Part shown: positions 1 through 33,503 of the stretch, piece by piece | How positions within the stretch are numbered: the first letter of the stretch is position 1 | Layout: the number at the start of each line of letters is the position of its first letter | Assembly: GCF_025370755.1 (NCBI RefSeq) | Contig: NZ_JAMXFC010000054.1 | Location: forward strand, 1 to 33,503 | Reading direction: 5' to 3' | Source: Laspinema sp. D2d | Lineage (GTDB): Bacteria > Cyanobacteriota > Cyanobacteriia > Cyanobacteriales > Laspinemataceae | DNA: 33,503 bases | The notes under the pieces: generated by a model | Told to the model about the DNA's origin: nothing | Database searches by the model: none | The model's input: only the letters and a program-made list of their open reading frames with translations | Translations under genes and position numbers: made by a program

Positions 1-686
1 GAGTGGGATGATTACTTTTTAAGGTGACCACATAATTGGCATTTTTTTGATGAATTAGCCGAATTATTTCAGTTTGATTCCCCAGAGCGACTATTACAAT
101 GGACGCTCCGGTGATATCAATTAATTCTAAGAGGGCACCGAATAGCTATGATTTTATTAGAATGACCTTCAACCTTAACCTGTCCGAGTACCAAGCGATT
201 TTCAGTGGCCCAAACTGTAACTAAATGTAAGTTTTTTATCCCATTTTCTCGGTCATAAGATCCTCTAAGTGTTTTTCCATCAATGGGAATAACTTGTTGA
301 ATAACTGGCCCAATTAATTGCTGAATCCATAAAGTTAATTTTTGTTCTAAAATTTCGGGTTCCAACTTTTCAAACACCCTTCTAAACGTATCATCACTGG
401 GAATACCATTCGGTAACTCTAAAAATTCTTTTAACCATTGTTGTTTGCTGAGGCCATAATTTTCCATGTCCTCCCATCCATCACCTCCAGCTATTGTAGA
501 GAGGAGCGCAATCACAATAATATCTTTAATTAAGTGGCGTTTGGTTCGGTTTACCCTAGGATCCGGTACGTCATCAAAATAATGTGACAAGCTCCCTTGT
601 AACTTTTCCAAGGAAAGAGGTTGGTTGTTGTTCAGCCCTGACTTTGATTTAGACGTAGCCTGAATTGGTGCAAATCCTTTATCCAT
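1..686 (-). pseudogene. ISAs1-family transposase, frameshifted and cut by window edge
   Basis: The intact part (117-686) reads as the N-terminal 180 or so residues of an ISAs1/H-repeat type DDE transposase. The N-terminal associated domain contains FDDVPDPRVNRTKRH, and the first catalytic Asp lies in VIPIDGKTLRGS. Near positions 136-141 one extra base shifts the frame and gives an early stop at 117. In the shifted frame the family sequence resumes (GALLELIDITGASIVI, then QTEIIRLIHQKNANYVVTLK) and runs off position 1. The second catalytic Asp, expected in a DAMG motif, reads VALG here, so the copy is also catalytically dead. I did not find its terminal repeats. The family call is from recognised motifs; inactivation is visible in the sequence. 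Confidence 0.8.
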
Positions 687-943
687 AGAGTTTTACCTAA
701 GCGTTGCCGACTTACTATTTTAGACATTATAGAATTGCCCATCATTAAATGGTGTACACCCTATGATTGTCTTTTTGTCAAGTACAATTTATACCAAATT
801 AGATGAGCTTACCCTGGGGGGTAACACCGAATGAAGTAGGCGATGGAATGTTAGAGTTAAATATTAAGGAGTCAAGGGAATTGGAGGTTTTATGAAAAAT
901 CCATAATCATAGGTAAGGTAGATTTATGAAAAAGTATTGATAG
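687..943. other. AT-rich gap without a recognisable gene
   Basis: About 260 bases between the ISAs1 remnant and the left end of the IS4-type element. No convincing reading frame, hairpin or promoter was found. It probably includes the upstream end of the ISAs1 element and old flanking DNA. Confidence 0.4.
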
Positions 944-952
944 GGCCTAGAT
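944..952. repeat. Left target-site duplication of the IS4-type element
   Basis: GGCCTAGAT directly abuts the left terminal repeat of the IS4-type element. The same nine bases abut the right end at 3522-3530. A 9-bp duplication fits the 9-12 bp known for the IS4 family. Confidence 0.8.
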
Positions 953-965
953 GATTGGTGACAAC

Positions 966-1643
966 TTAAGAAGAGGGGACAAAAGTCAAGCCGGGAAAAG
1001 GAGAGAGGTCTAGCTTTTTATAGCCCTTGCTTTTTCGTAAAGTTTTGACAATGCCGAGATCCTGATTCCGAGGGTCACAAAAATACTCAACCAAGGACTG
1101 ATTATTGCCCTTCGTTGATGCCACAGTGAAATGATAGAACCCCCGAAATAGCATCTCTAAAGAAATCCGTTCGGTGGGCAATTCGAGAGAATCAGCTACA
1201 TCATCAGCCAGGTCAAGCAACACCGCATAGAACAGCCAGGTCGCCCAGATTTGCAACTTGACCCCATTAATAGAACCTGTCCAGATATAAGCCAGATTCA
1301 GCAATCGTTTAACCAAAAAAAATGCCGTTTCAATCTCCCAACGACGGCAATACAAATCAGCCACCACATAGGGTGGTAAGTCATCAGGCTCAAGCACCGA
1401 AGTAATATAGCTATACCAACTTTTGCCATGACGCACTTGTATTAGACGCACGGTAATCTGTTTGGCCTTTCCTCTTTTATGCCCCAGCAGAACTAATTGG
1501 TCAACCAGATTAGCACTCTGGCTAAAAGTTTTCTGGACCTGATAGGTGCCTTTCTTCAGCCTGGTAATCCAAGCGCTACCGGCTTTGACTAGGGCAGCAA
1601 ATTCAGTAAAATCGTAAAAGCCCCGATCAAAAATTAATACCAA
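966..1643 (-). pseudogene. IS4-family transposase, C-terminal fragment
   Basis: This is the C-terminal half of the IS4 transposase, separated from its N-terminal half by the IS630-type insertion at 1638-2803. It begins with the second DDE Asp in LIFDRGFYDF. It carries the YREK signature of the family in YCRRWEIETAFFLVK, with spacing Y-x2-R-x3-E-x6-K and the catalytic Glu. Its stop codon lies inside the left terminal repeat. The apparent start Met at 1643 comes from the first bases of the inserted element and is not a real start. Joining it to the 2804-3520 fragment with one TAA removed restores GGLLIFDRGFYDF in frame. Inactive as it stands. Confidence 0.85.
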
Positions 1644-2803
1644 ATCCGAGGTTCAAACATCTGCTATAATAACTGAAAAATTAGAGGGAAAGATTTATGC
1701 CTAAAAAACTTGAGCTAGTTCCTCATCTTTCGAGTGAGGAACTCCAGGATAGATACAGGAAAGCAAAAGATCCGGTAGAAGTTAGACGCTGGCATCTACT
1801 ATGGAAAGTGTCTCAGGGGTGGTCGTGCAAAGACAGCGCATGGGCAGTGGGCTTAAATTATGATTATGCCCGACGCTTTATCAGAAAATATAATGAAATA
1901 GGAGAAGAAACGGTTCCAAATCAGCGTCCGAAAAATTCTCAGGGTAAAGGAGGGGGTAACCGCTTATTGAATACAGAACAGCTAAATCGATTAAAAGAAA
2001 CATTAAAACAAAAACCCCAAGACAAAGGGCTGTGGACTGGCCCTAAAGTAGCTCGATGGATGGAAAAAGAAACGGGACGGACAAAAATTCATGATCAAAG
2101 GGGGTGGGAGTATTTAAAAAAGCTCGGGTACTCATGGCAAAAGCCCAGACCAAAACATAAAAAAGGATGTCCGATTCAACAACAAGAATTCAAGGAGGAC
2201 CTACCCCTTAAAGTCAAGGCTCTCCAAGAAAAATATCCAAATGCTCAAGTGGAAGTTTGGTTTTTTGATGAACATAGAGTCGGGTTAAAACCGATTCTAT
2301 CTAAAGTTTGGTCTTTAAAGGGTGAAAGACCAATTGCCATTGTGAATCATAGATATGAATGGTTATATGTTTATGGATTGGTCAAGCCTTCAACTGGCCA
2401 AACCTGTTGGTATTTAATTCCTCGGGTTAATGTAGAGTGGTTGAATTTAGTATTTGAGGCTTTTGCCGCAGAAGTTGGAGCATCTGAAGAAAAGATTATT
2501 TTGTTAGTTCAAGATAGAGCCGGATGGCATATGAGTGACAAAGTTTGCTTGCCTAAAGGGATGGTGGTTGAGCCTCTTCCCCCCTATTCTCCAGAACTGC
2601 AACCCGCTGAACGCTTGTGGAAATTAGTAGATGAGCCATTAGTTAACACTTGTTTTGACAGCCTAGATGATTTAGAAAAAGCCCTGATAGAACGCTGTCA
2701 AATTTTGCAAGAAAGTATGCAAGAGGAAATTCGGAATTTAACCAACTATCATTGGCTTACTTATGCCTGATTTGTTTGTGACCTTTGAATCCCGGATTCC
2801 GTA
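1638..2803 (+). mobile_element. IS630-family insertion sequence nested in the IS4-type element
   Basis: A 1166-bp element with imperfect terminal inverted repeats: TACCAAATCCGAGGTTCAAA at the left and TACGGAATCCGGGATTCAAA read inward from the right (16 of 20 match). TAA stands just outside both ends (1635-1637 and 2804-2806). This can be read as a duplicated TAA, or as the TA duplication typical of IS630 with one ambiguous base. Removing the element and one TAA repairs the interrupted reading frame. The transposase is intact, so this copy may still be mobile. Confidence 0.85.
1697..2770 (+). CDS. IS630-family transposase
   Basis: A full-length 357-residue transposase. The N-terminal 60-70 residues are a helix-turn-helix region (WSCKDSAWAVGLNYDYARRFI). 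The DDE catalytic core follows: D191 in WFFDEHRVGLKP, D273 in LVQDRAGWHMS and E305 in PPYSPELQPAERLW. A GAGGGAAA sequence about 8 bases before the ATG can serve as ribosome binding site. The gene fills most of the 1166-bp element between its inverted repeats and has no visible frameshift. It probably performs cut-and-paste transposition into TA-containing targets, as known for the IS630/Tc1 superfamily. Activity of this copy is an inference from integrity. Confidence 0.9.
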   Translation: MPKKLELVPHLSSEELQDRYRKAKDPVEVRRWHLLWKVSQGWSCKDSAWAVGLNYDYARRFIRKYNEIGEETVPNQRPKNSQGKGGGNRLLNTEQLNRLKETLKQKPQDKGLWTGPKVARWMEKETGRTKIHDQRGWEYLKKLGYSWQKPRPKHKKGCPIQQQEFKEDLPLKVKALQEKYPNAQVEVWFFDEHRVGLKPILSKVWSLKGERPIAIVNHRYEWLYVYGLVKPSTGQTCWYLIPRVNVEWLNLVFEAFAAEVGASEEKIILLVQDRAGWHMSDKVCLPKGMVVEPLPPYSPELQPAERLWKLVDEPLVNTCFDSLDDLEKALIERCQILQESMQEEIRNLTNYHWLTYA

Positions 2804-3520
2804 TAATAAACCCCCTTTCGGTAAAGTTGAATGCAACCACTCCCATTGATTCATATCTGCCACATTAGGATTTTCTTCAAATCGGATTGCCACAGGTAAA
2901 TGGCTTGCCATATCTACTATCGTGTAGATTTTTCCAGCTAAAGCTATGGGTTGCTCTTGTAAACTTTTAAGTTTACGAAACAGGGCCTCCAGGGTCGAAC
3001 CATCGACGATCCAAATGTGTTCAAACCGTTGAAAAGTCCAAGCCACGCTCGAAGGTAACGGGCGAACAACACGATTCGCCCAACGTCGCTTTAACTCCTC
3101 CACCAAAGCCCAGAGAACCTGCTCAAACATAGATGCCGGAAATTCTAAAAATCTCTTGCAGAGAGCTTGTTGCGTTACCTTAACCGCTCGGCACCACAGT
3201 AAATCTTCCCGAGCTAAGGTCCGTCCCAGTTCTCGAACACTCGGGATTTGACGCCATAACAGGCTCAACACGGCTCCCACCATTAGAGGAAGCCCCAAAA
3301 TTCGTTGGCGCAGCCCCAACTGGCGATAGTATTTCAATTGCTCGTGAACCACAGGCTTCAACAAGTCGCTCAGGTGGGCTTCAATCGCCTCGCTACTTGG
3401 GGCTGGCATATTGTGGCGGCGAGTATGATCTGGGTTGTTTTTGCGAGGACGACTCATTCCATCAAACTCAGGCGCGAAACTAGCTTGACAATTACACTCT
3501 AGCCTTAAGTTGTCACCCAT
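2738..3520 (-). pseudogene. IS4-family transposase, N-terminal fragment
   Basis: This is the N-terminal half of the split IS4 transposase. The true IS4 part is 2807-3520 (TAA duplication 2804-2806); the last 20 or so residues (YGIRDSKVTNKSG onward) are read from the nested IS630 end. It contains the first catalytic Asp at about residue 173 in IWIVDGSTLEALFRKL and ends in TLPKGGLL exactly where the second DDE motif should begin. The Met at 3520 lies inside the terminal repeat. A start at 3457 (MSRPRKNN) looks more natural because the 21 residues before it resemble translated non-coding sequence. The other half is at 966-1637. Confidence 0.85.
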
Positions 3521-3521
3521 C

Positions 3522-3530
3522 GGCCTAGAT
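3522..3530. repeat. Right target-site duplication of the IS4-type element
   Basis: GGCCTAGAT, identical to 944-952, immediately follows the right terminal repeat. The perfect match suggests a fairly recent insertion, earlier than the nested IS630 event. Confidence 0.8.
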
Positions 3531-3597
3531 ATTTTACGATAATATCTAAAACATTTTGACTCTATAAAGTTGTACAGAATACCAAGAGTTTCAAGAA

Positions 3598-4389
3598 ATG
3601 TCTATCTCCAAAAATGAAGGAAAAGCAGTCCAGAAAATTCTATGTATTGGTGGGTCTACTTTGAATAAAGGTACAATTGAAAAAATTAAGGATGCTTTAA
3701 TTGAAACTAAATTTTTACAAAAATGGGCAGTTATATTCGTTAATCATGATTATTTTAAAATAAGCTACAAGCCAGCAGAAACTCAAATAAGTAAGGATAA
3801 AATCCAGAAGGAGTCGCATGGAATTAATATTAAGTTTTTAGAACAAGTAGGCGATCATTTAATCCATAAAAATAATGTGTACATTTTGCCAGATCCGTCA
3901 AAGGTACTACCGGCAGAAGAAAATGAGGAAGACTGGCGATCTGCTGATTGTATCGAGAAAAACGGTCAGGTAATGCTTCAAGTATTAGAACCACAATCTT
4001 CTTTTGAAAAATACGATCAATGGTTTGAAAACAAACGATGTGATGCAGGTGGTAAAGAGAGAAGTTTCGATACAATGCCTTATATCGATAAATTCATGAA
4101 GGAACTTGCAGATGTAACAACAAAAATAAAAGACGTAAAAATCGCTGGTCTAATTTTATGTGGACTTGGTGGAGATGGGGCATATGGGTTAAAAGAAATT
4201 AAAAATAAAGGTGGAGCCACAGCAGTTCAGAATCCAGGTGAATGTTTGCATCCAAAAAGAGGAAAAACGACTTGCTCAATGCCACATACAGCACTAACAC
4301 TAGACAAAAATTCACCACATCAAAAAATATCAATAAAAGGAAATAGCGAGGTTATGAGTTTAATACAATGGCTAGACTCTATCCGTTAG
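3598..4389 (+). CDS. Stand-alone CheB-like methylesterase domain protein, divergent
   Basis: A 263-residue protein that I read as a diverged CheB-type methylesterase (glutamate methyl ester hydrolase of chemoreceptors). The catalytic triad positions are all present: S20 in ILCIGGST, H50 in VIFVNHDYF and D193 in ILCGLGGDGAYGLKEI. The C-terminal PHTAL after SMP matches the family's GMPrAA region, and NNVYILPDPSKV matches the vyIAP segment. There is no receiver domain, and no CheA, CheR, CheW or receptor gene nearby. The gene is clearly richer in A+T than its neighbours, lacks HIP1 sites and lies directly beside insertion sequences, which suggests foreign origin. The middle part (residues 60-170) is longer and more charged than in ordinary CheB. 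Fold call moderately sure; substrate unknown. Confidence 0.65.
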   Translation: MSISKNEGKAVQKILCIGGSTLNKGTIEKIKDALIETKFLQKWAVIFVNHDYFKISYKPAETQISKDKIQKESHGINIKFLEQVGDHLIHKNNVYILPDPSKVLPAEENEEDWRSADCIEKNGQVMLQVLEPQSSFEKYDQWFENKRCDAGGKERSFDTMPYIDKFMKELADVTTKIKDVKIAGLILCGLGGDGAYGLKEIKNKGGATAVQNPGECLHPKRGKTTCSMPHTALTLDKNSPHQKISIKGNSEVMSLIQWLDSIR

Positions 4390-4655
4390 GGCAACATCAC
4401 TCGTACTTTAGCAGATTTCAATCACGCGATCAGTTAATTAACCCTCCACAAGTCGCGATTGTCAAGAAGTAAGTTAGTTTGGCTATAGGGCCGATCGCCC
4501 TTGTCCTCTACCCCCCAAGGACGATCGCCTCTACAGACCCGACTTAAATTAACAATCTGCAACCAATTTCCTGAAAAAATACAGCGCGATTTCGCTAAAA
4601 CCCTACAAGAATATTCACAACAGAAACCCAGTTTTTTGGTTATCCCTGGGGTTTC

Positions 4656-4670
4656 AGAAACCGGGTTTCT
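4656..4670. repeat. AGAAACCSGGTTTCT palindromic unit, copy 1
   Basis: AGAAACCGGGTTTCT is a 15-base near-perfect palindrome followed by a long T run. The same unit occurs at 17345-17359, and its reverse complement at 4707-4721. It could form a short hairpin and act as a weak terminator. Confidence 0.6.
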
Positions 4671-4706
4671 TTTTTTTACTCCAAAGTTAACGATAATATC
4701 CACCAG

Positions 4707-4721
4707 AGAAACCCGGTTTCT
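4707..4721. repeat. AGAAACCSGGTTTCT palindromic unit, copy 2
   Basis: AGAAACCCGGTTTCT, the reverse complement of the unit at 4656-4670, lies 36 bases away and is also followed by T-rich sequence. The inverted pair could form a larger hairpin. Confidence 0.6.
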
Positions 4722-4751
4722 TTTCTTGGAGCTTTCAGGGGAGATCGCACC

Positions 4752-5117
4752 TTAATCCAAAGTCAAAATTCCAGCAGAATAATCGGCAACCAGTCGTTTT
4801 AATTGCAACCAACGCACCCCCAAGAGAATATTTTCAATTTCATCTCCCCCCAAAACAGGAATGATGAACTCCTCTCCATCCATTAGGACAATTCCCTTGT
4901 AGACCGTAAAAAATACTGTCCCGGCTGCGGTGTTAGCCTTTCTAGGTTTCCGCTTTTGCAACCAATCTAAATTCACTGCATCTTCGTTATTAATCAGCAG
5001 CTAATCATTAAACCCCGTATCAAGAATTACTTGAACAGGCCAATCAGTTTCATCGGCAGCAACTAAAGCAATTTCAAATACTTATTCTCCCTTATGGTTA
5101 AACTCTCCACTAATCAT
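4752..5117 (-). pseudogene. Clan AA aspartic protease, two in-frame stop codons
   Basis: Read from the ATG at 5117 without a frameshift, this gives a 121-codon frame like cyanobacterial clan AA (retropepsin-like) aspartic proteases. MISGEFNHKGE is followed by a TAA, then VFEIALVAADE leads to the catalytic VILDTGFND. A TAG follows, then LLINNEDAVNLDWLQK. The C-terminal part ends in the typical LLGVRWLQLKRLVADYSAGILTLD. Only residues after the second stop (4752-4976) form an open frame. The catalytic Asp-Thr-Gly is preserved, so the decay looks recent. The ATG overlaps the stop of the upstream gene as ATGA, a translationally coupled pair. Family call from recognised motifs; the stops are direct observations. 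Confidence 0.75.
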
Positions 5118-5431
5118 GCTCGATAACAGGCTCCGGTTTCATTAATGCAGTAAACTACACACCGGGCATTCGGGTATTTTTCATCAGCTTTCTGTTCTAC
5201 CACCTGGTCATCTTTGTCGATAAAATAGTCGCCACTTTCGGGTTCTATGACCATAAACCAGTCGTAATAGTCGTCGATTAGTTTGGGTTTAGCCGCCTCG
5301 AAAATTTCATCACACCGCTTCATTAAGGCTTGCATTTCTGCTTTGCGTTGGGCGAGTTCTTCTGGGGAACGTCGGGGGTCTGGAAAGACTCGGCCTAGAC
5401 GCGCTTGGCGATTTTCAGATATTTTTCTCAT
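5114..5431 (-). CDS. Hypothetical protein, partner of the clan AA protease gene
   Basis: A 105-residue soluble, charged protein of unknown function. The first half is likely helical (RSPEELAQRKAEMQALMKRCDEIFEAAKPKLIDDYY). The second half (WFMVIEPESGDYFIDKDDQVVEQKADEKYPNARCVVYCINETGACYRA) resembles a domain I recall from small cyanobacterial proteins encoded just upstream of clan AA aspartic proteases. Its TGA overlaps the protease ATG by the four bases ATGA, which implies coupled translation. This gene is open while its partner is broken. The paired arrangement recalls a two-gene cassette, but I do not know its role and do not assign toxin or antitoxin function. Confidence 0.7.
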   Translation of the reverse strand: MRKISENRQARLGRVFPDPRRSPEELAQRKAEMQALMKRCDEIFEAAKPKLIDDYYDWFMVIEPESGDYFIDKDDQVVEQKADEKYPNARCVVYCINETGACYRA

Positions 5432-5607
5432 CAGGGATTAGCCTCCACTGGGCATGGTTTATTTATTATTTTAACTGGCGTCTAAGAAAAAGAGAGCAAA
5501 ACCTCATTGAAAATATGCTGGCTCCTTTAAATGAAGAAGCGGGCGCTCGTTCCCAACCTCAGAGCGATCGCAACTATCCCAAAGTCATCATCACCCCACT
5601 GCCAAAA

Positions 5608-5656
5608 ATGACCAAGAACCAACGACCAATGACAAATGACCAACGACCAATGACAA
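5608..5656. repeat. Degenerate heptamer tandem repeat
   Basis: Seven consecutive heptamers of the pattern AYGACMA: ATGACCA, AGAACCA, ACGACCA, ATGACAA, ATGACCA, ACGACCA, ATGACAA. Short tandemly repeated heptamers of this kind are known from filamentous cyanobacteria. It lies in the gap upstream of the aldo/keto reductase gene. Confidence 0.8.
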
Positions 5657-5719
5657 AAAACTGTATTGTCTGGGCGCGCCCTATTGTAAGATAGACCCGA
5701 TTCAATTCATTGATCACCT

Positions 5720-6697
5720 GTGACTATGGCAACGACTCTCTCTCTTCCACTTATGGGCTGCGGTACTTGGGCTTGGGGTAACCGGCTTTTATGGGGATAT
5801 GAACCCAGTATGGATACGGAATTACAAGCGGTGTTTAATCTGTGTGTCGAGAATGGGGTGACGTTATTCGATACGGGAGATTCTTATGGGACTGGCAAGC
5901 TGAATGGTCGGAGTGAGACGCTGTTGGGGCGCTTTGCTCAGGAGTATCAGGGTCCGAATGCGGATAAAATTTGTATAGCGACCAAGTTAGCGCCTTATCC
6001 TTGGCGGTTGACTCGGCGATCGATGGTGTCTGCTGGGGAAGGGTCGGCGCAGCGGTTGGGACGGCTGGATTTGGTGCAGATGCATTGGTCTACGGCGAAT
6101 TATGCGCCTTGGCAGGAATGGTCGTTGTTGGATGGATTGGCGGATTTATACGATCGCGGGTTGGTGAAGGGAGTCGGTTTGTCCAATTACGGTCCCAAAC
6201 GCCTGGAACGCATTTATCAAAAGTTTAGCGATCGCGGAGTTCCCATTGCTACCCTGCAAGTCCAATACTCTCTGTTGTCTACCTATCCCGTGACTACCTT
6301 GGGACTCAAAGAAGTCTGCGATCGCCTGGGAATTCAACTGATTGCCTATAGTCCCCTCGCCTTGGGATTATTAACGGGAAAATACTCAGAAAACGGTCCC
6401 TTCCCTCCAGGAATTCGCGGGTTCCTGTTTCGGAGTATTTTACCTAAAATTAGGCCCTTGTTAGACTGTTTGAAAGCAATTGCCTCGGACCGCAATAAAA
6501 CCATGTCCCAGGTTGCCATCAATTGGTGCATCTGCAAAGGCATGATTCCCATTCCCGGGGCAAAAAGTGTGGAACAGGCACAGCAAAATCTCGGTGCTCT
6601 GGGTTGGAGTTTGGATGCCGGAGAAGTGCTGCAACTGGATCAAGTGGCGGCGAATTCTAATAAAACAATGGTGCAAAATATCTTTCAAACCACTTAA
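5720..6697 (+). CDS. Aldo/keto reductase
   Basis: A soluble NAD(P)H-dependent oxidoreductase of the AKR superfamily, about 325 residues, usual length. Counting from the GTG at 5720, the conserved tetrad is visible: D51 and Y56 in FDTGDSYG, K89 in IATKLAPYP and H122 in LVQMHWS. The later barrel strands GVGLSNYGPKRL, IAYSPLALGLLTGKY and the cofactor-binding IPIPGAKSVEQAQQN are present. The start could equally be the ATG at 5726; no strong ribosome binding site decides. The substrate cannot be told from the sequence. It faces sbcD tail to tail. An upstream heptamer repeat separates it from the protease pair. Confidence 0.9.
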   Translation: MTMATTLSLPLMGCGTWAWGNRLLWGYEPSMDTELQAVFNLCVENGVTLFDTGDSYGTGKLNGRSETLLGRFAQEYQGPNADKICIATKLAPYPWRLTRRSMVSAGEGSAQRLGRLDLVQMHWSTANYAPWQEWSLLDGLADLYDRGLVKGVGLSNYGPKRLERIYQKFSDRGVPIATLQVQYSLLSTYPVTTLGLKEVCDRLGIQLIAYSPLALGLLTGKYSENGPFPPGIRGFLFRSILPKIRPLLDCLKAIASDRNKTMSQVAINWCICKGMIPIPGAKSVEQAQQNLGALGWSLDAGEVLQLDQVAANSNKTMVQNIFQTT

Positions 6698-6809
6698 AAT
6701 CAAGGCAAAATCTTAAATAACTTTCCCGGTCCTTAATTTTAGTGCAAGGGTAGATCCCTCCTAAATCGGCCATCAATTTATCACCTTCAGGGAATTTGGT
6801 CAAGTCATT

Positions 6810-8117
6810 TTAAAGCAATTTGAGTTGAACTGACGCATCATCGATCGCCTCCCTCGGTTCCCCATCTTCACCTGTTGAGGAAAACTGCCACATCTGTTCA
6901 TCTCCGGCCAATAAACCCTCCGCTGCTTCTAACAAATCGGTTTTGATATCTTCTAATCCTTCTCGATTGTCTAAATAGGTTTGTAAGGCACTTAACGGGT
7001 CAATTCCAGCGCCTGCATTCAGTTCGGGAACTCGGGGTCTGGCGAGTTGGCTGACGAGTTCGGGTTGAATGGTGTAGTTATGTGCGATGCTTAAGGCTGC
7101 ATGAATGACGGTGTTATCAATTAAATCAATTTGGTGCGATCGCAATTGATAAATCAGTCTCACTACTGCATCCTCAATCTCCTGTTTACCGACTGCCTTT
7201 AAAATCTTCTCTTGGGGATTCTCCGCTTCCGATACATCTACCTTAATCGTCTTAAACGATCGCACAACCAACGGACAAAATTCCCACTTCGCCTGTCCCC
7301 GTTCTAACTCTACTATCACATACCCTTTATCTTCCTTCTGCTCACTAAAATCCACCCGTTCAATACTCCCGGGATAAATTACTGGCGGATTATTGGTGGG
7401 ATTCAGGTTCTGGTGACGGTGAACATGACCCAAAGCTACATAATCAAACTCAGGGCGAATTAATAGGGAAATGGGAATCGTAAACCCCTTGCCGACTGCT
7501 AGAAACCGTTCCGCCCCTAATTCGGCGCGATCGGCCATTAAATGGGCCAGCAGGACCGTGGGTACTGTTTCGTCTAGTTTGCGGACTTCCCCTTCTAAGA
7601 CAACGCGCAGACGGTCAATTAATAACTGATTTACATCCGAAAGAGAAATCCCCTCGGTTTGCGATCGCGTCATTAAGGTAGAACGGGTAACCCAAGGTAA
7701 CGTAATAATTTGCACCGGACCTTTGGCAGTTTCTATGCGATGAGTCGTGAGGCTATCACCGACGATAAAACCGGGGACTCCCAACGTGCGATAAATCGAT
7801 AAACTTGCTCCCCCTTGTCCTTGAGAATGTTGATCATGGTTGCCGACGAGCAAAACTGTGGGGATATTTGCCTGGACTAACCGATGAAATTGACGCGCAA
7901 ATGCTTCTTGGACAAACGGAGGTGGGGTGGCATCGGGAAAGGCATCCCCGCCAAACAAAACTAAATCCACGGGTTCGGTAATGGCGCGATCAATACAGCG
8001 ACTCAAGGTGCTGACAAAATCTTCTAATCGCGTATTCAAGCCCGTGGCTGGATTAACTCGTCCGTGGGAAAACCCACTGCCGATATGGATATCTGAAAGA
8101 TGCAGAATTTTAATCAT
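6810..8117 (-). CDS. sbcD: SbcD-like DNA double-strand-break nuclease subunit
   Basis: A 435-residue metallophosphoesterase of the Mre11/SbcD family, the nuclease subunit of the SbcCD complex that trims hairpins and broken DNA ends. Metal-binding motifs appear in order: LSDIHIG (residues 8-13), FGGDAFPD, VGNHDQHSQG, then HLMADRAELG and GHVHRHQN. A C-terminal extension of about 180 residues follows the phosphoesterase core; it probably includes the capping domain that binds SbcC. No sbcC gene is in the window, so the partner would be elsewhere. cysH lies 121 bp upstream in the same direction, a loose arrangement that need not be an operon. The nuclease activity is inferred from family motifs. 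Confidence 0.85.
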   Translation of the reverse strand: MIKILHLSDIHIGSGFSHGRVNPATGLNTRLEDFVSTLSRCIDRAITEPVDLVLFGGDAFPDATPPPFVQEAFARQFHRLVQANIPTVLLVGNHDQHSQGQGGASLSIYRTLGVPGFIVGDSLTTHRIETAKGPVQIITLPWVTRSTLMTRSQTEGISLSDVNQLLIDRLRVVLEGEVRKLDETVPTVLLAHLMADRAELGAERFLAVGKGFTIPISLLIRPEFDYVALGHVHRHQNLNPTNNPPVIYPGSIERVDFSEQKEDKGYVIVELERGQAKWEFCPLVVRSFKTIKVDVSEAENPQEKILKAVGKQEIEDAVVRLIYQLRSHQIDLIDNTVIHAALSIAHNYTIQPELVSQLARPRVPELNAGAGIDPLSALQTYLDNREGLEDIKTDLLEAAEGLLAGDEQMWQFSSTGEDGEPREAIDDASVQLKLL

Positions 8118-8238
8118 GGGTTGTTATTAGTCCGAAGTCCTTTGTCTATTGTGCTTTGTTTCTTCTAACTTGCACAGACTGGCGCAGTCGCCTTGCTTCA
8201 AACCCGAGGACAAAAGACTTAGGACTCTTAACTACCCG

Positions 8239-8973
8239 TTAGATATGAATGCCGCATTCGCTTTTAGCCGAACCCCGCCAGCGTCCGGCGCGTTCATGTT
8301 CGCCTGCACCCACGGGAGTCGTCAGGGGTTCATCCCCAATGCTGCCATATCCTTGATCATGCAGGCTGTTGTAAGGGACACCATGCTTCATGATGTAACC
8401 CCAGGTTTCTTTCCGGGTCCAGTTGGCTAAGGGATTAACTTTGATGCGTCCTTCGTTATCCCGTTCAAAGATGGGCATTTGAGCGCGAGAACTGGATTGG
8501 TCCCGGCGACGTCCGGTGATCCAAGCGACGACATTGAGTTCTTCCAAGCCGCGTTTCAGGGGTTCCACTTTCGTGAGATAGTGGAATTGTTCAACGTTGC
8601 TATGCCACAAGGCAGTGCCATAACGTTTGGCAAACTCTTGGCGATCGCTGGCTTCTGGGTTTTTGTAGATATGCAAATCTAAGTTGTAATGTTGCTTAGA
8701 GCGTTCTACCAATTCCAGGGTTTCGGCAAAGTGGTGCAAGGTGTCGAGAAACAGAACAGGCACCGGGGGATTGGATTTCAGTTCACGGTAGAGGAGGTCC
8801 ATAACGACCATGCCGCTGGCTCCAAATGCCGTGCTTTGCACAAGCCCTGTAGGAAAATTGTTGACGCACCAAGCCAGAATCTCTTGGGGATGGGATGACT
8901 CAAATCGTTCGTTGAGTTCATCCAGGTCGAGACTGGTGGTGGATTTGGTTGGTGCCTGCACTGAGTTGACCAT
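8239..8973 (-). CDS. cysH: Phosphoadenylyl-sulfate reductase (thioredoxin-dependent)
   Basis: A cytosolic enzyme of assimilatory sulfate reduction that reduces PAPS to sulfite using thioredoxin or glutaredoxin. The 244-residue length is usual for CysH. Seen in sequence: the phosphate-binding region around TAFGASGMVVMDLL, the substrate loop ITGRRRDQSSSRA, and the C-terminal catalytic Cys240 in SECGIHI. The only other Cys is in LAWCVNNFP, so the paired cysteines that hold the 4Fe-4S cluster in APS reductases are absent. This argues for PAPS as substrate. It is divergent from the glutaredoxin-like gene across a 402-bp region, and both may be controlled from there. Confidence 0.93.
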   Translation of the reverse strand: MVNSVQAPTKSTTSLDLDELNERFESSHPQEILAWCVNNFPTGLVQSTAFGASGMVVMDLLYRELKSNPPVPVLFLDTLHHFAETLELVERSKQHYNLDLHIYKNPEASDRQEFAKRYGTALWHSNVEQFHYLTKVEPLKRGLEELNVVAWITGRRRDQSSSRAQMPIFERDNEGRIKVNPLANWTRKETWGYIMKHGVPYNSLHDQGYGSIGDEPLTTPVGAGEHERAGRWRGSAKSECGIHI

Positions 8974-9375
8974 GCTCGTTTCTTTACTTTAGTAAGTCAT
9001 TTAAGGGTTTCCAAAATCAATCATAGCCTAAAACACCCCTAACTTGGTCGGGAATAAGTATTTTATTTCTAAAGGAGGAGTTTAGCGGTGTACTTGCTTC
9101 TATCTAAGGGCTTGCAATCCCTACTCCCAAAGGCTTACATTACTTTGTAAAGTTTTATGAAATTACCAAAAGGAATAGAGGGGATGCCCTCAAATGTGCC
9201 TCCTTAACCCCGGGATGTCTATAAGGTAGCTTCAGATTAAGACTTAAGTATTTAGACTTAAGTGCCATAAAAATTATACCCTAATTTGGATAGGATCACT
9301 GCATTAACTCCAGTGGATGATTCAGGCTTGCTTTCCCCTAAAATAAGCACCGTTGGGGTCTGGAGTAAATAGGTA
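8974..9375. promoter_or_regulatory. Divergent intergenic region between cysH and glutaredoxin-like gene
   Basis: 402 bp without a gene; it must contain the promoters of cysH (minus) and the glutaredoxin-like gene (plus). It is AT-rich near 9060-9170 and 9230-9290. It includes the direct repeat of AGACTTAAGT at 9240-9263. I could not identify a confident -10/-35 pair or a known regulator site. Confidence 0.45.
9240..9263. repeat. Direct repeat AGACTTAAGT, two copies, 14-bp period
   Basis: AGACTTAAGT occurs at 9240-9249 and 9254-9263. Each copy contains the 8-bp palindrome ACTTAAGT. Its place about 110 bp before the glutaredoxin-like gene makes an operator possible, but no known regulator is matched. 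Confidence 0.45.
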
Positions 9376-9675
9376 ATGCGATTAATCTTGTACGGAAAGC
9401 CGGATTGCCACCTCTGCGAGGGGTTGCAGGAAAAACTAGAACAGATTCGGGACTTGAACTTTGAGCTAGAGGTGCGCGACATTACCACCGAGGCCGATTG
9501 GTTCGCCGCCTATCAATATGAAATCCCCGTCCTTTGTCGGGTGATTGACCCGGACCCAGCAGACTCGGAAATTCCGCCAACAGAGGAACCCTTGCCAAGG
9601 CCCTCTCCTCGGGCCTCGGTGCAGCAAGTGCAGCAAATGTTACAGCAATACTTTCCGAAAAATGATTCACAATAG
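9376..9675 (+). CDS. Glutaredoxin-family protein
   Basis: A 99-residue thioredoxin-fold protein of the glutaredoxin-like family (DUF836 type). The redox motif CHLC sits at residues 11-14 after the first beta strand (MRLILYGKPD). The cis-proline loop is YEIPVLCRV near residue 53. The C-terminal 35 residues are Pro-rich then helical. It probably acts as a thiol-disulfide oxidoreductase in the cytosol; the partner is unknown. murE follows on the same strand after 98 bp. It shares an upstream region with divergent cysH, and a role as reductant for CysH is possible but speculative. Confidence 0.85.
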   Translation: MRLILYGKPDCHLCEGLQEKLEQIRDLNFELEVRDITTEADWFAAYQYEIPVLCRVIDPDPADSEIPPTEEPLPRPSPRASVQQVQQMLQQYFPKNDSQ

Positions 9676-9773
9676 GCGAAAAATAATGCAAGACGAGAGG
9701 GCAGGGGGAGTCCTCCCTGTTAACCTGTCTCTTGGATGAACGATCGCCCAATCGCGTGTGAGGAATTAAAACG

Positions 9774-11267
9774 ATGAAGCTCAAAGCGTTATTACCCAGC
9801 ATTCTGTTAGAGACCCTTGACAAGGAGGCGCTGGAAATCGAGGTCACGGGTTTAAGTACCAATTCCCATGCGTGCCAACCTGGGGATCTATTTATTGGAA
9901 TGCCGGGAACCCGTGTGGATGGCGGTGACTTTTGGCCCTCGGCGATCGCAGCGGGTGCAGTGGCAGCCTTAGTCAGTCCCCAAGCCGCTCAAAAACACCC
10001 GCCCCAATCCGATGCGGTGGTGATTCCGGTGGCAGATATGACCGCTGCTTGTGCCCAAGTTGCGGCTGCTTTTTATGGGCAACCGGGGAAAACACTCAAT
10101 TTAATTGGGGTAACTGGGACCAATGGCAAAACCACCACCACCCATTTAGTCGAGTTTATTCTTCAGAAAGTCCAAAAACCCACGGCCCTTCTCGGGACCT
10201 TGTATGTCCGGTGGCCGGGATTTGAACAGGTGGCGGCCCATACGACCCCGTTTGCGGTGGACCTAAATCATCAATTAAGTGATGCAGTCCAGGCGGGATG
10301 TGAATTTGGCGTGATGGAAGTCAGTTCCCATTCTTTGGCCCAAGGACGGGTGCAGGGGTTGCCGTTTCAAGTGGGGATTTTTACGAATTTGACCCAGGAC
10401 CACCTCGATTTTCATGAAACGATGGAGGATTACTTCGAGGCCAAAGCCAAGCTGTTTAGTGCGGAATATTTGGCCGGTCGTGCGGTGGTGAATATTGATG
10501 ATAGTTATGGACAGCGCTTGGCGGAACGATTGAGTGGGGATAAGTTGTGGGGTTATAGCACCCACAATTCCCAGGCTGATTTATGGACGAGTGATATCCA
10601 GTATGAACCGGCAGGAGTGAAGGGGATGCTGCATACGCCGATGGGTGAGGCAGAGTTTTCCTTGCCTTTGGTGGGACAATATAATGTGGAAAATATGCTG
10701 GCGGCGGTGGGGGCGGCCCTGCATTTTGGGATTCCCTTGGCAGAGATTGTGGCGGTGTTGCCGGAATTTCCGGGAGTACCCGGACGGATGGAACAGGTCC
10801 TGATTAAACCCGACCAGGATATTAGCGCGATCGTGGATTATGCGCATACGCCGGATAGTTTGGAAAATGTGCTGAAGGCGACGCGACCTTTTATTTCGGG
10901 GAAATTAATCTGTGTGTTTGGTTGCGGGGGCGATCGCGATCGCACCAAGCGTCCGATTATGGGTAAAATTGCCGCAGAACTGGCCGATGTGGTGGTGGTG
11001 ACTTCGGATAATCCCCGGACTGAAGACCCGGAACAGATTTTAAAAGATGTAGCGGCAGGGATTCCGGAGAATATCTCAGCGCGAGTAATTGGCGATCGGG
11101 CTACCGCGATTCGGACTGCCATCCTGGAAGCAAAACCCGGTGATGGAGTGGTGATTGCCGGTAAGGGCCATGAAGACTATCAAATTCTCGGGACCGAAAA
11201 AATCCATTTTGATGACCGAGAGCAAGCGCGGGAGGCGTTAAATCAACGGTTTGCTGCTGTGGTTTAA
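9774..11267 (+). CDS. murE: UDP-N-acetylmuramoyl-L-alanyl-D-glutamate--2,6-diaminopimelate ligase
   Basis: A cytosolic ligase that adds meso-diaminopimelate to UDP-MurNAc-L-Ala-D-Glu with ATP in peptidoglycan synthesis. Its 497 residues match the family. Three Mur domains are seen: the N-terminal UMP-binding region (LSTNSHACQPGDLFIG), the central ATPase with P-loop GVTGTNGKTTTTH at about 112-124, and the C-terminal ligand domain. D412-N413-P414-R415 is the DNPR motif that marks diaminopimelate rather than lysine specificity. The ribosome binding site is GAGGAA about 10 bases before the ATG. A structured stretch with an intrinsic terminator follows 150 bp downstream. Confidence 0.96.
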   Translation: MKLKALLPSILLETLDKEALEIEVTGLSTNSHACQPGDLFIGMPGTRVDGGDFWPSAIAAGAVAALVSPQAAQKHPPQSDAVVIPVADMTAACAQVAAAFYGQPGKTLNLIGVTGTNGKTTTTHLVEFILQKVQKPTALLGTLYVRWPGFEQVAAHTTPFAVDLNHQLSDAVQAGCEFGVMEVSSHSLAQGRVQGLPFQVGIFTNLTQDHLDFHETMEDYFEAKAKLFSAEYLAGRAVVNIDDSYGQRLAERLSGDKLWGYSTHNSQADLWTSDIQYEPAGVKGMLHTPMGEAEFSLPLVGQYNVENMLAAVGAALHFGIPLAEIVAVLPEFPGVPGRMEQVLIKPDQDISAIVDYAHTPDSLENVLKATRPFISGKLICVFGCGGDRDRTKRPIMGKIAAELADVVVVTSDNPRTEDPEQILKDVAAGIPENISARVIGDRATAIRTAILEAKPGDGVVIAGKGHEDYQILGTEKIHFDDREQAREALNQRFAAVV

Positions 11268-11299
11268 CCGTTCCTCAGACCAGGAGAGGGACCGGGTTA

Positions 11300-11443
11300 G
11301 GTGATTTTTGGCAACAATGCAGCGAAACTCTACTTTTTGCTGCATTGGAGTCGAGTCAGTCCGAAAGCCTTCCCCACGACGTCTAATAAGGGGACTGGAA
11401 GTGGATTGACTGTTTAAAGCGCCTGATAATAGGGCGCTTTTTG
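11300..11443 (+). ncRNA. Candidate structured RNA between murE and the kinase gene
   Basis: A dense run of potential RNA structure on the plus strand. At 11315-11347 CAATGCAGC pairs perfectly with GCTGCATTG (9 bp) around a 15-base loop. CAGTCC near 11357 can pair with GGACTG near 11392. The stretch ends in an intrinsic terminator at 11416-11443. It could be a small RNA or the structured 3' end of the murE transcript. I cannot match it to a known RNA family, and no promoter was confirmed. Confidence 0.35.
11416..11443 (+). terminator. Intrinsic terminator downstream of murE
   Basis: The 8-bp stem AAAGCGCC / GGCGCTTT with a 9-base loop is followed by more T residues. Orientation fits the plus strand. 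It would end the murE transcript or the candidate RNA just before it. Confidence 0.75.
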
Positions 11444-11889
11444 CGTAGGATTACCAATGCAAAATCTAGGATTTTAACTTTAAAATAGAATTACCCTTAG
11501 TCATCCAAATAACGATCTTCCCGGATTGAGGGAAGATAAAAAGACTTAAGAGGGTTTTAGGAGACCGGGTTTTTTATACCCAACTCGATCTTTTGCCAAT
11601 AGAGGGAGGAGATGGAGAGCGGTAATTGAGCTAGGTCAATCGACTAGGGGTGCGAAGCTATCTGAATACTCAGGGTGTTTCAATTAAAATAGAGGATGGC
11701 TCGAACCCTTAAAAATTGCTAGAAACCTAAACAAAAGTGACGTTTAGGCCAATGTCCTGATTCCCACGTTTGTAGGGGTGATGTTCACTTTGCAACATCC
11801 ACCTAAAACCGGGAAGTGCATTACATTGCTGGCGTCGGATTTCCTCCCCTGGGTGAAGTTCAGGGATTTGCCAACTCGCGGACACTTCA
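11444..11889. other. Gap upstream of the kinase gene, nothing firm
   Basis: About 445 bp without a convincing gene, between the terminator and the first kinase gene. It should contain that gene's promoter, but I found no confident -10/-35 pair. A stretch near 11645 begins like a TPP riboswitch but lacks the rest of the consensus. Confidence 0.4.
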
Positions 11890-13590
11890 ATGAAGATGAA
11901 TTTATCAACAGCTCAGGATGTGTCTCTTTATGATTGCGCCCTCAGTGCGATCGCGCCGCCTCATCCCTTGCAAGTTTCCTACCCATCTTTTAAGGGCATG
12001 GTGGGCGGTGTATTTGACCTGCTGATCGAACAAAAAATCCCAGCTACGTTGTGGGTGAAGCTTCCGGATTGGTGCAACTGGCAGGCAGACCTTGATCGCT
12101 ATCGACATTTGCTCGGTGGCACAAATCCGGTCTATATCCTCAACCCCAGGCCGGATGAGGAGAGTGAAAAGATTCGCGATGAAAAGATAGAAACAGACCG
12201 AGGAACCGGAGGGACAAACGAGTTATATTCCCGACAGCGATACAGCTTTTTTCAGCAGCGATCGCCGGATAGACACAACAACTTAGAGCATCACCTCCGT
12301 CGTCACAGTCCCCCCTACAGTGCACCTTTAACCTGCGGTATTGATGAGAATTCCCTGATTAGCGATGAGGGAACAATCTTCATGCCGACCAAAACTACCT
12401 TACCCTTATGCTCTATTCAGTTAATGCTTAATAGCAAACTGAACGATGAATATTTTCTGATTGTCTTGTCCCCAGAATTATCTGTGGCAATTTTAGCCAG
12501 TCCCGCTCAATCAAAGGGAGTCGAATCCCCTTCTCATCGAGAATCTTACAAAAATAAAACCTTAGTTGCTCTTTATTCCCTCGATCAACAAACGATTCAA
12601 CAGGTCTTCGATGGATTAAAAATATCGGTGAGTAAAGGGCGGTGCCAGAGTTGTCCCATTTCTGATGAAAATCCCTACCCGATCGAGACATCCGGGCGAA
12701 TTTGCGAGAATTTACTCGCCAATTGGGACATGGCTTTTGGTCATTTGGAACTGCCCAAACCGGACCCTTTGTTATTAGGACATTTATTTAGTAAGCAACT
12801 CCAGCGACTGGAACAACAGGAACAAGAACTGGCCGGGGAGGGAGAACTGGCCGCATTGCGACGACAAAATCAAGAACTGCTGGATGCATTAGAGTTTAAA
12901 GATGAGTTTCTGAATAAGATTGGACAGGAACTGCGCACGCCATTAACGAATATGAAAACGGCTTTGAGCTTGCTGGATTCACCTAAACTGAAACCAGCCC
13001 AACGAGACCGATATAGTGCGCTCTTGCATCAGTCTTGCGATCGGCAAAATGCTTTAATCGAAGGATTCCTAGAACTGGTGCGCCTAGAAAGCGAGGTGGA
13101 TAAAGCGAAAATGGAGGGCATCCGCTTGGGAGAACTTGTCCCCGGAATTGTGAGTACCTATCAACCGATCGCCCAGGAAAAAGGGGTACTCCTCGCCTAC
13201 ACCCTCCGCAGCACGTTACCCCCCGTCATGTGCACCCGGGAATGGCTGAAAAAAATTGTGATTAATTTGCTTCAAAATGCGATTAAATTCACCGGGTCCA
13301 GTGGGGAAGTTTGGGTTCGTTCCAAGCAACAAGGCGATTATGTTCAACTAGAATTTCGCGACACGGGTATCGGCATTCCACCGGGGGAAATTCCTAAAGT
13401 TTTTGAAGCCTTTTATCGAGGTCGTCAAGCGATTAATGACGACATGGAAGGAGCCGGACTGGGCTTAACCATTGTCCAACAGCTTTTACTCCATTCCGGA
13501 GGGTCAATTACGGTCAAAAGCCGATTCGGACGGGGTTCGGTATTTAGCATTTTATTACCCGTTTACAACGAAAGCGAAGGGGATTGGTAG
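11890..13590 (+). CDS. Histidine-kinase-like sensor lacking the phosphoacceptor His
   Basis: A 566-residue soluble two-component sensor. Residues 1-75 or so look like a DICT-type sensory domain (FDLLIEQKIPATLWVKLPDW). A second input segment around 185-250 (DEYFLIVLSPELSVAILASP, then LYSLDQQTIQQVFDGL) resembles one in the neighbouring kinase. The dimerisation/phosphotransfer region starts near 335, but its H-box reads IGQELRTPLTNMKTA: Q346 replaces the phosphorylated His. The ATP-binding domain is intact: N-box INLLQNAIKF, G1 DTGIGIP at 491, G2 GAGLGL at 521-526. It may be a pseudokinase, or may phosphorylate another protein. It lies tail to tail with the second kinase gene. Domain calls are from motifs; DICT is tentative. 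Confidence 0.85.
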   Translation: MKMNLSTAQDVSLYDCALSAIAPPHPLQVSYPSFKGMVGGVFDLLIEQKIPATLWVKLPDWCNWQADLDRYRHLLGGTNPVYILNPRPDEESEKIRDEKIETDRGTGGTNELYSRQRYSFFQQRSPDRHNNLEHHLRRHSPPYSAPLTCGIDENSLISDEGTIFMPTKTTLPLCSIQLMLNSKLNDEYFLIVLSPELSVAILASPAQSKGVESPSHRESYKNKTLVALYSLDQQTIQQVFDGLKISVSKGRCQSCPISDENPYPIETSGRICENLLANWDMAFGHLELPKPDPLLLGHLFSKQLQRLEQQEQELAGEGELAALRRQNQELLDALEFKDEFLNKIGQELRTPLTNMKTALSLLDSPKLKPAQRDRYSALLHQSCDRQNALIEGFLELVRLESEVDKAKMEGIRLGELVPGIVSTYQPIAQEKGVLLAYTLRSTLPPVMCTREWLKKIVINLLQNAIKFTGSSGEVWVRSKQQGDYVQLEFRDTGIGIPPGEIPKVFEAFYRGRQAINDDMEGAGLGLTIVQQLLLHSGGSITVKSRFGRGSVFSILLPVYNESEGDW

Positions 13591-13639
13591 AGGATGAAGG
13601 ATGAAGGTTGAAAAAACTTCATCCATCATCCTTCATCCT
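13591..13639. terminator. Long hairpin between the two kinase genes
   Basis: AGGATGAAGGATGA at 13591-13604 is the perfect reverse complement of 13626-13639 (14 bp), with a 21-base spacer. It begins right after the stop codon of the upstream kinase gene. It may serve as a bidirectional terminator for the convergent pair, although the T tract is short. Confidence 0.5.
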
Positions 13640-13643
13640 TGTC

Positions 13644-13692
13644 CATTATCAATTATCAATTATCCATTATCCATTATCAATTATCAATTATC
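13644..13692. repeat. Heptamer tandem repeat MATTATC, seven copies
   Basis: Seven consecutive heptamers, CATTATC or AATTATC in the order C-A-A-C-C-A-A. The last unit contains the TAA stop codon of the minus-strand kinase gene, so the array reaches into that gene's end. Such heptamer arrays are a known cyanobacterial trait. Confidence 0.85.
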
Positions 13693-15484
13693 CCCGCATT
13701 TCTAAGGGTAAAAAGATTGTCAGCACTTGTCCATGTTGGTGACGGTTACGGACAATTAGTTTACCTCCTAGGGCTTGAAAGAGGTTTTTAGTCACGCTCA
13801 GATTTAGGCTGAGGTTGCCGGTTTCTGGCTGAAACATCAACATTTGACCGAGAGATTTGAGGGCCTGAGTCCCCGAAACCGAAGGTTCGGAATTAGAGCA
13901 GGCATGGGTTTGGGAGTGGAGTTCTACCTTCAACTGATGTCCGGCGAGGGAAATTTCAACTCGGAGTTTGCCTCCGGCGGGTAAGGTAGAGGTGAAGTTA
14001 TCGATCGCCCCGGTGAGGACTTGATCCAACAAGGAGGGGTCACTGACCACTGAGGGCATTTTTTGAGGCAGAATCACATCTAAGGTGAGGTTGCGTCGGC
14101 TGGCTTGTTTTTCCCAGCGCGGGATACAACTATTTAAAACATGGGTGAGGGAGGTGGAAGTGAGGTGCACTGGCGCGTGAGCATCCTTGGTGGTTTCCAA
14201 TTCCACTGCCCGGAAAAATAACCCAAAGCGGTCAATTTGTTCGCTACATTCACGATCAATCGCTTCTAAACGTTTGATAATCTCGGCATCGAGATGGCGG
14301 CGTTTGAGTAGGAGTCGGGTGAGGGTGCGGATGGTGGCTAAAGGCGTTCTAACTTCGTGGGCGATCGCCTGTAATAATTCCACATCCAACGCCGGAGATT
14401 GGTTGCGGACGTTCTTACTCGCTGCATCCCGCAGGTCATCTAAAGGCGGGTCGATCTCCGGTTGGCGCGGATTAGCCGTTGTGGCAGAGACGGTTCCCAC
14501 AGCCTTTCTCCCCTTTGATCGCAGGGTTTTGGCAGTCCCTGGGTCTGGATTACTCAGGGCCGTTCTCCGTTCCCCAGCGGTTGAAACCCGAGAATTCCCC
14601 TCGGGACGGGATACTTCCCAACAAATTTCCGCCTCACCATTGGGACAATCCCCACCAGATTGAGGTAAGGCCCGCATGGAGGAACCCCACCCGGTCCAAT
14701 CTGCCGCGAATGCTTCCATTTCATCCAGCATTTCGCGATCGAGTTCTACGGGTTCGGGGAGATAGTCCAAAAGCTGTTGGGTAAACTGACAGACAATTTT
14801 GTAGTCTGGGGTGCAGGGTTGAAACCGTTGGAACTGCTGATCTAAGGTGGAAATAGCGGCCTGATTTTTGAAGGGTAGCAGACGCGATCGCAATCCTTGC
14901 CAGACTAAGGCGATCTCCTCTGGATCAAAGGAAAACTGAAATGCCGGTTGTCCCTGGGGGTTTAATCCCACCACCATGACGAGACTAAACCGCGCTGTCA
15001 AGACCAAACAAAATTGTTCTCGGGCCAGGGGGTCCCCGGTAAGTAGGGGTAAAACTGTTGGGTTGGAGGCATCAAAACCGCTATCTGGGGTCGGGGGGAA
15101 CGGGGAGGAGGGTAACCAGGCGCTAGACTGCTGCACCCCAGCAAAGGTCCAGGTTGAGAACTGTTCTAAGTGGGTGGATTGAGTTAAAACCGGGACGGGA
15201 CCGGATAAAACTAACCCTTTGCTAGAGAAGGAATGGCGGGTATCGGGGTCATTCTTGGCGAGTTCGCCATCGAGGAGGTCACTCAGGGAGGCAACTGCCC
15301 CTTGCCATTGGCGATCGGCCCGAATTCGGCGCAACCAAACCGTTGCCGCATCCCGGTGGGTCGTGGTCCCATTGCGATCGCCCGGATCTTCCCCAGTCAA
15401 CCCTCTCTCTAGGTCCAAGGAATTGTCGGTTCTCCCCGCCTGTGCTAAAACCTCGCTAATCGTTGGTAAGACCCACTTGTACAC
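13688..15484 (-). CDS. Sensor histidine kinase with intact His box but degenerate ATP-binding domain
   Basis: A 598-residue soluble protein. An input segment at about 156-203 (EQFCLVLTARFSLVMVVG, then FSFDPEEIALVWQGL) resembles that of the neighbouring kinase. A linker rich in Pro, Ser and Asp follows. The phosphotransfer domain has a normal H-box, IAHEVRTPLATIRT, with H376. The C-terminal region aligns with a HATPase domain (LLDQVLTGAIDNFTS as N-box; LSVTKNLFQALGGKLIV near the end). The DxGxG (G1) motif is missing (ELHSQTHACSNSEPS there), and the Gly-rich G2 loop reads GNLSLNLS. ATP binding is therefore doubtful. It is convergent with the His-less kinase and divergent from tldD. Its defect complements that of its neighbour. 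Confidence 0.85.
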   Translation of the reverse strand: MYKWVLPTISEVLAQAGRTDNSLDLERGLTGEDPGDRNGTTTHRDAATVWLRRIRADRQWQGAVASLSDLLDGELAKNDPDTRHSFSSKGLVLSGPVPVLTQSTHLEQFSTWTFAGVQQSSAWLPSSPFPPTPDSGFDASNPTVLPLLTGDPLAREQFCLVLTARFSLVMVVGLNPQGQPAFQFSFDPEEIALVWQGLRSRLLPFKNQAAISTLDQQFQRFQPCTPDYKIVCQFTQQLLDYLPEPVELDREMLDEMEAFAADWTGWGSSMRALPQSGGDCPNGEAEICWEVSRPEGNSRVSTAGERRTALSNPDPGTAKTLRSKGRKAVGTVSATTANPRQPEIDPPLDDLRDAASKNVRNQSPALDVELLQAIAHEVRTPLATIRTLTRLLLKRRHLDAEIIKRLEAIDRECSEQIDRFGLFFRAVELETTKDAHAPVHLTSTSLTHVLNSCIPRWEKQASRRNLTLDVILPQKMPSVVSDPSLLDQVLTGAIDNFTSTLPAGGKLRVEISLAGHQLKVELHSQTHACSNSEPSVSGTQALKSLGQMLMFQPETGNLSLNLSVTKNLFQALGGKLIVRNRHQHGQVLTIFLPLEMRG

Positions 15485-15832
15485 GGAAATATCCCCCTCT
15501 ACAGTTCACTGGTTCAAATCCTTAATTTTCAATAATTGAGCAAGAATTTGTAATTTAAAACTTGCTACAAACGCTTTAATCTAAATTCAACTGAAAACAA
15601 GATACTACTAGCCTATCTGGATCTTCCCCATAAAAACATTCGTAGAACCGAACAAATCAGTCGCAATCCCCGCAGAAAATAGGCCGGGTCACCCCCTTGA
15701 TCCCGAATCGGTTTTACCCAGAAGGGGGCGATCGCCCCCTTCTGGGTAAAACCCCACCCGGTTGGTCTGTAATCAGTGAGGACAGCTATAGTAGAACATA
15801 TCAATCATTTGCGTTGGAACTCGCCCTCAACC
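15485..15832. other. Divergent region between kinase and tldD genes
   Basis: About 350 bp that must contain promoters for the minus-strand kinase gene and plus-strand tldD. The main structure is the 44-bp palindrome at 15710-15753. No gene or confident promoter motif was identified. Confidence 0.45.
15710..15753. repeat. 44-bp perfect palindrome centred on GCGATCGC
   Basis: Two 22-base arms are exact reverse complements without a spacer. The left arm starts GGTTTTACCCAGAAGGGGGC, and the centre is a HIP1 octamer. The structure is only 80 bp upstream of the tldD start. It could extrude as a cruciform, form a strong mRNA hairpin, or be a mobile repeat unit. It lacks the T tract of an intrinsic terminator. 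Confidence 0.9.
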
Positions 15833-17230
15833 ATGTCTACTTTGCTCGCTGATGCGAAAAACCTATTAGCTGAACTGATTGCTCGTTACGCCTCCCGGGT
15901 TGATTATTTAGCAATTCGCCTAGAAGAAGCGGAAGGCACCGATATCTTTTTGAGGGGTGAAAAGATTGAAACCCTAAGTGAGGGAGTCTCGATTGGGGGA
16001 CAAGTCCGCGCTTGCTATCAGGGGGGTTGGGGCTTTGCTAGTTTTAATCAACTAGCAGGACTGGCAGAACGAATCGAAGAAGCGATCGCTGCTGCGCGAT
16101 TAGTCGGGGATGAAGAAACCATTTTAGCCCCCGTGGACCCGGTACAAATTACCTGTGAACTGTTACTCACCGGCACTGACCCGAGAAAGATTCCGATTAT
16201 CGACAAAAAGAGATTGTGCGATCGCTATACGGATATCCTCCGACAAGTTGACCCGCGCATCACCACCACCTCGGTTCGTTACAGTGACAGTGCTCAACGC
16301 ATCCTCCTGTTCACCTCAGAAGGAACAATCCTAGAACAGTCTTGGGTAGATATGGAAATGCGCTTTGCCGCCACTGCACGGAATGGGGAAACGGTCCAAA
16401 CGGGACGAGAAACCACCGGATCTCGGAAAGCTTATGAAGATTTAATCCAGCTTGATTCCCAAGTGCGAGGGGCCGCCCAAAGAGCGGTAGAAGCCCTCTC
16501 CCTGCCTTCGGTGAAAGGGAACACCTACCAAGTTGTAATTGACCCCATTCTGTCGGGATTGTTCGTTCATGAAGCCTTTGGACATCTTTCTGAAGCTGAT
16601 ATGGCGTATGAAAACCCCGATTTGTTGGAAGTGATGACCCTGGGACGCCGGTTTGGTCCTGAAGAGTTACAAATCTTTGATGGTGCGGCCCCTCCGGGTC
16701 ATCGCGGAAGTTATCTTTATGATGATGAAGGAACACCTGCCACAACAACTCAGTTGATTAAAGATGGGGTACTCGTCGGACGCCTCCATTCCCGAGAAAC
16801 TGCGGGGAAATTAGAGGAAACTGCCACAGGAAATGCCCGCTGTTTGAATTATCATTATCCTCCCATTGTCCGTATGACGAATACTTGGATTGAACGGGGA
16901 AAGACTCCGGTTCAGGATTTATTTACGGATATTAAAGAAGGGGTTTATGCCCGCAATTGGCTGGGAGGAATGACGAATGGGGAAATGTTTACCTTCAGTG
17001 CTGGGGAAGCTTGGATGATTAGAAATGGTCAATTAGCTGAACCTGTGCGAGATGTCACCCTTTCGGGGAATGTGTTTAGTACCTTAGCGGATATTGAGGC
17101 GATCGGGGATGATTTCTATTGGGATGAATCTGGCGGTTGCGGCAAAGGTGGACAAAATGGGTTACCTGTAGGCTGTGGCGGTCCCAGTCTGCGAATTCGC
17201 AATGTCGTCGTAGGGGGCGAGTCGGCGTAG
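15833..17230 (+). CDS. tldD: TldD-type metalloprotease subunit
   Basis: A TldD/PmbA family protein, known as the metal-bearing subunit of a heterodimeric protease that degrades unfolded peptides and matures peptide products such as microcins. With the ATG at 15833 (MSTLLADAKNLL) it is 465 residues, usual length. An upstream GTG at 15776 extends the frame by 19 residues that look non-coding. The zinc motif HExxxH is present as H246-E247-A-F-G-H251. The conserved C-terminal part includes CGKGGQNGLPVGCGGPSLRI, typical of TldD. The partner TldE/PmbA is not in this window. An inverted-repeat element with a CCCCCCTT/AAGGGGGG hairpin lies just after the stop and may end transcription. Confidence 0.93.
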   Translation: MSTLLADAKNLLAELIARYASRVDYLAIRLEEAEGTDIFLRGEKIETLSEGVSIGGQVRACYQGGWGFASFNQLAGLAERIEEAIAAARLVGDEETILAPVDPVQITCELLLTGTDPRKIPIIDKKRLCDRYTDILRQVDPRITTTSVRYSDSAQRILLFTSEGTILEQSWVDMEMRFAATARNGETVQTGRETTGSRKAYEDLIQLDSQVRGAAQRAVEALSLPSVKGNTYQVVIDPILSGLFVHEAFGHLSEADMAYENPDLLEVMTLGRRFGPEELQIFDGAAPPGHRGSYLYDDEGTPATTTQLIKDGVLVGRLHSRETAGKLEETATGNARCLNYHYPPIVRMTNTWIERGKTPVQDLFTDIKEGVYARNWLGGMTNGEMFTFSAGEAWMIRNGQLAEPVRDVTLSGNVFSTLADIEAIGDDFYWDESGGCGKGGQNGLPVGCGGPSLRIRNVVVGGESA

Positions 17231-17247
17231 GTTTTTCCAGTTTAATA

Positions 17248-17316
17248 GACCTCTTGCAAAAATCCGGATTGATCCCCTCAACCCCCCTTTTTAAGGGGGG
17301 CTTTAAAGAATTTTGC
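17248..17316 (+). repeat. About 70-bp dispersed repeat, copy A
   Basis: It runs from GACCTCTTGCAAAAATCC to GAATTTTGCC and contains an internal hairpin CCCCCCTT-TTT-AAGGGGGG. A similar unit lies in opposite orientation at 19683-19750, and a part of it lies inside the giant gene at 29798-29832. Such GC-rich hairpin units are common dispersed repeats in cyanobacteria. Confidence 0.8.
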
Positions 17317-17344
17317 CAGAAGTTTAATGACCAATGCCAGGAGA

Positions 17345-17359
17345 AGAAACCGGGTTTCT
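17345..17359. repeat. AGAAACCSGGTTTCT palindromic unit, copy 3
   Basis: AGAAACCGGGTTTCT, identical to 4656-4670. A partial version with TCCGGTTTCT follows near 17401-17410. It sits in the gap between tldD and the convergent membrane-protein gene. Confidence 0.6.
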
Positions 17360-17470
17360 AGCCGAGATTTGGGAAAAATTGACAGAAAGTTTGTAAAGAA
17401 ATCCGGTTTCTAACCTCTACTGTACCCCGAAACTAAAAACCAACCATAGAGATTCTGAGACAGCCTTTAC

Positions 17471-18919
17471 TTACTGAAGTGAGGGGAGGGAAGGCGGGAC
17501 TTCTGATTGGTAAAGGTTTTCCATTTCCGCCAGGGTTGCTTCGGGGTCGCTATGGCTAGATTTTACCACATAATTAAGTTTTAATTCTTCAAGAAAATCG
17601 GTGAGTAAGACTTGTATTTCTTCTTGGGTTTGCCGATCGCCTAAAGCTTGTCGAAAGGCTTTATTGAACTCCTGACTGAGGCGATCAAATAGCAGTCGCC
17701 CTTCTACATCAGCATAAGAGGTTTCCAAAACGGTTACCGTAGTTTGTGCTAAATTAGAAGCCATCTGTTCGGTAAAATCTCGCGGCAAATTCCCGAGCCC
17801 CGGAACAGCTTTAAGGCTTTGATAAACCGCAGAATCTTTAAATGCACCTTCTATACTATGATGCAAAACGGCTTCTAATTCTGGCTTAATTTGCGGCAAA
17901 ACTTTGTAGATGGTTAATTCTAGGAGTCTGTCGGTAATGACTTCAATTTCATTCACATCATTCAAGTCGATCGCGGGTTCGGGATTCAACAAGGATTGGG
18001 CGGCAGTGCCCTCTCGAATGGAGTCTTGTGCTTGATTGATAAAGCGAACCATCACAAATCGCGACAGGCGATCGGCGAGTTTAGCCGCCGGTTCATGGGT
18101 CATCTGGACTATGATGCGATCGAAATTAACCAATTGACTCTGTTGCAGCCTCACGGCAACTGGAATCACCCGCAACCCTCGCCAAAACGGTAAAAACAAT
18201 AAAACATCATACCAGCGTCGTAACATCGCATCGATCCAGCGTAAGCCCGTAATCCGGCGATGAATAAAGAAGGTATGCAGTAGGAATTCTAGTCCAAATA
18301 GACACATAAATAAAATATCAATTCGCCAGAATTCATCAACGACTTGCCCAATTTCATTGATATTTCGGAAATAATTACTGGCAATTAAAGGGTTTATCTG
18401 ATTTTGAAAAAAGTTTAATTCTTGACTTAAATTATGGCTACTTAAATAACTCGAAGTCCAAAAGGTTTGAAACGCTTCAGAAGCATACTCGGTCCCCAAA
18501 TGCTGACGCATTCGCCTTTGAATTTTGGCAAACGTGCCGAACTTACCCGCAGCCATAAAGGGGTTTTCCTTGAGCATTCCCTCGCTTTCATGGCGTAAAG
18601 ATTCTAGCAAATTCTCCACCTGGGGCGTTTCCAGGGAACTTTGAGGCTGTTGGAGTTCCCGGATTAATTGATGGACGGTTGCCAGGTATTTTTCAGTTTC
18701 AGGATGGGGCTCAATCCCTTTAAGTTTATCATAGGTGCTCACAACGGAGGGGACTTGGTGAAAATAAATATCACGCAGGGGAATATATGAGGAATCGAAC
18801 CCGACTAACAGCAAATTGATAACGGCGAGAATCGCCATAAATTTTTTAAACCAGTCAATCGGTCCCCGGGTATTCGGTAGACTTTCTGGGTTGGCAGTTT
18901 TTAGGGTTTCCATTTTCAA
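17471..18919 (-). CDS. Membrane protein of unknown function, voltage-sensor-like segment
   Basis: A 482-residue protein I do not recognise by name. It has a likely membrane segment at residues 27-42 (FMAILAVINLLLVGF), a long soluble helical stretch, then membrane segments near 200-219 (IDILFMCLFGLEFLLHTFFI) and 237-247 (YDVLLFLPFW). The part FGLEFLLHTFF, RRWYDVLLFLPFWRGLRVIPVAVRL, with spaced arginines, recalls the S3-S4 end of voltage-sensor domains, but no pore is visible. The C-terminal 220 residues are soluble and helical. It lies 41 bp downstream of coaE on the same strand and is probably co-transcribed. Function unknown; the sensor resemblance is inference. Confidence 0.75.
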   Translation of the reverse strand: MKMETLKTANPESLPNTRGPIDWFKKFMAILAVINLLLVGFDSSYIPLRDIYFHQVPSVVSTYDKLKGIEPHPETEKYLATVHQLIRELQQPQSSLETPQVENLLESLRHESEGMLKENPFMAAGKFGTFAKIQRRMRQHLGTEYASEAFQTFWTSSYLSSHNLSQELNFFQNQINPLIASNYFRNINEIGQVVDEFWRIDILFMCLFGLEFLLHTFFIHRRITGLRWIDAMLRRWYDVLLFLPFWRGLRVIPVAVRLQQSQLVNFDRIIVQMTHEPAAKLADRLSRFVMVRFINQAQDSIREGTAAQSLLNPEPAIDLNDVNEIEVITDRLLELTIYKVLPQIKPELEAVLHHSIEGAFKDSAVYQSLKAVPGLGNLPRDFTEQMASNLAQTTVTVLETSYADVEGRLLFDRLSQEFNKAFRQALGDRQTQEEIQVLLTDFLEELKLNYVVKSSHSDPEATLAEMENLYQSEVPPSLPSLQ

Positions 18920-18960
18920 GACAGAGATTAAGTTAGAAGTAAAACTATCCCGGTTGGGGT

Positions 18961-19569
18961 TTAGTTCCTATTGTCTCTATCTGACATCAAAGCGACATCT
19001 ATCTGTTGGATGAGGTGTTCTATCGTTGAGGAATTATCTAAGATGACATCCGCCTGAACACACTTTTCAGCTAAGGGCATTTGGCTATTAATTCTAGCCT
19101 GAGCTTGTTCTCGGGTCAATCCATCGCGTTCCATCAATCGCTGAATCTGGCGATCGCCAGGACAAGATACCACCCAAATTTCTGTAACTAAATCCGTCAT
19201 TTGTGCTTCAAACAACAACGGAATCACTAATACTGCGGTAGACTGTTCTGGCAAAGCTGCAATTTCTCGAAGGAAGCGATCGCGTACTTGGGGATGGATT
19301 TGTTCCTCTAACCACTGTTTTTCCGGGGGTTGAGTAAACACAATCTCCCCTAGCTTCTGGCGATTCAGACTGCGATCGGGCAGTAGCAACGAACTCCCAT
19401 ACCGCTTTACAATTTGATTTAACACTTCTGAACCAATCTGCACCGCTTTCCGCGCATAAATATCCGCATCAAATACAGGTAAGTGGTGATGATTCTTCAA
19501 ATAATTAGAAACAGTAGTTTTACCTGTAGCAATTCCACCTGTTAATCCAATTTGACGTTTATTTACCAT
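18961..19569 (-). CDS. coaE: Dephospho-CoA kinase
   Basis: A cytosolic enzyme that phosphorylates dephospho-CoA with ATP, the last step of coenzyme A synthesis. The P-loop GGIATGKTT starts at residue 11. The CoA-site motif FDADIYARKAVQ, the lid region DRFLREIAALPEQ and the conserved VIPLLFE follow. With the ATG at 19569 (MVNKRQIGLTGG) it has 202 residues, normal for the family. An upstream ATG at 19620 adds 17 residues without family resemblance. The membrane-protein gene follows after 41 bp. Upstream lies a dispersed hairpin repeat. Confidence 0.92.
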   Translation of the reverse strand: MVNKRQIGLTGGIATGKTTVSNYLKNHHHLPVFDADIYARKAVQIGSEVLNQIVKRYGSSLLLPDRSLNRQKLGEIVFTQPPEKQWLEEQIHPQVRDRFLREIAALPEQSTAVLVIPLLFEAQMTDLVTEIWVVSCPGDRQIQRLMERDGLTREQAQARINSQMPLAEKCVQADVILDNSSTIEHLIQQIDVALMSDRDNRN

Positions 19570-19682
19570 GCTCAACCCTACGTCCAAATAAAAAATATTC
19601 CTAGTAACAGCTTTAGTCATTAGCTAATAGTTTAAGAAGCAACTTGAGTCGTTACTAGGAAGATTCAAGATGTTATACTTCG

Positions 19683-19750
19683 GGCAAAATTCTAAGAAGC
19701 CCCCCTTAATAAGAAGGGTTGGGGGATCAATCCTTTTTTTGTAAGAGGTC
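19683..19750 (-). repeat. About 70-bp dispersed repeat, copy B, inverted relative to copy A
   Basis: On the minus strand it runs from GACCTCTTACAAAAAAAGG to GAATTTTGCC, matching copy A at 17248-17316 over most of its length. The differences lie mainly in the hairpin loop region. Copies A and B bracket coaE and the membrane-protein gene as an inverted pair. Copy B lies between the SLH gene's stop and the coaE start. Confidence 0.8.
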
Positions 19751-19752
19751 GA

Positions 19753-20388
19753 TTAGTTAGGGATGTCTGGAATCGTGCCAGGATTGCCTTGCTTGGCTAA
19801 ATATTGACTTAAGGCATAAGCCATATCTGCACGAGTCATGGGTTGTAAGGGATTCAGGTCGTTATTGTTGCTAACATTAACTAATTCTTCAAAAATAGCT
19901 GTAGCTAAGGCTTGTCTAGCCCAATCTGGGGTTTGATAGCCATCTCGATAGGAGGTTAAAATGCGATTTACCTCGGTATCATTGAGCATTAAAACTCCAA
20001 AAGCTTGGGCAAAAATGGCAAATCCTTCGGCGCGAGTTACGGATTGATTGGGATGAAATCTGCCGGTTAAATCGCCTTTCATAATCCCGGTTTTTAGGGC
20101 GATTTCAATGTCTTTATAGGCCCAGTGTGAGGGCGGAACATCGGAAATGGGTTGATTTTGACTCGTGACTGTATTGCGTTGGTCTAGTTGAAAGGTTTTG
20201 ACGAGAATTGAAGCAAGTTCGGCCCGCACAACTCCGCGTTCCGGATGAAATTCCCCGTCAGAATAGGGAGTCATTAACCCAGATTCAAGGACAATTTGAA
20301 TGGGATTAAGGGATTGTTGTGCTTGCACGGAAATGATCAGGCTTTGCAGCAGTAAGGTGGCGGAAATGACGGTTAAAAGTTTCTTCAT
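19753..20388 (-). CDS. Secreted SLH-domain protein
   Basis: A 211-residue exported protein. Residues 1-23 form a signal peptide (MKKLLTVISATLLLQSLIISVQA, cut after AQA). The mature part is three S-layer homology repeats: ESGLMTPYSDGEFHPERGVVRAELASIL, KTGIMKGDLTGRFHPNQSVTRAEGFAIF, and a more degenerate third one with LNPLQPMTRADMAYAL. SLH repeats bind pyruvylated or other secondary cell-wall polymers, so it probably sits at the outer side of the peptidoglycan. There is no porin domain after the SLH repeats, unlike cyanobacterial SLH-porins. The stop is within a few bases of the dispersed repeat copy B. Confidence 0.88.
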   Translation of the reverse strand: MKKLLTVISATLLLQSLIISVQAQQSLNPIQIVLESGLMTPYSDGEFHPERGVVRAELASILVKTFQLDQRNTVTSQNQPISDVPPSHWAYKDIEIALKTGIMKGDLTGRFHPNQSVTRAEGFAIFAQAFGVLMLNDTEVNRILTSYRDGYQTPDWARQALATAIFEELVNVSNNNDLNPLQPMTRADMAYALSQYLAKQGNPGTIPDIPN

Positions 20389-20996
20389 AGCAGGGGGATA
20401 GTTCTCTCAAAACGGTTAGGGTTGAGCGCGCTTTGTATCAAGGGTCAGGAATCCAGGTGTGATAGAGTCTGGTATGGATGGTATTGATCGCTCTATATGA
20501 GGTCCCTCACCTCCCTAAACAGCGCTATGGGATAGAACTACAACGGGGGTTTGACTCGATAAGGATTTTCTGCTACGATGGCGCTGCTCAAGGGACGATG
20601 TTCTATTATCCGATCGCCTGGGGCGCAAGGCAAGGGAGTCGTCGGTACTATCCGAGGGTGGGGTCTGGGGCTTCCCTGAAAAAAAAGTTTGGGGTTGAGC
20701 TTGAACTCTTTTGAAAACTAGGATACAATTAAATCCAGCCGTGATGCCTCATCCTCTATCTCTCCAACTCAGAGGATTCCCAGCCGAGTCTCTAGGCTAC
20801 GATGAGATCATGCCTGAGAGCCTAATTGAAGCCACAATCTTTAGGGAACCATCCCGGAACCCACCCGTCTCAACCTCCGTAGTTTCACGTACAGAGAAAG
20901 TTCCGTAATTTTACTGAGTTAGATCGAGCGATTCCACCGATGATTTTTCCAGAGATGAGCGACAGAATAGTAAGCATAGAGTTCAGGTAAAAGATT
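20389..20996. other. 600-bp gap with no convincing gene
   Basis: Two short plus-strand frames (20478-20714 and 20711-20908) show no recognisable domain or family likeness, and I do not support them. The stretch must contain the promoter of the minus-strand SLH gene and that of the 60-residue gene. No clear RNA fold was recognised. Confidence 0.4.
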
Positions 20997-21179
20997 ATGC
21001 AAGTTACAGCAACCGTCCGCGATATGTTCATCAATGCTTCTCTCTCTCAGCAAATCAGTTTCCACGATTGGGTACTCTTAAACGCATTACCCGAGTCTAA
21101 CCTCTCTCAAGAAGAGAGACGGATGATCAAACGCTTAATGCACAGCGTGAGACGAGGTTGGTTTAGAGTGCTAAGCTAA
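20997..21179 (+). CDS. Small conserved-looking protein, 60 residues
   Basis: MQVTATVRDMFINASLSQ starts a compact, Arg/Ser-rich 60-residue protein ending RRMIKRLMHSVRRGWFRVLS. The composition is that of a real gene: amphipathic helices, a basic C-terminus, and no low complexity. An intrinsic terminator begins 30 bp after its stop. I recall similar short proteins in other filamentous cyanobacteria, but cannot name a function. The basic tail could bind nucleic acid or a membrane surface, which is speculation. It is convergent with cobA-hemD. Confidence 0.65.
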   Translation: MQVTATVRDMFINASLSQQISFHDWVLLNALPESNLSQEERRMIKRLMHSVRRGWFRVLS

Positions 21180-21208
21180 TCCAGACCATCAGGGCATTTT
21201 TCTCAACC

Positions 21209-21233
21209 CCGGTTTGACAGAAACCGGCTTTTT
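21209..21233 (+). terminator. Intrinsic terminator after the 60-residue gene
   Basis: The stem CCGGTTT / AAACCGG with a 5-base loop is followed by CTTTTTA. Orientation and place fit termination of the plus-strand small gene before the convergent cobA-hemD. Confidence 0.85.
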
Positions 21234-21258
21234 ATCTGCAAAGGATCAAGGAATCCTC

Positions 21259-22869
21259 TCACCAGTTGTTAGAGAGTAAGGCTTGTAGCAAGCCGTCGAG
21301 AGTATATTCCTGAGCTTCCACATCAACTCTTCCCAGTAATTCATAACAGGTTTTTGACGTTTGCGGACCAATTGAAGCAATTCGCACGTTATGTAATAAG
21401 CTTTGCCAAGGACGATCGCCACTGCGGGATTCGCGATCGAGTAGCTGACAAAAGTTTCGCACGGTTTTTGAACTGGCAAAGGTGACGATATCAATGCGCC
21501 TCTGTTGCAGTGCATTCCATGCTTCCGGCGCGATCGCATCAGGACAACCGGACTCATAAGCGGCAACTTCTTCCACAATCGCACCTTGAGTCGTAAACTC
21601 CGCAACCAATACCTCTCGTCCCCCGGTTTCCACCCGAGGAAACAAGATTTTTTGTCCCGATACATCCTCGGGAAATTGTTCTACCAGGGAATCGGCAACA
21701 AAATCAGGGGGAATATAATCCGCTGTCAAACTCCGCTGTTGTAAGGTGGCAGCAGTTTTTTTGCCAACCACTGCAATTTTAACCCCTGCCAGGATTCGGG
21801 TATCTTTTCCTATGGCAAGGAGGCGATCGCAGAAGTAATCGACGGCATTGGCAGAGGTGAGAATTAACCAGTCAAACTCTGAAATTCGGGCGATCGCACT
21901 ATCCAGAGACTCCCAACTGGAGGGAGGACGAATTTCTAACGCAGGCATTTCGATCGCCATTGCACCGGCATCGGTTAGCATTTCAGTAAAGGTACTGGAT
22001 TGTCCTGCCGATCGCGTAACGAGCACGGTTTTTCCCGTTAAACCCGAGGCAGAATTAGGGGAAGAATTGGCAGCGTGAGATGAATAGTTAGACATGGAAA
22101 CAGGGTCAGCAGAATCGGGAGAGAGTGGACGACGAGAGGGGGACTCCGGAAGCAAATAGTCGCGTAATTTGACCACTTCGCCAATCACCATCACCGCAGG
22201 AGAGAGAGATTCCCCTCGGGTGCGATCGCGGATATCGGCGAAGGTCCCAGTCCAAACAAACTGCCGACTGGTGCCACAAGCGCGAATAATAGCAATGGGA
22301 GTTTGTGGGGATTTGCCTTGTTGCAGCAACTGCCGCAGGATTTCATCCAGTTGCCGAGTTCCCATTAAGATGACAACCGTCGGCATTCGCGCCAGGGTTT
22401 CCCAGTCGAGGCGATCGCAATCATGTCCCGTCACCACGGTAAACGAGTGACTCATCACCGGATCAGTGAGGGGAATTCCGGCAAGTAAGGGTCCCGCTAA
22501 CGCCGAAGAAATGCCGGGGATGACTTCATAAGCACATCTTGCCGCCTTCAATGCCTGGATTTCCTCCGTACAGCGTCCGAAAATAAAGGGGTCTCCACTT
22601 TTAAGACGTACTACCCGCTTGCCTTGCTGACATTGCGCTACCAAGAGGCGATCGATATCCCCCTGTTGCCAACTGGGTTGTCCACCGCGTTTGCCGACAT
22701 GGATCCGTTGACAACCGGCAGGAGCCAATTGCAACAACTGCTCATCAATCAGGGCATCATACACGATCGCCTCCGCTTCTGCCAACAATTGCCGCGATCG
22801 CACCGTTAAATACGCAGCATCACCGGGTCCTGCACCCACTAAATAGACGATTCCCCCTGTTTGAGTCAC
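21259..22869 (-). CDS. cobA-hemD: Fused uroporphyrinogen-III C-methyltransferase / uroporphyrinogen-III synthase
   Basis: A 536-residue two-domain tetrapyrrole enzyme. Residues 1-240 or so are the SAM-dependent methyltransferase (CobA/SUMT) that makes precorrin-2 for siroheme and cobalamin: YLVGAGPGDAAYLT at the start, then RLKSGDPFIFGR and VIPGISSALAGPLLAGIPLT. Residues about 275-530 are uroporphyrinogen-III synthase (HemD): GKTVLVTRSAGQSSTF, DWLILTSANAVDYF and VTFASSKTVRNF. A Ser/Pro-rich linker of about 35 residues joins them. The usual GRGGEE after FIFGR reads GRCTEE, which I believe is normal in cyanobacterial homologues. It supplies siroheme for nitrite and sulfite reductase, which links loosely to cysH. 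Confidence 0.92.
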   Translation of the reverse strand: MTQTGGIVYLVGAGPGDAAYLTVRSRQLLAEAEAIVYDALIDEQLLQLAPAGCQRIHVGKRGGQPSWQQGDIDRLLVAQCQQGKRVVRLKSGDPFIFGRCTEEIQALKAARCAYEVIPGISSALAGPLLAGIPLTDPVMSHSFTVVTGHDCDRLDWETLARMPTVVILMGTRQLDEILRQLLQQGKSPQTPIAIIRACGTSRQFVWTGTFADIRDRTRGESLSPAVMVIGEVVKLRDYLLPESPSRRPLSPDSADPVSMSNYSSHAANSSPNSASGLTGKTVLVTRSAGQSSTFTEMLTDAGAMAIEMPALEIRPPSSWESLDSAIARISEFDWLILTSANAVDYFCDRLLAIGKDTRILAGVKIAVVGKKTAATLQQRSLTADYIPPDFVADSLVEQFPEDVSGQKILFPRVETGGREVLVAEFTTQGAIVEEVAAYESGCPDAIAPEAWNALQQRRIDIVTFASSKTVRNFCQLLDRESRSGDRPWQSLLHNVRIASIGPQTSKTCYELLGRVDVEAQEYTLDGLLQALLSNNW

Positions 22870-23024
22870 AATTCCTCGTCCCTTTTGACATCCTCAGAAG
22901 GTATCTTACCCTGATTGCGGTGGCACTGCTGCCTTTTGTCGCAATTCTCCCCTCAACCCTGACTAAACTCCAATTCATATAGTATTTTCGATCAAGAGTG
23001 CTTCATCGAAAATTAGCTGAAACC

Positions 23025-23834
23025 ATGTCAACCTCCCAGCAAACCATCTCCCTCCTCTGTCCCACGCGAGGACGTCCGGAACAGGCATTACGACTAGCTT
23101 TGAGCGTGTTAAACACGGCATCTCAACCCCAACGAGTCGAACTCCTATTTTATGTGGATGATGACGATCGGAAACAATCTGAATATTTGGAGGTGTTTAA
23201 AACCCATAAACCAAAATTAGACCGATTTCGGCGCTGTGGGTTTTTATTAGGAGAGGCGATCGGCATTTCCAAAGCATGGAATGAACTCGCCAGTCGCTGC
23301 GAAGGTAACCTCCTAATTATGGCAGCCGATGACCAAACCTACAACGATTTCGGGTGGGACGATCGCCTTGATATCGAAACCCAGAAATATCCCGATGAAA
23401 TTTTTTGTATGTGGTTCAACGAGGGACATTGGCAAGAAAAACTCTGTACCTTTCCCATCGTTTCCCGCAAATGGTGTCAAACTTTGGGCTATTTTACAAC
23501 GGGATTATTTGAATGCCTCTATGATGATATGTGGATTTGGGAACTTGCCAAACGAGTCGGCAGATTGCACTACATTCCCGATATTCTCACGGAACATTTA
23601 CACTGGGGATATGGTAAAGCAGAAATCGATGAAACCTATCAGCATAAACAAGTTTCTGCCGACAAGAAATTAAAACCAGCAGTCTATCGAGACATGGATT
23701 TATATTGCAGAACCGTTCCCTATCGAGAAACCGATGCCAGACGGATTGCCGCAGTCATGCAAGGACAAGTTTTCCTCTACCCCGCCGAGTTAATGGTCCC
23801 CGGCAAATCCACTATCTTCGATCGCCGAGACTAA
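23025..23834 (+). CDS. Glycosyltransferase family 2-like protein
   Basis: A soluble protein of 269 residues from the ATG at 23025; a GTG at 22998 would add nine residues. The N-terminal ISLLCPTRGRPEQALRLALSVL begins a GT-A-type nucleotide-sugar fold. Acid clusters follow in LLFYVDDDDR and LLIMAADDQTYND, the latter like the DxD that binds the metal and sugar nucleotide. The C-terminal region has Trp/Tyr-rich segments (EHLHWGYGKAEID) and no membrane segment. Substrate and acceptor are unknown. It is divergent from cobA-hemD and convergent with the FkbM methyltransferase, near the giant glycosyltransferase, so a shared role in surface glycan synthesis is possible. Confidence 0.7.
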   Translation: MSTSQQTISLLCPTRGRPEQALRLALSVLNTASQPQRVELLFYVDDDDRKQSEYLEVFKTHKPKLDRFRRCGFLLGEAIGISKAWNELASRCEGNLLIMAADDQTYNDFGWDDRLDIETQKYPDEIFCMWFNEGHWQEKLCTFPIVSRKWCQTLGYFTTGLFECLYDDMWIWELAKRVGRLHYIPDILTEHLHWGYGKAEIDETYQHKQVSADKKLKPAVYRDMDLYCRTVPYRETDARRIAAVMQGQVFLYPAELMVPGKSTIFDRRD

Positions 23835-23899
23835 GATTAATTTTCCGATGTTGGTAGTAATGACTAAAATCGTTACTACCAACGGGAAACAACAGCATT

Positions 23900-24739
23900 T
23901 TAGAGTTCATCCCTTAAAGCAAATACCAAGTTAAAAACATAGTCCGACTTGTAATATTGATCCGGGGATAATTTCACCCAGTGGGGGGACTCGCTTCTTA
24001 ATAAATAGGGACTGTATCCTAGGGATGCCATGAACTCTCGTAACTGTTTTTCATTGGTTCCCATTTTGTTTAAGGCGAAGCGATTGATTTCGGCGATGAT
24101 GTAGGGGACCTGATAGGTGGTAAGGGTTTTTAAGGAACCTTGTAAAACCTGATATTCAGCCCCTTCGGTGTCGATTTTAATTAATTTAACCCCAGTTAAT
24201 CCTTTGTCTCGGACAACTTCATCAAGGGTTGTCATGGATAGAGTGGAAGTTTGCCGGTAACTGCGACTGATTTTATTAAATTCATGCAGTCCCACATCCC
24301 ATAATGCGTGTCCCCCATCATTATCAGCATTATAGAAGAACTCTACAGGTTTCGTTTCTGAACCCAATACGGTGGGAATTACCTGTATTTGGGGGAATTG
24401 ATTTAAGGTAATATGGTCTTGAATCCAGTTGATATTAGTTTTATCCGGTTCAATGCTCATTACTCTGCCTGTTTCTCCGACTAGAATTGCCGCGAGGAGG
24501 GAGTAATAGCCAATATGTGCACCAATATCAATAAAAGTATCCCCAGGTTTCAACACTCGTTCTAAAAATTTAGATTCTTCGGGTTCATAGAATTTCCCCT
24601 GGGAAAAATAGTGCCACATGATTTTTTGACTGTATTTGGAAATATCCAAATTTAGATGCAGCTTGTGATATTCCTGATTCAGTCGAACTAATAGATCAAC
24701 AGGTTTTTTGCTAGAAGATTGGGGGAGAGTTTGAGTCAT
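23900..24739 (-). CDS. FkbM-family SAM-dependent methyltransferase
   Basis: A 279-residue soluble methyltransferase. The SAM-binding motif I is TFIDIGAHIGYYSLLAA (residues 68-84). The acidic loop SIEPDKTNINWI follows, and the FkbM hallmark VKLIKIDTEGAEYQVLQG lies near residue 190. The family typically O-methylates sugars or small molecules; many members sit in polysaccharide or glycoprotein gene clusters. Here it is 125 bp downstream of the giant TPR glycosyltransferase on the same strand, so both may belong to one glycan-modifying unit. Hairpins lie between them. Methyl acceptor unknown. Confidence 0.9.
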   Translation of the reverse strand: MTQTLPQSSSKKPVDLLVRLNQEYHKLHLNLDISKYSQKIMWHYFSQGKFYEPEESKFLERVLKPGDTFIDIGAHIGYYSLLAAILVGETGRVMSIEPDKTNINWIQDHITLNQFPQIQVIPTVLGSETKPVEFFYNADNDGGHALWDVGLHEFNKISRSYRQTSTLSMTTLDEVVRDKGLTGVKLIKIDTEGAEYQVLQGSLKTLTTYQVPYIIAEINRFALNKMGTNEKQLREFMASLGYSPYLLRSESPHWVKLSPDQYYKSDYVFNLVFALRDEL

Positions 24740-24812
24740 GGATTAACAGGTAGAGTCGCGATTAACAGGAGAAATAATACCAAATTTAGGCATCAAGAAT
24801 CATTTTTATTAG

Positions 24813-24861
24813 CCCGCCTGCGCGGGATTTTTCGTATAGCCCCACCTTGAGGGTGGAGGTT
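24813..24861 (+). repeat. Two adjacent GC-rich hairpins with T tracts
   Basis: CCCGC-CTGC-GCGGG followed by ATTTTT (24813-24832), then CCACC/GGTGG (24842-24856) followed by AGGTTTTC. Both look like intrinsic terminators on the plus strand, although the genes on both sides run on the minus strand. They may be a dispersed repeat or may end an unseen plus-strand transcript. Confidence 0.5.
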
Positions 24862-24864
24862 TTC

Positions 24865-27800
24865 TTACAGAATTTCGCCCAAAATTTCCAGAAGGCGATT
24901 AACTTGATTTTCCCAGGTCCATTGTTGCATAAATTGGACAGCAGCCATGCCTTTTCCCTGGGCTATTTCTCGATTGGAATAGAGGGTTTCCAGCATTTCG
25001 AGGATTTCCTCAATGTCTGATTCTCCCCATCCTTCGACCCCGAGAAAGTGGGGGGTAGATTGGACAGGTTTCTGAGTTTTTAAGGCATAGCAATGATTGG
25101 GGTCAATCAAGTCTAAATGTCCAGTATTTGCCGATAAAATCGTAGGAATTCCGCAAGCCATTGTTTCCATTGCCACAAGGTTGGTTCCGCCTTCGCATCG
25201 ATTGGTAAACAAGGCACAGTCGGCTTCACGGATGATTTGCGGCATCAGATAATTGGGGATTGCACCAATATCGATAAAGGACTCAGGATTTAACCCATTA
25301 TTAAGTAGCCAATCGGGAATATTTAAGCGTTTATCCGCCCCAACTTGAGGCAGTCCTTTGACATGACCCGTGGTTTCCAGTCCCCGCATGAATTGGGGCC
25401 AAAAATTATGCCATGCGGTGATAAGTAAGGCTTCAGGGTGACGTTTTTGGAAGGCTTTAAAGGCAGCAATGACGATATCTTGCCCTTTGCGATATTCTAA
25501 TTTTCCGCCACTGAAGATGACGAAGCGATCGCCAAATAAATTAGACTTGGGGGCGGGATGAAACAAGGTGGGGTCAATCCCTTGGGGTAATGCCTGAACT
25601 GTAGTGATTCCCTGACTTTTGAGAACCTCGGCATTCCAAGTGGAACCGGCAATAATTAATAAATAGTCTTGGGCTAATTGGCGTTTTTCTGGGGTTAAAT
25701 TCGTATCTTCAAAGAAAATTAACCCGATATTTTGTTTGCCGCCCAGTTGTTGGGTGGTGGCAAGACTGATAAAATTATTGCCGAGGGCATGAAGGACGGG
25801 AAAATCACACCAAATGGGTTTACCGGGGTTTTGATTCCGCAATTGTTCTAAATTTTGATACCGATCGCACACAGGTTTGAGTTGCGATCGCACCAACGGA
25901 TTCACGACCCCCGTGGTATCCGGTTGTAGTAATAACATCGGTTCATATCCCGGATTTTTTTGCAGTTGGAGGGTGAGGTTTGTCCCATAAATCCCCCACC
26001 CTGTCATCTGATTGATCGGCCATGCAAGGCCCAATCTCAAGGGATTCTGAGGGGTTTTAGAAAGGGGTTGGGTGCGATCGCAACTTGATTCAGTTATCAT
26101 CGATTTCCGGTTCATCTTGACTTCACCTTCTAACCATTTTTTCCCGAGCAAAGAGGGGTTTTGTTTCGGCAGCCCCACCTTTCCAGAATTCTCTACCGTT
26201 TGCCGTAATTCTGTGGCAATGCGATCGCCTACTTTCTGCCAGTCTCCCGGTTGTTGTTGTCGGAATAATCGCAGAGTCGGATACCAAGGCGAATCGGAAC
26301 CTTCCAGTCCCCAACGCCAATCGGGAGTATAAGCTAACAATAACCAAGTGGGTTTACCCATCGCCCCGGCTAAATGGGCAACGGAAGTATCTACGGTAAT
26401 AATTAAGTCTAATTGGGCGATCGCCGCAGCCGTATCAGCAAAATCATGGAGGGATGGTCCTAAATCCTGAATGGGTAAGTTCATCCCTTGCCAAATTTCC
26501 CCCGCTTTGCCTTTTTGAAGACTATAAAATTGTACCCCAGGAACCGTTAAGAAAGATTTAAAAACATCTAGGGAACAGGACCGCTTATAATCCATTTTGT
26601 GGTTAGGATTTCCTGCCCAAACAATCCCTATTTTAAACGGGGCTGCGGATTCAAGGTTTAATTGCCGGGAATAGGGAGGCTGAATATAAGGAATGATAGC
26701 CGGAATTGTGGTTAAATTTATACCCAAAATTCGGGGCAAACTCATTAGGGGAACCCAACTGTGAAACGGTTCTAACTCCTGCTGATTGGAACTAACATTC
26801 TCAATACCCGGAACACTTTTTAAGATAAAAACTAGAGGCGCAGAAACTAAGGCAACCACCCGGATTCCCTGTTGAGCAAGTAAGGGGGCATAGCGGATAA
26901 ATTGGAGGGTATCCCCTAATCCTTGTTCCCCATATAATAGGAGTGTCTTGCCCGTTAAATCTGCACCCTCCCACCGAGGAACCTCAAAGTGAGGTGGGGT
27001 GGGGTATCCTTTGACGCGCCACCGCCATTCGTATTCGGCAAAACCGCCGCGTAAGTCTCCCGCAGTCAGGAGACTGAGGGCGAGGTTGAGGTGAGCTTCC
27101 GCCGAGTCTGACTGAATTTGGAGGGCGCGATTATAGGCAGCGATCGCCTCTGTAGTTTGATGTTGTTCCTGGAAAGCCGTTCCCAGGTTAATTTGAGCGT
27201 CAATATACTGGGAATCCAAGGCAATTGCCCGCTGAAAACAAGCTATTGCCTCAGTAATTCTGCCTGCCTTGAGGAACAGAGTCCCCAAGGTGTTATGCGC
27301 TTCTGTATAGTTGGGGTCAAGGGTAGTTGCTGCCTGGATATAGGCGACTGCCTCCGTCACATTTCCCACCTCTTTTAGGGCATTTCCCAGATGATAGTGA
27401 GCTTGACTATGATGGGCATCTATGGCGATGACTTGGCGATAATGGGCGATCGCTTCCCGGAAATTTCCCTCGTCCGACAAGGCATTTCCCAGATTATAAT
27501 GGGCAGGGAGACAATGGGAATCGACGGCGATCGCTTGTGCTAAATAGGAAATTGCCTCACCTGTTTTGCCCAAACTGCGTAAGGCTGCCCCGAGATTGAT
27601 ATAGGCAGGGAGATAGCGAGAGTCGGCAACGATCGCTTGTTTGTAATACCCAACAGCCGTATTAAGTTTTCCCCCTTGATGGGCGATCGCCCCTAACAGT
27701 TGCCACCCTTGCGCCTGAGTGGGATACTGACGCAGCAACACTCGGCAACGGCGTTGGGCGTCGGCAAAATTTCCCGCTTCGTAATCTTGGCGGGCGAGGG

Positions 27801-30800
27801 CAAATTCTGGGCTGATTGTCGGAGGTTCCGGTAAGACAACCCGCGTTGCCACTATTTCGGTTAAACTTTGTGCCACCTCATCAAAGACCCCTTGCCAATC
27901 CCCCCGTTCCTCCTGGCGAAACAAGCGCATTGTCGGATACCAAGGGGAATCACTGCGCTTCAGCATCCACCGCCAATCTGGGGCATAGCTTAACGCTACC
28001 CAGACGGGTTTACCCAAAGCACCGGCTAAATGTGCGATGGACGTATCTACCGTAATCACTAAGTCTAATTGAGCGATCACGGCGGCGGTATCGGCTAAAT
28101 CCTGTAAGTGCGGGGCTAAGTCTTGAATGGGGAGATTTTGCTGCCGAATTCGGGTTTCTTCCTGCCCTTTTTGGAGACTATACCACTTAACACCCCGGAT
28201 ATTGAGCAGGGGGAGAAAATAGCGTAAGGGACAAGAACGAGTGCGATCGCCCTTATGGTGTGGATTCCCTGCCCAGACGATGCCCACCTTAAATTCTGGG
28301 GCATCTAATATAACAGGGGCTAAATGGGTGGGAGTGAGATAGGGAACTTCTCCCGGGATGGTGGTTAAAGTTGTTCCCAGGAGGTGAGGCAAGCTCAACA
28401 GGGGAATCCAGACATCAATCGGGGCTAAGTCGGACCAATAGGCACTGACGCGATCAATGCCCGGTACGCTGGCAAATAAGCGCACCAAGGGTTGGTTAAC
28501 CAAGGCAACGACTCGCCCCCCCCGTTGGACGAGTAAGGCTCCGTAGCGGATGAATTGGATACAATCTCCCAATCCTTGCTCGGCATGGAGTAAAATTGTC
28601 TTCCCTTGGAGATCGGAACCGTCCCAAAACGGCGCAGGAATAGGGGGTAAATCGGGTGCGGCTTTCACCCGCCAGCGCCATTCATAGTCCCGAAATCCCT
28701 GACGTAAGTCACCTTGGATGAGTAAGGCAATTCCTCGGTTGTTATGGGCTTCGGAGTAATCCGGTTGTAGGTGTAGGGCGGTGTTATAGCAGGCGATCGC
28801 CTCCTCGACTCGTCCTAAGTCGTGCAACACCAACCCTAAATTATTGTAGCCTTGGGCATACTGGGGATTTAGGGTGATTGCCTGGTCAAAGTGAGGAATA
28901 GCCGGTTCTAATTCGCCTAATTCATGCAATACCATCCCTAAATTATTATACCCATCCACATGGTTCGGTTGCAACCCAATCACCCGATGAAACTGGGCGA
29001 TCGCCGCTTCCCGGTTTCCCAGTTCCCACAAGGCATTTCCTAAGTTGTAATGCAACCCCACTTCTTGCGGGGCATAAGGTAAAGCTTGGTGATAACAATC
29101 GACGGCTGCTTGAGAGTTTCCCTGAGCTTTTAAGAGCATTCCCAAATTCGTTAAAGCTACGGGATGGTTCGGCATTTGTTCCAACACTTGCCGATATAAC
29201 CGTTCCGCTGTGGTTAAATCTCCCTCCTGATGAGCTGCAATCCCGCGTCCCAGTTTAGCACTCCCATTTTGGGGCATTTCTGCCCGGTTTTCTGTCAAGT
29301 TCAATATTTCAATTAAGGCTTGTTTCACCGCCTCAAAAACACTTTGCCAATCCCCGGGCTTACGTTGGCGAAACAGGCGTAGGGTCGGATACCAAGGCGA
29401 ATCGGTGCGATGCAAAAACCACCGCCAATCCGGTGCAAATGGCAGCAACACCCAAGCCGGTTTTCCCAAGGTCCCGGCTAAATGAGCCACTGCCGTATCC
29501 ACCGTAATGATTAAGTCTAATTCCGCCATAACTTCTGCGGTATCTAGGAAATGATTCAATTGAGGGGACAAATCTTGAATCGGGACTTTCGGGGATATTT
29601 GAGTGAGTTCACCGGAGTCCTTTTGTAAACTGTAAAAGATTATTTTATCCGCTTTTAAATCTTCTACTAATTGGATAAAATAAGAGACAGAACAAGAGCG
29701 TTTTATAGCGGTAGGATTTTCATGATTTGCTGCCCAAACTATCCCAATTTTGAAAGAGGGAGAAACGAGGGAATTTGGGGCGGGGGTTTTTAGAAGAGAT
29801 CCTCCCCAACCCCCCTTAAGAAGGGGGGAGTCGGAGGCATTTTGGTCGTTTGGCACTAGAGATACATCAACCTGTGCAGGCGGGCTTTGTTCCGATCGCC
29901 CTACCCGAGAAGGGCGCGGGGGACGCACCATTAAATACGGAATTTCACGGGGAATGGTTTCTAACGTTGTACCAAAAATTCGCGGTAAACTCATCAGGGG
30001 CGCATGAACATCAAACGCCGGTAAAGGTTCATCCCTCAGAACCACGATATCCACCCCTTCTAGCTGTTTGAACAAGGGAAATAGGAGGGGATAAGACTCC
30101 AGGATTACCCGCCCGCCGTGGGCTGCGACAAGGGGAATATAGCGGATAAATTGTAGGGTATCTCCGAATCCCTGTTCACTATGGAGGAGAATAGTGCGCC
30201 CGGTGAGGGGCGAACCGTCCCATATCGGTTGCAGAAATGGACGGGGTTTGAGGGTTTCAGTTTGCCACCGCCATTCATATTCCCTGAATCCTTGTCGGTA
30301 ATCCCCGGAGATCAGGAGGGAGAGGGCGCGATTCCAATGGAACATCACGGTGTGAGGTGCGATCGCGATCGCCCGATCATAGCAAGCGACTGCCTCGGCT
30401 AAATCCCCATAATCATGCAAGGCGACGCCGAGGTTATAGTGAAATTCCGCTGAATCGGGAGAGCGATCGCAGACTTGCCGATATTGCGCGATCGCCGCCT
30501 CTAAGTCTCCCGATTCTTTGAGTGCATTCCCGAGATTCGTCTGTATTTGCAGGTCCTGCGGATCTAAGGCAAGGGCTTGCTGATACTGAGCGATCGCCCC
30601 TTGATACTCTCCCTGTTCTAGGTACAAATTACCTAAATTATACAACGCTTTGGTATAATCACCTCGGAGGGCGATTGCTTGGCAGTAATGGGCGATCGCC
30701 TCTGCCTGTTGTCCCTCCAACTTCAAAGAATTTGCCAGATTGTAATGCAACTCCGGCACATTCGGATATATCTTAATGGCTTTTTGATACCCAGCGATCG

Positions 30801-31002
30801 CCCCGAGATTGTCTCCTTCCTGGGCAGCGATCGTCCCCAACAGGTGCAATGCCAGCAGGTTTTCCGGTTCCCGATGCAGAATTTCCCGACATAGAGTGTG
30901 TGCCAGGGCAAAATTCCCGGTTTCGCAGTGTTTTTGAGCCATTTCCAAACCGTGCGAAACAGAGAGTTGTGAGTAAGGGTTCGCGGATTGATTCACGTCC
31001 AT
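24865..31002 (-). CDS. Giant TPR protein with three GT9-like modules and a C-terminal GT4 glycosyltransferase
   Basis: A 2045-residue protein built of three repeats of the same module: a TPR array, then a GT9-like (heptosyltransferase-type) domain. The GT9-like parts run about 239-550, 770-1040 and 1320-1590. Each starts with YEWRW, has a LLHSEQGFGDTLQFIRY-type strand, and ends with ITVDTAVAHLAGTLGKP and DSPWYPTLRLFRQ. TPR arrays fill about 1-235, 565-765 and 1055-1315. From about 1657 a GT4 domain follows (LAWPINQMTGWGIYG, FSGGKLEYRKGQDIVIAAF, CEGGTNLVAMETMACGIPTI). Module 1 carries an extra 50 or so residues around SPLLKGGWGG, caused by a repeat insertion. No signal peptide or membrane segment is visible. 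It is probably a multi-site glycosyltransferase for proteins or surface glycans; substrates are unknown. Confidence 0.88.
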   Translation of the reverse strand: MDVNQSANPYSQLSVSHGLEMAQKHCETGNFALAHTLCREILHREPENLLALHLLGTIAAQEGDNLGAIAGYQKAIKIYPNVPELHYNLANSLKLEGQQAEAIAHYCQAIALRGDYTKALYNLGNLYLEQGEYQGAIAQYQQALALDPQDLQIQTNLGNALKESGDLEAAIAQYRQVCDRSPDSAEFHYNLGVALHDYGDLAEAVACYDRAIAIAPHTVMFHWNRALSLLISGDYRQGFREYEWRWQTETLKPRPFLQPIWDGSPLTGRTILLHSEQGFGDTLQFIRYIPLVAAHGGRVILESYPLLFPLFKQLEGVDIVVLRDEPLPAFDVHAPLMSLPRIFGTTLETIPREIPYLMVRPPRPSRVGRSEQSPPAQVDVSLVPNDQNASDSPLLKGGWGGSLLKTPAPNSLVSPSFKIGIVWAANHENPTAIKRSCSVSYFIQLVEDLKADKIIFYSLQKDSGELTQISPKVPIQDLSPQLNHFLDTAEVMAELDLIITVDTAVAHLAGTLGKPAWVLLPFAPDWRWFLHRTDSPWYPTLRLFRQRKPGDWQSVFEAVKQALIEILNLTENRAEMPQNGSAKLGRGIAAHQEGDLTTAERLYRQVLEQMPNHPVALTNLGMLLKAQGNSQAAVDCYHQALPYAPQEVGLHYNLGNALWELGNREAAIAQFHRVIGLQPNHVDGYNNLGMVLHELGELEPAIPHFDQAITLNPQYAQGYNNLGLVLHDLGRVEEAIACYNTALHLQPDYSEAHNNRGIALLIQGDLRQGFRDYEWRWRVKAAPDLPPIPAPFWDGSDLQGKTILLHAEQGLGDCIQFIRYGALLVQRGGRVVALVNQPLVRLFASVPGIDRVSAYWSDLAPIDVWIPLLSLPHLLGTTLTTIPGEVPYLTPTHLAPVILDAPEFKVGIVWAGNPHHKGDRTRSCPLRYFLPLLNIRGVKWYSLQKGQEETRIRQQNLPIQDLAPHLQDLADTAAVIAQLDLVITVDTSIAHLAGALGKPVWVALSYAPDWRWMLKRSDSPWYPTMRLFRQEERGDWQGVFDEVAQSLTEIVATRVVLPEPPTISPEFALARQDYEAGNFADAQRRCRVLLRQYPTQAQGWQLLGAIAHQGGKLNTAVGYYKQAIVADSRYLPAYINLGAALRSLGKTGEAISYLAQAIAVDSHCLPAHYNLGNALSDEGNFREAIAHYRQVIAIDAHHSQAHYHLGNALKEVGNVTEAVAYIQAATTLDPNYTEAHNTLGTLFLKAGRITEAIACFQRAIALDSQYIDAQINLGTAFQEQHQTTEAIAAYNRALQIQSDSAEAHLNLALSLLTAGDLRGGFAEYEWRWRVKGYPTPPHFEVPRWEGADLTGKTLLLYGEQGLGDTLQFIRYAPLLAQQGIRVVALVSAPLVFILKSVPGIENVSSNQQELEPFHSWVPLMSLPRILGINLTTIPAIIPYIQPPYSRQLNLESAAPFKIGIVWAGNPNHKMDYKRSCSLDVFKSFLTVPGVQFYSLQKGKAGEIWQGMNLPIQDLGPSLHDFADTAAAIAQLDLIITVDTSVAHLAGAMGKPTWLLLAYTPDWRWGLEGSDSPWYPTLRLFRQQQPGDWQKVGDRIATELRQTVENSGKVGLPKQNPSLLGKKWLEGEVKMNRKSMITESSCDRTQPLSKTPQNPLRLGLAWPINQMTGWGIYGTNLTLQLQKNPGYEPMLLLQPDTTGVVNPLVRSQLKPVCDRYQNLEQLRNQNPGKPIWCDFPVLHALGNNFISLATTQQLGGKQNIGLIFFEDTNLTPEKRQLAQDYLLIIAGSTWNAEVLKSQGITTVQALPQGIDPTLFHPAPKSNLFGDRFVIFSGGKLEYRKGQDIVIAAFKAFQKRHPEALLITAWHNFWPQFMRGLETTGHVKGLPQVGADKRLNIPDWLLNNGLNPESFIDIGAIPNYLMPQIIREADCALFTNRCEGGTNLVAMETMACGIPTILSANTGHLDLIDPNHCYALKTQKPVQSTPHFLGVEGWGESDIEEILEMLETLYSNREIAQGKGMAAVQFMQQWTWENQVNRLLEILGEIL
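29798..29832 (-). repeat. Dispersed hairpin repeat inserted inside the giant gene
   Basis: GATCCTCCCCAACCCCCC, then an AAGAAGGGGGG arm, matches the core of the repeats at 17248-17316 and 19683-19750. On the coding strand it is read as DSPLLKGGWGGS, a peptide often produced when this repeat class enters cyanobacterial genes. The frame is kept. Confidence 0.75.
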
Positions 31003-31039
31003 TATTTAAAGGCTATCGGGGAGGGTGCTGATCTGAAAT

Positions 31040-32017
31040 TTACGCCAACAAACAAGCCACGGGAAACATGATATATTCTAAGAAAAACAGTTTCCAAATA
31101 AATTGATAGCAAGCGGCGATCGCGACTTTATCCTCTAAATCCACCTCCCGACTGCGCCACCATAACCCAAGTAATGCCACACTATGGGCGATCGCCAAGA
31201 CAAAGGGATTGATTTGAGGTAACCACAGAAAAGCAGCTACGCTGGTAGCAATATAACAGATTACAATCACCCATCGGGCTAAATCGAAGACAGTCCGCGC
31301 GCCCAAGTGCAGGGTCCAGGTGTTAATCTGATAAAGCCGATCGCCTTCCATATCGGGAATATCCTTAAAAATGGCGATCGCAAACGTAAAGCCTAAGACA
31401 AAGAAAGTCAGCGCCCAGATTGAGGGGGGAATCATCAACGCCCCCTCCCCTTGCATCACCCATTGGTAATGTAAAAACAATCCTAAATTAACAATAATTC
31501 CGCGCACGGTAAAAATGCAAAAAGACGCCCAAAATGGAAAGCGTTTTAAGCGGATAGGCGGCATGGAATAAACGGTTCCCAATCCTAAACTAATTCCCAC
31601 CGTTGCCAACAACCAAGGACCTTGCAAATAGGCTAAAGCAACGGCTAAAATTCCCGTAATCCCTACAATGATTTGCCCTTGTTTGCGAGAAAATTCACCA
31701 GCGGCAACGGGTAACTCAGGCTTATTAATTTGGTCAATTTCGATATCAAAAAGTTGGTTTAATCCAACAATATAAACATTTCCACACAGACAGGTGAACC
31801 AGGTTCCCCATAAGGGCAATAGGGCGTTCCCAGTCAGGCTGTCCCCCGAAAAAGCCCAGGCGATCGTAAACAAACCAATCGCACTCAAACTCGTGCCAAT
31901 AATCGTATGGGGGCGGGTAAATTTCCAGAACGAATAGAGCCAAGGGGCATATTTCTGGACCCGATTCATTTCAGCCGGTTGAGAAACCGCAGGGGGAGAG
32001 GGAGAAATTTGGCTCAT
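31040..32017 (-). CDS. hpt: Homogentisate phytyltransferase
   Basis: An integral membrane prenyltransferase of the UbiA family (cyanobacterial slr1736 / plant VTE2 type). It joins phytyl diphosphate to homogentisate, the committed step of tocopherol synthesis. The 325 residues include eight or nine hydrophobic segments. The two Asp-rich diphosphate sites are clear: N87-QLFDIEID95 and K218-DIPDMEGD226. The N-terminal 20 residues are Ser/Pro-rich. The tocopherol methyltransferase gene lies 50 bp upstream on the same strand, which strongly supports this assignment over chlorophyll or menaquinone prenyltransferases. The two probably form an operon read from the methyltransferase gene. Confidence 0.93.
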   Translation of the reverse strand: MSQISPSPPAVSQPAEMNRVQKYAPWLYSFWKFTRPHTIIGTSLSAIGLFTIAWAFSGDSLTGNALLPLWGTWFTCLCGNVYIVGLNQLFDIEIDQINKPELPVAAGEFSRKQGQIIVGITGILAVALAYLQGPWLLATVGISLGLGTVYSMPPIRLKRFPFWASFCIFTVRGIIVNLGLFLHYQWVMQGEGALMIPPSIWALTFFVLGFTFAIAIFKDIPDMEGDRLYQINTWTLHLGARTVFDLARWVIVICYIATSVAAFLWLPQINPFVLAIAHSVALLGLWWRSREVDLEDKVAIAACYQFIWKLFFLEYIMFPVACLLA

Positions 32018-32067
32018 AATCTAGCTAAAATATAGACTCACCACAACAGCAAAGACAGTCAAAAAAA

Positions 32068-32982
32068 TTAGGATTTCGTCCCACAGAGTAACCCATATCG
32101 AATTAATCCTTGCTGGTATCCATCACGCATCAATCCTAGAGCCAGCGCCCCTTGAATAGTTTGCCAACCGGAGAATAATAATCCTAAAAGAACCGAAGGA
32201 TCAAAGGCAGAATCAATCACTAAATCCCAAAAGGGAGCCACCGCTTCGGACCAATCTGCCACCTGAATTCCTTGGAATCCAATTTCTCGGGCAATTGTCT
32301 CATATTCGGGCAAAGAAATTACATAGGGCAGGCAATAAACCTTATAAATTTCCATTAATTGATGCCGTTCGCGATCGCTCAGGGGGGCACAGGGCGGTGC
32401 AACGGGACGATGACACCAGGTTGCCATCATCAACGCGCCTCCGGGTGCCAAAACCCGATAGCATTCCTGTAAAAACTTCTTTTTATCCGGCATATGTTCG
32501 CCGCTTTCCAGGGTCCAAACGAGATCGAAGGAATCATCGGCAAAGGGCAATTCTAGGGCATTGGCGACGCGAAACTCAGCCCTTGGTCCCGGGGTCGTCC
32601 GTTCCCCTTCCCCACCCGAGGAGGTAGCAATTCCGGCTTCTCTGGCTCGTTCGGTAGCCCGGGCTGCCTGGACTGGACTTAAAGTAATTCCGATAGCGCT
32701 GGCGTTAAACTTTTGTGCTAAGTATAAAGAACTACCACCGATGCCGCACCCAACATCTAAAATCGTGGAAACCTGGCTGGTGAGGTCCTTAGACAACTGT
32801 ACCCCCGTCCAAGCCAAGAGTTCCTCAATCAAGTCAATCTGCGCCTGTCGTCGATCCAACCGGCGATCGCCCCTCTCACCGTAATATCCATGATGCATAT
32901 GTTCCCCCCAAACCCGTTCCCAGAGTCCGGAGGAAGCATCGTAAAACTGCTGAATTTGCTCGTACAAGTTGCTTGTCATCAT
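32068..32982 (-). CDS. Gamma-tocopherol methyltransferase
   Basis: A 304-residue SAM-dependent methyltransferase matching the slr0089/VTE4 family, which converts gamma- to alpha-tocopherol. Diagnostic segments are FYDASSGLWERVWGEHMHHG, RRQAQIDLIEELLAW, ILDVGCGIGGSSLYLAQ (residues 74-90, SAM motif I), DLVWTLESGEHMPDK and MMATWCHRP. These separate it from MPBQ methyltransferases. There is no transit or signal sequence. Residues about 119-135 (ATSSGGEGERTTPGPRA) look like an insertion between AREAGI and EFRVANALELPF. It is followed after 50 bp by hpt on the same strand, so the pair covers an early and the final step of vitamin E synthesis. Confidence 0.93.
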   Translation of the reverse strand: MMTSNLYEQIQQFYDASSGLWERVWGEHMHHGYYGERGDRRLDRRQAQIDLIEELLAWTGVQLSKDLTSQVSTILDVGCGIGGSSLYLAQKFNASAIGITLSPVQAARATERAREAGIATSSGGEGERTTPGPRAEFRVANALELPFADDSFDLVWTLESGEHMPDKKKFLQECYRVLAPGGALMMATWCHRPVAPPCAPLSDRERHQLMEIYKVYCLPYVISLPEYETIAREIGFQGIQVADWSEAVAPFWDLVIDSAFDPSVLLGLLFSGWQTIQGALALGLMRDGYQQGLIRYGLLCGTKS

Positions 32983-33256
32983 GGCTAGTCAACACTCAGA
33001 AGCCGTTGGCTTACAGTAAAGCAGCCTCTATTGTAAACGATCGGGAACCGATTGGAAAAATCTGGCTTATGTTAGTAAAACGGCTTCCCTTGATCGGGGA
33101 TTTCTCAAAAATCAAAGTGACTCACCCGATTTTTGAGGGATACGCTGTTCCCATTTTCCTCTCAGTCTGTCCAGCAATTTTGGTATATTTTAATCAAGTC
33201 CGGCGAGTCAATGACACATCAGAATAGTTCAATGCAGTTCGGATGCGCGTGGATGA
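32983..33256. other. Gap upstream of the tocopherol methyltransferase gene
   Basis: Non-coding, 270 bp; it should hold the tocopherol operon promoter on the minus strand. A plus-strand frame at 32973-33227 overlaps the methyltransferase start and shows no family likeness. No promoter motif was assigned with confidence. Confidence 0.4.
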
Positions 33257-33503
33257 AAACGAGAGAAGCTAAAACCGATTATTGAATTAGGCGATCGCGT
33301 CAATGAATTTGACCGCCGCTTAATTTCTTATATCGAACTTTTTCAGGTGAATAAAGCCCCGCAAACTGCTCACAGTAGAGAAGGCAAACTCGCCGCCAAC
33401 CGTCTTCAACAACGGGTAGAAAAATTGGAGATGGGGAGGATGGGGAGGATGGGGAGGATGGGGAGGATGGGGAGGATGGGGAGGATGGGGAGGATGGGGA
33501 GGA
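33257..33503 (+). other. Possible partial or broken reading frame running off the right edge
   Basis: In this frame the sequence is open from 33257 to the window end and has coding-like composition: KPIIELGDRVNEFDRRLISY, then IELFQVNKAPQTAHS and ANRLQQRVEKLE. It has no ATG after the in-frame TGA at 33254. A nearby ATG at 33243 starts MRVDENERS in another frame, so the gene may have a frameshift or be an N-terminally decayed remnant. It passes into the tandem repeat as MGRMGR. No family recognised. Confidence 0.35.
33431..33503 (+). repeat. 9-bp G-rich tandem repeat, at least eight copies, cut by the edge
   Basis: ATGGGGAGG is repeated without variation for 73 bases to the window end. Each unit has a G4 and a G2 run, so the plus strand could form a G-quadruplex. 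If translated in the preceding open frame it gives Met-Gly-Arg repeats. The total copy number is not known. Confidence 0.9.

Follow-up and report, generated by a model that had tools for sequence, protein, structure and literature searches.

Complementary and conserved defects in two neighbouring cyanobacterial sensor kinases: a possible split histidine kinase

The window, a stretch of 33,503 nucleotides from the cyanobacterium Laspinema sp. D2d, encodes two neighbouring sensor-kinase-like proteins with complementary defects: protein A has lost the phosphoacceptor His of its H-box and keeps an intact ATP-binding domain, whereas protein B keeps the His and has lost the ATP site. Both defects are conserved in the respective families, and in certain deep lineages B is encoded in an operon with a Hik2-type kinase and a regulator, which is a new observation. 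As the two defects are conserved in many relatives, A and B may represent one enzyme with exchangeable parts.

Protein A (566 aa; 11890-13590, plus strand) contains a DICT input domain (residues 11-204; 11920-12501, plus strand; PF10069, E 4.3e-27), a helical linker, a HisKA (DHp) domain (residues 337-402; 12898-13095, plus strand; PF00512, E 1.7e-11) and a HATPase_c domain (13240-13563, plus strand; PF02518, E 3.2e-27), with all three domains scoring above the Pfam cut-off. Its H-box segment, IGQELRTPLTNMKTA, shows Gln346 (codon CAG, read in the sequence at 12925-12927, plus strand) where the phospho-accepting His is expected, and the ATP site is intact, with the N box NLLQNAIKFT, DTGIGIP (491-497) and GAGLGL (521-526). 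Thus, the proposal of the initial annotation that Gln replaces His in an otherwise intact kinase is borne out by both the sequence and the Pfam matches. The same annotation had named A homologues carrying an ordinary His as an argument for independent decay; none was present in three overlapping samples of the family (0/30, 0/80 and 0/29). Among the 80 named relatives the position is occupied by Q in 77 and by L in 3, and none of the 80 has lost DxGxG, GxGLGL or the second Asn of its N box. The G1 box is altered in four A proteins of a single genus (L186-L189), two of which also have an altered G2 box. A weak further match of 742 aa with a His (L200) groups with ordinary kinases. The strictness of the ATP-site conservation bears on an alternative that we consider unlikely, namely that A is a regulatory pseudokinase which, much like DivL or RetS, binds ATP and DICT signals and alters how B or Hik2 folds or dimerises while not itself phosphorylating B, this being done by Hik2 or some other complete kinase: retention of the ATP boxes in every one of the 80 relatives is stricter than a purely structural role needs, though ATP binding alone would also suffice to explain it.

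Protein B (598 aa with a GTG start; 13688-15484, minus strand) begins with an input region that includes a DICT-like part (about residues 139-204; 14873-15070, minus strand), followed by a HisKA (DHp) domain (residues 369-417; 14234-14380, minus strand; PF00512, E 1.7e-7, above the cut-off) and a degenerate HATPase_c-like domain (13700-14041, minus strand; PF02518, E 1.1e-3, below the cut-off). The H-box segment, IAHEVRTPLATIRT, carries the candidate phosphoacceptor His376 (CAC on the minus strand, 14357-14359). The DxGxG motif and the Gly-rich G2 loop are absent and the N box retains its second Asn (N496), in agreement with the earlier description of a normal H-box joined to an ATP-binding domain that lacks G1 and G2. 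The phospho-site His is present in all relatives of two sets (32/32 and 30/30), and these 62 proteins also keep the Thr at +4. None of the 62 has G1 or G2 in its kinase part, the sole pattern match being a chance GMGNG in the variable insert of one protein (L153); B homologues with an intact G1/G2, the second proposed sign of independent decay, were therefore not encountered. The suggestion that A and B share a similar input segment holds at the level of profiles, since the N-terminal parts alone align in hhalign with an E-value of 3.6e-8 and a probability of 93.5; it does not extend to a Pfam assignment, as DICT (PF10069) was matched in 0/32 B proteins at E 0.5.

The arrangement of B recalls the phosphotransferases Spo0B and ChpT, in which a DHp domain with the His is followed by a degenerate ATPase-like domain; unlike them, B combines a standard HisKA H-box with a long input region. 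PF10090, the Pfam profile compared in this connection, matched 1/32 B proteins (E 0.058). The predicted structure of B is weak (mean pLDDT 56), and its fold matches are therefore informative of little beyond a DHp plus a kinase-like domain. ChpT and Spo0B were not among the fold matches listed, which at this pLDDT excludes nothing.

In order to place the loss of the His in context, the other HisKA domains of the genome were surveyed. There are 147 HisKA places, of which 110 loci other than A and B were read (104 as aligned rows and the rest by eye), about 35 places remaining unread. The His is present in 109 of these 110 loci, and the exception, L328 (247 aa), joins a receiver to a DHp domain, has Glu for His and lacks an ATPase domain. 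Among the loci read, A is thus the sole HisKA protein that has lost the His and possesses an ATPase domain. The additional loss in L328 is what decay predicts, and the altered boxes of L186-L189 point in the same direction, raising the question of whether A and B were merely redundant kinases that lost one activity each and are both heading for loss. However, the finding of neither an A homologue with the His nor a B homologue with G1/G2 in the sets sampled makes such independent decay very improbable. The remaining half is conserved on each side (the ATP site in 80/80 A relatives, the His and Thr+4 in 62/62 B relatives), B is retained even where the genome has shrunk to 1.7 Mb and encodes 5 HisKA proteins, and the alignments suggest purifying selection on the ATP site of A and the H-box of B.

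At the thresholds used, B was found in 371 of 388 genomes and A in 180. B accompanies A in 176 of the 180 A-genomes, and A is absent from 195 of the 371 B-genomes. Hence, the data do not portray A and B as an obligate and exclusive pair, B being more widespread than A; the occurrence of one protein without the other, which had been proposed as an argument for independent decay, is frequent in the case of B. In the 1.7-Mb genome all 5 HisKA (PF00512) proteins, including B, carry the His, so that B occurs there without a His-less HisKA partner, and across four small genomes the His is present in 20/20 PF00512 matches with no His-less HisKA. The idea of a split-kinase pair is consequently supported in part, by the complementary defects, which are conserved in both families, and is not supported as regards obligate exclusive pairing.

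The two genes are convergent and not co-transcribed. Among the matches listed (149 for A and 150 for B, with 109 genomes represented in both), no more than 500 bp separates the tail-to-tail genes in 12/109 genomes from 8 families; related genomes are not independent, and this neighbourhood, uncorrected for shared descent, is non-random. It may reflect old synteny with the order murE-A-B-tldD. In the window, murE (TIGR01085) lies upstream of A at 9774-11267 on the plus strand, and a tldD-type protease gene (PmbA_TldD domains) neighbours B at 15776-17230 on the plus strand. The recurrent neighbours of A are murE, with a BLAST match in 49/80 named A loci, and a protein judged by eye to be glutaredoxin-like, and that of B is tldD, matched in 11/60 B loci (with a flank of about 1.5 kb or less) and in 4/80 A loci. 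No regulator was recognised by eye among the 25 listed neighbour clusters of A and B, and none of the 21 ORFs scanned in the window (of 37 ORFs of at least 90 aa) gave a Pfam match to a response regulator.

A different context was recovered in a set of 80 genomes hand-picked across families. Among the matches listed (76 for B, 71 for the kinase C and 74 for the regulator R), B is the first gene of an operon with C and a REC-LuxR regulator, R, in 10/80 genomes, which belong to 3 deep families; 9 of these 10 lack A. The kinase C has no sensor region and has its own His, and hence need not be the kinase that phosphorylates B. We take C to be of Hik2 type from its H-box and from general knowledge of these kinases: the exact LLHQLRN is present in L365, with the variants LAHQLRN and LLHEMRN in others. 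In the tree, which includes no named Hik2 sequence, C forms a clade with the Hik2-like kinases of small genomes. One genome (G112) has both the operon and an A, indicating that A and C do not simply replace each other.

This operon could mean that B functions as a sensor subunit for C. It also favours the explanation that B belongs solely to the Hik2-Rre1 system, as an extra sensor, a phosphotransferase or an Rre1 phosphatase, with A an unrelated gene kept adjacent by inherited gene order. The many B-genomes without A (195/371), the convergent orientation and the recurrence of murE and tldD as outer neighbours are all in line with this explanation. Nevertheless, we judge it rather improbable: it does not account for why an ATP-dead B should have a neighbour that lacks the His and keeps its ATPase, a state absent from the 110 other HisKA loci read, nor for the family-wide conservation of both defects, and the adjacency persists in 8 families, among the matches listed, even though the two genes do not share an operon.

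The explanation we favour, albeit tentatively and with somewhat less than even confidence, is that B is an ancient phosphoacceptor/phosphatase subunit which borrows a catalytic partner, of Hik2 type in the deep lineages and A elsewhere. B would then be a sensor and phosphoacceptor subunit incapable of self-phosphorylation, and a separate catalytic subunit would contact it and phosphorylate His376 in trans. In lineages like the present one this subunit would be A, the DICT-bearing His-less kinase, and in the deep lineages the Hik2-type kinase of B's own operon. B would hand the phosphoryl group to, or strip it from, an Rre1-like (REC-LuxR) regulator, which would also be the target in A-bearing genomes; without a loaded partner, B might act as the phosphatase of this regulator, a role proposed because the E-x-x-T motif beside the His is retained. 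Counting against this explanation are the B-genomes without A, the absence of a His-less HisKA from the four small genomes, the convergent genes with their possible old synteny, the lack of a regulator in the scanned ORFs, the altered G1/G2 boxes of L186-L189, the His that C itself possesses and the presence of an A beside the operon in G112. A more far-reaching version, conceivable although we doubt it more than we believe it, makes B a missing third component of the pan-cyanobacterial Hik2-Rre1 system: a near-universal sensor and phosphoacceptor with a dead ATPase and a need for a catalytic subunit borrowed from elsewhere, which shares an operon with a sensor-less Hik2 in the deepest lineages, and has A as its dedicated catalytic half in others. 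A split kinase of HisKA type would have been reached stepwise, by loss of ATP binding in B and then of the His in A.

Division of a kinase between two proteins has precedents. CheA3 and CheA4 of Rhodobacter sphaeroides are reported to autophosphorylate when mixed but not singly, with CheA3 having phosphatase activity in addition (PMC3591291). As in A and B, one protein binds ATP without a phosphorylatable part and the other has the His (PMC3591291). However, these are CheA-type proteins built of P1-P5 domains and encoded in a chemotaxis cluster, whereas A and B are both of HisKA type, each with a DHp and an input region; Pfam identifies no CheA or Hpt domain in either, only HisKA and HATPase_c together with the DICT of A. 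Furthermore, the losses in A and B are residue changes and erosion, as opposed to domain deletion in CheA3/CheA4. Split histidine kinases can be ultrasensitive switches in a model, and those characterised biochemically in that account are of CheA type (PMC3591291). If the favoured explanation is correct, a pair of HisKA proteins of which one has lost the His and the other its ATP site, a state conserved across many families, would illustrate a route from a homodimeric kinase to a heteromer.

A further parallel is FasB/FasC of group A Streptococcus, two sensor-kinase-like proteins for which a DHp heterodimer has been proposed, the kinase domain of FasB acting on H246 of FasC and FasC's own kinase domain being dispensable (PMC12675982). 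There, as described, FasB retains a candidate His and the genes share a locus with their regulator (PMC12675982), in contrast to the convergent A and B, where the A proteins read lack the His. In Synechocystis, Hik36/Hik43 (PilL-N/PilL-C) place the His part and the ATP part on two proteins that make contact in a two-hybrid assay; the pair is described as a CheA homologue divided in two, and includes Hpt and CheW-interaction domains (PMC7656254), whereas HisKA and HATPase_c are the only domains of A and B besides their input regions. A phrase search recovered no literature on A or B themselves.

With respect to the operon, C shares the Hik2 H-box, and R has the REC-LuxR architecture of the type given for Rre1 (NarL) (PMC4751278, PMC5904244). 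The available portions of these two Hik2-Rre1 descriptions mention no third gene, whereas B shares the operon of C. Should B belong to this system, a pathway that is nearly universal in cyanobacteria and has descendants in chloroplasts would have an overlooked subunit. The class II form of Hik2 is truncated and described as sensor-less (PMC5904244), and its signal input would become directly testable, with a candidate sensor lying one gene upstream.

The chloroplast kinase CSK, which is of cyanobacterial descent, offers a parallel to A: according to the account consulted, in green algae and plants its H-box His is lost (Tyr/Glu) and the ATP-binding domain is kept (PMC2677595). It differs in being a plastid protein that belongs to the Hik2 family and has a putative GAF domain as its input (PMC2677595), whereas A belongs to another family and has a DICT input. 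The A and B families form one clade each in the tree, and that of A (100/100) lies apart from the clade of C and the small-genome kinases, so that A falls outside the Hik2-like clade. In BLAST searches with C, the next matches after its own orthologues were mostly A proteins. C as an ancestral A with the His was rejected by the tree, in which C groups with the Hik2-like kinases and A stands apart.

Protein A (11890-13590, plus strand, 566 aa) is a DICT-HisKA-HATPase_c kinase by Pfam, and protein B (13688-15484, minus strand, 598 aa) consists of an N-terminal region without a Pfam match, a HisKA domain and a HATPase_c-like domain below the Pfam cut-off; both open reading frames lie where the initial annotation had placed them. 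The two genes are convergent, with about 100 bp between their ends, most of it filled by a tandem repeat of the heptamer ATCCATT (10.6 copies, 13621-13693), and are flanked by murE (9774-11267, plus strand) and tldD (15776-17230, plus strand). In A, Gln346 replaces the phosphoacceptor His and the N, G1 and G2 boxes are intact; B possesses His376 and the second N-box Asn but neither G1 nor G2.

These complementary defects, which had been noted from the window alone, are both conserved across relatives. A forms one clade in the tree (100/99), and its site carries Q, L, E or R, never His, in 30 orthologues, one per genome. Of the best 80 among 313 named relatives, 77 have Q there and 3 have L, and every one of the 80 retains DxGxG, GxGLGL and the second N-box Asn; His is also absent from 29 of 30 more distant matches (the three sample sets share some genomes). 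The thirtieth, L200, was rejected as a member, being an ordinary His-bearing kinase of 742 aa outside the A group. The G1 box is changed in four A proteins of one genus (L186-L189), two of which have an altered G2 box as well, possibly through decay of A in that genus. B likewise forms a single clade (100/100), with the His present in 32/32 proteins and in 30/30 more from lineages as distant as 1.7-Mb genomes, the following Glu in 32/32 and 27/30, and Thr at +4 in all 62. The kinase parts of all 62 lack DxGxG and GxGxG, except for GMGNG in a variable insert of one (L153). Position 496 is Asn in 28/32, and, because a weak HATPase_c match (best E 3e-6) is still detected by Pfam in 30/32, the ATPase fold of B is, judging from sequence, eroded rather than replaced.

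The genome itself contains 147 HisKA places, of which 110 loci other than A and B were read. His is present in 109; the sole exception (L328, contig C13, 893-1633) has Glu at this position in a 247-aa receiver plus DHp protein without an ATPase domain. Among the 104 loci with an aligned row, G1 and G2 are missing in frame at just two His-bearing ones, which encode a fragment of 94 aa and a protein of 348 aa. Thus, among the loci read, A alone combines a His-less HisKA with an ATPase domain, and it adjoins one of the few ATP-dead HisKA proteins. The 348-aa HisKA protein L309 (contig C66, 109800-111800) contains SHELRSPL, with the His and without G1/G2 boxes.

The proposal that A and B share a similar input segment is borne out by profile-profile comparison, in which A and B align over 352 columns (E 9.3e-20) and the N-terminal parts alone at E 3.6e-8 (probability 93.5), but Pfam recognizes DICT in A and in none of the 32 B proteins. 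DICT is not in itself tied to His loss, because the DICT histidine kinase L332 of the same genome (contig C15, 123225-123581; open frame 683 aa) has the His, DTGRGI and GTGLGL; similar kinases occur in 2/4 other genomes searched.

Across 388 genomes of the class, A (E 1e-60) was detected in 180 and B (E 1e-30) in 371. A hardly ever occurs without B (176/180 A-genomes also have B), the exceptions being G139, matched through the ordinary kinase L200, G323 (69% complete), G332 (96%) and G341 (68%); B, however, occurs without A, at the A threshold, in 195 genomes. In families f49, f60 and f61, B is absent from 4/5 sampled genomes, and these families show no A match apart from the false one in G139. 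The PF00512 matches of four small genomes, 20 in total and B among them, all keep the His. As B occurs in 195 genomes without A and these small genomes show no His-less PF00512 match, obligate pairing with A is not the sole mode in which B works.

Both genes are among the matches listed for 109 genomes. In 12 of these, from 8 families, the two are no more than 500 bp apart and always convergent; 21, from 11 families, have them no more than 10 kb apart. B is inside the examined flank at 20/80 named A loci, murE occurs at 49/80 A loci, and tldD at 11/60 B loci. The gene order seems to have been inherited and repeatedly disrupted; it ties A to B, yet could be mere synteny.

Twenty 10-16 kb stretches surrounding B were taken from other lineages. 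In two of them the genes for a small kinase (C) and a response regulator (R) come directly after B on the same strand, an arrangement shared by three f46 genomes. Profiles of the three proteins, searched in 80 genomes chosen across families, found them consecutive on one strand in 10, all three being among the matches listed in 67. These operons belong to f37 (4/5 genomes), f46 (5/5) and f59 (1/1), and include L350 (5526-8412), L346 (5479-8754), L343 (6381-8277) and L366-L370; the remaining f37 genome has C linked to R, with B on a separate contig. Nine of the ten operon genomes have no A at the E 1e-60 threshold, and in the tenth (G112) A, with Gln at the site, lies about 280 kb away.

C retains the His, N, G1 and G2 in 5/5 proteins read and clusters with Hik2-like kinases of small genomes (100/99), apart from A. 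In G112 the H-box of C reads LLHQLRN, identical to the Hik2 sequence implied by the H185Q primer in PMC4751278. The same paper describes Rre1 as NarL-type, and Pfam shows R to combine REC with a LuxR-type DNA-binding domain. In four Hik2-like kinases of small genomes (L207, L208, L210, L213) G1 is changed (DSGEPI, DGGPPI and the like) and G2 mostly kept. Operon-encoded C has 16-51 residues before the His in 8/10 genomes and 114 in the other two, one of which (L149) has 39 if counted from the first ATG; unlinked C has about 137-249 (21 proteins read), in which Pfam, run on three, detected a sub-threshold GAF in one and nothing else. Sensor-less class II Hik2 is described in Gloeobacter and two early-branching Synechococcus strains by PMC5904244, which suggests its regulation via the kinase domain. 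B, which is encoded one gene upstream and has an input region, is another candidate regulator of sensor-less Hik2. In five A proteins (L191-L193, L195, L198), also without His, the open frame spans just 240-280 aa and leaves no room for DICT; these would be sensor-less versions of A, parallel to sensor-less Hik2.

The initial reading of the pair as a split histidine kinase, with A phosphorylating the His of B in trans, is plausible but too narrow. B is a widespread, probably ancient subunit, and A possibly one of its catalytic partners. The pair may work like CheA3/CheA4, yet is no member of that group, as Pfam finds no CheA domains in either protein. Among HisKA kinases the nearest parallel is FasB/FasC, for which phosphorylation of the pseudokinase's His by its partner has been proposed (PMC12675982). 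The related chloroplast kinase CSK is an example of loss of the His with retention of the ATP-binding domain (PMC2677595).

Elsewhere the window encodes transposases or their fragments (117-2770; pieces of DDE_Tnp_1 and one HTH/DDE_3 transposase), a protein of 263 aa that partially matches CheB methylesterase (3598-4389), and a 2045-aa protein with TPR repeats and glycosyltransferase domains (24865-31002).
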